A DNA stretch of 42,980 bases from the IMG/VR virus record IMGVR_UViG_3300047409_000355, positions 1-42,980 of that record; one strand, 5' to 3'. The DNA comes from a virus. The notes beneath the pieces are model-generated. The model did not search any database, was not told the DNA's origin, and saw only the letters and a program-made list of their open reading frames with translations. Below, in pieces: positions 1 to 42,980 of the stretch (its first letter is position 1; each line of letters starts with the position of its first letter). The position numbers and the translations under genes were made by a program.

Positions 1-127
1 ATCAGCATGGCGGAACGCTCGGCATCGGGCTGGAGATCACCAAGGGGAACGATCTGCCGCGGTCCTGGTTCAAGCTCCAGACACTCGCGCTGGAGATGGA
101 CGAGGAGCAGGGGTTGGTTGGCGTGCG
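1..127. repeat. Direct terminal repeat from closing a circular assembly
   Basis: Bases 1-127 are identical to 42854-42980. An exact overlap of 127 bases is what a de Bruijn assembler using k=127 leaves on a circular contig, and the ATPase gene reads through the join in frame. The molecule is therefore circular or circularly permuted, with a unique length of 42,853 bp. A genuine short terminal repeat is less likely because the repeat lies inside a coding region. Confidence 0.95.
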
Positions 128-365
128 GCCCGGCCGCCCCGGCGAATTTGCCGAGATCGAGTCTGGCCGGCGGATGTCAGCAGTCGAGCGCCTGACGGAA
201 TGGATGCTCGATCAACCGCTAGCGCGAGCCGACGCCGGCGAGGCGGCTGATGCCACCGGGCTCAACCGAACGACCGTCGTCCGACTCTTTCAGGACCGGC
301 AGCGCTTCGTGCCACTGGGCAAGGATGGCCGACGCGCACTCTACGGCGTGAAAGGCAACACATGA
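1..365 (+). CDS. RecA-like replication/recombination ATPase, 3' part
   Basis: This is the C-terminal end of the gene that starts at 41962; on the circle the two parts make 418 codons. The first complete codon in the window is at base 3. This part carries the last strands of the ATPase core and then, from about base 170, a helix-turn-helix or winged-helix segment (helices around SAVERLTEWML and GLNRTTVVRLF) ending at TGA 363-365. RecA-fold ATPase followed by a winged helix is an arrangement known from RepA/AAA_25-type phage and plasmid proteins, so DNA binding is inferred for this tail. A hairpin-rich non-coding gap follows directly and may be its binding region. Confidence 0.85.
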   Translation, partial: QHGGTLGIGLEITKGNDLPRSWFKLQTLALEMDEEQGLVGVRPGRPGEFAEIESGRRMSAVERLTEWMLDQPLARADAGEAADATGLNRTTVVRLFQDRQRFVPLGKDGRRALYGVKGNT

Positions 366-607
366 GGCTACACGTTGGTGCCCATCCCTATCTGGTCAAT
401 GTGTGGTCGCCTATGTGTAGCGGACAGGGTAGTAGAACACAGTTCTACCCGGTCCCGGTATGTGTGGTCGCATTAACTGTGCTTAAGGCGACCACACATA
501 CCGGGGGGTCTGGTTTCCCCCCTTTGGAAACCCCCTTTCCGGCGACGGCCAGCCCGAGCACCGGCGCGGCGATCCGCCGGCAGCACGTGCCTCGTGGGAG
601 TTTCGAC
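366..607. other. Repeat- and hairpin-rich gap, candidate replication origin
   Basis: No convincing gene lies here, although an open frame runs through it. It contains an 18-bp perfect inverted repeat (454-471 with 488-505, arm CCCGGTATGTGTGGTCGC, 16-nt loop). A further direct copy of ATGTGTGGTCGC lies at 399-410. There is also a 7-bp palindrome, GTAGAAC-aca-GTTCTAC, at 432-448, and a GGTTTCC/GGAAACC hairpin at 512-532 inside C and G runs. Repeated short motifs and strong hairpins right after a RecA/RepA-type ATPase gene are typical of a phage origin. They could instead be a transcription terminator plus regulator sites. The origin role is inferred. Confidence 0.5.
454..505. repeat. 18-bp perfect inverted repeat
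   Basis: Arms at 454-471 and 488-505 pair without mismatch around a 16-nt A+T-richer loop. Twelve bases of the left arm recur as a direct repeat at 399-410, so the motif occurs three times within about 105 bp, in both orientations. The repetition argues for protein binding rather than a simple terminator. Confidence 0.9.
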
Positions 608-949
608 ATGCCAGTGATTGACTTGTGGGACGTGCCTGACAGAAAGCCGCGCCAGCCGAGGAAGTCGCTGCGCGGTCTCGACATCACGGCGACGTGGTCT
701 GATCTGCTGACCGCTGAGCCTCGCCTTCAGGATTTCATGGACGAGATCCTGGGCATTCCAGGCACGTCGTGGGAGACCTGTCCCGATGCTGTTTGGTACG
801 GCTGGCAGGTCAACGATTCACGGCGCGGCATCAAGGCCCGCCTGCGGAAGTTCGTGGGTGGCGAGTTGCCGGTGTTCTTCGCGGCCTACCGTGCGCTCTA
901 CGCCTCGATGCCAATCTGTCGCCACTGCCTGGAGCGTGACGATGGTTGA
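608..949 (+). CDS. Hypothetical protein, 113 aa
   Basis: The open frame extends upstream to 362, but the ATG at 608 is preceded by GGGAG at 596-600 with good spacing, and the upstream part would cover the repeat-rich gap, so 608 is chosen. The product is basic in its first 30 residues (many K and R), has a Trp-rich centre and ends with a CRHC pair. I recognise no family. It is the first gene after the putative origin and overlaps the next gene by 8 bases, so it belongs to the same operon. Confidence 0.7.
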   Translation: MPVIDLWDVPDRKPRQPRKSLRGLDITATWSDLLTAEPRLQDFMDEILGIPGTSWETCPDAVWYGWQVNDSRRGIKARLRKFVGGELPVFFAAYRALYASMPICRHCLERDDG

Positions 950-1169
950 GGACGACACGATCATCTGCGTCCTCTGGGCCTGCTCATGTGGACACCCAGA
1001 AGCCGACCACGACGGACCCGATACCGTGTGCCAGGCGATCATGGAAGTCGAGACCAAAGACGGCATCGAGGTATGCTCTTGTCTGGGCTTTACGGTGGCT
1101 CCAGACAGCACCCAGGACGCTGAGGGCGCTCCTGAGGCCACCAGCGAGCGTTTTGAGGCTGATCCATGA
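942..1169 (+). CDS. Small Cys-rich protein, 75 aa
   Basis: The ATG at 942 lies inside the end of the previous gene and the TGA at 1167-1169 overlaps the ATG of the nuclease gene. The N-terminal half has a CSCGH motif followed by D, H and C residues, with a CSC further on. This spacing suggests a small metal-binding fold. The tail is acidic. No family was recognised. Tight coupling to a VRR-NUC gene hints at a DNA-related role but does not show one. Confidence 0.65.
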   Translation: MVEDDTIICVLWACSCGHPEADHDGPDTVCQAIMEVETKDGIEVCSCLGFTVAPDSTQDAEGAPEATSERFEADP

Positions 1170-1468
1170 TCCTCGACACCCCACCCAAACTCACTGAGCG
1201 CGGCTTTCAGCGGCAGGTCATCCGCCTCGCTAAGCTGTTCGGTTGGAAGGCCTATCACACCCACGACTCGCGGCACAGCCCGGCCGGCTGGCCTGACCTG
1301 GTGCTGATTCGGCGGCCGAGGGTGATATTCGCAGAACTAAAGACCGACCGTAACCATCTGACCGACGATCAACGCGCCTGCCTGGAGGAGCTCCGCGCCT
1401 GCGGCCAGGAAGCCTACGAATGGCATCCGAGAAACTGGAAATCCATCGAAAGGATTCTCGCCCGATGA
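1166..1468 (+). CDS. VRR-NUC family nuclease
   Basis: This 100-residue protein matches the stand-alone phage type of VRR-NUC domain, a PD-(D/E)XK nuclease fold. The visible active-site set is E11 in the first helix, GWPD with D44, then E57 and K59 in the AELK motif, followed by a helix carrying the LTDDQ segment typical of the family. Stand-alone VRR-NUC proteins are known as phage nucleases acting on branched or structured DNA. Here it lies shortly after the recombination ATPase and probably acts in replication or recombination, for example on junctions before packaging. It overlaps both neighbours by four bases. Confidence 0.88.
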   Translation: MILDTPPKLTERGFQRQVIRLAKLFGWKAYHTHDSRHSPAGWPDLVLIRRPRVIFAELKTDRNHLTDDQRACLEELRACGQEAYEWHPRNWKSIERILAR

Positions 1469-1758
1469 GCATCGTTCAGGAACGAATACAGGTCGCGTTC
1501 GAAGAGGAAATGGCGCGCATCGAGCACGAGGGCGTGGGCGGCCTGGTCGGGGAGCGGTTCGGTGTCTGGCTCTATCGGCTGTATCGCCACGGCTACATCC
1601 GAGGGCACGCCGATCACTCGCGCGAGGTGAGGCAGGCCGAGGAGGCAGAGCGACGAGCCGGTATTTACCCCCAGAACGTCGACATCCGCTACGAGGGCGA
1701 CAAACTCATCCTCGACGGCAAAGACCGCACGCCCGAGCGCGTGGGGGCTGACGGCTGA
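1465..1758 (+). CDS. Hypothetical protein, 97 aa
   Basis: The ATG at 1465 overlaps the stop of the nuclease gene (ATGA), with a GAAAGG stretch some 12 bases upstream. The product is charged, with Glu/Arg-rich helices in its first two thirds and a short beta-like C-terminal segment. No motif or family was recognised. Its stop overlaps the next start as TGATG, so it is translated as part of the same chain. Confidence 0.65.
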   Translation: MSIVQERIQVAFEEEMARIEHEGVGGLVGERFGVWLYRLYRHGYIRGHADHSREVRQAEEAERRAGIYPQNVDIRYEGDKLILDGKDRTPERVGADG

Positions 1759-2114
1759 TGGCGGCGCTGGTGGGCGCGGCGCTCCTGCTGGGTCTCGCCA
1801 CCCTGGGCCCGGCCGAAGCTCCCTGGTGCGGCCCAACGAAGTTGACGGCTTACGTGAGAACCGACTACGGCCCGTACACCTTCGACGGCACGCCGATCGG
1901 CACGGCCGAGAAGATCGCGGCAGCCAGCTGGGATGTCAGGCTCGGCGCTCTCGCTGACATTCCCGACTACGGCACGGTGCGCATCGCCGATCGCGGCATG
2001 CTCGGCTCGGGCTCGCCGATGCCATGGGTCGACGTCGCCGTCTGGAGCCGCTCGGAGGCGTTCGCGCTGACGAGCGTGCGGCACGTGTGTTTTCGGCGGC
2101 CACGTTTGGGGTGA
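1758..2114 (+). CDS. 3D-domain (RlpA-like double-psi barrel) protein, probably exported
   Basis: The 118-residue product begins with a hydrophobic stretch ending in PAEA, which reads as a signal peptide although it lacks a basic start. The rest resembles the 3D domain seen in murein-acting MltA-type and Gram-positive cell-wall proteins: an LTAY strand and three aspartates at about D59, D78 (IADRG) and D92 (VDVAV). In that fold the aspartates form the active or binding site. A cell-wall role, such as local murein cleavage or remodelling, is inferred. Its place among early genes, far from the lysis genes, is odd. Confidence 0.65.
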   Translation: MAALVGAALLLGLATLGPAEAPWCGPTKLTAYVRTDYGPYTFDGTPIGTAEKIAAASWDVRLGALADIPDYGTVRIADRGMLGSGSPMPWVDVAVWSRSEAFALTSVRHVCFRRPRLG

Positions 2115-2119
2115 TTTTT

Positions 2120-2344
2120 ATGCTTGATTTTATTCCTGGTGACATCGTTGTCTACGACGACCACACCCACTACATCGGCTACATCGACGTGCGCGGCGTG
2201 GAAGAGGGCTGGTATCGCTGGCCGGCGGCAGAGGGCGGCTGGGCGCAGCGCAAGGTCTGCCCGGCGCCTGGCTCGGAGGAGCTCTACGAGTACGGAGCCG
2301 ACCAGGCGCAACTCGCGCTCAAGCTCAGCGGAGTCGAGTTGTGA
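2120..2344 (+). CDS. Hypothetical protein, 74 aa
   Basis: The start is at 2120, just after the 3D-domain gene; bases around 2110-2140 are unusually A+T-rich for this genome. The product starts MLDFIPGDIVVYDD and has several aromatic residues and beta-like segments, reminiscent of small SH3-like folds, but no family is assigned. The stop overlaps the GTG of the next gene (GTGA). Confidence 0.65.
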   Translation: MLDFIPGDIVVYDDHTHYIGYIDVRGVEEGWYRWPAAEGGWAQRKVCPAPGSEELYEYGADQAQLALKLSGVEL

Positions 2345-2982
2345 ATGTCGATACCGCGGCTCGGGAACGACTGGCGGCCAGGCCGCGCGTTGGCCGCCTC
2401 GTCGTGCCGTACATGGTCGATGCTGCGCGGGAGCCGGTCGACTTCAAAGTCGTAGACGCCGATCATGTCGACGCTTGCGCACGGGAGGGTAGGTGCGGCA
2501 TCTGCGGCGGGAAGATCCGCCGTGGACCAATCGCGTTCATCGGTCCCGACGACGGCCGCACGTGTTTTGCTGACCCGTGGATGCATTCCGCGTGCGCCGA
2601 TTTGGCGATGTCTCAGTGCCCATTCCTGACTGGCCGCCGCGACTGGCGCGAGGATGAGGCCAGGACTGCGCCGCTGTTAGCGACGTACAGCCAGGGCATG
2701 GTGCCACTGCTCACTACGAACTGGCGCGCGCACCGCGACGAACTCGGCGCGTGGCACTTCGAGGCCGTCGGGCCACTCACCCGAATGGAAGGCGCGCGGA
2801 TGAGCAGGTCGCTTGAAGAGATCCTGAACACCGGCGCCGCCAACAGTGACGAGCGTGAGCGGGTACGCGCGGCCGGTTACACCTGGAAGGCTTGCCGCTG
2901 GTGCAACGTCGTCGCCTACACGATGCAGGGGCTCTGTCTGCGCTGCGCCGAGGTCGGCCGCACGGTGAAGGCGCTGCTCTGA
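2341..2982 (+). CDS. Zinc-binding hypothetical protein, 213 aa
   Basis: A GTG start overlaps the preceding stop. Two Cys clusters are visible. The first is CGICGG near residue 52, followed after about 30 residues by a His/Cys pair (MHSAC). The second is CRWC near residue 190 with CLRC after it. These look like two separate zinc knuckles flanking an acidic and aromatic middle. No catalytic motif was seen. It sits in a run of small coupled genes and may bind nucleic acid or protein; the function is unknown. Confidence 0.7.
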   Translation: MNVDTAARERLAARPRVGRLVVPYMVDAAREPVDFKVVDADHVDACAREGRCGICGGKIRRGPIAFIGPDDGRTCFADPWMHSACADLAMSQCPFLTGRRDWREDEARTAPLLATYSQGMVPLLTTNWRAHRDELGAWHFEAVGPLTRMEGARMSRSLEEILNTGAANSDERERVRAAGYTWKACRWCNVVAYTMQGLCLRCAEVGRTVKALL

Positions 2983-3212
2983 TGTCCTGGGAGTACCACG
3001 AGCTGCCGGAGCCGCTGCGGGTGCCGCCGTGCCCAAAGTGTCGGAATCGCCTCTGGGTGCGACAGATCGTAGCCTCGATCTTCCTATGCACGGAATGCCA
3101 GCCAGCTTACGTGTTCCACGCGGTCTGGCGTGAAGAAGCGAAAACGGTACGCTCGACGTCGGCTCTGAAGTCCTCGACACCCTCAACCGCGTCGAATCTA
3201 GGAGCACGATGA
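2982..3212 (+). CDS. Zinc-ribbon protein, 76 aa
   Basis: The ATG at 2982 overlaps the previous TGA. The product has a CPKC pair and a CTEC pair about 20 residues apart, the layout of a zinc ribbon, then a Ser/Thr-rich tail. Such proteins usually bind nucleic acid or serve as adaptors; nothing further can be said. Confidence 0.7.
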   Translation: MSWEYHELPEPLRVPPCPKCRNRLWVRQIVASIFLCTECQPAYVFHAVWREEAKTVRSTSALKSSTPSTASNLGAR

Positions 3213-3502
3213 TGAGCGACCAGTCGGTGACAATCGCGGAGCTCCGCGCCGCACTCCGCTCGCTCGCGGATCTCTGGGCGACTACGATCGACGAGCTGAC
3301 GCGGACGGCCGGCCGCGCCGAGCGCGCGGAGCAACAGGCGGACGAGCTCTTCGTCGCGTTAGCGTCCCTGCTCGAGGCGGTCGACGTCGTCACCCTCGCC
3401 GACCCGACCCACTACGAGGTGGCGAACGCCGTCGGTCTGCCGGCGCTCATCGCCCGGCAACTGGTCGAGCGGTACCGGCGAACTGCGATGACGCCATCAT
3501 GA
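3209..3502 (+). CDS. Hypothetical helical protein, 97 aa
   Basis: Two adjacent ATG codons (3209 and 3212) follow GGAG at 3201-3204; spacing slightly favours the second, coupling the first. The product is almost entirely helical and charged, with an alternating Ala/Glu/Arg coiled-coil stretch in the middle. No family was recognised. It is the last intact gene before the element-like region. Confidence 0.65.
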   Translation: MMSDQSVTIAELRAALRSLADLWATTIDELTRTAGRAERAEQQADELFVALASLLEAVDVVTLADPTHYEVANAVGLPALIARQLVERYRRTAMTPS

Positions 3503-3589
3503 CGCCCAACTGGATCTCGGAGGCCGTCCAACGGCGGAGGCCGTCGCTGTGAGCGCGGCCAGTCAGCGCGTGCTGGCCCGCAAAGGCCG
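3499..3589 (+). other. Short leader region with two tiny overlapping frames
   Basis: The ATG at 3499 overlaps the previous stop and opens a 17-codon frame ending at 3552. A GTG at 3549 with GGAGG upstream overlaps that stop and opens a 132-codon frame running to TAG 3945-3947. The longer frame is in the same frame as the HNH fragment downstream, but its protein has no recognisable domain. These may be the remaining 5' end of the HNH gene before insertion. I do not call either a functional gene. Confidence 0.35.
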
Positions 3590-3962
3590 GCTCATAAAAA
3601 TCGCTCCAGGAGACTGCTGCCTTCAGGCAGCAGAGGAATGGGGCAGGGCCGCAGCCCGCTCGGTAACGTGTTCTCAACTGTGGAGTGGTACGCTGTCTGT
3701 GTCGGTCGGCCCACTGCATACGGCTTCGGTCTCGCAGCGCCCAACGGAACCGGCAAGGAACAGGGGCATGAGCGGGGCGACCTGCTGGCGCTGCGAACGG
3801 ACCTGGCGCCTCCGCTGTCTCCGGGCTGTGGTGTGTTGGTCCGCACCGTCAACCAGCCCCCGAGTTAGAGTCTCGGTAGGTCTCAGTAGGTATGTTCTGG
3901 GACTGAATGTAGGGACGCATCCGTTGCCTGCAAGCCCCCCGCTTTAGCTGGGGGTAGTTGAC
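3590..3962 (+). mobile_element. Possible non-autonomous IS200/IS605-type element or omega-RNA-like relic
   Basis: About 370 bp without a credible gene. Near its left side is a perfect 8-bp hairpin with a TTCA loop (3614-3633). Near its right side is an interrupted hairpin (3935-3954, five C:G pairs, one mismatch, two pairs, TTTA loop) followed by TAGTTGAC. A G/C hairpin followed by such a tail resembles the right ends of IS605-family TnpB elements, where it is the 3' part of the guide RNA scaffold. The downstream flank opens in the middle of an HNH endonuclease motif, consistent with insertion into that gene. No TnpA or TnpB gene is present. The boundaries are estimates and family membership is inferred. 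Confidence 0.45.
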
Positions 3963-4109
3963 CACATCAAGTCGTTTGCCGACTATCCGCTTCTCCGATT
4001 TGATGTCGCCAACGGCGTTACGCTCTGTGTCGATTGCCATGCTAAGCGGCACGCCGGCCTGGAAAAGCTGATTCTCAGCACGCGGGGTCGACGCAAAAGG
4101 AAGACGTAA
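3960..4109 (+). pseudogene. 3' fragment of an HNH endonuclease gene
   Basis: From base 3960 a frame reads DHIKSFADYP, then LRFDVANGVTLC, then VDCHAKRH and a basic tail, ending at TAA 4107-4109. This is the second half of a classical HNH domain: the HIK histidine, the Asn of NGVTLC and the C-x2-CH zinc/His end. The CxxC-containing first half is missing: the frame is closed by TAG at 3945-3947, inside the element-like hairpin. Phage HNH genes are often found just before the small terminase gene, as here, and can assist packaging cleavage. With only its C-terminal 50 residues the fragment is unlikely to be active. Confidence 0.8.
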
Positions 4110-4517
4110 ATGGCCCGCCCGAGCAAGTATCGGCCCGAGACGCTCGCGAAGATCGAGGAGGCCCTGAGAGGGGGCAACACCAGACGCGCCGCCTCTGCAT
4201 ATGCCGGGATTAACGAGAACACGTTCGGGCGCTGGATGCTCCGTTTTAGGGATTTTGCAGAGCGCGTTACGCGTGCAGAGACCGCCGCCGAGATGTCGAT
4301 GGTCGCCGTTGTCGTGAAAGCCGCCAATGCTGGTGACGGCAAAATGGCGTTCGCCTGGCTGGAGCGCCGGCGCCATCAGGACTGGGGCAAGGTGGACCGC
4401 CTGGAGATCGAGATCCGCCGCACGGCCGAGCGGGTCGCAGCACAGACGGGCGCGGACCCGGACTGGCTGGTCAAGCGTGCCGCTGAGATCGTCGCGGGCG
4501 AGTCGGGGCCGTCGTGA
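4110..4517 (+). CDS. terS: Terminase small subunit
   Basis: The 135-residue protein starts MARPSKY and carries an N-terminal helix-turn-helix (about residues 10-50: ETLAKIEEALRGG, then RRAASAYAGI, then NENTFGRWM). A helical oligomerisation region and the phrase AFAWLERRRHQDWG follow, both common in phage small terminases. It would bind the packaging site and feed DNA to the large subunit encoded at 4935. The first codon follows the HNH stump stop by no bases. Two small Cys-rich genes separate it from the large subunit. Confidence 0.85.
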   Translation: MARPSKYRPETLAKIEEALRGGNTRRAASAYAGINENTFGRWMLRFRDFAERVTRAETAAEMSMVAVVVKAANAGDGKMAFAWLERRRHQDWGKVDRLEIEIRRTAERVAAQTGADPDWLVKRAAEIVAGESGPS

Positions 4518-4741
4518 AACCTACGGAACGCCGTCGCGATGGCTGGCCGCTCTGCCCGTGTTGCGGCCAGGACGAGCTCGCCGTCCTCGAAACGCCGCCG
4601 GCGACGGTGTACGGCGGTTCGTTCGCCAAACGGCTCGCGTGGTTTCTGGAGCGCCCGCTGTTCTGCTACGGGTGCGGACGAGTCACGGTCGAGGCCGGCG
4701 AGGCCGCGATCGTCCCTGGCGAGACGGGGGCGGAGCGGTGA
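4514..4741 (+). CDS. Zinc-ribbon protein, 75 aa
   Basis: A GTG start overlaps the small terminase stop (GTGA). A CPCCG knuckle at about residue 14 and CYGCG near residue 51 are spaced as in a zinc ribbon. It lies inside the terminase operon, so a role at packaging is possible but unproven. Confidence 0.7.
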   Translation: MKPTERRRDGWPLCPCCGQDELAVLETPPATVYGGSFAKRLAWFLERPLFCYGCGRVTVEAGEAAIVPGETGAER

Positions 4742-4938
4742 GCGAGATCCCATGCCCATACTGCTCTCCTCCGCCGGTGCCGTTTGGCGGGATGACCATC
4801 GCCTTTCTGGCGACGGATCTGTGTGACGAGCATCGTGCAGAGCTTGACCGTGGACGTTGTCCGCACGGCCACCCGTCCTGCTGTGGGCACCACGACCTCG
4901 AAGACCTGCCGATCCACGCAGGCGGCGACTGCCGATGA
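4738..4938 (+). CDS. Cys/His-rich protein, 66 aa
   Basis: A GTG start at 4738 overlaps the preceding stop. The product has a CPYC pair near its start and later CDEH, CPHGH and CCGHH clusters, enough ligands for two metal sites. A longer open frame upstream is only a shadow of terS. The stop overlaps the ATG of the large terminase, so translation is coupled. Function unknown. Confidence 0.65.
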   Translation: MSEIPCPYCSPPPVPFGGMTIAFLATDLCDEHRAELDRGRCPHGHPSCCGHHDLEDLPIHAGGDCR

Positions 4939-6377
4939 CCCGCTACAACTCCGCCGTGCTCGCAGCTTTGCCGCTGGCTGGCGCCGAGTGGGAGGCGATG
5001 CAGGCGAGCAGGCGAGCAGACCAGCAGACCAGCAGACCAGCAGCGGACCCGCTCACCTGGGTCAGCCAGCATGCCGTGATCGTGACCCCAGGTGAAGGCG
5101 TCCGCCCCTTCGTCCCGCACGCGTTCCAGGCAACCCTGCTCACCGACCGCTCACCACGCCGTCTCGTCCTCAAGGCCCGTCAAACAGGACTCTCGACCAC
5201 CATCGCCCTCGAGGCCCTCTTCTACGCCATCCATCGACCGTACGACCGCACCCTGCTCGTCTCGCGCAACCAGGAGCTGGCCACCCTGCTGATCCAGTAC
5301 ATTCAGGTCGCCATCGCTGGACTGTCCGACCCCCCCAAGCTGCTCGGCGAGTCCCAGAGTAAACTGGTCTTCGCCAACGGCTCCGAGATCGTCTCCCTAC
5401 CAGCCAACCCGTCCACCGGCCGCGGCTACCCAGCATCCAGGGTGTACATGGACGAGGCCGCCTTCATCGCCTACGACGAGCTGATCATGCAAGGCATCCT
5501 GCCGACCCTGTCCACGGGTGGCCAGATGACCGTGCTCAGTACGCCCCGCGGCCGAAACAACCTGTTCTTCAGGCTGTGGGCCGGGCTCGACGGTGGCGCG
5601 TGGACGCACCACACGATCCGCTGGGACGACTGCCCCAGATACACGCCCGAGTGGGCCGAGCGGACCCGGCCCAGCATGACCAGGCAGGCCTGGGCCGAGG
5701 AGTACGACTGCGACTTCGTCCTGTCGGGCGATGCCGTCTTCGACATCGAGGACCTGGCGCGGTGCAAGATCGGTCACGACCCATCGCCCGATGGCTGCTC
5801 GCGCTTCATCAACGCCTGGGACATCGGACGCCGACGCGATCACACGGTCGGCATCACCATCGGCCTGAGAGACGATACCTGGCACGTCGTCGAGTACGAC
5901 CGATTCCTCGCCCCGTATCCGGTCATCCAACGCAAGATCGAGGACCGCCACCGTCTCAGGCAGGCCATCACGGTCGTCGAGTCGAACGGCGTGGGCGACC
6001 CGGTCATCGAGAACCTGCTGGTCAGAGCGACACCCTACACCACCACCACCAAGACCAAGACGCAGGCCGTCCAGGCCCTGGCCATGCTGGTCGAGCAAGG
6101 CCGCTTCAAGCACAGCTCCGAGCAACTCGACCGCGAGCTCTCACTCTACGCCTGGGACGATGCAGACCTCGTTCAGGACTCGGTGATCGCCGCGAGCATC
6201 GCCGCCATCACGGCCATCCCCACACCATTGGCCGGCATCGTGGGCCGCACCATCTCCGAGGGCTGGGGCCGACCAGAAGAACCGCCACCCAATCCTGACG
6301 GCATTGAGCATTATCGCCACGACCCGTATCATGATCGGCAGAATCAGCGTCGCTCGAATGGCATGTGGGGTCTCTGA
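4935..6377 (+). CDS. terL: Terminase large subunit
   Basis: This 480-residue DNA-packaging motor has both expected domains. The ATPase has a Walker A-like KARQTGLST at residues 80-88 and Walker B YMDEA at 171-175, with LSTPRG as the coupling motif near 201. The RNase H-like nuclease has D296 (NAWDIG), E349 (VVESNG) and D415 (QDSVIAAS). It cuts concatemeric DNA and pumps it through the portal encoded next. The ATG at 4935 was preferred because an earlier in-frame start would lie inside the preceding gene. Residues 23-36 are encoded by small tandem repeats that make an Ala/Arg/Gln-rich linker. Confidence 0.95.
   Translation: MTRYNSAVLAALPLAGAEWEAMQASRRADQQTSRPAADPLTWVSQHAVIVTPGEGVRPFVPHAFQATLLTDRSPRRLVLKARQTGLSTTIALEALFYAIHRPYDRTLLVSRNQELATLLIQYIQVAIAGLSDPPKLLGESQSKLVFANGSEIVSLPANPSTGRGYPASRVYMDEAAFIAYDELIMQGILPTLSTGGQMTVLSTPRGRNNLFFRLWAGLDGGAWTHHTIRWDDCPRYTPEWAERTRPSMTRQAWAEEYDCDFVLSGDAVFDIEDLARCKIGHDPSPDGCSRFINAWDIGRRRDHTVGITIGLRDDTWHVVEYDRFLAPYPVIQRKIEDRHRLRQAITVVESNGVGDPVIENLLVRATPYTTTTKTKTQAVQALAMLVEQGRFKHSSEQLDRELSLYAWDDADLVQDSVIAASIAAITAIPTPLAGIVGRTISEGWGRPEEPPPNPDGIEHYRHDPYHDRQNQRRSNGMWGL
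5001..5042 (+). repeat. Short tandem repeats inside terL
   Basis: Two copies of CAGGCGAG are followed by three copies of an 8-base CAGACCAG-type unit. They lie in frame near the N-terminus of the large terminase and encode a low-complexity segment. They probably arose by slippage and do not break the gene. Confidence 0.75.
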
Positions 6378-8650
6378 TGCCTGACTCGGACGTCCAACCC
6401 CTGAGCTACCTCGGCAAGCCGGTCTCCTCGACCAGGCTGGTCGAGCTCTACACCAACGCCGAGCAGCGCTTCGGGGGCAAGGACGGCAGGACCGATCGCA
6501 TCAAGCGAGCGCAGGCTCTGCGCCGCGGCTCGCTCAGAGTCACCCTCGACCCGTCCTTCCTCAAGGAGCACCCCGAGATTGACCCCCAGAGTGTCGTCTC
6601 GATCCTGCCCGAGCGCGAAGGCTACGAGCGCGACCTGATCGCCAAAGCTGGGGCCATCGAGCCGACCATCTCCAGGGAGCCGCTCGACGTCACCGACACC
6701 GCTCAGGACCAGGCCGAGGAGTACGAGTCCTACATGCGCGACGTGGCGTCCGACGAGGAGCACGGCGTTCCGTACCAGACCTTTATCGAGAAGTTCACCG
6801 AGGACGGCGAGGGCGCCGTGGTGGTGCTGCCGGCCGACCTCGACGCCGATGGCATCCCAGACTTCTACGACCGCTTGACCGAGCGGGCTGTGGCCCAGCT
6901 CGAGGATGACCAGAAGAAGCTCTACAGTCCCGACGAGAATGACCGACGAGGCCGCTATGTCAAGCGCGATAGCCAGGGTCGTCGCCAGTACAACGCGACC
7001 TACAACCGCGACCGACGAGGCCGTGACCGCAGCCGTGCCGAGTCGGAAGACGGCAAGGGCTCGTTCACCCGCGACCATGCCCAGAGCGAGAAGGCTCACG
7101 AGGCCGCGGTCAGACGCTACTTGCTGGGCCACTCGGCCTCGACCTTCCGCTTCATCCCAGCCCTGGACTGTTACCCGCTGCTCGAACGTGGCAACGGACG
7201 CCAGCGCTTTCGTGTGGCAGGGCTCGTCGAGCGCGCGGCGTTCTCCAGAGAGCAGCTCGTCGAGAAACAGTACGGCTGGGCCCAGGTCGGCAATCGGCTG
7301 ATCGTGCCACAGGGCATCAAGATGGCCTGGAGCGGCACCCGAGACAGCCTGTACCTGTATACGGCCTACCTGCTCTGCCGTGACGACGACGGCATCGAGC
7401 ACCCGTGCATCTTCTACACCATCGGCGGCGCCTCGACCTGGTGGGATGGTATGCCAGCCGACGATACGGGCACGGCCGACCAGGTAGCCGTGATCGACCT
7501 GTACGCCGAGCGCAAGCTCAGGGGCCGCTTCTGGCACTACGACTTCGGCTTGCACACGTCCGACGACGATCCGAACTACTACGGCCGTCCCGCCATCTGG
7601 CCGTTCCTGCCGCGCATCCTGAACATCGAGGGCATGGAGACCGCTGCGCACGTCACGGTCGACCTCAACTCGTATACGGGCCACTACTACCGCCCCGATC
7701 CCGCCATCCTGCAAGCTGACCCCGAAGCCGTGGTCGAGACTGCCACCCACACGCTCAGGCGCCCGAAGCGACCAGGACCTGGGCAGATCGAGCCGTACGC
7801 GGGTGACGTGGTCCCGTTCAACCAGGCCAGGATCGGTGACGACCACTGGCGACTCGATGCCGAGTACAAGCTGGGCCTCAAGGAAGCCATGGCGGTTGAC
7901 ACGATCAAGGGCGAGTCGGGCAACGCCATGCTGGTCTCGTCAAGCCAGGGCCAGACCGCCAAGCGCCACATCCGGGAAGCGGCCTTGCGCTGCTACAAGT
8001 TCTGCCTTGAGGCCGATGCTCGCATCCGACTGTCGGCCCACAAATGCCACGACGTCAAGTGGCCGATCCTCACCACCCGCGAGCGCCCCGTGGGCCACGA
8101 GGTCCGATCGCGCTACGTGGCGGTTGAGTTCAACCCTGACTGGTTGGGTGAGGACGAGAACCCACGCCTGATCGTGGACTACGGTCAGGAGTTCAACCTG
8201 GCCAAGGTCGATCTTGAGATCAACGCCATGCTCAAGGGCGCGGGCTCACTCAAGCGGGTCGCCGAGGCGCTGGGCGAGGACGACCTGCAGTCGTTCATCG
8301 TCGAGATCCAGAAGGACCGTAGACGGAACAGCCCGCAGTACCAGCAGTACCTTGATTCCCTGGTCGATAGCCTGCAGTCGAACAAGCTCAGGCAGCAGGT
8401 GACCGACTTGCAGAACGCGGGCGAGATGACGAAGCTCGGCGTGCCTGGGGCCAACAATGGCATCCCGACCGCTATCCTCCAGCGGGCGGGACAGAACGGC
8501 CAACAGCAGGCCCAGAATGGCAATGGGACGTTAGCAGGTCGTCCACCGATGGCAGCCAGCGTGCGTGGCGGGATCAACGCTGGAGCTCAGGGCGCCGATG
8601 CCGCCGCGGCCAACGCCCAGACGGCGCTGGTCGGGCCACCGGGAGCGTAG
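6377..8650 (+). CDS. Portal protein
   Basis: A 757-residue protein begins at the ATG overlapping the terL stop (TGATG). Position immediately after terL, size and overall character fit a phage portal, the dodecameric ring through which DNA enters and leaves the head. The first 200 residues are acidic and helical, then comes a highly basic insertion (about residues 195-225, rich in R, D and N). The centre has aromatic beta-rich segments (STWWDG, RFWHYDFG), and the tail beyond residue 690 is Gln/Gly/Ala-rich. The length is closer to long podovirus portals than to the usual siphovirus ones. No short diagnostic motif exists, so the call rests mainly on context. Confidence 0.85.
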   Translation: MPDSDVQPLSYLGKPVSSTRLVELYTNAEQRFGGKDGRTDRIKRAQALRRGSLRVTLDPSFLKEHPEIDPQSVVSILPEREGYERDLIAKAGAIEPTISREPLDVTDTAQDQAEEYESYMRDVASDEEHGVPYQTFIEKFTEDGEGAVVVLPADLDADGIPDFYDRLTERAVAQLEDDQKKLYSPDENDRRGRYVKRDSQGRRQYNATYNRDRRGRDRSRAESEDGKGSFTRDHAQSEKAHEAAVRRYLLGHSASTFRFIPALDCYPLLERGNGRQRFRVAGLVERAAFSREQLVEKQYGWAQVGNRLIVPQGIKMAWSGTRDSLYLYTAYLLCRDDDGIEHPCIFYTIGGASTWWDGMPADDTGTADQVAVIDLYAERKLRGRFWHYDFGLHTSDDDPNYYGRPAIWPFLPRILNIEGMETAAHVTVDLNSYTGHYYRPDPAILQADPEAVVETATHTLRRPKRPGPGQIEPYAGDVVPFNQARIGDDHWRLDAEYKLGLKEAMAVDTIKGESGNAMLVSSSQGQTAKRHIREAALRCYKFCLEADARIRLSAHKCHDVKWPILTTRERPVGHEVRSRYVAVEFNPDWLGEDENPRLIVDYGQEFNLAKVDLEINAMLKGAGSLKRVAEALGEDDLQSFIVEIQKDRRRNSPQYQQYLDSLVDSLQSNKLRQQVTDLQNAGEMTKLGVPGANNGIPTAILQRAGQNGQQQAQNGNGTLAGRPPMAASVRGGINAGAQGADAAAANAQTALVGPPGA

Positions 8651-8652
8651 AG

Positions 8653-9249
8653 ATGCCTCGAAAGCCGATTATGACGACCGATGAGCGGGTCATCGAAGAC
8701 CTGATGCACGAGGCCCAGATGGTCGCGCCGCGCATCGCCGCCGACGAGGGCCCGCCACCGTTGAGCAAGCGGCTCAGCCAGGCCGACGAGGATCGTCTCT
8801 TTGCCCTGAAGGATGGGTCGGTCGACTACAACGATGTCTTCACCAAACTGCTCACCACCGGGCTGCCACCCGAAGAAGCCCAGCAGCTCGCCATCGTCAA
8901 GGAGCAGCCCCAACTGTTGCAGACCTACCTGCAGCCGGCACCCGACAGCGAGATGGCGCACGCGCTGGCCGTCTTAGCCGAGCATCCGTTCAGGTTCGGC
9001 CTCACCATCACGGGCCACCCGGACCCTGACGAGCAGGTCAAGCGTGCGAAGAGTCTGGCTCGACGGTCAGGGCAGCCAGCGGAGCCGATGTCTGAAGAAG
9101 CCCCTACAGGCCCGCAAACGGCGAGCCCTTCACTCTTGCCCACTGCACCCCCGAACGGCGCCCCTATGGCTTCTAGCACAGGCTACGGGGCATCTGGGCC
9201 AGCAGCTCCGCCACAGGCTACGCCACCGATGGCAGGAGGCATGTCATGA
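8653..9249 (+). CDS. Hypothetical virion-operon protein, 198 aa
   Basis: The gene starts two bases after the portal stop with no strong ribosome site, suggesting coupling. The first 130 residues are helical and acidic. The last 60 are Pro/Ala/Ser-rich and low in complexity. No enzyme motif was seen. Position between portal and the large inner virion proteins suggests a minor head or ejection component. Confidence 0.7.
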   Translation: MPRKPIMTTDERVIEDLMHEAQMVAPRIAADEGPPPLSKRLSQADEDRLFALKDGSVDYNDVFTKLLTTGLPPEEAQQLAIVKEQPQLLQTYLQPAPDSEMAHALAVLAEHPFRFGLTITGHPDPDEQVKRAKSLARRSGQPAEPMSEEAPTGPQTASPSLLPTAPPNGAPMASSTGYGASGPAAPPQATPPMAGGMS

Positions 9250-10244
9250 GCTACAACCCGTACCCGCCGCAGGCTATGCCATACGACGTCTACTCCCCTC
9301 AGGGACGGCAAGCGGCTGCCGCGGCTGGCGCGAACACGCTCGGGTCCAGCGGGGGCGAAATACGCTCAGAGATGTGGGACCAGTACATCGCCACCATCTC
9401 CGAGGCCATGCAAGCCTCGTCGGGATCGGCCAGGCGGGCGCTCGAAGCCCAGATGAAAGACGCTGCCGCCGGACGACAGAACGCCATCGCCCTCGAGCGG
9501 CTGCGCGGCGAGACCAGCCGCTATGGCGTCGACGCTCAGCGCGAGGTAGCTATCAAGCAACTGACCGAGAACGCGCGGCAGTTCGACAGTACGCATGCCC
9601 TCGACATGCAGAAGTTCGGCTTGAACGTCCAGCAGTTCGGGCTCGACTACGCGAAGACGGCGACCGACTACCTGTCTACGCCCGACCGCTACTTCCAGGG
9701 CTCGACCTTCATGGACGCCGCCCAGCGAGCCCGCGGCGGGATGCTGCAAGGTGCTAACTACACGGCACAGGGACAGCCAACACCGAAGACCCTCGGCGAC
9801 TTCGCCGTGCTGCAGCAGAGCGGAGCGCAAGGAGCGGGTGGTGCGCCGCAGGGCTACACTATGCCGGGTGCGCCGGCCGCCACCGGGCAGGCGACGGGCG
9901 CGCCTGGGCAACCAGCAGGCCAGGGCGCACCCGGAGGCCAGGGCGCGGCTCAAGGCAGCGGGGCCGCGACGGATGGGCGAGTCCAGGCCCTCGGCTCCCT
10001 GTTCAAGGCGTTGCCGCCATCGAGTGACCTGGGCGTCAACGACCGCGACTACGCTGTACTCCGGGCCGCCCACTCGATTATTTCAGCACCGGGGGAACTG
10101 GCACCGGGCACCATTCAATCCTGGAGTCCCGGTAACAAGTCCATGCTGAGCTCAGCAGCGTCACGCCTTGGCTACGACCCGAAAGATTGGTGGGACAACC
10201 TCCAGCGCATGCAGCCCGGCCAGGGCTCAGCTACGGGGGCCTGA
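9246..10244 (+). CDS. Putative internal virion protein, 332 aa
   Basis: The gene overlaps its predecessor as ATGA. After a Pro/Tyr-rich start there is a long Ala/Gln/Arg helical region (about residues 45-135), then a Gly/Ala/Gln/Pro-rich linker to about residue 240 and a small C-terminal domain. Helical, low-complexity proteins between portal and a hydrolase-bearing giant protein are typical of the ejection proteins of short-tailed phages. This function is inferred from place and composition. Confidence 0.65.
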   Translation: MSYNPYPPQAMPYDVYSPQGRQAAAAAGANTLGSSGGEIRSEMWDQYIATISEAMQASSGSARRALEAQMKDAAAGRQNAIALERLRGETSRYGVDAQREVAIKQLTENARQFDSTHALDMQKFGLNVQQFGLDYAKTATDYLSTPDRYFQGSTFMDAAQRARGGMLQGANYTAQGQPTPKTLGDFAVLQQSGAQGAGGAPQGYTMPGAPAATGQATGAPGQPAGQGAPGGQGAAQGSGAATDGRVQALGSLFKALPPSSDLGVNDRDYAVLRAAHSIISAPGELAPGTIQSWSPGNKSMLSSAASRLGYDPKDWWDNLQRMQPGQGSATGA

Positions 10245-10247
10245 TTC

Positions 10248-13200
10248 GTGCCGCCCCGCGCTCCGTTCTACCTGCCGACCGAGACGGTCTCGCATGCCGA
10301 TGACCTGGAGTTCAGTAACCAAGTCAATACTGGCTTATCCGATTTAGCGTTCAGCCACATGGTCAACCAGGGCCTCGCGGGGCTCAAGTCCATGATCACA
10401 CCGCAACCACAGCCGCAGGCGGCCATCCCGCTCGGGAACGAGCAGGGCGGTCCCGCGCCGTTGGACGTCATCGTCAGCCCGAGCCCCCAGGTCCAGGCGC
10501 TCGGCGGACCACCGAGCGAAGCAAGCGGCCAGGCCGGCGGGATGATTCCCGATCAGCCCATGGTTTCTTCGGCGCCCGCACCGACGCTCCCCGGGCCCAC
10601 GGCCCTGCCAGCCCCCTATGCGGGTGACATCGGCACGGGCGGACCGATGGGCGCGGGGGTTCCTGATCAGACGGCACAGCGACCGTCCGCGTCACCCCAA
10701 TCGGGGACGCCAGCGGCGATGCCCACGGGAGCCCCTCCTGATGCGTCGTCCTGGGAAGGCAAGGCGTACGCCGCCGCTGTGAAAGCGGGCCACCCGAATC
10801 CGAGCGAGTTCGTCGAGCAGATCCGTCAGGAGTCGGGCTATGCGCCTGACGTCATCAGCGGCAAGCGAGCGTCGTCGGCCGGCGCTCTGGGCATCGCTCA
10901 GATCATGCCAGCCACGGCTGCTGGATGGGGGGTTGACCCGCTCGATCCCGATGCAGCGCTGGTGGCCTCGGCGCAACACATGGCCGACTACTACAAGAAG
11001 TACGGCGATTCGGACCATGCGCTGGCGGCCTACAATATGGGCGAGGGCAACCTCCAGAAATACGGCCCCCACGGGCTGCCCGAGACGCACACGTACATTA
11101 CCAGGATTCAGGGCGCGGCACAGCCTATGGCGGCTGCGCAGCCCAAACCACAGGCGCCGGGTCAGCCGTCGACGGAGGTGACGCAGGCTGGGCTGGATGA
11201 CCCTGACAAGTGGGCGCTGTGCGGGCCAGTGGCTGCGGTGCTCGCCGCCTCAACGAGAGGCAAGAACTGGACGGTGGCCGAGGCCAAGCGGCTGGCCACC
11301 TCGATGAACCTCTGGGATCCCGGCACGGGCATGCACGGACTTGATGCCCAGACGAAACTGCTCAACACGCTGGGGGTTCAAGCCAGGACGGGCGAGGCTA
11401 ACGAGCAGCACCTGGCGACCGATGCCCAGAGTGGGAATACCCCGATCGTCTCGACGCCACGGCACTATTTCATCTTGCAGGGGTACGACCCAGCGACGGG
11501 CACATTCGACACGGGCAGTAGCGGGACAGTCCTGAAAGGTGGCTCGCGTTACCTGACGCTCGCCCAGATCCAGCAACTCGGGGGTGGCATCCAGGGAGCA
11601 GCGTACATCGACAATCCAGGCAGCTCGACTCCGTCTGTGGCTGCCTCTTCGACTACCGCCGCCGTCTCGCCCGCGGCGGCGGACCCCTCCAGGAGCCCCG
11701 TCAGTGGAGCCATGCCCACTGACGGGGCAACCCCGGGGCCACCAGCCGCGCCCAGTATGCAGGCGATGTCCTACCGTATGCCACTGCAGCCAACCGCTGG
11801 GCCCGACACCGTGCCGACTGACGCTGCCGGGGCAGGACAGGTCCCGACGTTCCAGGACGACTACACCTCACAGCTTGCGCTGCAGCAACCACTCACGCCC
11901 TCTCCAGCGCCTCCGGAGGCTGCGCCTGAGGCGTCCTACACCCAGCAGGCGACCGACTGGCTGTCGGCGCTGCCAGGGCGCGCTGCGGCTGCCGTCAGTC
12001 CCTACCTGCCGGATCTGTCGCCGCGGCCAGCAGAGACGCCCGAGGAGCAGGCCATTCAGGACGAGGTGGTCAGGCAGCAGGCTGCGAACCGCGCGAGCGT
12101 GGCTGCCATCCCGTCCACCATCTCGAACGAGGGCATCGTCGGTCCGATCTCGCGTCCGATCGCATCCGCCATCGGGTCGGTCATCGGCAAAGCGCCAGCG
12201 ACACCCGAGCAGGAAGCGGCGCCGTTCACGCTCCCGACGCCACTCGGCACGATCTCGGTGCCCAACATCTCGCGCACGCTCGACCCGGTCGTCCGCACGA
12301 TCGCTACCCTGGAGCCAGGCCCCATCACGTACCTGGACGCTCAGCATCAGCTGGACGCAATCGACCAGCAGGCAGGCGAATGGATCAGCGCTCAGGGTCG
12401 TCAGCCATCCGTGCTCATGCCGTCGAGAGACGCTGACTGGAGAGCGGCCCATCCTGAGCTTGCTCAGCAGTATCAGGAACTCCAGGGCCAGCAGGGATTG
12501 CTCGTCGGCGGCACGGTCGGCGCCGGCGGCGACGTGCCACGCACCGGGGGCGCGCGCGGGACGATGGGGGTGGCACAGCCTTCGGGGCCTGGTGCGGTGC
12601 CGCAGGGAGCACGACGTCGCCTGATTCCCCAGGGCGCGCGGCAGATTCAGGCTACGCCTGAGGCAGAGGTCTCACGGCTCCGTCTCGACAAGTTCCCCGA
12701 GGAAGTCCGCGGCGACATCGAGGCCGCTGCCAAGGACGTCAACTACGCCCGTGAGCAACGGCGCGGCGTCATGCCCGACGAGGTGGTTCAACGCCTGGCA
12801 GCAGACGACCAGCAGTCGGTTGACGCACTCATCAAGGGCAGCAAAGCCGGCAAGACCTACAACCCAGAGGAGACGGTCGGCCTCAGAAACGCCGTCGCCT
12901 CGCAAGCCTCGGTCGTCCGTGACCTGTCCGAGCAGATAGCTACGGCCCGAGAAGCAGGCCACGCGCCCGAGCTGCTGGTCGCGCGCCGAGCGGCCGAGGC
13001 GACCAAGTTGAATGGCCTGGTGCAACTGGCCGAGGGCGCGCGCGCCGAAGCGGGGCGGACCCTGCGCCAGTACCGCCAGCAGGCGAAGCTCATCGAGTTG
13101 AACCCAGACGCCGCCGTCGAGCAGATCTACAAGAAGCTCGGCGGCCGTGACAACGCCGCAGCCGCCGTCGACGAGTACACCAAACTGGTCCAGGATGGAG

Positions 13201-14966
13201 CCAACCCGATTCAGTTGGCGAAGTTCTGGGCGAAGGTCGAATCGGGCGAGATCACGGGCGCGGATCTCTTTGGGCTGTACCGTCGCTTCAACATGCTGTC
13301 GGGCCCCAGGACGTTCGAGGTCAATGGCATCTCGGGCGCGGCCAACCTGGCCTATGAGGCGCTCGGGCAGGCCACCGGCCAGGTCGCCAGAGGACGGGTG
13401 TCCGAGGCAGCGTCCGAGCTCGCAGCACCACTCGCCGCCATGCCGAGAGCCTTCAAGAACATGATCGAGACCATGTTCCACGGCGTTTCGGCCGAGCAAG
13501 CAGCCCGAGGCGACATCCCCCGCAACCTGTCATCGAGGACCGACAACCCGCTGGCCAAAGCGGCCCTGACGGGCATGGAGATCCCCGACCGACTCAACGC
13601 GGGCGTCGACCAGTTCTTCCGCACCATGACCGAGGACTGGGCAGCCCGCATGCTGGCCCACAAGCAGGCTCGGGCAGCGGGGCTGACGCCACGCTCACCA
13701 GGCTGGGCCGACGCGGTCACGACCCATGTACAGGCGATCCGTGACGATCCGTCGAAGTTCCCCCAGTTGAAGGAGATGGCCGATCACGTCACGTTCTCCG
13801 AGGACATGGGCGCACTTGGCAAGGCGTTAGCAGGTGTCCAGCGGGTGCCCTACATCGGACAAGCGCTCTTCCCGTTCCTCAAGACGCCGTACAACATCGC
13901 CTCAAGAGCTGTCGACCTCTCGCCGCTGGGTATCCCCAGGACCGCGTTCGAGGCAGCCACGGGCAAGGGACGAGGGACGCAGAACATCGGACGCCGTGTC
14001 CGCGACACCACGATCGGCACGGCAGCCACCCTCTGGGCGTACGACCAGGCCCAGCAGGGCAACATCACGGGCAAGGGACCAGACGACCCCGAGAAGCAGG
14101 CCATGTTGCGGCGCACGGGCTGGCAGCCGTACAGCGTCAAGATCGGTGACCAGTACTGGTCGTACGCCAACATGGCGCCGTTCTCGTTAGCCCTCTCGAT
14201 GGGCGCGGCCGCATCCGAGGCCCAGAAGTACGCCAAACCTGGCAAGACGGACACGCTCTCGATGCTGTCGGATGGAGCGGCCAGGACGGCCGGGGTAGTC
14301 TCGGACATGACGGTGCTGGCCGGACTCGGGGCGGTCGTCAAGAGCATCCAGGACCCGTCCCGCTACGGTACCCAGTGGCTGACGCAGTTCTTGCAGACCC
14401 TGATCCCAGCCGGGTCTGCCATCAACACCTACGGGCAGGCGACCGACCCGAAGATCAGACGATCCGAGCGGACCGATGTCGGGACCCAGGTCAGCCAGAA
14501 CCTGGAGGCGAGGGTGCCAGGGCTCCGCCAGACAGTCCCTGCGGCGCAAGGACCGCTCGGAGAGGACATCGAGAGCGAGCAGACGGGCCTCAGGGCACTC
14601 AACCCGTTCCGTCCGACCACCGAGCGGCCAGACCCCGTGATCCAGACGTTCCTCGACGCGGGCGTGGATATCGGCGCTCCGCACCAGGCCCTGACCCTGC
14701 GCCCAGGTGCGCCGCCGATCGACCTTAGCCCTTCAGAACAACGCCGCTGGAACACGCTCAGGGGCGAACAACTGGGCCAGACGACCGCCACGCTGGCCCA
14801 GTCGCAGAGCTATCAGTCTGCCGACCGGGTAGGCAAGCAAGCAGTTCTGGCGCGCGTGCTGTCGCAAGCGGCCAACCTGGCCGATGCCCGGTTGCTGCAG
14901 GAGATGGGACAGCAGGAGATCGAGCGCCGCCTGAACGAGGCGATCCAGCAGAAGAAGGCGAGTTAG
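10248..14966 (+). CDS. Giant internal virion protein with lytic transglycosylase and C39-like peptidase domains
   Basis: The product has 1572 residues from a GTG start. After a Pro-rich N-terminus it has a goose-type/SLT lysozyme domain at about 166-286: catalytic E195 in QESGY, then GALGIAQIMP and ALAAYNMG. A papain-like C39-type domain follows at about 320-450: C325 in ALCGPVAA, H406 in TPRHYF, and an aspartate-bearing strand YDPATGTFD. A Pro/Ala-rich linker leads to a mostly helical second half with a few hydrophobic segments near residues 1190-1330. This is the expected make-up of a podovirus ejection protein that enters the cell with the genome, opens murein and helps form a trans-envelope channel. 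Two different wall-cutting domains in one protein is unusual. Confidence 0.82.
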   Translation: MPPRAPFYLPTETVSHADDLEFSNQVNTGLSDLAFSHMVNQGLAGLKSMITPQPQPQAAIPLGNEQGGPAPLDVIVSPSPQVQALGGPPSEASGQAGGMIPDQPMVSSAPAPTLPGPTALPAPYAGDIGTGGPMGAGVPDQTAQRPSASPQSGTPAAMPTGAPPDASSWEGKAYAAAVKAGHPNPSEFVEQIRQESGYAPDVISGKRASSAGALGIAQIMPATAAGWGVDPLDPDAALVASAQHMADYYKKYGDSDHALAAYNMGEGNLQKYGPHGLPETHTYITRIQGAAQPMAAAQPKPQAPGQPSTEVTQAGLDDPDKWALCGPVAAVLAASTRGKNWTVAEAKRLATSMNLWDPGTGMHGLDAQTKLLNTLGVQARTGEANEQHLATDAQSGNTPIVSTPRHYFILQGYDPATGTFDTGSSGTVLKGGSRYLTLAQIQQLGGGIQGAAYIDNPGSSTPSVAASSTTAAVSPAAADPSRSPVSGAMPTDGATPGPPAAPSMQAMSYRMPLQPTAGPDTVPTDAAGAGQVPTFQDDYTSQLALQQPLTPSPAPPEAAPEASYTQQATDWLSALPGRAAAAVSPYLPDLSPRPAETPEEQAIQDEVVRQQAANRASVAAIPSTISNEGIVGPISRPIASAIGSVIGKAPATPEQEAAPFTLPTPLGTISVPNISRTLDPVVRTIATLEPGPITYLDAQHQLDAIDQQAGEWISAQGRQPSVLMPSRDADWRAAHPELAQQYQELQGQQGLLVGGTVGAGGDVPRTGGARGTMGVAQPSGPGAVPQGARRRLIPQGARQIQATPEAEVSRLRLDKFPEEVRGDIEAAAKDVNYAREQRRGVMPDEVVQRLAADDQQSVDALIKGSKAGKTYNPEETVGLRNAVASQASVVRDLSEQIATAREAGHAPELLVARRAAEATKLNGLVQLAEGARAEAGRTLRQYRQQAKLIELNPDAAVEQIYKKLGGRDNAAAAVDEYTKLVQDGANPIQLAKFWAKVESGEITGADLFGLYRRFNMLSGPRTFEVNGISGAANLAYEALGQATGQVARGRVSEAASELAAPLAAMPRAFKNMIETMFHGVSAEQAARGDIPRNLSSRTDNPLAKAALTGMEIPDRLNAGVDQFFRTMTEDWAARMLAHKQARAAGLTPRSPGWADAVTTHVQAIRDDPSKFPQLKEMADHVTFSEDMGALGKALAGVQRVPYIGQALFPFLKTPYNIASRAVDLSPLGIPRTAFEAATGKGRGTQNIGRRVRDTTIGTAATLWAYDQAQQGNITGKGPDDPEKQAMLRRTGWQPYSVKIGDQYWSYANMAPFSLALSMGAAASEAQKYAKPGKTDTLSMLSDGAARTAGVVSDMTVLAGLGAVVKSIQDPSRYGTQWLTQFLQTLIPAGSAINTYGQATDPKIRRSERTDVGTQVSQNLEARVPGLRQTVPAAQGPLGEDIESEQTGLRALNPFRPTTERPDPVIQTFLDAGVDIGAPHQALTLRPGAPPIDLSPSEQRRWNTLRGEQLGQTTATLAQSQSYQSADRVGKQAVLARVLSQAANLADARLLQEMGQQEIERRLNEAIQQKKAS

Positions 14967-14975
14967 GGGGCCCCG

Positions 14976-16706
14976 ATGGCGACGCTCTCGCAGCAAGAAG
15001 TTGAACAGTGGATCGCTCAGCACGGTGGCGCGCAGGCTGTCCAGTACGGCGTCGAGCAAAAGCAGGTCCGTAACCCGTCACCCGACATCGCGCAGCAGAC
15101 GCTGTACCCGTACGTCCCGATCGAGGTCCAGGTCTGGAAGAACCCGAAGACGGGCGCCGCGCTGACCGTGCGACGGAACGACGACGGCGACTTCGAGCAG
15201 ATCGAGAACGTGGGGGCGGACCCGAACAAGGCCGCCGGGCAAGCCCCGCCCGGCGGCAAACCGTTCTACGACGATCCCGAGAGCGTTGGCCAGGCCGGGC
15301 GCCGCTGGGGCTGGAATCCCGAGAGCGGCGCCTATGACGTCAACCTCGGGCCGTCGCCGACAGCGCAGGGCTCGCAGACGGCCACAGCCTCAGTGCCGGT
15401 CGAGGGCTACCCTGGCTGGACCCAGAAAACGGTCAAGGTCGGCAACGATCAAAAGACCGTGTTCATCAATCCGCAGGGCCAGGAGGCAGCCGACCCCAGG
15501 CCAGCCGCCAGAGCCCCCAACAAGTACGTCCAGACCCACCAGGACCCGGACTCGAAGAAGTGGTATGGCCTGACGCCCGACGGGAAGTGGGAGCCGATCG
15601 AGGGCGGGCCTGGCGCAGAGGCCGCGGCCCAGTCGGGTGGCCCGAACATCCCTCAGATGATCTACGGCCACACCGAAGAGGCGATCAGAGCGTACGAAGC
15701 CCAGTTGAACGCCGAGGTCAAGGCCGGCACCATGACCCCGGCCGAACGCTCCAAGCGCATGACCGAAGCCATGAACATGGCCACCCACGTCGTCAACGAA
15801 GCGACGGTCATGCAGCGCGAGCAGGAGTCGACCAGGGCCGCCTCGGCCAACCTGGCAGCCGGTCGCATGCAAGCAGCCACGACCGGCATGGGCCAGGCGC
15901 TCTCGTTCGTGCAGAACCTCAATGCGGACCTGCCCGAGCATTCGCCCCTGGGCGGCAAGGCCTTAGCGGCCATCCTGGGGCTGCAGATGGCCAACGCCCA
16001 GCGGATGGGGGCCTACCCGTCCGATCTGACCCAGAGACCTCAGTCATCCGAAGGGCGAGCCATCGCCAACGCGACCAGCGAGACCATCGGCACGGCCACC
16101 CAGCGTCTCGGGGAGCTGGCCAGGCCGCCCGCGCCGGCGCCCGTTCCACCCGCTCCCCCGGCCGACATCCCCGGTGTCAGGACGGGCGCTGCCATGACCG
16201 GCACGGGGGTCGACGCCCCCGTGATTCCTCCGCCTGTTGCTGCGCCCGTTGCGCCCGTTGCGCCAGCACCGACGCCAGGCGAGCCTGGTGGTCCGCCGCT
16301 GCAGACGACCTATCCACCCTTCCAGCCGCCCACGGTGCCCACGCCGTCCGCCTTGCCGCCAGCCGACGAGTTCGGGCGGACCCCTGCGGCGCCGGCACTC
16401 CTCCCGCCCGATACCGACTATGCGCCCTACAACGGCGATCCGTCGCAGGGACCGGTTGGGATGGTTCCGTCGTCGCAGCCCGCAGCCAGCTACGCCGTGC
16501 TCGCTCGCGGTCCAACCGCTCCTTCGCCGCTCGCCGTCCCTCCCGTCGGAAACCCACCACCAGACTACGCGGTCATGCCGTACGCGCAGATGCACGCCCG
16601 AGCGGCGAGCGTCCCACCCTGGCGGCTCGACCCTGCCGAGATCGAGCGGATGGCCGCTCTGGGTGTGCCAGAGTCGGTGATCTACGGCGTGCCCGGGAGG
16701 GCATAG
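14976..16706 (+). CDS. Putative internal virion/structural protein, 576 aa
   Basis: The gene starts nine bases after the giant protein. The N-terminal third is mixed, with repeated short W-containing segments (KWYGLTPDGKWEP, PGWTQKTV). The middle, about residues 235-370, is helical and Ala/Gln/Met-rich, and the end is strongly Pro/Ala-rich. This layout resembles ejection or minor head proteins, but no domain is recognised. The stop overlaps the GTG of the glycosyltransferase by one base. Confidence 0.65.
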   Translation: MATLSQQEVEQWIAQHGGAQAVQYGVEQKQVRNPSPDIAQQTLYPYVPIEVQVWKNPKTGAALTVRRNDDGDFEQIENVGADPNKAAGQAPPGGKPFYDDPESVGQAGRRWGWNPESGAYDVNLGPSPTAQGSQTATASVPVEGYPGWTQKTVKVGNDQKTVFINPQGQEAADPRPAARAPNKYVQTHQDPDSKKWYGLTPDGKWEPIEGGPGAEAAAQSGGPNIPQMIYGHTEEAIRAYEAQLNAEVKAGTMTPAERSKRMTEAMNMATHVVNEATVMQREQESTRAASANLAAGRMQAATTGMGQALSFVQNLNADLPEHSPLGGKALAAILGLQMANAQRMGAYPSDLTQRPQSSEGRAIANATSETIGTATQRLGELARPPAPAPVPPAPPADIPGVRTGAAMTGTGVDAPVIPPPVAAPVAPVAPAPTPGEPGGPPLQTTYPPFQPPTVPTPSALPPADEFGRTPAAPALLPPDTDYAPYNGDPSQGPVGMVPSSQPAASYAVLARGPTAPSPLAVPPVGNPPPDYAVMPYAQMHARAASVPPWRLDPAEIERMAALGVPESVIYGVPGRA

Positions 16707-18286
16707 TGAACGTCGCCGTGTCTACGGAACCCACGGTGCTGGCGGTCGCGCTCCAGCAAGCCCTGGCGCTGTACCGACACCGACAGTACGCCTCGGCCGA
16801 GGCGCTGCTATCGGACATCCTCGTTCGTGATCCCGGCTGCGCCCATGCCCTCCACCTGCTGGGCCTGATCTGCGAGCAGCGGAACGACCTCGATATGGCC
16901 GAGGGACTGCTCAGACGGGCGCTCACGCTCAGCCCGCATTCCAGGGTCGCGCATAACCTGGGCGTGGTCTTGATGCGGATGGGACGCCTTGATGAGGCAA
17001 TCGTGGTCTATCGTCAGGCCATCGCCCTGGAGCCCGACTACGCCGAAGCCTGGACCAACCTGCTGTTTGCGCTTGACTACCACCCGTTCTCATCACCAGA
17101 GCTGCTTCGGGCCGAGCGGGCAGCGTTCGACCGCGCCTGCTGCTGCCAGTTGACAGCAGCCTCGCCACGCCACACCAACGACCCGAACCCTGAGCGCCCG
17201 CTCAGAGTCGGCTACATCTCGGCCGACTTCCGCACCACGCACTCGGCCGCTGGCGCGTTCGCCTGGATTCCTTCCCACGACCCCGCGGCCGTCGAGAGCT
17301 ATCTCTACTCGAACTATCCGGGCGCCGACCCAACCGATGCGGTCTTCAAGGCCGCGGCCGAGGTCTGGAGCGAGGTCTCAGACCTCTCGACGTTGGAATT
17401 GGCGGGAGCTATCAGGGCCGATAAGATCGATATCCTGGTCGACCTCTCGAGCGTGTCGGAGGGCGGGCGTCCACTGGTGATGGCGGCCAGGTCGGCCCCG
17501 ATCCAACTCTCCGGCTGGGGCTACCCGCACGGCCTAGGCATCCGCGCGCTCGACTACCTGGCATCAGACGACGTGGCCATCCCGCCCGACCACGACGACC
17601 GCTACCGCGAGCAGATCCTGCGACTGCCGACCTTGATGACCTACTCGCCCGGCCGCACGCCTGATGTGGGTGTGTCGCCCGAACACAGGCTCGGCTACCG
17701 GACCTACGGCTACCTCGGGCGGGCGATGAAGCTGAACGACCAGACCCTGGCCACCTGGGCCGAGTTGCTGCGGGCTGACCCGACGAGCAGGCTGCTGCTG
17801 AAGTCGCCCCAGTACGACGCGACCAGTATGCGGAATCGGGTGGCAGCGCCGTTGTTGGCGCTCGGGATCACCCACGACCGGATCGAGGTCAGGGCGGGTT
17901 CGAGCAGAGAGTCCCACCTGGCTGCCTATCACGACATCGACGTCGCCCTCGATCCCTTTCCGATCGGCGGGGGCGCGACCACGCTCGACGCGTGCTGGAT
18001 GGGGGTGCCGACCGTCTGCATGCTGGGCGAGAACGTCTCCGGACGGATCTCGGGCAGCATCCTCACCACCATCGGCGCCGACGCCTGGATCGCCCCAGAC
18101 CGTGACGCCTACATCCAGTACGCCCGCACCCGCTCCACGCCCGAGCGGGCCCACCTCAGGGAGCAGTTGGCTCACTCGATAATCTGCGACCTGCCGCGCT
18201 ACGCCCGCTGGGTCGAGGACGCCTACCGCGGGATCTGGCGGGACTGGTGTCAACGCCAATGGGGCCAGGGAGTGCCGGACGCATGA
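16706..18286 (+). CDS. TPR plus GT41 glycosyltransferase (OGT/SPINDLY-like)
   Basis: The 526-residue product starts with GTG at 16706, after GGGAGGG, sharing one base with the previous stop. Residues about 10-130 form three TPR repeats ending EAIVVYRQAIALEPDYAEAW. The rest matches the two-lobed GT41 catalytic region: LRVGYISADF with H179 shortly after, SAPIQLSGWGYP, then RAMKLND with K342 (the donor-phosphate lysine position), then FPIGGGATTLDACWMGVP. Family members transfer GlcNAc or fucose to Ser/Thr of proteins. Lying between virion genes, it may glycosylate a virion protein or a host protein late in infection; that is inference. Base composition matches its neighbours, so any transfer is old. 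Confidence 0.9.
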   Translation: MNVAVSTEPTVLAVALQQALALYRHRQYASAEALLSDILVRDPGCAHALHLLGLICEQRNDLDMAEGLLRRALTLSPHSRVAHNLGVVLMRMGRLDEAIVVYRQAIALEPDYAEAWTNLLFALDYHPFSSPELLRAERAAFDRACCCQLTAASPRHTNDPNPERPLRVGYISADFRTTHSAAGAFAWIPSHDPAAVESYLYSNYPGADPTDAVFKAAAEVWSEVSDLSTLELAGAIRADKIDILVDLSSVSEGGRPLVMAARSAPIQLSGWGYPHGLGIRALDYLASDDVAIPPDHDDRYREQILRLPTLMTYSPGRTPDVGVSPEHRLGYRTYGYLGRAMKLNDQTLATWAELLRADPTSRLLLKSPQYDATSMRNRVAAPLLALGITHDRIEVRAGSSRESHLAAYHDIDVALDPFPIGGGATTLDACWMGVPTVCMLGENVSGRISGSILTTIGADAWIAPDRDAYIQYARTRSTPERAHLREQLAHSIICDLPRYARWVEDAYRGIWRDWCQRQWGQGVPDA

Positions 18287-18483
18287 CCACGGCGTCACCG
18301 CTCGCACGACTGCAACCCGTCCGCTGTGCCGAATGCAGCTACCCCGTGTGCCACGTCGACCCGAGAGTGGCGGGTACGCTGGCTGGCGGCGTCTGCACCC
18401 ACTGTCGGAAGGACAAGAACGGGCTTCCGAAGCGGGTTTACACATACATGCGCTACGTTGACCAGGAATCAGGGAGCGACTAG
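18283..18483 (+). CDS. Zinc-ribbon protein, 66 aa
   Basis: The ATG at 18283 overlaps the stop of the GT41 gene (ATGA); an earlier in-frame ATG at 18247 lies inside that gene and is less likely. The product has CAECSYPVC near residue 16 and CTHC near residue 44, a four-Cys ribbon, and a basic middle. Coupling to the glycosyltransferase suggests it is co-translated with it. Role unknown. Confidence 0.7.
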   Translation: MTTASPLARLQPVRCAECSYPVCHVDPRVAGTLAGGVCTHCRKDKNGLPKRVYTYMRYVDQESGSD

Positions 18484-18515
18484 ACTACCAGCAATCGCAT
18501 AGCGCGCGGCTAGAA

Positions 18516-18551
18516 GGCCGATGCCCGAGTCAGATGACTTGGGGGTCGGCC
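18516..18551 (+). terminator. Stem-loop between the GT41 and scaffold modules
   Basis: GGCCGA (18516-18521) pairs with TCGGCC (18546-18551), and inside it CCC and AGTC pair with GACT and GGG around an AGAT loop. It lies in the 111-base gap 18484-18594, the largest break in the virion operon. No T tract follows in the plus direction, so this may be an attenuator, an RNA-processing site or a weak terminator. A promoter for the capsid genes was looked for in the gap and not found. Confidence 0.5.
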
Positions 18552-18594
18552 TGTTGTGTGAACTGGGCCTCCTCCGGGTCAGGGAAGGTCCAGC

Positions 18595-19608
18595 GTGGAG
18601 CAGCCCGACAGCCCCCAGAATCCCGTCGTCGTAGCAGACCCGGCCCCGCAATCCACGGAGCATGTCGTTCCGAGTCGCCCCTTCTCCCTCACGAGGGCGC
18701 TCGGTCTGCCCGACAGCTCCAGTGTGACCCGTGGCCCGTCTGACGACGACGACGAGGACGACGAGTCTGCCTCCGATTCCGCCCCGGCTGGGGCGTCGAG
18801 TGAGGCAGGTGCTGGGGATCGGACGGCTGCTCCAACGGGTACCCCCCCGGGTACCCCCCCGACGAAACTGTCCCGCAGGCAGCAAGCGGCAGAAGAGAGC
18901 CGCCAGCGCATTCAGCAACTCGAAGCCGAGCGCGATCAAGCCCGTGAACAAGGCCGGGCCGAGGCGCGCGAGGCCCTCGCCCGCGAGCAGGCCGAGCGGC
19001 AGGCGCAAGAGCAGCAGGCGTCCGTGTCACGGGCCCACCTGGCCGACGTCGAACGGCTACAGCGACTGCTGCGGACGCCCGATGGGCAGCTTACGGCCGA
19101 GGACTATGCCTGGCGTGAGGACCAGAAGGAATTGCTGGCCCGCTACCCCGACGCCGAACGCCATTTCGCGGCCGAGCGTGACCATGCCATCACCGTGGAG
19201 CGCCAGCGCCAGGCTGCCGAGCGGACCGCGTTCCTGGATGGGATCGTCGCCCAGCTCAGGGCCTCGGAGGCATTGCCCGGGGTCAGCCACGACGACCTGA
19301 AAGCGGATGCGCCAACCCCGCTCGACTCCTGGGACAAGATGGCGGCCTATTTCCATGCTGCCGGTGCCAGCAGCACTGCCTCCGAGCTGCAGCCGAAGCT
19401 CGACCAGGCCCTCGAAACCATTGAACGACAGGCCGCTGAGATCAAGGATTTGCGGCTCGTCGGCCCGCGCGGTCTGGGTGCCGCCCGAGCCCCCGTTTCC
19501 GGGGGCACGTCGGCTGGCACCGAGAACGGCTCGTCCAGTTTCGACCCGCGCCGCTCAGCGCGAGATAACCTCGCCGCTGCCCTGGCTCAGGGGTCGAACG
19601 GACACTAG
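18595..19608 (+). CDS. Putative scaffolding protein, 337 aa
   Basis: A GTG start follows an AGGGAAGG stretch. The protein has an acidic, low-complexity N-terminus with a poly-Asp/Glu run, then a long charged coiled coil (about residues 95-145, Gln/Glu/Arg/Ala-rich), further helices and a Gly/Ser-rich end. Position directly before the major capsid gene and this composition are those of phage scaffolds, which shape the procapsid and are then removed. There is no protease motif. The call rests on context and composition. Confidence 0.75.
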   Translation: MEQPDSPQNPVVVADPAPQSTEHVVPSRPFSLTRALGLPDSSSVTRGPSDDDDEDDESASDSAPAGASSEAGAGDRTAAPTGTPPGTPPTKLSRRQQAAEESRQRIQQLEAERDQAREQGRAEAREALAREQAERQAQEQQASVSRAHLADVERLQRLLRTPDGQLTAEDYAWREDQKELLARYPDAERHFAAERDHAITVERQRQAAERTAFLDGIVAQLRASEALPGVSHDDLKADAPTPLDSWDKMAAYFHAAGASSTASELQPKLDQALETIERQAAEIKDLRLVGPRGLGAARAPVSGGTSAGTENGSSSFDPRRSARDNLAAALAQGSNGH

Positions 19609-19622
19609 ACGGAGTCGCAAAA

Positions 19623-20582
19623 ATGGCCGTCACTCTCCTCCAGTTCAACATCGACACCAGGGCCGACGATCTCGAAGGCAGCCTGGTCCAGATGTTCAAC
19701 GACTTCTCGCCGGTCTTCTCGGAAATCCCGATGTCAGACAACGGCGACGCGATGTTTTACGACTACGAGCAGGTCAAACTGCTCCCCAGCGTCGGCTGGC
19801 GGGCCTTCAACACGGCCTGGACCGAGTCGACCGGCGTCACCACGCCCTACCGCGAGTACCTCAAGGTGCTCGGCGGCGAGGCGAAGTGGGACGTCCAGTT
19901 CGCCAATCCCAAGACGATCACGCGCCAGACCGAACTGAAAGTCTTAGCCGCGGTCAAAGCCTGGGACGCCGCATTCTTTGAGGGCACGCCGATCAGCGAC
20001 CCAAACTCGATGATCGGACTCAGGCCCCGCATCGGCGGCAACCAGTTGATCCTGAACGCCGCTGGCGGCGGTCCGCTGACCCTGGCCAAGTTGTCGAGCC
20101 TGATCGACGCCGTGCCGTTCAGTACCCGTCAAGAACAGGGCATGGTCCGCGGCCAGGGCATCCGCAAGGTGCTCTACATGAACCGCACGGTGCGGAACAA
20201 GATCGACACCCTCATCGGGGCCCAGACCGGCAGCCTGAACATCATGACCACCAAAGACGCCTTCGGCAACATGGTCGAGCAGTTCCGCGACGCCGTCATT
20301 CGTGTCGTCGAGACCACGGGTGATGGCACGACCACGCTGGGCTTCGACGAGGACCCAGGTGACGCTGTCTCCGACACGGCCTCGATCTACTGCGTGGCGT
20401 TCGGGGATGGGCTGGTCGAGGGGCGGTTCCGCACCCGTTCGGGCGGCAAAACGCTCGATGTGTTCAGGAAGGACCAGCTGGAGGCCGAGCCTCGAGGCCT
20501 CATCCGCTTCGAAGGTATGTACGGATTAGCCGTGGAGCACCCAAGATCCTGCGCCAGGTTGTATGGCATTACTAATGCCTGA
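19623..20582 (+). CDS. Major capsid protein (HK97 fold, probable)
   Basis: This 319-residue protein follows the scaffold gene by 14 bases. It has the profile of HK97-type capsid proteins without a long delta domain: an acidic N-arm, a central helix-rich stretch (KTITRQTELKVLAAVKAWD), a spine-like region with LYMNRTVRNKIDTLIG, and a beta-rich end containing IYCVAFGDGLVEG and RGLIRFEGMYGLAVEHPRS. That last strand pattern, near the C-terminus, is shared by many phage coat proteins. It would form the icosahedral shell. The alternative, another abundant virion protein, is unlikely given the order scaffold, this gene, connectors. Confidence 0.85.
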   Translation: MAVTLLQFNIDTRADDLEGSLVQMFNDFSPVFSEIPMSDNGDAMFYDYEQVKLLPSVGWRAFNTAWTESTGVTTPYREYLKVLGGEAKWDVQFANPKTITRQTELKVLAAVKAWDAAFFEGTPISDPNSMIGLRPRIGGNQLILNAAGGGPLTLAKLSSLIDAVPFSTRQEQGMVRGQGIRKVLYMNRTVRNKIDTLIGAQTGSLNIMTTKDAFGNMVEQFRDAVIRVVETTGDGTTTLGFDEDPGDAVSDTASIYCVAFGDGLVEGRFRTRSGGKTLDVFRKDQLEAEPRGLIRFEGMYGLAVEHPRSCARLYGITNA

Positions 20583-20604
20583 GTCGCGCACGGGAGTTGT
20601 ACCG

Positions 20605-21336
20605 ATGGAACAGGATGCCGCTGCCATCCAGGCGCGCATGGACGGGCCGCCGCCCTCGCACGTCCGCAACATCAACATTGACACCCACATCGGCCAGTCC
20701 CCGCAGCGGCCGTATGCGCTGCTCGAGGACGCGATGGCCGTGATCAGCAACGGCTGGAAGGACAAGGCCGCGCTCGACGCCTCGGTCGCGAGCGCACCCG
20801 AGCCGCAGGGGCTGCCCGATGGCGCCCCCAACCCGAACGAGGTCCAGGGCGGGGATGGCGGACTCTTCCGCTACGTCATCTCGCAGGAGGCCCGCGAGCC
20901 GCTGCTGGTTGACGGCGTGGTCAACGAGACCATTCGCTTCGAGAAACGGGGCGTCAGCCTGACCCAGCAGGGCGCACGGGCAGCCACCGAGAACGGCAGT
21001 CCGAGCGACTACTGGAACGGCTTCACCTGGCTGCGTGACGGCGTCAAGCCCGAGCGAGACTTCCCGTCGATGATCAAGTCGCAGCAGCTAGACGAGGCTC
21101 AGCCGCTGGTCTTTACGGCGCCCGTCAGCTCGCAAGCCGCCGCCACCTACAAGCAGACAGCAGCGAGAGCGGAGGCTGCCAAGCCCGTCATCCCTGAAGC
21201 TGCGCCCGCGCCGGCCGAGCCCGCGCCGGCCGAGCCCGCGCCGGCCGAGCCCGCGCCGGCGGACCCGAAGCCTGCCGAGCCGAAGGCCCAGCCGAAGCCG
21301 GCGGACCCGAAGGCCCAGCCGAAAGAGAAGGAGTAA
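20605..21336 (+). CDS. Hypothetical virion protein with Pro/Ala repeat tail, 243 aa
   Basis: The ATG at 20605 is chosen over one at 20563 because CGGGAG lies just upstream and the earlier start overlaps the capsid gene. The main body has mixed alpha/beta character. The last 45 residues are repeats of AEPAP and KPADPKAQ type, encoded by a 15-bp tandem repeat. Next to the capsid gene, it may decorate or line the head. No family was recognised. Confidence 0.7.
   Translation: MEQDAAAIQARMDGPPPSHVRNINIDTHIGQSPQRPYALLEDAMAVISNGWKDKAALDASVASAPEPQGLPDGAPNPNEVQGGDGGLFRYVISQEAREPLLVDGVVNETIRFEKRGVSLTQQGARAATENGSPSDYWNGFTWLRDGVKPERDFPSMIKSQQLDEAQPLVFTAPVSSQAAATYKQTAARAEAAKPVIPEAAPAPAEPAPAEPAPAEPAPADPKPAEPKAQPKPADPKAQPKEKE
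21208..21267 (+). repeat. 15-bp tandem repeat, about four copies
   Basis: The unit GCGCCGGCCGAGCCC is present three times exactly (21208-21252) and once with changes to 21267. Each unit encodes five residues, so copy number can vary without a frameshift. It forms a flexible Pro/Ala/Glu tail on the protein encoded at 20605. Confidence 0.9.
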
Positions 21337-21339
21337 TCG

Positions 21340-21750
21340 ATGGTCAGCTTGATCTCGAACCAGGATGAGCTCCTCCGCCTGACGGGCAGCACCGGCAACC
21401 CGCTTGAGACGGTCACGACGACCGGCAACGGCACCGGCGCCAATTACGGGGCTGACCGGAATGTCCAGTTCTTCTTGATGGCCGCCGGCGCCGTGACGGG
21501 CACGTCACCCACCCTGGACGTCAAGTTCCAGGACAGTGCCGACGGCACGACCTACACCGACCTGGGCGTGAGCTTCCCCCAGGCGACCACCACCGTCGGC
21601 ACGGTCATCGGCAACCTGGGTGACTTCCCGACCGTCATGGTGCATACCAAACCAGGCCGACCGTATTTGAGAGTGGTCAAGACGGTTGGCGGGACCACGC
21701 CCAGTTTCGGGTCGATGGCGGTCTTGCACACGCCGCCGACGAGCTGGTAG
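21340..21750 (+). CDS. Putative head decoration or minor virion protein, 136 aa
   Basis: A strong GAGAAGGAG site precedes the ATG. The protein is predominantly beta, rich in Gly and Thr, with the phrase LDVKFQDSADGTTYTDLG in its middle. Such a segment occurs in small phage proteins of jelly-roll or Ig-like type. It lies between the capsid gene and the connector-like genes, so a capsid-surface role is likely but not proven. Confidence 0.7.
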   Translation: MVSLISNQDELLRLTGSTGNPLETVTTTGNGTGANYGADRNVQFFLMAAGAVTGTSPTLDVKFQDSADGTTYTDLGVSFPQATTTVGTVIGNLGDFPTVMVHTKPGRPYLRVVKTVGGTTPSFGSMAVLHTPPTSW

Positions 21751-21775
21751 CAGGCGCGGAGCGCCGGAGGCAGCT

Positions 21776-22768
21776 GTGCCGTCAGCCTTCGTCCTACCCG
21801 CTGGCCTGATCGGGTCTGGCTCGACACGCGAGCAGTACCGCAAGCGCATCGGCCAGCGGGTAGGCAGGTTCTATCGTGGCACGGTCACCGACCAAGCCAA
21901 CGAGCTGGACGCCGATCGGACCGTCCTGTCACGCACGTTGCGCTCGGACGTCGGACCGATGTCACGGCTCGATGGTCTGTACTGCTACCTCCGTTCAGGC
22001 TCGCAAGCTGGAGCCCAGCGGGCCGTCATCGACGGCACGTTCGACGGCCCGCAGGCAACGCTCATGCTCGACGCCCCCTTCTCGGCCCCGCTCCGGGTGG
22101 GCGACGAGTACGAGCTGGCGCAACTACCAGCCGAAGACTACCTCGGGGTCGGCGGTCTCAACACCCGTGTCTATGACGCGCTCTCGTCGGTCTGGATCAG
22201 GGACCGTCTGGCCTTCACGGGGGACGGCGGCTATGCCTACGATCTGCTCGAATGGCCGTGGCTTGCAAGCGACGACCAGATCGTCGGACTGCTCGACCGC
22301 GTCCTCGTGTCACCCAGTGGCAATCCGTTGCCGTCTCGATCGCCGTGGCGGATTCGCTACCAGGGCTCGACCCACTACCTGGAGACGGACCTGTCCTACC
22401 CCATTGGCACACCGTTCGAGGTCGAGGTCTTTCGCCCGTCGAACACGCTGATCCGTTCGGGCGGCGCCTGGGGATCAGGAGACGGGCTGCAGCACGAAGA
22501 CGACGAAGCGATTCCGCCGGTCTCGCTCATCGCGGCGATCGGGCTGTGCTTTACCTACCAGGAGATGCTCGGGCGGGCCCAATGGCTCGGCCAGTCCGCT
22601 CCGTCGCTCGCGTACCTCGAACGAGAGTACCAGCGCTGGACGAAGACGGCCGCCCGTCTCAAGTGGGAGTACCTGCCGTACGAGATCGTGGAAGCCAGCG
22701 CGCCGCTCGTGCGGGTCTCGTACGGATCAGGCTGGATGTCCGAGAGCGGCAGACCGCGTAGCGTATAG
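21776..22768 (+). CDS. Connector/adaptor-like virion protein, first paralogue
   Basis: The GTG at 21776 has GGAGG at 21766-21770; the open frame further upstream is a shadow. The 330-residue product has beta-rich segments and a helical C-terminal region. It shares its order of features with the next gene's product: a Tyr-rich segment then GDEYEL, a PWRIRY strand, EVEVFRP, a GLQHEDDEA-type acidic turn and a long helix starting ALIAAIGLCFTYQ-like. The two genes therefore look like an ancient tandem duplication. In this position, adaptor or gatekeeper proteins joining portal to tail are expected. Confidence 0.7.
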   Translation: MPSAFVLPAGLIGSGSTREQYRKRIGQRVGRFYRGTVTDQANELDADRTVLSRTLRSDVGPMSRLDGLYCYLRSGSQAGAQRAVIDGTFDGPQATLMLDAPFSAPLRVGDEYELAQLPAEDYLGVGGLNTRVYDALSSVWIRDRLAFTGDGGYAYDLLEWPWLASDDQIVGLLDRVLVSPSGNPLPSRSPWRIRYQGSTHYLETDLSYPIGTPFEVEVFRPSNTLIRSGGAWGSGDGLQHEDDEAIPPVSLIAAIGLCFTYQEMLGRAQWLGQSAPSLAYLEREYQRWTKTAARLKWEYLPYEIVEASAPLVRVSYGSGWMSESGRPRSV

Positions 22769-22782
22769 GAGATCTGGTACTG

Positions 22783-23736
22783 ATGCCGACCTACCAGAAA
22801 CTGCGCCGGATGCTGGCCCAGGAGATCGGGCCGTTCGGGGCGTTTACCGCCTCGAACGGCGTTGCGAGCTTCGACGAAGCGGTCTGCCCTGGGGCGTTCG
22901 ACTCAACCGAGCTTGCCTCGACCGCGTTCGCCTACCAGTGGTTCTACAGGAACGGCTCGACCGACGTCGCCCAACGCAGGATCAAGGGCGCAGGGCTCAC
23001 GGTCGGGACCGACAACCCAGGACAGAAGGTGATCAAGCTCGACGGGCCGCTCGGCACGGCGATCGAGGCCGGCACCACGTTCGAGCTGTTCGGCCGACTG
23101 CCCGCGACGACCACGCAGACGGCTGGCGGGACGACCGTCATCATGGGCCTGCTGGAGTGCCTGAACGCAGCCCTCCATCACATCCTGGTGCCCGATCTGA
23201 TCACACTGCCGCTGGTCTCCGGTCGGTGTGACTACGTGCTGGAGCCCGCCTGGCTCGACCGCGCCAGCCGCCTGGTCGAGGTCCGCGCCCCCGACGTGCG
23301 CGGCACGAAGCGGATTCCGAGCTGGCGGACCTGGCGGATCGACGAGCAAGTTGACGGGCCGATCCTGCACGTCGATGCGCCCTGGACGTTCACGTCAGGG
23401 GCGCCAGCGCTGGAATTGCGGGTCCTGCGCCCGGCCTGGACCCGGATCAAGGTGGCCGACACCTGGGTCGACAGCACGGTCGGCTTACACAACGACGCGG
23501 ACGAGTGCGGGTCGGATGAGACCGCTATCGTCACGGTCGCCAAGGCGTTCGCCTACCAGGCGCTCAGAGAGTCGCGGGCGGGTGGCGATCGGGCCCGCTA
23601 CGACATGCTGTATGAGCGCCAGGTACAGCTCGCTCGGGCGGTCAGAGGGTACGACAAAGACAACGACGTTGACCCAGCGGTGCCGAAGGCACCGCTGGGT
23701 CAAGCCGCGACGGGCCGCGTGGAGGCAGCCGCGTGA
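22783..23736 (+). CDS. Connector/adaptor-like virion protein, second paralogue
   Basis: The 317-residue product starts at an ATG 15 bases after AGGAG-like bases. Segments that line up with the preceding protein are YQWFYRNGS with TTFELFGRLP, the strand pair WRTWRI and ELRVLRP, then TVGLHNDADECGSD and a helix containing VAKAFAYQALRES. Identity is low, so the copies have diverged for different roles, for example two rings of the neck. The stop overlaps the start of the tailspike gene (GTGA). Confidence 0.7.
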   Translation: MPTYQKLRRMLAQEIGPFGAFTASNGVASFDEAVCPGAFDSTELASTAFAYQWFYRNGSTDVAQRRIKGAGLTVGTDNPGQKVIKLDGPLGTAIEAGTTFELFGRLPATTTQTAGGTTVIMGLLECLNAALHHILVPDLITLPLVSGRCDYVLEPAWLDRASRLVEVRAPDVRGTKRIPSWRTWRIDEQVDGPILHVDAPWTFTSGAPALELRVLRPAWTRIKVADTWVDSTVGLHNDADECGSDETAIVTVAKAFAYQALRESRAGGDRARYDMLYERQVQLARAVRGYDKDNDVDPAVPKAPLGQAATGRVEAAA

Positions 23737-25961
23737 GAGCGATGCTCCAGGTGCCGGTCATCAGCCAGACCGATCTGGCGGGCAACACCAACGTGGTCGC
23801 AGGCGCCCAGGCCACCGTCTACGAAGAGGACGGCGTCACCCTGTTCGGGCAGCCCATCTATGCCGCTCCCAGCGGTGGCGCGACGTTGACCAACCCGCTG
23901 ATCGCGGACTCGCTCGGTCTGCTCCAGGCGTACTGTGAGATCGCCCAGCCGTGCGTCCTGCAGATCGGGTCGTCGACCCTGAAGACGTCATTCACGCCTG
24001 ACCCCAGGTACGTGGTCACGACCTACGGCGACGAGCGGCCGTGGGTCGACCCGCGAGACTTCGGGGCCCAGGCCAACGGCTCGTTCGACGACGGGCCAGC
24101 GCTCCGTGCGGCGATGGCGGTGGTCAACGCGGCTGGCGGTGGACGGATTCATCTCAACAAAGGCTCCTGGACGATCAAGTCCACCACCGGCTTTGCCTGT
24201 GGCGCTCAGATCAGCACCGACAACGTGACCATCGAGGGCGAAGGCCCCGAGACGGTCATGAGCAACACCGTGCTGCTGACCTACGGCTTTTTCATGGCGA
24301 TCAACTACTCGAATATCGTCATCCGAAATCTCCGGCTCAACGTGACGGTGGCAGGCTCGCAGGCCATCTACCTCGATGCGAATCCGTCGGCCTCGAACTG
24401 GCTGTTGGAAAATATCCGCGTCCAGGCCGACGCCACGACCGCGAACGGCATCACGCTCACCAACGGCGGCCCAGGTGCGCTCAATGATGTTCGGTTGCGT
24501 AACGTCGATGTCCGCAAGGCTGCGGGCGATACGAGCGGGTCGGTCGGCATTGCGCTGGCCGGCTCGACCACCATCGGACTGGCGTATTACGGGCACGATC
24601 TCAGCGGCATCTACGTTGAGGGCTACCCCTACGGAATCCAGACGGGCACCGGCATTGGCTTTGAGTGCCGTCTCACCAATTTCTATTTCAAGAGCTGCCC
24701 CGTCTACGGCGCCTATCTCTACCACTGGGGCGGCGCCGTCATTGCTGATGGGCATGCCGTCTCATGCCTGTATGGCATGTACCAGGACGAGGCGTCGAGT
24801 AATCAATACTCGGTGTTCTCCAACGTCAAGTTTAGAAACAACAGCCGAGTCGGTCTGTGGGGCACGCAGTGGACCGGCACCGTCATCAACAACTGCACCT
24901 TCAGCGGCAACGGCTGGAGTGGCCTCTGGATGCAGTCTGGCTCTAACGTGAGCGTCACGGGCTGTACCGTCATTGGCAACGGTGGGGGGTCTGGCAGCGT
25001 AGATGTCGGCGCGCAGCATGGCGTCTTGATCGACCGTCTGGCCGAGATCGGCTTCAGCTCCGCCACCATTTTCGATACCATCGAGAATATGACGTTCTCC
25101 GGGTGCACGATTGCGGAGAACAGCGGTCACGGGATCTACGCCCGCGGTGTGCGGCGCGGGCTGACCATCGCTGGCTGCTCGATTACCCGGAACGGCCAAG
25201 CCAGCGCCACGGCGGCGACATCGACGTTCGGCTCCATTGCCTTCCACAACGACACGGGCGGCACGAACGGTCTCTACCTGATCGTGAAGGGCTGCACGCT
25301 CGGGAACGTTTCGGATGGCACGTCGGCGCTCGTCACGGGGAAGCAGCAGTATGGCGTTGTCCAGGCGGGCGGAACCTGGACCGGGGCGACGATCGAAGCG
25401 TGTGACATCTACGACGTCGAGACACCGATTTCCATCTCCAGCGGGTCCACCAACGCACTCGGCAATCTCCTCGTGAGCGGGAACACGCTGGCGCTGCCGG
25501 CGGGGTACCGCTGGGAAGGCAACGTCATCCGGGGTGGGACGCTCTCGACCACGCCGCTCTGGGACAACACCCGCCCGCGGAAGATCGTGGCTGGTGCCCG
25601 CTCCAACGAGGTGACGGTCGGGCTCACGCAGAGCGAGGTCCTCACCGTTCCCACAGGGGCAGGCAATGGCAAGCAAGCGCTCGGCCCCACGTACAACAAC
25701 AACATTCCCACCGGCCTGCTGATCGTCGAGCACTTAGGGAGCGGCCAGGTGGCCGGGTTCTGCCTGCTGGGGACGTCGGTGACCCTGCTCTTTGGCGACA
25801 CCGCGCTCTGGTCGGTGGCGAGCGCGAACCTCAAAACGGCGGTGTTGCTCGACACGTCCCCCACCCCGGATATCTATCGGATCGAGAACCGTCTGGCTTC
25901 TGCTGCCAGCGAGTCGTACCTCTGCACGCACATCGGCAACGGCACGGGCGGGAGTTTCTGA
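23733..25961 (+). CDS. Tailspike with right-handed beta-helix (pectate-lyase-3-like)
   Basis: The 742-residue product begins with a short virion-binding domain (VPVISQTDLAGN, GQPIYAAPSGG). A signature of polysaccharide-active phage spikes follows at about residues 108-145: VDPRDFGAQANGSFDDGPAL, then GGGRIHL. A long series of beta-helix coils with repeated INNCTFSGNG-like and VTGCTVIGNGG-like turns extends to about residue 600, then a C-terminal beta domain. Such trimers bind and often degrade host surface polysaccharide. The exact substrate cannot be read from the sequence. The GTG start overlaps the preceding stop. Confidence 0.88.
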   Translation: MRAMLQVPVISQTDLAGNTNVVAGAQATVYEEDGVTLFGQPIYAAPSGGATLTNPLIADSLGLLQAYCEIAQPCVLQIGSSTLKTSFTPDPRYVVTTYGDERPWVDPRDFGAQANGSFDDGPALRAAMAVVNAAGGGRIHLNKGSWTIKSTTGFACGAQISTDNVTIEGEGPETVMSNTVLLTYGFFMAINYSNIVIRNLRLNVTVAGSQAIYLDANPSASNWLLENIRVQADATTANGITLTNGGPGALNDVRLRNVDVRKAAGDTSGSVGIALAGSTTIGLAYYGHDLSGIYVEGYPYGIQTGTGIGFECRLTNFYFKSCPVYGAYLYHWGGAVIADGHAVSCLYGMYQDEASSNQYSVFSNVKFRNNSRVGLWGTQWTGTVINNCTFSGNGWSGLWMQSGSNVSVTGCTVIGNGGGSGSVDVGAQHGVLIDRLAEIGFSSATIFDTIENMTFSGCTIAENSGHGIYARGVRRGLTIAGCSITRNGQASATAATSTFGSIAFHNDTGGTNGLYLIVKGCTLGNVSDGTSALVTGKQQYGVVQAGGTWTGATIEACDIYDVETPISISSGSTNALGNLLVSGNTLALPAGYRWEGNVIRGGTLSTTPLWDNTRPRKIVAGARSNEVTVGLTQSEVLTVPTGAGNGKQALGPTYNNNIPTGLLIVEHLGSGQVAGFCLLGTSVTLLFGDTALWSVASANLKTAVLLDTSPTPDIYRIENRLASAASESYLCTHIGNGTGGSF

Positions 25962-28066
25962 TGCCGATGCCGCTCGCGGCCTGGCCCGTTGTGCTGAGCG
26001 GCATCCCCCTCAAGATCGTCAAAAGCCCGAACGTCGGGGGATCGAATGCAGTGGACGACCCAGCGGCCGAGGTCGGCCTGTCGGGCGCGTTCATGACCCA
26101 GGATCAAGCGACCACGTTCGGGCGTCGCGACGTCGTTGTCCAGCTCAACGACTTCCGCCGTGGGTCTGGGTTTCTCAGACGACGGACCGAGGCTGACGAG
26201 GGTGGGCTTGCCTGGGTCGAGAACGGCTTCTTTCACACGGGCCAGGGCATCACCCATTCCGGGCGGCTGCAGTCGAACGTCATCGCGTTAGCTGCGTCGA
26301 ACCCCGCCATTCTCGACTCGCGGAGCTTCGCGGGGCATCGCTGGTGCATCACCAACGGCGGCAACGTCGTCCGTTTCGCAGCCGAAGACCCGACCACCGC
26401 GCCCGTCTACGACCCGCCGCTCAACAACTTCCTCAACCCGACCACCAGCCTGCACGCAGGCTATCTGTGTACCGCGATCGAAGTCTTCCAGAAAGCGAGC
26501 GGCGAGCCAGCCCTCTACGTGGCGGCCTACAACCCGTCCGTGCCCGGGACCATCCTGTACGAGTACGCGCTCTCGAATGCGGGCAACCACTGGACCACGT
26601 CGGCCACGTATTTCACGTTCAAGATCGAAAAACTGGTGGCGCCGGTCTGGTGGGAAGGGGCCGACGGGGTGCCTGCCCAACGGATGGTTGCCGCGATCGT
26701 CGAGCCGATCGCAACCGGCCAGGTCGCCAACGTCGTGCGGCATGTGATCGCGGGCTCCGACCCGCTGGTCCAGGCCAACTGGGTGACGCCCACAAAACTT
26801 GGCACCGACATGAGCGTCACGGGCCTGCTCGCGTTCCCGGAGTTCTTCTATGCGCTGTCGCCGAAGGGCATCCACACCGTCAACGCCTTTCGGGCCATGA
26901 ACGTGACGCCCTACTGGCGAACCGGCTCGAGCTACGCCGACGGCGGGGTGTCGACCATCTACTACCACGGCATCGTGGCAGCGAGAGGGTACGGGCTGGA
27001 CTACTACGACGCGACCCAGAACTATCGTCGCCAGGATGAGACGTTTGAGATCGGCCCGGGGCTGGGAGCTCAGGATGGAACGCCGATCAGGGGGCGTATC
27101 ACGGCGCTCTGCCAGTACGAGGGTGCGCTGCTGATGGCGCTGTACAACCCCGAGAGCCACACCACCTACATCGGGCGGGCCTATCCGCGAGAGCGGCTGG
27201 GGATTCAGACCACCAACCCGTTCGTCCACTACTGGGCCGAGCAGGTGCTTGGAGCGAGTGCGGGCCCGGTGGGCCATCAGGTCACCCACATGATCGTCAC
27301 GTCGCCTGGGGTGGCGGGGACACCCGTGCTCGGGGCGCGGGCGGTCTATCTCTGGCTGTTCTGCACCGACGAGCCGTACAACGCGGCCAGTCAGTGGGAT
27401 CTCAACTACGCGGCGCTGCCGGTTGGCTCGGGCCCGCTCTCGCTGCAGGTCTCACAGGGGACGTTTGCCTACAACGCCGACATGCGAGCGTACCTGACCC
27501 ACCCCAACTGGTCGGACGACCTGGCGGTCAAGTACGTGCGAAGATTTGACGTCCTGTCACAGCTCAATGGGGGGCAGGTGAGTGTGTACACCAGGGCCGA
27601 CGGTCCGTTGACCAGTGTCGGCGTCATTGGCAGTGGGACCAGTGACTGGCGGCTGGCGGGCACGAGCCTGGGTGGTGATCTGACCCGCATCATCCCGCCC
27701 CAGACGGTGTCTGGGCGCTCGATCCCGATGTTGCTGACGTCGCACACGGACACGCCCACGCTCGCACCCGTTGTCGAGTCGGTCTCGCCGCGCGCGCGCG
27801 TGGTCCGCGAGACGTTCGAGACGGTCACGTTGTACGTGGTGCTCGATCAGAGCGAGACCGCCAACGGGGCCGCCGATCTGCGAGACCCGAGCGACCTGTT
27901 CGACACCGTGACCGCGCTCCAGAACGGTGGGCCGGTGGCCTACACCGACGAGGAGGGAGCCGACCACACGGTCTACGTCGAGCAAGGCTGCGCGTTCGAG
28001 AAACTCCACATCGGCGACGGCCAGTTTCAGACCGTCCTGAAAGTAGATCTGAGCCTGGTGGGCTGA
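25961..28066 (+). CDS. Large tail protein, possible nozzle, 701 aa
   Basis: The ATG overlaps the tailspike stop (TGATG). The protein is almost wholly beta, rich in aromatic residues, with repeated blade-like segments and few helices. Size, fold character and place fit the tail nozzle (T7 gp12-like) of short-tailed phages, although no direct motif supports it. A second receptor-binding or baseplate role is the alternative. It has no signal sequence or transmembrane segment. Confidence 0.65.
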   Translation: MPMPLAAWPVVLSGIPLKIVKSPNVGGSNAVDDPAAEVGLSGAFMTQDQATTFGRRDVVVQLNDFRRGSGFLRRRTEADEGGLAWVENGFFHTGQGITHSGRLQSNVIALAASNPAILDSRSFAGHRWCITNGGNVVRFAAEDPTTAPVYDPPLNNFLNPTTSLHAGYLCTAIEVFQKASGEPALYVAAYNPSVPGTILYEYALSNAGNHWTTSATYFTFKIEKLVAPVWWEGADGVPAQRMVAAIVEPIATGQVANVVRHVIAGSDPLVQANWVTPTKLGTDMSVTGLLAFPEFFYALSPKGIHTVNAFRAMNVTPYWRTGSSYADGGVSTIYYHGIVAARGYGLDYYDATQNYRRQDETFEIGPGLGAQDGTPIRGRITALCQYEGALLMALYNPESHTTYIGRAYPRERLGIQTTNPFVHYWAEQVLGASAGPVGHQVTHMIVTSPGVAGTPVLGARAVYLWLFCTDEPYNAASQWDLNYAALPVGSGPLSLQVSQGTFAYNADMRAYLTHPNWSDDLAVKYVRRFDVLSQLNGGQVSVYTRADGPLTSVGVIGSGTSDWRLAGTSLGGDLTRIIPPQTVSGRSIPMLLTSHTDTPTLAPVVESVSPRARVVRETFETVTLYVVLDQSETANGAADLRDPSDLFDTVTALQNGGPVAYTDEEGADHTVYVEQGCAFEKLHIGDGQFQTVLKVDLSLVG

Positions 28067-28067
28067 C

Positions 28068-29528
28068 ATGGTGTCACAGAAGGCACTGACCCGATCCGAC
28101 AGCCGCTCGAACCATACCGATCAGGTCAACAAGATCGTGGATCGCGACAAGGGCAACACCTGGGATCTGGTGATCTGGCGGCCTGACTCGCCGAGTTACG
28201 GCCTCGACCTCGACAACGCGCAGGGCAACCATGCGAACTTCGGTGGTGTGCTGCTGGTAACCGACACGGCCATCACAGCATCCGTGCCGCTCGAGATCCG
28301 TGGCTTTCACGAGCTGCGCCTCTACAACACGGCCAACACCAACAGCGTAAACCTGTACCACATCAACACCACCAACGACGTCATGAAGACGGACGATTCG
28401 TTCACCGTCGCGGTCGCCTTGACGGTGGGCGCGACGAACAGCGCGACCGATGCGGGCGACATCGCAGCACTCGGCGGCCTGAGCGTGGGCAGCTACACGA
28501 ATCCATCGGCTGGCCAGATCCTCGGGACTGGCGGATTGTCGATCGGCACCTACGCCAACGCGAGCGCTGGTCAGATCCTGGGCACGGCCGGGCTGGCGAT
28601 TGGCACCTACGCCAACGCTACTGGCGGGATGGGCTATCTCAGCGGCGGGTTGTCGGTTGGTGGGACGCCCACCCCGCAGGACCCGGGCGACATCTACGGG
28701 AGTGGCGGCGCGTCGTTCGGGACCTACGTCAACCCTGCCGCTGGGCAGATCGTGGCGTCAGGCTCGCTCAACCTGGCATCGACCATCTCGGCGACTGACC
28801 CAGGCGATGCCTATGTCGCGGGCGGTGTGACGGCCGGCACCTATGCCAACCCAACGGCCGGCCAGGCGTTGTTCACGGGCGGTCTGGCGGTTGGGACGTA
28901 CGTCAACGCAGCGGCCGGCTACGGGTGGTTCAGCGGTGCCCTGAACGCCAGTTTGATCTCCCTGTTTGCCAAAGGCATCCAGGTGACGGGTGGGGATACG
29001 CCCGCGGCGGTCGGCTCGGTCATCAAGACGGCGGCCGGCGGGCTGGCCTTGCGAGCTGTGACCGGATCGTCAGCCGATTTCGTGCTTGTGGACGCGGCGA
29101 ACACGACCAACATGATTGAGAACCTGACTGGCACGGCCACGCTCCGATTCAACGGCGGCGGGCTCATGGTCGGGACGGTAGCTGCGCAGGGCTCAGGCAC
29201 GATCAACGTCGCCACCAACCTCTTCAAAAACGGGACGGCCTACACCAATCCTGACTTTGTCTTTGAGCACTACTACACGGGGCGGATCGAGCGCTTCGCC
29301 CATCACGAGGGTGCCGCTGACTACCTGGGCCTGATGACGCTGCCGGCCGTGCGTGCGTTCGTCAGCTCACGCTACCACTTGCCGCGCATCCCCCATGACG
29401 GCGCTCCGGCCGGGATCTTCGACCGCGCTGACTGGCTGCTGGAGCACGTCGAATCCCTCTACCTGCACCTGTTCGAGATGCACGACCGCCTGAGCGCACT
29501 TGAGGCGCGGTCAGCAGCGGAGCTTTGA
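28068..29528 (+). CDS. Tail fibre with glycine-rich tandem repeats, 486 aa
   Basis: The gene begins one base after the preceding stop. After a 120-residue N-terminal beta domain, residues about 135-290 are built of roughly eight imperfect units of 16-20 residues like GGLSIGTYANASAGQILGT. This is the pattern of fibrous phage proteins. A further beta domain follows, and the end is a helical segment (LLEHVESLYLHLFEMHDRLSAL) that looks like a trimer-forming coiled coil. It probably serves in receptor recognition alongside the beta-helix spike. Confidence 0.75.
   Translation: MVSQKALTRSDSRSNHTDQVNKIVDRDKGNTWDLVIWRPDSPSYGLDLDNAQGNHANFGGVLLVTDTAITASVPLEIRGFHELRLYNTANTNSVNLYHINTTNDVMKTDDSFTVAVALTVGATNSATDAGDIAALGGLSVGSYTNPSAGQILGTGGLSIGTYANASAGQILGTAGLAIGTYANATGGMGYLSGGLSVGGTPTPQDPGDIYGSGGASFGTYVNPAAGQIVASGSLNLASTISATDPGDAYVAGGVTAGTYANPTAGQALFTGGLAVGTYVNAAAGYGWFSGALNASLISLFAKGIQVTGGDTPAAVGSVIKTAAGGLALRAVTGSSADFVLVDAANTTNMIENLTGTATLRFNGGGLMVGTVAAQGSGTINVATNLFKNGTAYTNPDFVFEHYYTGRIERFAHHEGAADYLGLMTLPAVRAFVSSRYHLPRIPHDGAPAGIFDRADWLLEHVESLYLHLFEMHDRLSALEARSAAEL
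28470..28930 (+). repeat. Imperfect repeats within the fibre gene
   Basis: DNA units of about 50-60 bases, such as those containing GGCACCTACGCCAACG, recur through this stretch and encode Gly/Ala/Tyr-rich fibre units. They are diverged and all in frame, as expected of a repetitive fibre shaft. There are no spacers of constant length, so this is not a CRISPR array. Confidence 0.8.
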
Positions 29529-29541
29529 TAGAGGAGGCCAC

Positions 29542-29784
29542 ATGCCTGACGACACGAAGCCTGAAACCAAAGCCACGAAGGAGGCAGCGGCGCCATCGCT
29601 GGCCGATGCTCAGGCGGCGCTGGTGGCGCTGGACGAGCCGATCAGCGCGGTACTCGCGCAGTTCGCGACGCTCTATGTGACCAACCTCAAGCAGACGCCC
29701 TTGCTGAACGTGCTGAACGCGCTGAATGCGTGCCTGCAGAACCTCACCTCGGCCACGCAGCAGGCCGAGCAGATCAAGGGTTGA
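29542..29784 (+). CDS. Small helical protein before the lysis genes, 80 aa
   Basis: An upstream in-frame codon at 29500 is ignored because the ATG at 29542 is preceded by GAGGAGG. The product has a Lys/Glu/Thr-rich start and an amphipathic helical body ending in a Gln/Thr-rich coil. It has no membrane segment. Position suggests a tail chaperone or lysis accessory protein; neither is established. Confidence 0.65.
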   Translation: MPDDTKPETKATKEAAAPSLADAQAALVALDEPISAVLAQFATLYVTNLKQTPLLNVLNALNACLQNLTSATQQAEQIKG

Positions 29785-29818
29785 CGGAAGCACCAGATCA
29801 GCAGAAGGAACGCCTGAG

Positions 29819-30016
29819 ATGCTCGAAGCCCTGGTAAGTTTCCTCATCTTCATCATCGTCGTCTGTGTCATCGCGGCGATCGTGCTCTGGGCGGTTGCTC
29901 GTTTCTTCCCGGAGATCTATCCGCCGGCCCGCCTCATCGTGGGTGCCGTGGCGTTGATCGCCATTTTATGGGCACTGCTCGGCGTGGTCCGCTCGGGCGT
30001 CGTGAAGGCCCCATGA
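29819..30016 (+). CDS. Holin candidate, two membrane segments
   Basis: The 65-residue product, with AGAAGGA upstream of the ATG, has two hydrophobic segments: LVSFLIFIIVVCVIAAIVLW, and a second with LIVGAVALIAILWALLGVV. They are joined by a short loop with Phe, Pro and Glu. It ends with a basic-polar tail and overlaps the endolysin start (ATGA). A small two-pass membrane protein directly before an endolysin is the normal holin arrangement; it would permeabilise the membrane at lysis. Sequence alone cannot prove the activity. Confidence 0.75.
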   Translation: MLEALVSFLIFIIVVCVIAAIVLWAVARFFPEIYPPARLIVGAVALIAILWALLGVVRSGVVKAP

Positions 30017-31161
30017 CCAGCGAATACGAGAGCTTCTGTCGAGAGGCGGCAGCGGTCAGGGGCATCAATCCAGACATCGCGGTGGCGGTCGCCAACACCG
30101 AGGGCGGGCTTACTGAGCCGGCCAGATGCGGCGACTTTAGCGGCGCCCCGTGGTACAGCGGGAAATCGTGGTGGATGTACCAGGAGCACTACGGGGGCAA
30201 AGGCTATGAGTCCTGGGGGCACACGGCCGGCCAAGGTAACGGGTTTACATCGTTGACCAGGTGGCCCCCGGGGGAGCCGTCCGCTTGGAGGGACGCCTGT
30301 CGGTACGCTTTGAATAGAGCCAGGACCGGCGGCTGGGGCGCGTGGTACGGCGCGGCGACGATCGGCGTCAGCGGCTTTATGGGGATCGACCGGCAGTTCC
30401 AGTTCGATGCGAACGCCGAGGTCTGGGACTACGAAACGGGCACGGCCGCTCCAATCGGGAAAGTCGTCTACACCCCCAGCGAGCCGCCGCACGCGCAGGA
30501 AAATGATTTTGACTGCAGTCAGGAGTCAGCAGAGTGGAGTTTATGGTCGGTTGGCCGCAAGCCTGACGATAGTTGGATGGAAAACACCATGATCGCCGAG
30601 GGCGTGATGAGCAGCAGTCTGGGCCTGCTCAATGCGTCTGGAGCCGGGCTGGCTGACTGGCTGAATCGGTACTACGCCGAGGACGGCTACCACGCGTATA
30701 ACAGCGACCCGGTCGACTTCGACGAGTTGGCCCAGGACTCTGGCCGCTACCCGATGATGATCGGCGGCCGTGCCTGGGGCCATTGGTCGGGGCTGCGCGG
30801 CTATGACGTGTCGGGCGACCTCTTGCTGTTAGCCAATCCTTCGGCGGGCTGGAAAGGCGTAGGGCAAACCCTCGACCGCCACCAGTTCAACAGGCTCGGC
30901 AGCTTCTCGGCCGTACACCTGACGCACCCTGACCTGACGACGCCGATCACAGACCCGACGCCGATCCCGCCGCCGCAGCCGGTGCCGCCTCCGCAAAGTG
31001 ACCTTGAGAAGCAGTTGGCGGAGATGAAAGCGTACGTGACCGAGCTTGAGACCAGGCTGGGCGTGGCGAGCAACGACTACGCGCGTGACTTGGACGGGTT
31101 AGCGAAGGGCGTTGCCAACGTAGCAGCCGCCCTCCGCGCATTGCATCCTCAGCCGTCCTGA
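30013..31161 (+). CDS. Two-domain endolysin: lysozyme-like plus cysteine peptidase
   Basis: The 382-residue protein starts at the ATG overlapping the holin candidate. The N-terminal domain (about 1-135) is lysozyme/transglycosylase-like, with E30 in NTEGG as the probable catalytic acid and several aromatic residues around the cleft. The second domain (about 160-300) looks like a C39-type or papain-like peptidase: C168 in DFDCSQES, H257 in WGHWSG and N275 in LANPSAGW. A Pro-rich linker and a C-terminal coiled coil follow. It should cleave both glycan and peptide bonds of murein. The same pair of domain types occurs in the giant virion protein. Confidence 0.8.
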   Translation: MTSEYESFCREAAAVRGINPDIAVAVANTEGGLTEPARCGDFSGAPWYSGKSWWMYQEHYGGKGYESWGHTAGQGNGFTSLTRWPPGEPSAWRDACRYALNRARTGGWGAWYGAATIGVSGFMGIDRQFQFDANAEVWDYETGTAAPIGKVVYTPSEPPHAQENDFDCSQESAEWSLWSVGRKPDDSWMENTMIAEGVMSSSLGLLNASGAGLADWLNRYYAEDGYHAYNSDPVDFDELAQDSGRYPMMIGGRAWGHWSGLRGYDVSGDLLLLANPSAGWKGVGQTLDRHQFNRLGSFSAVHLTHPDLTTPITDPTPIPPPQPVPPPQSDLEKQLAEMKAYVTELETRLGVASNDYARDLDGLAKGVANVAAALRALHPQPS

Positions 31162-31165
31162 GGAT
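31145..31165. terminator. Hairpin between convergent genes
   Basis: ATCCTCAG (31145-31152) pairs perfectly with CTGAGGAT (31158-31165) around CCGTC. It covers the ends of both the endolysin gene and the facing minus-strand gene, the usual place for a two-way terminator. Neither side has a good T run, so efficiency is uncertain. Confidence 0.55.
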
Positions 31166-31440
31166 TACGGCAGCGTCGTCCAATCGGTGTAGGCGCTGTT
31201 GCCGATGTGCTGGGTGGTGCCGGTCGAGTAGCTCCCATCCGACCCGTAGGCGCTGTGATAGTCAATGTTCCCGATACGCTGCGAGGTGCCGTTCGAGTAA
31301 CTCCCATCGTCACCGGTGCAGGACGTGTAGGTGGTCGAACCGATGACCTGGGACGTACAGGACGAGGCGAAGCCGGGGGTCGTAGCGGCCGGCAGCATGA
31401 GAGCCGCGGCGAGGGCGAGAGCGGATAGTAGGCGTTTCAA
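31165..31440 (-). CDS. Secreted repeat protein, 91 aa
   Basis: The longest frame starts at 31488, but a TTG at 31440 with GGAG eight bases upstream gives a textbook signal peptide: KRLLSALALAAALMLPAA then a PGFA cleavage site. The exported part is two to three diverged 23-residue units of the type IGNxxYxxxxGxDGSYSxG, with two Cys that could form a disulfide. No enzyme motif was seen. A small exported phage protein read away from the virion operon suggests a lysogen-expressed surface factor, such as superinfection exclusion. That is inference. Confidence 0.65.
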   Translation of the reverse strand: MKRLLSALALAAALMLPAATTPGFASSCTSQVIGSTTYTSCTGDDGSYSNGTSQRIGNIDYHSAYGSDGSYSTGTTQHIGNSAYTDWTTLP

Positions 31441-31611
31441 AGACAGTCTCCGTAGCTTGAAAGGGCGGGGCGGCGTAGAAATAGCCATCGGTCAGGCCGG
31501 GGTCGTTCGTCGATTGGTGCCTCCTGACGGACTGAGCCTAGCTGGCGCCAGGGCCGGCGCGGGGACTGACAGCCCCCCCGACCGAAGGGAGGGGGCTTGT
31601 GCGGCCACCGA
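31441..31611. other. Gap between two minus-strand transcription units
   Basis: No gene is supported here. The half nearer 31611 holds a C/G hairpin with AGCCCCC at 31571-31577 and GGGGGCT at 31591-31597, placed just after the last gene of the minus-strand block and therefore a likely terminator for it. The remaining bases should contain the promoter of the secreted protein gene, but I could not find clear -35 and -10 boxes. Confidence 0.5.
31571..31597 (-). terminator. Likely terminator of the minus-strand cargo operon
   Basis: A 7-bp G/C stem closes about 15 bases downstream of the stop codon at 31612. It lacks a strong U tract, as do other terminator-like hairpins in this genome. Confidence 0.5.
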
Positions 31612-31836
31612 TCACTCCACGACCGAGATGCAGATCAGAGCGTCCTCGGCGAGCGTGGCGTGTTCGCCCGGATACCGCATGTCCTTGCCGCGCTGCTCCG
31701 CGAACCGCTCCAGTAACTCGGTGGCGATCCGCAACTGTTCACGGAGTCGAGCGTTCTCAGCCTCAAGGCGCTCGGACTTGTCACGGAAGTGGCGAGCCCA
31801 GTGAGCGTCGGCCTCAGCCCTGGTCATTTCGGCCAT
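31612..31836 (-). CDS. Small coiled-coil protein, 74 aa
   Basis: The ATG at 31836 has AAAGGA upstream. The product begins with MAEMTRAEADAHWARHFRD and continues as a leucine-heptad coiled coil (SERLEAENARLREQL), with a short acidic end. It overlaps the upstream gene by 23 bases. No family was recognised. It is the last gene of the minus-strand block. Confidence 0.65.
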   Translation of the reverse strand: MAEMTRAEADAHWARHFRDKSERLEAENARLREQLRIATELLERFAEQRGKDMRYPGEHATLAEDALICISVVE

Positions 31837-32068
31837 GCTGTTTCCTTTCGAGATGTCGGGGGGCAGGGTCCTCCTTCGGGCGATGCTGCTCACAGTAGAG
31901 ATTCCCGATCTGCCCGGTCTGTGTGGGGCGTGGGCAGAATCGGTTCTTAGCGATTCGGGTGACACAGAGTCCAGCACGGTCGCGGCTTGCGATTGATCGG
32001 AAGATCGCTATGCCCTGCTCTACGAGCTCGTCATCGCTGATGAAGCGGATAGGCGGTGGGTAACTCAT
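31814..32068 (-). CDS. Hypothetical protein with Cys residues, 84 aa
   Basis: The ATG at 32068 overlaps the stop of the zinc-ribbon gene upstream. The product contains three Cys residues (LCVTR, FCPRP, YCEQH) and two His that might bind a metal, and a Pro-rich start. The C-terminal dozen residues are read from the overlap with the next gene. Function unknown. Confidence 0.55.
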   Translation of the reverse strand: MSYPPPIRFISDDELVEQGIAIFRSIASRDRAGLCVTRIAKNRFCPRPTQTGQIGNLYCEQHRPKEDPAPRHLERKQHGRNDQG

Positions 32069-32190
32069 CGGCCGCGCCTGCACTTCGGGCACAACTGGAT
32101 GCCATCGCTGCCCTTCACAACTTGATTGCTCAGCGCTCCACACTCCCAGCAGTACAACTCGCCGGGCTTCGGTACACGTCGTGTTGCCAT
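32065..32190 (-). CDS. Zinc-ribbon miniprotein, 41 aa
   Basis: This short frame begins with ATG at 32190 after GGAAGGAG and ends overlapping the next start (ATGA). The product reads ELYCWECG, then LCPKC about 17 residues later, then a basic end. That is a complete four-Cys ribbon on a minimal protein. Its strong ribosome site and tight overlaps argue that it is real despite its size. Confidence 0.7.
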   Translation of the reverse strand: MATRRVPKPGELYCWECGALSNQVVKGSDGIQLCPKCRRGR

Positions 32191-32203
32191 CACTTACTCC
32201 TTC

Positions 32204-32311
32204 CTACCGCCCCGCCACCAGCACCACGCCGGCCACCGTCACGAGGCCCTGGGAGAGCACGACCAGCAGCGTGGCGACGATGACGTAGAGGGCGAGGCGG
32301 GTGGTGGTCAT
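32204..32311 (-). CDS. Single-pass membrane miniprotein, 35 aa
   Basis: The ATG at 32311 overlaps the stop of the preceding gene (ATGA). After MTTTRLALY the product is a continuous hydrophobic segment of Val, Leu, Ala and Gly ending in AGR, long enough to cross the membrane once. Its role is unknown; small single-pass phage proteins sometimes act as toxins or exclusion factors. It relies on coupling, as no separate ribosome site is clear. Confidence 0.55.
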   Translation of the reverse strand: MTTTRLALYVIVATLLVVLSQGLVTVAGVVLVAGR

Positions 32312-32535
32312 CGTCGGATCAGATGGATCGCCAGTTGAGCCGTCATGCCGTACTCGGCTGGCAGGTCGAAGACGGCGGTTCGAGCCTGGGATACGGCGCT
32401 TGCTCCGATGGCTGCCCAGCGTGGGGCCTCGTGGTCTAACCGGTCCGCCAATTCGTCGAGCGTGGCTCGGATCGAACCGGATCGAAGATCAACGGTGATC
32501 GTTCGACGATCCGGTGAAATGTTCTGGTCTATCAT
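32308..32535 (-). CDS. Hypothetical protein, 75 aa
   Basis: The ATG at 32535 is preceded by GAGAGGA; a longer frame upstream to 32586 is not needed. The product begins MIDQNISPDRRTITVD and has beta and helical parts (TLDELADRLDHE). No motif or family was recognised. Confidence 0.6.
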   Translation of the reverse strand: MIDQNISPDRRTITVDLRSGSIRATLDELADRLDHEAPRWAAIGASAVSQARTAVFDLPAEYGMTAQLAIHLIRR

Positions 32536-32586
32536 GGTCCTCTCTTCCTCGCTCCTTCTTGCCGCCCGTCGCGGCCTGGGCATCAA

Positions 32587-32787
32587 TCAGCGGTATGCGG
32601 CGCGCTCGGCGAAGTCGTTGGTATATCGTCTGGCGAGTTGTTCCTTCAGATCCTCACACGCCGTATAGAGGCGACCCTGGTCCTCGTCCGACAGATCGCC
32701 GTTGTGGACTAAATCGCTCTCCATCGCCTGTCGCAACGCCTGGGCAGCGATTCCGTACGCTTGGCGTTTGGCTTCACGACGGTTCAT
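32587..32787 (-). CDS. Hypothetical helical protein, 66 aa
   Basis: The ATG at 32787 has GAGGAGA upstream with wide spacing. The protein starts MNRREAKRQAYGIAAQAL and is helical and charged throughout, ending in a basic/aromatic tail. It resembles small phage proteins of unknown function; no assignment is made. Confidence 0.6.
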   Translation of the reverse strand: MNRREAKRQAYGIAAQALRQAMESDLVHNGDLSDEDQGRLYTACEDLKEQLARRYTNDFAERAAYR

Positions 32788-32839
32788 CGTCTCGTTACTC
32801 TCCTCTGTCTTCGCTCGGGCGCCGTGGGGCAGGGCGGGG

Positions 32840-33004
32840 TCAGTCCTCGGACACTTCAATGACTCGCACCTCCTCTCCGAATTGGATGGCGCCATACCAA
32901 CTATCACGAATCATCTGCATCAGATCGCGCGTCTCGTCAAGCGCCTCCTGGTGGTCCTCGGTGTCGGGGTGGTAGATCACCTGAAATCTGACTGCGAGTG
33001 CCAT
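32840..33004 (-). CDS. Hypothetical small acidic protein, 54 aa
   Basis: The ATG at 33004 follows a GGGGAG stretch. The product has a first beta strand (LAVRFQVIYH), an acidic helix and a closing strand (GEEVRVIEVSED), a ferredoxin-like half fold at most. It is separated from its neighbours by only a few bases, so it is part of the block. Confidence 0.6.
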   Translation of the reverse strand: MALAVRFQVIYHPDTEDHQEALDETRDLMQMIRDSWYGAIQFGEEVRVIEVSED

Positions 33005-33009
33005 CGCCC

Positions 33010-33303
33010 CTACTCCCCCTCCCTCAAAATCCACTGCTCGACGCGGCCAGCGGTCTCTAGGATGGACGTCGCCGAGGATCCGGGCAGCACGACCCTCGCA
33101 GCGGCCTGGAGCGCAGCGCACCTGACCGCGATGCGGTCCACCGCGGGCGCGGGGGTGGCGGCGTTGAGGATGAGGAGGGCTTCAGTCGCTAAGGCTCGGT
33201 AGCGCGTGGGGAAGCCGCCGCCGGGCTCTCCGTTGTCATGATCGGTAGTGTCCACGATCTCCGTCAGGATCGCCGTGAGCTGCGAGCGGGTCTTGTCGTC
33301 CAT
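33010..33303 (-). CDS. Hypothetical protein, 97 aa
   Basis: The ATG at 33303 has GGAGG with seven-base spacing, much better than the upstream extension. The protein is helical with a Gly-rich turn (NGEPGGGFPTRY). No family was recognised. Confidence 0.6.
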   Translation of the reverse strand: MDDKTRSQLTAILTEIVDTTDHDNGEPGGGFPTRYRALATEALLILNAATPAPAVDRIAVRCAALQAAARVVLPGSSATSILETAGRVEQWILREGE

Positions 33304-33362
33304 CAGGCCTCCTCGTGCTCGTGGTGCCGGCCGCGCTCGTGGCGGCCCCGGCGGGGGTGGTG

Positions 33363-33977
33363 TTAGTCGACATGACGCCAATGCCGACCAGCGCAGATCG
33401 CCTCAATTGTCTCCTTGCTGACTCCGTAATCGATACCGATCAGTCGGCATATTTCTCCATTGGAGCGACGCATCCGAATCTCACGAACCTGACTCGCAGT
33501 CAACTTTGCGTTGTATATCTGCTCGCCGCGCAGGATGGACTCGGGATGGAGGGCCGTGCCGTTTCTTCCTTTAGCGACCATATCGGCAGCGTTCGCGGCA
33601 GCATCTCCCGCGAACAGGTGGCTCCCTCGAACGCAGGGAGGATTATCGCAATGGTGAAGAACATCCAGGCCAGAGGGGATCGGTCCGACTTGGATCGTGT
33701 ATCCGAAACGATGAGCGGTCGTCTTGCCATTGGCCCAGAAGTGACCATAGCCCGTTTGCAGCCGTGCAGCGGTCCAGACCCAGCACGGGCCAAGGTCTGG
33801 GCGGTGAGGCGGGATGGGGCCGTCCTTGTCCACCTTTCCCCAGAAGCGCTCTAGGATCGGACGCCTCTCCTTCCCCTCCATCGACCGCCAGTAGCAGGAC
33901 TGGGAGCAATACACCGGATGGTTACTTCGGTAGCCTCTGAATTCCACCTTGCATTGAGGGCACGTCTGGCTAATCAT
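33363..33977 (-). CDS. HNH endonuclease (HNH_3/His-Me finger type)
   Basis: The ATG at 33977 overlaps the stop of the SWIM-finger gene. The 204-residue product has an N-terminal Cys4 zinc knuckle (C6, C9, C24, C28). A His-Me finger nuclease core follows at about 60-140: LHHC with H108/H109 and C110, then N112, C115 and H120, and the conserved ADMVAKGR end. A C-terminal helix-turn-helix-like region (about 150-200: LTASQVREIRMRR, YGVSKETIEAI) probably reads DNA. This is the layout of free-standing phage homing-type endonucleases. No interrupted host gene is adjacent, so it may act as a mobile gene or an exclusion nuclease. Confidence 0.85.
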   Translation of the reverse strand: MISQTCPQCKVEFRGYRSNHPVYCSQSCYWRSMEGKERRPILERFWGKVDKDGPIPPHRPDLGPCWVWTAARLQTGYGHFWANGKTTAHRFGYTIQVGPIPSGLDVLHHCDNPPCVRGSHLFAGDAAANAADMVAKGRNGTALHPESILRGEQIYNAKLTASQVREIRMRRSNGEICRLIGIDYGVSKETIEAICAGRHWRHVD

Positions 33978-34246
33978 CAAAACGCGTCCTCTAGTGCGCT
34001 GTCTTGATACATCCTGTCGTACGCCGCCGCGTTGGCGGCACGCCGCTCGACCCGCTGCTGTGCGCGATCGGCCTCAGCCTTGATCGCCTCGACGTGGGCG
34101 CAACGGCCACGGTACTGATACGAAGGACACGTGCAGCCGAGCGCGGCTGCCATGTACGTCTCGCCCTTGCTCCCGGTGAACAGGACGAAAACCAGTCCGT
34201 CTGATGCTCGCACGCCCCGCGACCACGACTGCGAACGATCCAACAA
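33977..34246 (-). CDS. Stand-alone SWIM zinc-finger protein, 89 aa
   Basis: No ATG fits; a TTG at 34246 with GGAG upstream is the best start. The product carries the SWIM signature C38-x-C40 followed by C49-x-H51, in the usual beta-beta-alpha setting (YMAAALGCTCPSY then RCAHVEAIKAE). It ends in an Ala/Arg helix. SWIM domains bind DNA or proteins and are normally part of larger helicases or recombination factors. On its own and next to an HNH nuclease, it may aid DNA binding; that is inferred. Confidence 0.7.
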   Translation of the reverse strand: MLDRSQSWSRGVRASDGLVFVLFTGSKGETYMAAALGCTCPSYQYRGRCAHVEAIKAEADRAQQRVERRAANAAAYDRMYQDSALEDAF

Positions 34247-34310
34247 AAGCTCCGCGTGTGCCTGTAAACTGCTGGGGCCATCTTCGCCCTCCTACGGCGT
34301 GTGGTCGTGG

Positions 34311-34341
34311 GTCGGGGCCTGAGTAGAGATCAGGCCCCGAC
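34311..34341. terminator. Strong 12-bp perfect stem-loop
   Basis: GTCGGGGCCTGA (34311-34322) pairs perfectly with TCAGGCCCCGAC (34330-34341) around GTAGAGA. It sits between the promoter-proximal gene at 34352 and the next minus-strand gene. It may partly terminate transcripts from that gene, so expression of the rest could depend on read-through, or it may protect a processed RNA end. Confidence 0.7.
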
Positions 34342-34351
34342 TGTTTGGTGT

Positions 34352-34543
34352 TTAGCGGACTTCGTTCTTCGTTCGGGCGCAGTGGTCGCAGAGGGTTTCT
34401 CGGCGGACGATGCCATCGCCGCAGAGGATCGAGCGAACGCGGATGCTGGCGTCGCCTGACCGATCAAAGATGGTCGGTGTCTGAGCGGTGCATCCGACGC
34501 ATCCGAGTGAGTGCATCGGGAGTGCCCTGGTCGCTGCCTTCAT
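34352..34543 (-). CDS. Cys-rich small protein, first gene of the minus-strand block, 63 aa
   Basis: The ATG at 34543 is preceded by GAGGAG. The product has CVGC near residue 15 and CDHC near residue 53, a wide zinc-ribbon spacing, with a basic stretch between. It is read from the near-consensus promoter at 34593-34621 and is followed by a strong stem-loop. Function unknown; nucleic-acid binding or a regulatory role is plausible. Confidence 0.7.
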   Translation of the reverse strand: MKAATRALPMHSLGCVGCTAQTPTIFDRSGDASIRVRSILCGDGIVRRETLCDHCARTKNEVR

Positions 34544-34592
34544 GTCCTGCTCCTCGGCGGCTCGTGGCTGTCTGTGTTCCTGACCTGAGATC

Positions 34593-34621
34593 AGTATACA
34601 CCCCTATCTACCTATTGTCAA
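34593..34621 (-). promoter_or_regulatory. Near-consensus sigma-70 promoter for the cargo operon
   Basis: On the minus strand TTGACA (34616-34621) and TATACT (34593-34598) are separated by exactly 17 bases. This is the best promoter I see in the window. It reads toward 34543. The palindrome at 34623-34636 abuts its -35 box. Confidence 0.85.
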
Positions 34622-34622
34622 G

Positions 34623-34636
34623 GGTATCTAGATACC
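34623..34636. promoter_or_regulatory. 14-bp palindromic operator candidate
   Basis: GGTATCTAGATACC is a perfect palindrome between the divergent promoters. It touches the -35 box of the minus promoter and occupies the -35 region of the plus promoter. A dimeric regulator bound here could control both directions. The PadR-type protein encoded at 34657 is the obvious candidate. Confidence 0.7.
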
Positions 34637-34641
34637 AATTG

Positions 34642-34657
34642 TGCTATACTCGAACCA
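34642..34657 (+). promoter_or_regulatory. Extended -10 promoter, probably giving a leaderless mRNA
   Basis: TATACT at 34645-34650 has TG one base upstream (extended -10) and no good -35. The expected start of transcription falls on or next to the A of the ATG at 34657. No ribosome site precedes that ATG, so a leaderless message is likely. Confidence 0.6.
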
Positions 34658-34935
34658 TGAGGATGAAGTCGGGCGTACTGACTGAGTTTCAACAGGCCGT
34701 AATGGGGGCGATTGGAGACGACGAGGTGTACGGCACGCAGATCGCGCGGACGTTAGGGCTCCGTCCCAACGCGACCGGCAGCGGCTACAGCAGGCTCTAC
34801 CGCACGCTGCATCGACTCAGCGCCCTCGGGCTCGTGACGAGCCGGATGGAGCCTGCACGGGATGCTGAACGCGAGAGGCGCCCACGTCGACGCCTCTACC
34901 GCGCCTCGCGCCGGCAGCATGGGGATGGTGAGTGA
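34657..34935 (+). CDS. PadR-family transcription regulator
   Basis: The 92-residue protein has the PadR winged-helix pattern: VMGAIGDDEVYGTQIA with the YG pair at 25-26, a recognition helix, then LYRTLHRLSALGLV at 47-60 followed by a basic wing (RRPRRRLYRAS). It lacks the long C-terminal dimerisation helix of classical PadR, like the short subfamily. It faces the minus-strand operon across a palindrome and probably regulates both itself and that operon. A ligand or signal cannot be read from the sequence. Its stop overlaps the next gene's start. Confidence 0.82.
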   Translation: MRMKSGVLTEFQQAVMGAIGDDEVYGTQIARTLGLRPNATGSGYSRLYRTLHRLSALGLVTSRMEPARDAERERRPRRRLYRASRRQHGDGE

Positions 34936-35210
34936 TGGAAGTCGGTGACACGGTCAGGCTGATGTGCCCGCTCACGGGAGCGTTCTGTGGCCTCGTGCGC
35001 ATCGTACGCATACCGCCGGTCGAGTGCGGACCGTATACCGTCTTTGCCGAGACGCCGATACTCGACTGGCTCTCGACAGGGGATCGCGGCGAATACCCCC
35101 ACCGCATGCACTACGAGATCGGCCACCGCTTCAATGCCGAGGCTGAAGAGTTGTCACCAACGCTGGACGCCGCCCGCGTGCCGCCCGCCGATGGCGAGGA
35201 GGAGACGTGA
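34935..35210 (+). CDS. Hypothetical protein, 91 aa
   Basis: The ATG overlaps the PadR stop; a GTG three bases earlier is possible. The product has beta character in its first half (VGDTVRLMCPLTG then GLVRIVRIP), reminiscent of small SH3-like barrels, and an acidic tail. It is co-transcribed with the regulator. No family was recognised. Confidence 0.65.
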   Translation: MEVGDTVRLMCPLTGAFCGLVRIVRIPPVECGPYTVFAETPILDWLSTGDRGEYPHRMHYEIGHRFNAEAEELSPTLDAARVPPADGEEET

Positions 35211-35413
35211 TGAGCGAGACAGGTTTTTTGGAAGAATGCTGTTGGACCTTAGAGCGGCAGGATTGCAAAGGCAAGGGCTGCCGCTGCCGGTGCCACAGAC
35301 CGCTGACCACGCATCGCCTGGAGTCCTACTGCGCGCCGGGTGGGAAGTGCTCGATGATTCACCCGTGCCACCATCCAGGCTGCACCATTCCGCCTGATCG
35401 ACATCCGACATAG
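35210..35413 (+). CDS. Cys/His-rich small protein, 67 aa
   Basis: GAGGAGG lies upstream and the ATG at 35210 overlaps the previous stop. Ten Cys and several His occur in 67 residues (CCW, CKGKGCRCRCH, CAPGGKC, CHHPGC), enough for two or more metal sites. It ends the PadR operon, pointing at the integrase gene. Function unknown. Confidence 0.65.
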   Translation: MSETGFLEECCWTLERQDCKGKGCRCRCHRPLTTHRLESYCAPGGKCSMIHPCHHPGCTIPPDRHPT

Positions 35414-35570
35414 CCCCTGCCGCGCCGGGCGTGGTGCCCATCACCACAAGTCGGTGATGGAATCGTCGTGGATGTCGTTTTTCGTCGTATCTGCCGCATA
35501 TGCCGTCACCCGCGACTCGTTACTCGATAGGCTATCCGTCCAACGGTTGACAGGGTTTCGGCGTACCTTG
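35414..35570. other. Gap beside the integrase gene, attP candidate
   Basis: No gene is supported. CCATCACC (35438-35445) and GGTGATGG (35453-35460) form a perfect 8-bp hairpin. The 13-mer AAGTCGGTGATGG at 35448-35460 recurs at 35593-35605 in the end of the integrase gene, as a direct repeat 145 bases apart. Sequence next to an integrase gene is the usual place for attP, with repeats as arm sites. The hairpin could equally be a terminator for the convergent genes. The core cannot be fixed without a host junction. Confidence 0.45.
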
Positions 35571-36686
35571 TCAGACCTCGGCGCCAGCACCAAAGTCGGT
35601 GATGGCGGGCTCAGAAACGGCCGAAAACAGGGCTCCGAGGGCCCTGGCGCCTCTCCGCTCGTCGGCGTTGATGAGATGGCTGTAGGTGCTGAGCAGCGTA
35701 CCGACGGTATGCCCGAGCTGCGCCGCAACCTCCACGGGTGAAACCCCGGCCGCCAGCATGGTGCTCGCCGCCGCGTGTCTCAGCGAATGCTGCGGCAGCC
35801 GCCTGACACCGGCGCGGTCACAGATCCGCTGGACGACCCGCCAGTAGGTCGTGCCACTGTAGGCGCGGTCGTGCGGATCGCCAAACACCAGGCGCTGCGA
35901 CGGCTTCTGACGGGCGCGGTGCGCGGTCAGGACCGGCACCAGCTCGTCAGGCAGATCGACGGTCCTGTGCTTGCCACTCTTGGTCGGGCCGATGGTCTGC
36001 TTGCCGTTGTTCATGCTCTTGGTGATGCTGATCCGCCGCTCTCTGAGATCGACGTCGGCCCAGGTCAACGCGCGCAGCTCGCCGAGGCGGGCGCCGGTCC
36101 CGATTGCTATCTGAAACCAGACGGCATGCCGATCGCGCTGACAGGCCACGAGCAGGCGGGCAACCTCTTCCCGCTTCCAGGCTCGGGCCGGCTGATCGAC
36201 GGCGCGCGGCAGCTTCACGTCGCGGAGATGGTTGTGGTCGATGAATCGGCGTATGGCTGGCTTGAGCAATGAGTTGATGGCCTGCCGCCAGACGCGGACT
36301 CTGGAGCGTGCCCAACGGTCAAGCAGGACGTTGGTCAGCATCTGCCAGTCGTCGAGCGTCAGATCAGCCAGCGGACGGCTTGCCAATGGAGCACACGCCG
36401 CGACGTAGCGGGTGTAGTTCTCCTGCGTGCTGGGCCGGTAGCTCGGCCACTGCAACGCCAGTTGACGGTTCAGCCACACGCCGAGGGTGAGCGTCTGGTG
36501 CTTCGGCTCACCGGCAGCCCAGGCTTCGGCAAGGGCGCGGTCAGCGAACGTCCTAGAGGGTCGGTGCTGCGTGCCGTGCTCACGGGCCCTGATCGCCTGC
36601 CAGCGGCCTGATGGCAGCAGCCTGACCGTGCCGGAGCCGCGTGCTCGTTCGTGTGGTCGAGGCTGTGGCTTGCGGCGGCGTGGCAT
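35571..36686 (-). CDS. int: Tyrosine-family integrase
   Basis: The 371-residue protein has an N-terminal arm-binding-like region (RGSGTVRLLPSGRWQ), a core-binding domain (about 65-155) and a complete catalytic domain. The full active set is visible: R200 in GTGARLGEL, K236 in the TKSGK turn, H300 and R303 in HSLRH, H326 in LGHTVG and nucleophile Y335 in STYSHL. It inserts and excises the phage genome at attP/attB. It overlaps the repressor stop by one base, so the two are made from one message and the enzyme is available during establishment of lysogeny. Confidence 0.95.
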   Translation of the reverse strand: MPRRRKPQPRPHERARGSGTVRLLPSGRWQAIRAREHGTQHRPSRTFADRALAEAWAAGEPKHQTLTLGVWLNRQLALQWPSYRPSTQENYTRYVAACAPLASRPLADLTLDDWQMLTNVLLDRWARSRVRVWRQAINSLLKPAIRRFIDHNHLRDVKLPRAVDQPARAWKREEVARLLVACQRDRHAVWFQIAIGTGARLGELRALTWADVDLRERRISITKSMNNGKQTIGPTKSGKHRTVDLPDELVPVLTAHRARQKPSQRLVFGDPHDRAYSGTTYWRVVQRICDRAGVRRLPQHSLRHAAASTMLAAGVSPVEVAAQLGHTVGTLLSTYSHLINADERRGARALGALFSAVSEPAITDFGAGAEV

Positions 36687-37093
36687 CAGCCGTTGAGGCC
36701 GACCTCGTAGTGCTCGACGTGGCGGCAGATCGTGACCGTGAGGGCTGTTGTGTCGTCCTGTTCTATACGCGCCAGGATGCGGTCCAGCCGGACGAGCGCC
36801 TGCCCGAGTTTGGGGCCGAAGCGCTCGACCAGCGCCTGGGCGATGTCGGCCGAGTCATCGCCACACAGGCCCAGTCGTCGCGCGAGATAGGACGTAGGCA
36901 CGCCAAGCGCCTGAGCCAACCTGGGCAGATCCTGGACGGTGAATCGGTTCCGCCCCTGCTCGTACGCGGCGATGTTGCCTTCTTCAGATCCGTACTTTTC
37001 CGCGACCTCTCGCTGGGTCAGGCCGCGTTCGGTACGCACAGCCTTGAGCGCCTGGCCCATTCGTCGCGAGACTGCGTCGCTGCGCTTTGGCAA
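36686..37093 (-). CDS. XRE/Cro-CI-type HTH repressor
   Basis: A TTG at 37093 follows GGAAGG with five-base spacing. The 135-residue protein has a lambda-repressor-like HTH domain at about 12-70: GQALKAVRTERGLTQREVAE, GSEEGNIAAYEQGR and LPRLAQALGVP. A helical C-terminal region probably mediates dimerisation. There is no LexA-type peptidase domain, so SOS cleavage is not expected. It is the likely immunity repressor, binding the GTACA-type repeats just upstream and controlling both its own gene and the early operon at 37217. Confidence 0.85.
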   Translation of the reverse strand: MPKRSDAVSRRMGQALKAVRTERGLTQREVAEKYGSEEGNIAAYEQGRNRFTVQDLPRLAQALGVPTSYLARRLGLCGDDSADIAQALVERFGPKLGQALVRLDRILARIEQDDTTALTVTICRHVEHYEVGLNG

Positions 37094-37216
37094 AGTCGCC
37101 TTCCGTCATCCGATGTACTTCTAGTGATAGTACACCATCGCTATTGACGGCCCCTGTATTTAAGAGTACAGTTGGTGTACCCTAAGTTCTGCGCTTGCAT
37201 GGGAAGGAACTGTACT
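37094..37216. promoter_or_regulatory. Immunity control region with operators
   Basis: GTACACCA (37130-37137) and TGGTGTAC (37173-37180) are inverted repeats. AGTACAGTT (37165-37173) and AACTGTACT (37208-37216) form a second inverted pair. All share a GTAC centre. The first of the second pair covers the -10 of the plus-strand promoter and the last ends at the GTG of the next gene. This fits a repressor/Cro-type switch between the divergent genes. Confidence 0.7.
37144..37172 (+). promoter_or_regulatory. Early promoter of the plus-strand operon
   Basis: TTGACG (37144-37149) and TACAGT (37167-37172) are 17 bases apart. The -10 box lies inside an operator-like repeat, so the repressor could block it in the lysogen. 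Confidence 0.65.
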
Positions 37217-37405
37217 GTGGGTTCAGAGACCAAACAGAGAGTACAGACGACGATCCTGCTGGACCCTGACCAGGAAGCAGCAATCCGAAGTCTGTCCGTC
37301 CAATGGGGCGACGCATCGCTCGCCAGTGTCGTGCGGCGCCTCCTTGCCGAGGCTCTTACGGCCCGCCGAAATGCTCCGGAGCCACGCTCAAGCGAGGTGG
37401 CGTGA
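37217..37405 (+). CDS. Ribbon-helix-helix (Arc/CopG-like) regulator, 62 aa
   Basis: The frame is open from 37172, but the GTG at 37217 has GGAAGGA at 37202-37208 with good spacing. The product has a strand QTTILLD, a first helix DQEAAIRSLS and a second helix SLASVVRRLLAEAL, the layout of an RHH dimer. As the first gene of the early operon, facing the repressor, it takes the position of Cro and may turn off the repressor gene. The fold is well supported; the role is inferred. Confidence 0.7.
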   Translation: MGSETKQRVQTTILLDPDQEAAIRSLSVQWGDASLASVVRRLLAEALTARRNAPEPRSSEVA

Positions 37406-38133
37406 TGCAGTTGACGCTCACGCTGATGACGCCCGAAGAGGCAGCGGCCACGGTCGAGAAGATCAAGTCAAGCCTGGAGGACATCCGGGCCATGCTCTTC
37501 GATCTCAGGGAGCGCCAGGGCTGGAAGGCGCTCGGCTACCCGACCTGGGAGCGCTTCATCGTCGAAGAGTTCACGATGAGCAGGCGCCATGCGCATCGCC
37601 TCCTGAATGCGTATATGGTCGAGCGCATCCTGGCGCCCGAGTACGAATTGGGACCAATTGGTCCCACGTCAATTCCGGAATCGCACGCCCGTGAGCTGGC
37701 GCCGCTGGTCAATGACCCTGACGCGCTCCGCGAGGTCTACGAGCAAGTCCAGGTCGAGACCGGTGGCAAGCCTACGGCTGCTGCCTACCGCGGGGTTGTC
37801 CAGGGGCGCGACTCCGATCCTGACTTCGCTGACGACTACGTCGAGGACGTGAGCCAGGAATACGAGGACGACGAGGACACGGTCGCCGATGCCGTCGCGG
37901 ACGGCTACGTGCTGCCTCCGCGAGGGCTCAGGCCGGCGCGGAAGGCGTGGCACGCGGCGCTTGCACCGAGCCTGTACGAGCGCATCCCGCCCGAGGACGT
38001 GATCGCCACTGCCGAGCCGAAAGAGCTTGCACAGAGCCTCGGCTCTATCGAGCGCTCCATTGGGTACCTGGGGCTTCTCCTCAAGGAGGGCCGTCGTCGT
38101 CTGGGCCATGCTCAGTTGGAGGTCGTGCAGTGA
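37405..38133 (+). CDS. Putative DNA-binding protein, 242 aa
   Basis: The ATG overlaps the stop of the RHH gene (TGATG). The N-terminal 75 residues include a segment (GYPTWERFIVEEFTMSRRHAHRLLNAY) like the helical regions of phage and plasmid proteins that carry ParB-like or HTH domains. A strongly acidic stretch follows at about 145-165 and a helical C-terminus closes it. No catalytic motif was seen. A replication or partition-related role is possible; the assignment is weak. Confidence 0.65.
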   Translation: MQLTLTLMTPEEAAATVEKIKSSLEDIRAMLFDLRERQGWKALGYPTWERFIVEEFTMSRRHAHRLLNAYMVERILAPEYELGPIGPTSIPESHARELAPLVNDPDALREVYEQVQVETGGKPTAAAYRGVVQGRDSDPDFADDYVEDVSQEYEDDEDTVADAVADGYVLPPRGLRPARKAWHAALAPSLYERIPPEDVIATAEPKELAQSLGSIERSIGYLGLLLKEGRRRLGHAQLEVVQ

Positions 38134-38651
38134 AACCTGCCGAGAAGCCGAAGCCGAAGAAAAAGAAGATGACGATCAGTCAGGCATTCGACACAGCCTA
38201 CGACGTCTGTATCGAGGATCAAGCAAAGCATGGCGACGTGATGGTGGCGGCGCTCCAGGCAGCGATGGTGACCCACGTTAAGGCCACGTATCCCAGGGTC
38301 ATCAGAGCAGAGCGTGAACGCATGCTGGCGCACGAGGCAGTGGCCTCGGTGGAACGACGCACATCCAACTCACGACCATCGGCGAAGCAGATCCAACGCA
38401 TGAAGGAGCGCGCCAATGGTGTCCAGCCGCCGCTCTTCCCGACGCTTGCTGAGGCACTCGAAGAACGCTACCCGATGCCTGATGGGCGCCTCGTTCCGCT
38501 CGGAGAGATGACGGCTGACGATCTGCTGAAGGCCATCCTCGTGCGTCGGAAGGGCATCGACGAGGATCGAGTCATCCTCGAACGACTGGAGAGCATGCAC
38601 GCGGCGATGGTCAAGCAGAACCTTACGACCGTCCGAGCGCTGCTGGCATGA
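38130..38651 (+). CDS. Hypothetical protein with Lys-rich start, 173 aa
   Basis: A GTG overlaps the preceding stop. The first dozen residues after the start are mostly Lys and Pro, then come helices and a C-terminal helical bundle (RVILERLESMHAAMVKQ). The basic arm suggests nucleic-acid contact. No family was recognised. The stop overlaps the excisionase-like gene (ATGA). Confidence 0.65.
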   Translation: MKPAEKPKPKKKKMTISQAFDTAYDVCIEDQAKHGDVMVAALQAAMVTHVKATYPRVIRAERERMLAHEAVASVERRTSNSRPSAKQIQRMKERANGVQPPLFPTLAEALEERYPMPDGRLVPLGEMTADDLLKAILVRRKGIDEDRVILERLESMHAAMVKQNLTTVRALLA

Positions 38652-38944
38652 CCGCGCCATCGCTCCCCACCACCCCGCTATTGACCGTCCGCCAGGTGGC
38701 GGACATCCTCACCCTCTCCGAGTCGACGGTCAAGGCGCTCGCCCGCTCAGGCAAGCTCGCGGCCTATCGGACGGGTGGCTGCTGGCGCTTCGATTCAGCG
38801 GACGTTCGGGCGTACCTCGCGAGCGTCTGGACCGGCTGGCCGACGAGCACCGGAGCAGACGAGATCGACCTCGACGTGCCGCTGCCGAAGGGTTTCAAGC
38901 CCGTCGACTTCGAGGCGTTGCTTCGGAAGCAGGCCCGCCGATGA
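38648..38944 (+). CDS. Excisionase-like HTH protein, 98 aa
   Basis: Residues about 10-60 match the helix_turn_helix_17 / excisionase-type domain: LLTVRQVADILTLSESTVKA, then GKLAAYRTGGCWRFD, then ADVRAYLAS. This MerR-like winged helix is used by phage recombination directionality factors and by small regulators. In the early operon it would favour prophage excision together with the integrase. A pure transcription role is the alternative. Confidence 0.78.
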   Translation: MTAPSLPTTPLLTVRQVADILTLSESTVKALARSGKLAAYRTGGCWRFDSADVRAYLASVWTGWPTSTGADEIDLDVPLPKGFKPVDFEALLRKQARR

Positions 38945-39153
38945 CCGTCCAGACCACGCCATCCGCCGCGGCTGCCATAGGCTGTGCCGGCCGTCGCTGG
39001 AAAGAGGCAGACCAGGAGTTCGTGCGGCACCAGCGTGTCTGCCGTCGGTGGCAAACCGGGCGGCCGTGCCGCGAGTGCGATCGGCTGGAGGTCGCGACCA
39101 ACCTCACCAGCCGTGCCTACGCCCGCGCCCTAGAGCAGCAAACAGCCCCGTAG
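38941..39153 (+). CDS. Small Cys-containing protein, 70 aa
   Basis: The ATG overlaps the previous stop. The product has four Cys (C-x17-C, then CREC) and a Arg/Trp-rich centre, a possible zinc site. A hairpin (39143-39150 with 39164-39171) covers its stop codon. Function unknown. Confidence 0.6.
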   Translation: MTVQTTPSAAAAIGCAGRRWKEADQEFVRHQRVCRRWQTGRPCRECDRLEVATNLTSRAYARALEQQTAP

Positions 39154-39171
39154 CTCGCGACTCCGGGGCTG
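39143..39171 (+). terminator. Hairpin over a stop codon in the early operon
   Basis: CAGCCCCG pairs perfectly with CGGGGCTG around a 13-base loop. It is followed by A/G-rich bases and a ribosome site, not T residues, so attenuation or an RNA-stability role is as likely as termination. Confidence 0.4.
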
Positions 39172-39187
39172 AAGAAAGGACCAGGAA

Positions 39188-39406
39188 GTGGCTGATCCGT
39201 GTACCGATTCTACCATCGTTCGCCCGGCCTGGGTCGCCGAGATCGCACGGTCCGTCTACGAGGACGAGATCGTTTCAGGCGGGCTCGTCAACTACGCCGA
39301 CCTCGCTCAGAGCATGCCGACCTGTCGGTGCATCTGCGCCAACGTGCTGCGCCTCGTGGCGTTCGACCTCCCAACGGTCGCCGAGCTGGAGGTGAGCGAT
39401 GGCTGA
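39188..39406 (+). CDS. Hypothetical protein, 72 aa
   Basis: A GTG start with AAAGGA eight bases upstream follows the hairpin. The product is a mixed helical protein with a CRCICA cluster near residue 48. No family was recognised. It overlaps the next gene by eight bases. Confidence 0.6.
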   Translation: MADPCTDSTIVRPAWVAEIARSVYEDEIVSGGLVNYADLAQSMPTCRCICANVLRLVAFDLPTVAELEVSDG

Positions 39407-39572
39407 GTGTCGGAACTGTGCAGCACTCAAGGCTGCCCTCGCCGAGGCGCTAGAGGCCATCGGCGAATACTGCGCGGCTGATGTCGAGGTGGAGCCGTGG
39501 CTGCAAGCCGTTGTCGCCAGAGGTCGCGCCGCTCTTGATGCCGCCCCTCACTCGGAGGGCAACGATGGCTAA
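39399..39572 (+). CDS. Hypothetical helical protein, 57 aa
   Basis: The ATG at 39399 follows GGAGG and overlaps the previous gene; the stop overlaps the next start region. The product begins MAECRNCAALKAALAEALEA, a CxxC followed by an Ala/Leu helix, and has one more helix. Dense overlap on both sides supports it as real despite its short length. Confidence 0.6.
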   Translation: MAECRNCAALKAALAEALEAIGEYCAADVEVEPWLQAVVARGRAALDAAPHSEGNDG

Positions 39573-39819
39573 GCACTGGACGCACCCGCTCGCCCCCTGG
39601 CCAGCCGACGTCGAGACCTGGGCTCGGTTTCTGGCTGAGGTCGACGAGCGTATCCGCCGTATGCGGATCGAGTGCGGCCACGGTTCAGGAGGCTGGAGGA
39701 CGTTTGAGCCGCCGCTGAAGACGACACAGCCAAGGCTGCTGCCAGTCGGGCGTGTGGCGCCGTGGACGGACATCGCCAGAGACGCGCACGGCCGATTCCG
39801 ACGGAGGACAGCGTCGTGA
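39565..39819 (+). CDS. Hypothetical protein, 84 aa
   Basis: The ATG at 39565 is chosen over an earlier frame extension that would lie in the preceding gene. The product has a Trp/Pro-rich start, a charged helix and a basic C-terminus. Nothing identifies it. Confidence 0.6.
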   Translation: MAKHWTHPLAPWPADVETWARFLAEVDERIRRMRIECGHGSGGWRTFEPPLKTTQPRLLPVGRVAPWTDIARDAHGRFRRRTAS

Positions 39820-40577
39820 GCGTTTCTCCGATGGCGTCCGTGGCTGAGATCGCCGATGCCTGGAAGCGGCCGGGCTGCTCGGAGTTCTGCTGGAAAAAGC
39901 CCGCGCTGGTCTCTGGCGAGCACGACAAGCGCTTGATCGAGGTTCACGATGTCGATGCTCACGAGGCGTATGCCAGAGCGCTAAGCGTGACGCCGGTGAT
40001 CGAGACCGGGCCGCTGGTGATCGACCGTCGGATGTGTACGGCGACCGTCTGTGGGCAGCGCATCCATCTGATGGCGCGGGAGTACGGACTGCTGCTGGCT
40101 CTCGCCGAGAGCCTCGGGTCAATGTGTTCTCGGGAGCACCTGCTGGCGCGCGCGTGGGGGTCAGGGTACGAGCACGATTACCACGTCCTGCGTGTGACCG
40201 TCGCCAGGCTGCGCGGCAAGCTCGGATCTGCTCGGAATCTGATCGAGACGAACATGATGCACGGGTACGTCTTGCACGCGGTCACGGCGGGTGCCGACGC
40301 GCCGACCGGGCCGCTCCTGTCTCCTGGTCTGACGGTCTACGTCCCGCGCCCAGGACTCGGACCGCGTCAGGACGAGCTGCTGCGCATCCTCCAGGCGGTA
40401 CCTGACCACCGTCTGTCAGTGGCATCTGCCGCTGCCCAGGTGTTTGGGTTCAACTCCGCTGACACCCGGCATCGAGTGCGTGATTCAGCGTCGGGGATCA
40501 AACGCCCCGTCGTGGTCAAAGAGCGGGTCGGACCGTTGCCGGGTGGTGGCGAGATCTGGATCGAGGAGGGGTCATGA
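39816..40577 (+). CDS. OmpR/PhoB-type winged-helix protein without receiver
   Basis: A GTG at 39816 with GGAGG upstream overlaps the previous stop. Residues about 65-154 are a clear Trans_reg_C winged helix: GPLVIDRRMCTATVCGQRIH, MAREYGLLLALAE, CSREHLLARAWG, VLRVTVARLRGKLG and MHGYVLHA. The N-terminal 64 residues are too short for a response-regulator receiver and lack the phospho-Asp motif. The C-terminal 95 residues have helices that may form a second DNA-binding domain. It probably regulates phage or host genes without phosphorylation. It may have been acquired from a host two-component gene. Confidence 0.82.
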   Translation: MSVSPMASVAEIADAWKRPGCSEFCWKKPALVSGEHDKRLIEVHDVDAHEAYARALSVTPVIETGPLVIDRRMCTATVCGQRIHLMAREYGLLLALAESLGSMCSREHLLARAWGSGYEHDYHVLRVTVARLRGKLGSARNLIETNMMHGYVLHAVTAGADAPTGPLLSPGLTVYVPRPGLGPRQDELLRILQAVPDHRLSVASAAAQVFGFNSADTRHRVRDSASGIKRPVVVKERVGPLPGGGEIWIEEGS

Positions 40578-40807
40578 GCAGTACGCCGATTCCGATTCGC
40601 CCGCCATGCAGGGGCCACGATGCCTGGACCGAGGAGGACTGGAACACCCTGGCGACGGCCTATGCCAGCCTGGAGCGGTTGTATGTGCTGCTGGCCGAGG
40701 AACACCGGCGGGCGACGACCAGGCGCATGTGGTGGGACTTCTGGAGCTTCGCCCTCGGCGCCCTGGCGATGGCGATCGTGATCGCGCTCCTGGCGAGCAC
40801 CAGATGA
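40574..40807 (+). CDS. Tail-anchored membrane protein, 77 aa
   Basis: The ATG follows GAGGAGG and overlaps the preceding stop. After a soluble, charged first half there is one hydrophobic segment (WSFALGALAMAIVIALLAST) ending three residues from the C-terminus. The topology is cytoplasmic domain plus C-terminal anchor. Function unknown. Confidence 0.65.
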   Translation: MSSTPIPIRPPCRGHDAWTEEDWNTLATAYASLERLYVLLAEEHRRATTRRMWWDFWSFALGALAMAIVIALLASTR

Positions 40808-40844
40808 CGAACGTGTGTGTATTTCTGCCGGGAGGGCAACCGTC

Positions 40845-41612
40845 ATGAGCGCTGAATTGAGCGTCGTTCCATCGAGTAGCCAGGAGGTCGACCTGACCGC
40901 TATCGAGCGCGTCATCGTCTCGGGCGATCTGAGCAAGCTCAGTCCAGACGAACGGTGGGACTACTATCGAGGCGTCTGCCGCAGCGTCGGGCTGAATCCA
41001 TTTACCCAACCGTTCCTGTACATCACGCTGAGCGGGAAACTGACGCTCTACGCCACCAAGGGCGCGACCGATCAGCTCCGCCGCCGCTACCACGTCTCGA
41101 TCTCGAAGCCCGACGTGACGCTTGAAGACGGGCTGTGCATGGTCAGCGTCATGGCGACCGACCCGACTGGACGCACCGATGCCGAGCTGGGCATCGTGCC
41201 GATCGAGGGCCTCACGGGCGATACCAAAGCCAACGCCATTCTCAAGGCGATCACGAAGGCGAAGCGCCGCGTGACGCTGTCGATGTGCGGGCTCGGGATG
41301 CTTGACGAGTCCGAAGTCGAGACCATTCGCGGGGCCGAGTATTCGACGCTCGAGCAGATGCACGGCGAGGCGCAGCCGACCGAGGCCGAAGAAGAACGCG
41401 CCCGCGCGATGGTCGGCGATGAGGCAGAGCCATCGCAGCGTGAGAAGGACGAGGCCACATTCAAGGATCTCGCTAAGCAGTGCGTCTTGCAGGGGCACCC
41501 CAAGAAAGAGAGGATCGCGGCCGTTGATCCGTCGACGCTGACGGATGGCGTCCTGTCGAAGTCCATCAAGGATCTTGAAGCATGGCTTGCGGCTGACCCG
41601 GAAGCCTTCTGA
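40845..41612 (+). CDS. Probable single-strand annealing recombinase (RecT-like)
   Basis: The ATG at 40845 with GGAGG nine bases upstream is preferred over 40815. The core (residues about 35-165) has VGLNPFTQPFLYITLSGKLT, then YATKGATDQLRRR, and the closing stretch AITKAKRRVTLSMCGLGML. The NPFTQPFLYI-type opening and the basic helix near the end recall RecT/Bet-type annealing proteins of phages. The C-terminal third is acidic and charged. It would pair complementary strands during replication or repair, acting with the ATPase and VRR-NUC genes. No partner exonuclease gene was found. The family call is by resemblance. Confidence 0.65.
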   Translation: MSAELSVVPSSSQEVDLTAIERVIVSGDLSKLSPDERWDYYRGVCRSVGLNPFTQPFLYITLSGKLTLYATKGATDQLRRRYHVSISKPDVTLEDGLCMVSVMATDPTGRTDAELGIVPIEGLTGDTKANAILKAITKAKRRVTLSMCGLGMLDESEVETIRGAEYSTLEQMHGEAQPTEAEEERARAMVGDEAEPSQREKDEATFKDLAKQCVLQGHPKKERIAAVDPSTLTDGVLSKSIKDLEAWLAADPEAF

Positions 41613-41614
41613 GC

Positions 41615-41965
41615 ATGACTGCCGTCACCTGGCCCGCGTCCATCTACGAGCTGGACGCGGGCATCGGCCTGGCTGTGTGCGTGAGCCACCGTGGAGAGCA
41701 CATCTTCCACGGTGGCGGCTGTGTGGCGTTTGCTGCGCAGAGGCAGCCGAAGAGTCTGCGTGTCCGCATCGCTGGCCAGGACCGGCCGGCGCCGCCACCG
41801 GAGCCGCTGGTGGATGAATCCCGGCTGGCGGCTGGGATAGCTATGGCGCTCGATCAGTTGATGCTGTGCCGGCGTGAGGCTCGGTCGTCATCTGCCCCTC
41901 AGCCCCCATCGGAGCCAACGGTGCCCCCGAACGGGTCGGGCATTCTGGATCGGTACCGTGAGTGA
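41615..41965 (+). CDS. Hypothetical protein, 116 aa
   Basis: The gene starts two bases after the recombinase stop. The first half is beta-like with several Cys and His (CVSHRGEHIFHGGGC), and the second half is Pro/Ser-rich. It overlaps the ATPase start (GTGA). No family was recognised. Confidence 0.6.
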   Translation: MTAVTWPASIYELDAGIGLAVCVSHRGEHIFHGGGCVAFAAQRQPKSLRVRIAGQDRPAPPPEPLVDESRLAAGIAMALDQLMLCRREARSSSAPQPPSEPTVPPNGSGILDRYRE

Positions 41966-42980
41966 ATGACTACCATCGTCAGGGCAACGTCCTGCTCAGA
42001 ACCGTGCTGGTCAGCGAGAAGATGGGGCTGGTCTTCCGGGCACTCGACGTTCAGAAGCAGCGAACCGGCGTGCATGCCCGCGTCGAGATCGCGGTGAACG
42101 GCGTGGTGCTGGCCTGGGGCGTCATCAACACCGACAAGGACGAGGACCGGGTGCGGATCGGCAACTCGGCCAGCCGTCAGCTCAACGGCAACGGCCGCGG
42201 CGAGGTCTATCCTGGCAGTTACCTCAAGAAAGATCTCGACGACTTCTGCCGTGGACTCTGGGAAGCTGAACTCGGGCGGTTCGACATTGGGCCGAAGGGT
42301 GGCCTGCCTGCCGCTCCACCCGATGCGATGCTCAAGCCATTCATCATGCGCGGCGGCGGCACGATCTGCTTCGCGCCGCCAGGTCGAGGAAAGTCGTGGA
42401 CAACCTACCTCTGGGCCGTCTCGCTTGACGCTGGCGTCAGCCGGCTCTGGCCGGTGCATCAGTCCAGAGTTTTGCTCGTCAATCTTGAACGCTCCGAGCA
42501 ATCCGTCCTCCAGCGCATCGGCGCGGTCAACCAGGCGCTTGGACTCCCACGCCATCGAACCCTGGACATCCTCACCGCTAGAGGGCGTTCACTCGACGAC
42601 GTCTTGCCATCGGTGGAGCGCTACGTCCAGACCGAACGGATCGACCTTGTGTTACTGGACTCGCTCTCAAGAGCCGGCATGGGCGACCTGAACGACAACC
42701 AGCCGGCAACGCGGATCACCGACAGGCTGAACGCGGTCTGCCCGACCTGGGTTGCCATCGGGCATACGCCCAGGGCCAACGACGAGCACGTCTTCGGCTC
42801 GATGCACTTCGAGGCTGCCGCGGATGTACTGGTCAAGCTGAGCTCTCAGCAGGATCAGCATGGCGGAACGCTCGGCATCGGGCTGGAGATCACCAAGGGG
42901 AACGATCTGCCGCGGTCCTGGTTCAAGCTCCAGACACTCGCGCTGGAGATGGACGAGGAGCAGGGGTTGGTTGGCGTGCG
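41962..42980 (+). CDS. RecA-like replication/recombination ATPase, 5' part
   Basis: The GTG at 41962 overlaps the preceding stop; the gene continues past the window end and closes at base 365 on the circle. The first 110 residues are an extra beta-rich domain. The ATPase core has Walker A PPGRGKS at 139-145 (K144) and Walker B LVLLDS with D233, followed by SRAG and a WVAIGHT sensor-like strand. This fits the AAA_25/RepA and Sak4-like RecA families of phages, which load onto or anneal single-stranded DNA. Together with the winged helix at the C-terminus it is the strongest candidate for the replication initiator or helicase loader here. Confidence 0.85.
   Translation, partial: MNDYHRQGNVLLRTVLVSEKMGLVFRALDVQKQRTGVHARVEIAVNGVVLAWGVINTDKDEDRVRIGNSASRQLNGNGRGEVYPGSYLKKDLDDFCRGLWEAELGRFDIGPKGGLPAAPPDAMLKPFIMRGGGTICFAPPGRGKSWTTYLWAVSLDAGVSRLWPVHQSRVLLVNLERSEQSVLQRIGAVNQALGLPRHRTLDILTARGRSLDDVLPSVERYVQTERIDLVLLDSLSRAGMGDLNDNQPATRITDRLNAVCPTWVAIGHTPRANDEHVFGSMHFEAAADVLVKLSSQQDQHGGTLGIGLEITKGNDLPRSWFKLQTLALEMDEEQGLVGV

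Follow-up and report, generated by a model that had tools for sequence, protein, structure and literature searches.

A TPR-GT41 glycosyltransferase gene near the capsid gene of a temperate tailed phage, and its possible role in virion glycosylation

The window, by which we mean the whole 42,980-nucleotide stretch of viral DNA analysed here, is a contig of a temperate tailed phage. We base this assignment on the joint presence of a large terminase, a GP7-like capsid protein, an internal virion protein with an SLT domain, a beta-helix tailspike candidate and a tyrosine integrase (Table 1), and it agrees with the phage setting given in the original prediction, which had been made from the DNA and its open reading frames. 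A scan of IMG/VR with the window's terminase as query returned mostly short N-terminal matches, and one with its capsid protein as query returned no relative. Residues 20-54 of the terminase (ORF 4857-6377) share 59-83% identity with segments of virus contigs that are distant in other respects (L150-L156).

Among the virion genes lies, at the coordinates first described, an open reading frame that encodes 526 amino acids from a GTG start and has no internal stop. Its GTG overlaps the TAG of the upstream gene by one base (TAGTG), and a GGGAGG motif stands immediately ahead. The gene had been placed between an internal virion protein and the scaffold gene and called translationally coupled to both. 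Coupling on both sides held up, but the partners are other genes: a 576-aa proline-rich protein upstream and a 66-aa zinc-ribbon-like ORF downstream. The ATGA overlap is with the latter, so that coupling to the scaffold gene falls away; the probable scaffold gene starts 308 bases past the glycosyltransferase stop, beyond a strong RNA hairpin. This hairpin has no clean U-run, and a consensus terminator scan made no call there. In codon usage and GC3 the gene agrees with the virion genes around it; it is therefore no recent foreign insert.

Both immediate neighbours merit attention. Proline accounts for 23% of residues 350-576 of the upstream protein, which by its position and composition is possibly a partner or second acceptor of the enzyme. 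Small CxxC zinc-ribbon-like ORFs also adjoin related phage genes in five other contigs (L045, L068, L074, L088 and L110), and the one at L045:7722-8093, whose N-terminus is rich in Ser, Thr and Pro, runs into the start of the glycosyltransferase gene. These small proteins, too, are possible partners or acceptors.

Table 1. Features of the window around the glycosyltransferase gene.
Feature	Coordinates	Strand	Remarks
Virus record IMGVR_UViG_3300047409_000355	1-42,980		The window
Terminase large subunit	4857..6377	+	About 60% identical to terminases of the phages whose GT41 is closest
Internal virion protein, SLT transglycosylase domain	10248..14966	+	One gene further upstream than the direct neighbour of GT41
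576-aa Pro-rich protein, no known family	14976..16706	+	Directly upstream of GT41; TAGTG-coupled to it
TPR-GT41 (OGT/SPINDLY-type) glycosyltransferase, 526 aa, GTG start	16706..18286	+	
Three TPR repeats, about residues 8-121	16727..17068	+	Pfam TPR models; helix pairs 9-41, 46-75 and 79-108 in the structure model
N-terminal GT41 lobe with D174 and H179	17190..17632	+	Pfam stretch 162-308; alignment
C-terminal GT41 lobe with K342 and FPIGGGATTLDACWMGVP nucleotide-sugar loop	17690..18259	+	Alignment; structure model
66-aa zinc-ribbon-like ORF (CxxC, CxxC)	18283..18483	+	ATGA overlap with the GT41 stop
Strong RNA hairpin	18503..18560	+	Separates the GT41/zinc-ribbon pair from the scaffold gene; folding z -4.84
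Probable scaffold gene	18595..19608	+	Assigned from its position and its charged, coiled-coil-like make-up; matches no family
Major capsid protein (phrog_212, GP7-like)	19623..20582	+	1.3 kb downstream of GT41

The protein had been proposed to join three TPR repeats to both lobes of a GT41 catalytic region, and Pfam, phmmer and an AlphaFold2 model agree on this architecture. Pfam GT41 (PF13844) matches at 111 bits against a cut-off of 25, in two stretches that cover both lobes and place the protein inside the family, and several Pfam TPR models also exceed their cut-offs. Searches of the PDB with phmmer retrieved SPINDLY (E 1e-83), Thermobaculum OGT (E 3e-69) and human OGT (E 9e-64), in keeping with the OGT/SPINDLY likeness first noted. 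The AlphaFold2 model, built from an alignment of 35 relatives, has a mean pLDDT of 93.2 and predicts a soluble protein with no membrane segment, in which three TPR helix pairs are followed by a linker and two Rossmann-like lobes. Superposed on SPINDLY over 516 residues it gives a Z of 50.2 at an rmsd of 2.2; with Thermobaculum OGT the Z is 46.1. The loss of the UDP pocket that would have counted against the prediction was not seen in this comparison with solved GT41 structures. We also considered an N-glycosyltransferase of the HMW1C/NGT type and rejected it, as the NCBIfam equivalog scores 28 bits against a cut-off of 1000 and the Z values are lower (about 31-32).

SPINDLY, the Arabidopsis protein O-fucosyltransferase (GT41; 7y4i, 8dtf), is the best structure match and shares the TPRs, the two lobes and the lack of a long intervening domain. 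It differs in its much longer TPR array, compared with three repeats here, and the gene in the window sits in a phage virion operon. The OGT of Thermobaculum terrenum (5djs) and the bacterial 'SPINDLY family' TPR-GT41 proteins have the same size and architecture at 31-40% identity; unlike the phage copy they are chromosomal genes, and their acceptors are mostly unknown. Human OGT and XcOGT, at 20-25% identity in structural alignments, have the GT41 fold and the catalytic H/K pair in common with the window protein, whereas human OGT carries a long intervening domain and different residues, HTTG, at the nucleotide-sugar loop.

At the active site, D174, H179, S180 and K342 align with SPINDLY (SPY) D491, H495, S496 and K665, and the two residues singled out at the outset, H179 and K342, proved to be numbered exactly. 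Both are invariant among 26 and among 35 aligned relatives, including all aligned phage copies. The OGT counterparts of the catalytic histidine and donor lysine are H498 and K842. In SPY, K665 is essential, H495 lies in the active site and mutation of S496 strongly lowers activity (PMC9715652). Y744 and T748, named as SPY contact residues in the same work (PMC9715652), are replaced by I420 and A424 in the window protein (phmmer alignment to 8dtf), and because of this neither UDP-GlcNAc nor GDP-fucose can be called as the donor; donor use may differ from that of known GT41 enzymes. The nucleotide-sugar loop reads GGATTLD, against HTTG in animal OGT. With no long insert between its lobes, the model lacks the intervening domain of animal OGT, but bacterial OGTs also do without this insert, so that the enzyme may still use UDP-GlcNAc. 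By sequence, modelled fold and residues the protein is a GT41 member, for which transfer of a sugar to serine or threonine of intracellular proteins is predicted.

We then asked how widely such genes occur. Pseudomonadota chromosomes hold many TPR-GT41 proteins, with identities of up to 40%. Four GT41 queries found no match among 50,697 cultured-phage records at the sensitivity used, and since the same kind of query matched 104 plasmid records, the search method itself works. A single-sequence scan of IMG/VR with the window protein, which required exact 8-residue words, returned no relative, and an alignment-based scan returned 79 GT41 loci; the unreported homologues that had been allowed for thus exist in IMG/VR. 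Terminase and/or portal genes were present in 22 of 50 GT41 contigs tested. PHROGs holds no family matching the catalytic part of the window protein, and a BFVD fold search gave generic GT-B or TPR matches and no full-length one, with a TM-score, normalised to the query length, of about 0.43 at best. The protein is therefore probably overlooked in routine phage annotation. A literature search, with most subscription journals and preprints outside its reach, found no account of GT41 in phage virion operons; a vinegar-virome survey has GT41 in its CAZyme table (PMC9602057).

The closest copies, at 42-47% identity to the window GT41, are one in contig L044 and a tandem pair in L045 (L045:8093-11301, both members at about 43%). 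These phages have terminases like that of the window (Table 1), but their capsids belong to the HK97 Pfam family. In L045 (6368-7720) and L124 (11549-12874, minus strand), the two phages whose GT41 is nearest to that of the window, a methyltransferase-domain protein of about 450 aa is encoded two genes past the capsid gene. A maximum-likelihood tree grouped the window GT41 with the L044 and L045 copies (support 100/100) and recovered a separate 40-row clade of virus contigs only (support 97/97) as well as a third viral clade; the tree took in only 31 bacterial rows, chosen as best hits, and the 'virus-only' label is provisional.

It is very improbable that the gene is a passenger of bacterial origin, useless to the phage, or a product of contig assembly. 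Bacterial relatives are common at 35-40% identity, as such an origin would have it, but the nearest kin are phage copies in a fully supported clade, a virus-only clade exists besides, and the gene is stop-free, coupled to both neighbours and like them in codon usage. Artefact or contamination in particular was ruled out by codon usage, coupling and the phage homologues.

Selection on the phage copies bears on whether the enzyme is active. Among phage GT41 pairs dN/dS was 0.04-0.22, values that are approximate with dS near saturation and that were obtained in the remaining viral clades, the one with the window copy being too diverged for the test; by this sequence measure phage GT41 copies are under purifying selection. 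TPRs bind peptides, and some active-site loop residues differ from both OGT and SPY, so one might imagine a catalytically idle TPR-GT41 body that attaches to a virion protein and helps it to assemble while transferring no sugar. We regard such a chaperone as distinctly improbable, given that the active-site equivalents H179 and K342 are kept in 35 of 35 sequences and that selection on the phage relatives is strong.

The position of the gene relative to the capsid gene recurs in other phages. In eight contigs (L065, L068, L069, L073, L081, L085, L098 and L118) portal, prohead protease, GT41 and major capsid protein follow one another on one strand, GT41 lying exactly between the protease and capsid genes; these are not eight independent cases, the GT41 of L081 and L098 being identical. 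Of 17 contigs in which a capsid gene was recognised, the window included, 13 have GT41 within 4 kb of that gene, where random placement predicts 5.4 (p 5e-5, or 0.003 once close relatives were collapsed), though random placement is a crude null as late genes are clustered. The linkage is not universal, since in L044, the closest kin, GT41 lies upstream of the terminase gene and 6.3 kb from the capsid gene. The window capsid is of a different family from those of the cassette phages, and here the hairpin stands between GT41 and the scaffold and capsid genes. Ser/Thr content of the capsid is not raised in GT41-positive phages; apart from three positions, which are confounded by ancestry, the enrichment we had considered was not seen.

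Scans with alignments of the cassette-phage capsid proteins allowed us to read the protease-capsid interval completely in 78 cases. There was no insert in 54, GT41 in 11 (one contig counted twice, L065 being L193) and another insert in 13. One of the latter, L141:2514-7353 (IMGVR_UViG_3300036985_003582), has in this interval genes for NeuB, a UDP-GlcNAc 2-epimerase and a cytidylyltransferase; by sequence, this NeuB/NeuC/NeuA insert is a nonulosonic-acid pathway within a phage head operon. Elsewhere the site holds a GT-B glycosyltransferase (L200, with a same-sized ORF in L202), TylF-type O-methyltransferases (L204 and L209; L208 has an ORF of equal size) or B12-binding radical-SAM proteins (L192:4133-5593 and L213:2345-3730), and five of the other inserts are unannotated. 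On the capsid tree at least four changes are needed to explain where GT41 is present, and nine to explain insert type, counts that are rough because contigs ending before the site were scored as insert-free. That different sugar- and methyl-modifying genes have repeatedly been gained at one site beside the capsid gene is what argues most strongly for the capsid, or else another head protein, as the target.

The original prediction had left open a virion or a host protein as the substrate, and the recurrent capsid-adjacent GT41 genes of other phages favour the virion. GT41 enzymes act on cytosolic proteins, and one could therefore propose that host intracellular proteins are modified, in takeover of the cell or in lysogenic conversion, the place in the virion operon serving only for late or prophage expression. 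The phage is temperate, as its integrase indicates, and GT41 proteins with cellular acceptors of their own are common in Pseudomonadota, though the host of this phage may belong to another group. Set against this are the exact and recurrent protease-capsid placement and the exchange with other sugar-modifying genes, which suit a virion target better, and the fact that morons usually have transcription units of their own. We consider a host-protein target unlikely, if still worth keeping in mind.

Many phage glycosyltransferases alter host surfaces, and flagellin is glycosylated by FlmG-type enzymes (PMC7591256). By analogy, the enzyme might build or modify a surface polysaccharide or a flagellin glycan and so change receptors, bringing about superinfection exclusion. 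This, too, appears improbable: the modelled protein is soluble and two-lobed with no membrane segment, the TPR-GT41 architecture is of the protein-glycosylation type, and the gene has head genes around it rather than those of an early or lysogenic module.

We think it rather likely, instead, that the gene encodes an active, TPR-guided cytosolic GT41 glycosyltransferase, expressed late, that adds sugars from the host pool to hydroxyls of a newly made phage virion protein. The enzyme would be made together with the head proteins late in infection, its TPRs would bind the acceptor virion protein, and a sugar would be moved from a host nucleotide sugar onto hydroxyl side chains before or during head assembly. 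The likeliest acceptor would be the major capsid protein or another head protein, in the window possibly the Pro-rich upstream protein. The phage might gain a glycan coat affecting its stability, adsorption or recognition. A phage-borne nonulosonic pathway as the donor source was considered and dropped, NeuB being absent from the window and from the 49 GT41 contigs tested.

Two known systems resemble parts of this proposal. FlmG of Caulobacter, a cytosolic OGT-like O-glycosyltransferase, modifies flagellin with pseudaminic acid before assembly (PMC7591256). The window enzyme would likewise act from the cytosol on a structural protein, by our proposal, but FlmG uses pseudaminic acid, and NeuB is absent from the window and from the GT41 phage contigs tested. 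The capsids of mycobacteriophages Che8 and Rita are described as glycosylated (Freeman et al. 2023, as cited in PMC11256854), with phage glycosyltransferases the likely source of the capsid-protein glycans, and it is in this outcome that the window would be similar. In the related F1 phage Maravista, by contrast, the glycosyltransferases lie near the 3' end of the genome, not in the head operon.

Taken together, these observations suggest that related phages with GT41 beside the capsid gene glycosylate their own particles in a way that the literature searched does not describe. More tentatively, and with somewhat less than even confidence, we propose that uncultured tailed phages of several capsid lineages glycosylate their own capsids with TPR-guided enzymes of the OGT/SPINDLY type, and that the protease-capsid interval is a hot spot where modules (GT41, GT-B, NeuB/C/A, TylF-like methyltransferase and B12 radical SAM) interchange and give rise to serotype-like coat variation.

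By O-glycosylating proteins inside the cell, OGT and SPINDLY play a central part in the regulation of animals and plants, yet what the many bacterial GT41 proteins do is mostly unknown. A phage GT41 tied to few candidate acceptors, the head proteins, would make the acceptor choice of bacterial GT41 enzymes directly testable. If capsids are indeed coated by GT41 enzymes, virion glycosylation would extend well beyond the mycobacteriophages, with consequences for the stability and adsorption of phages and for their immune recognition.
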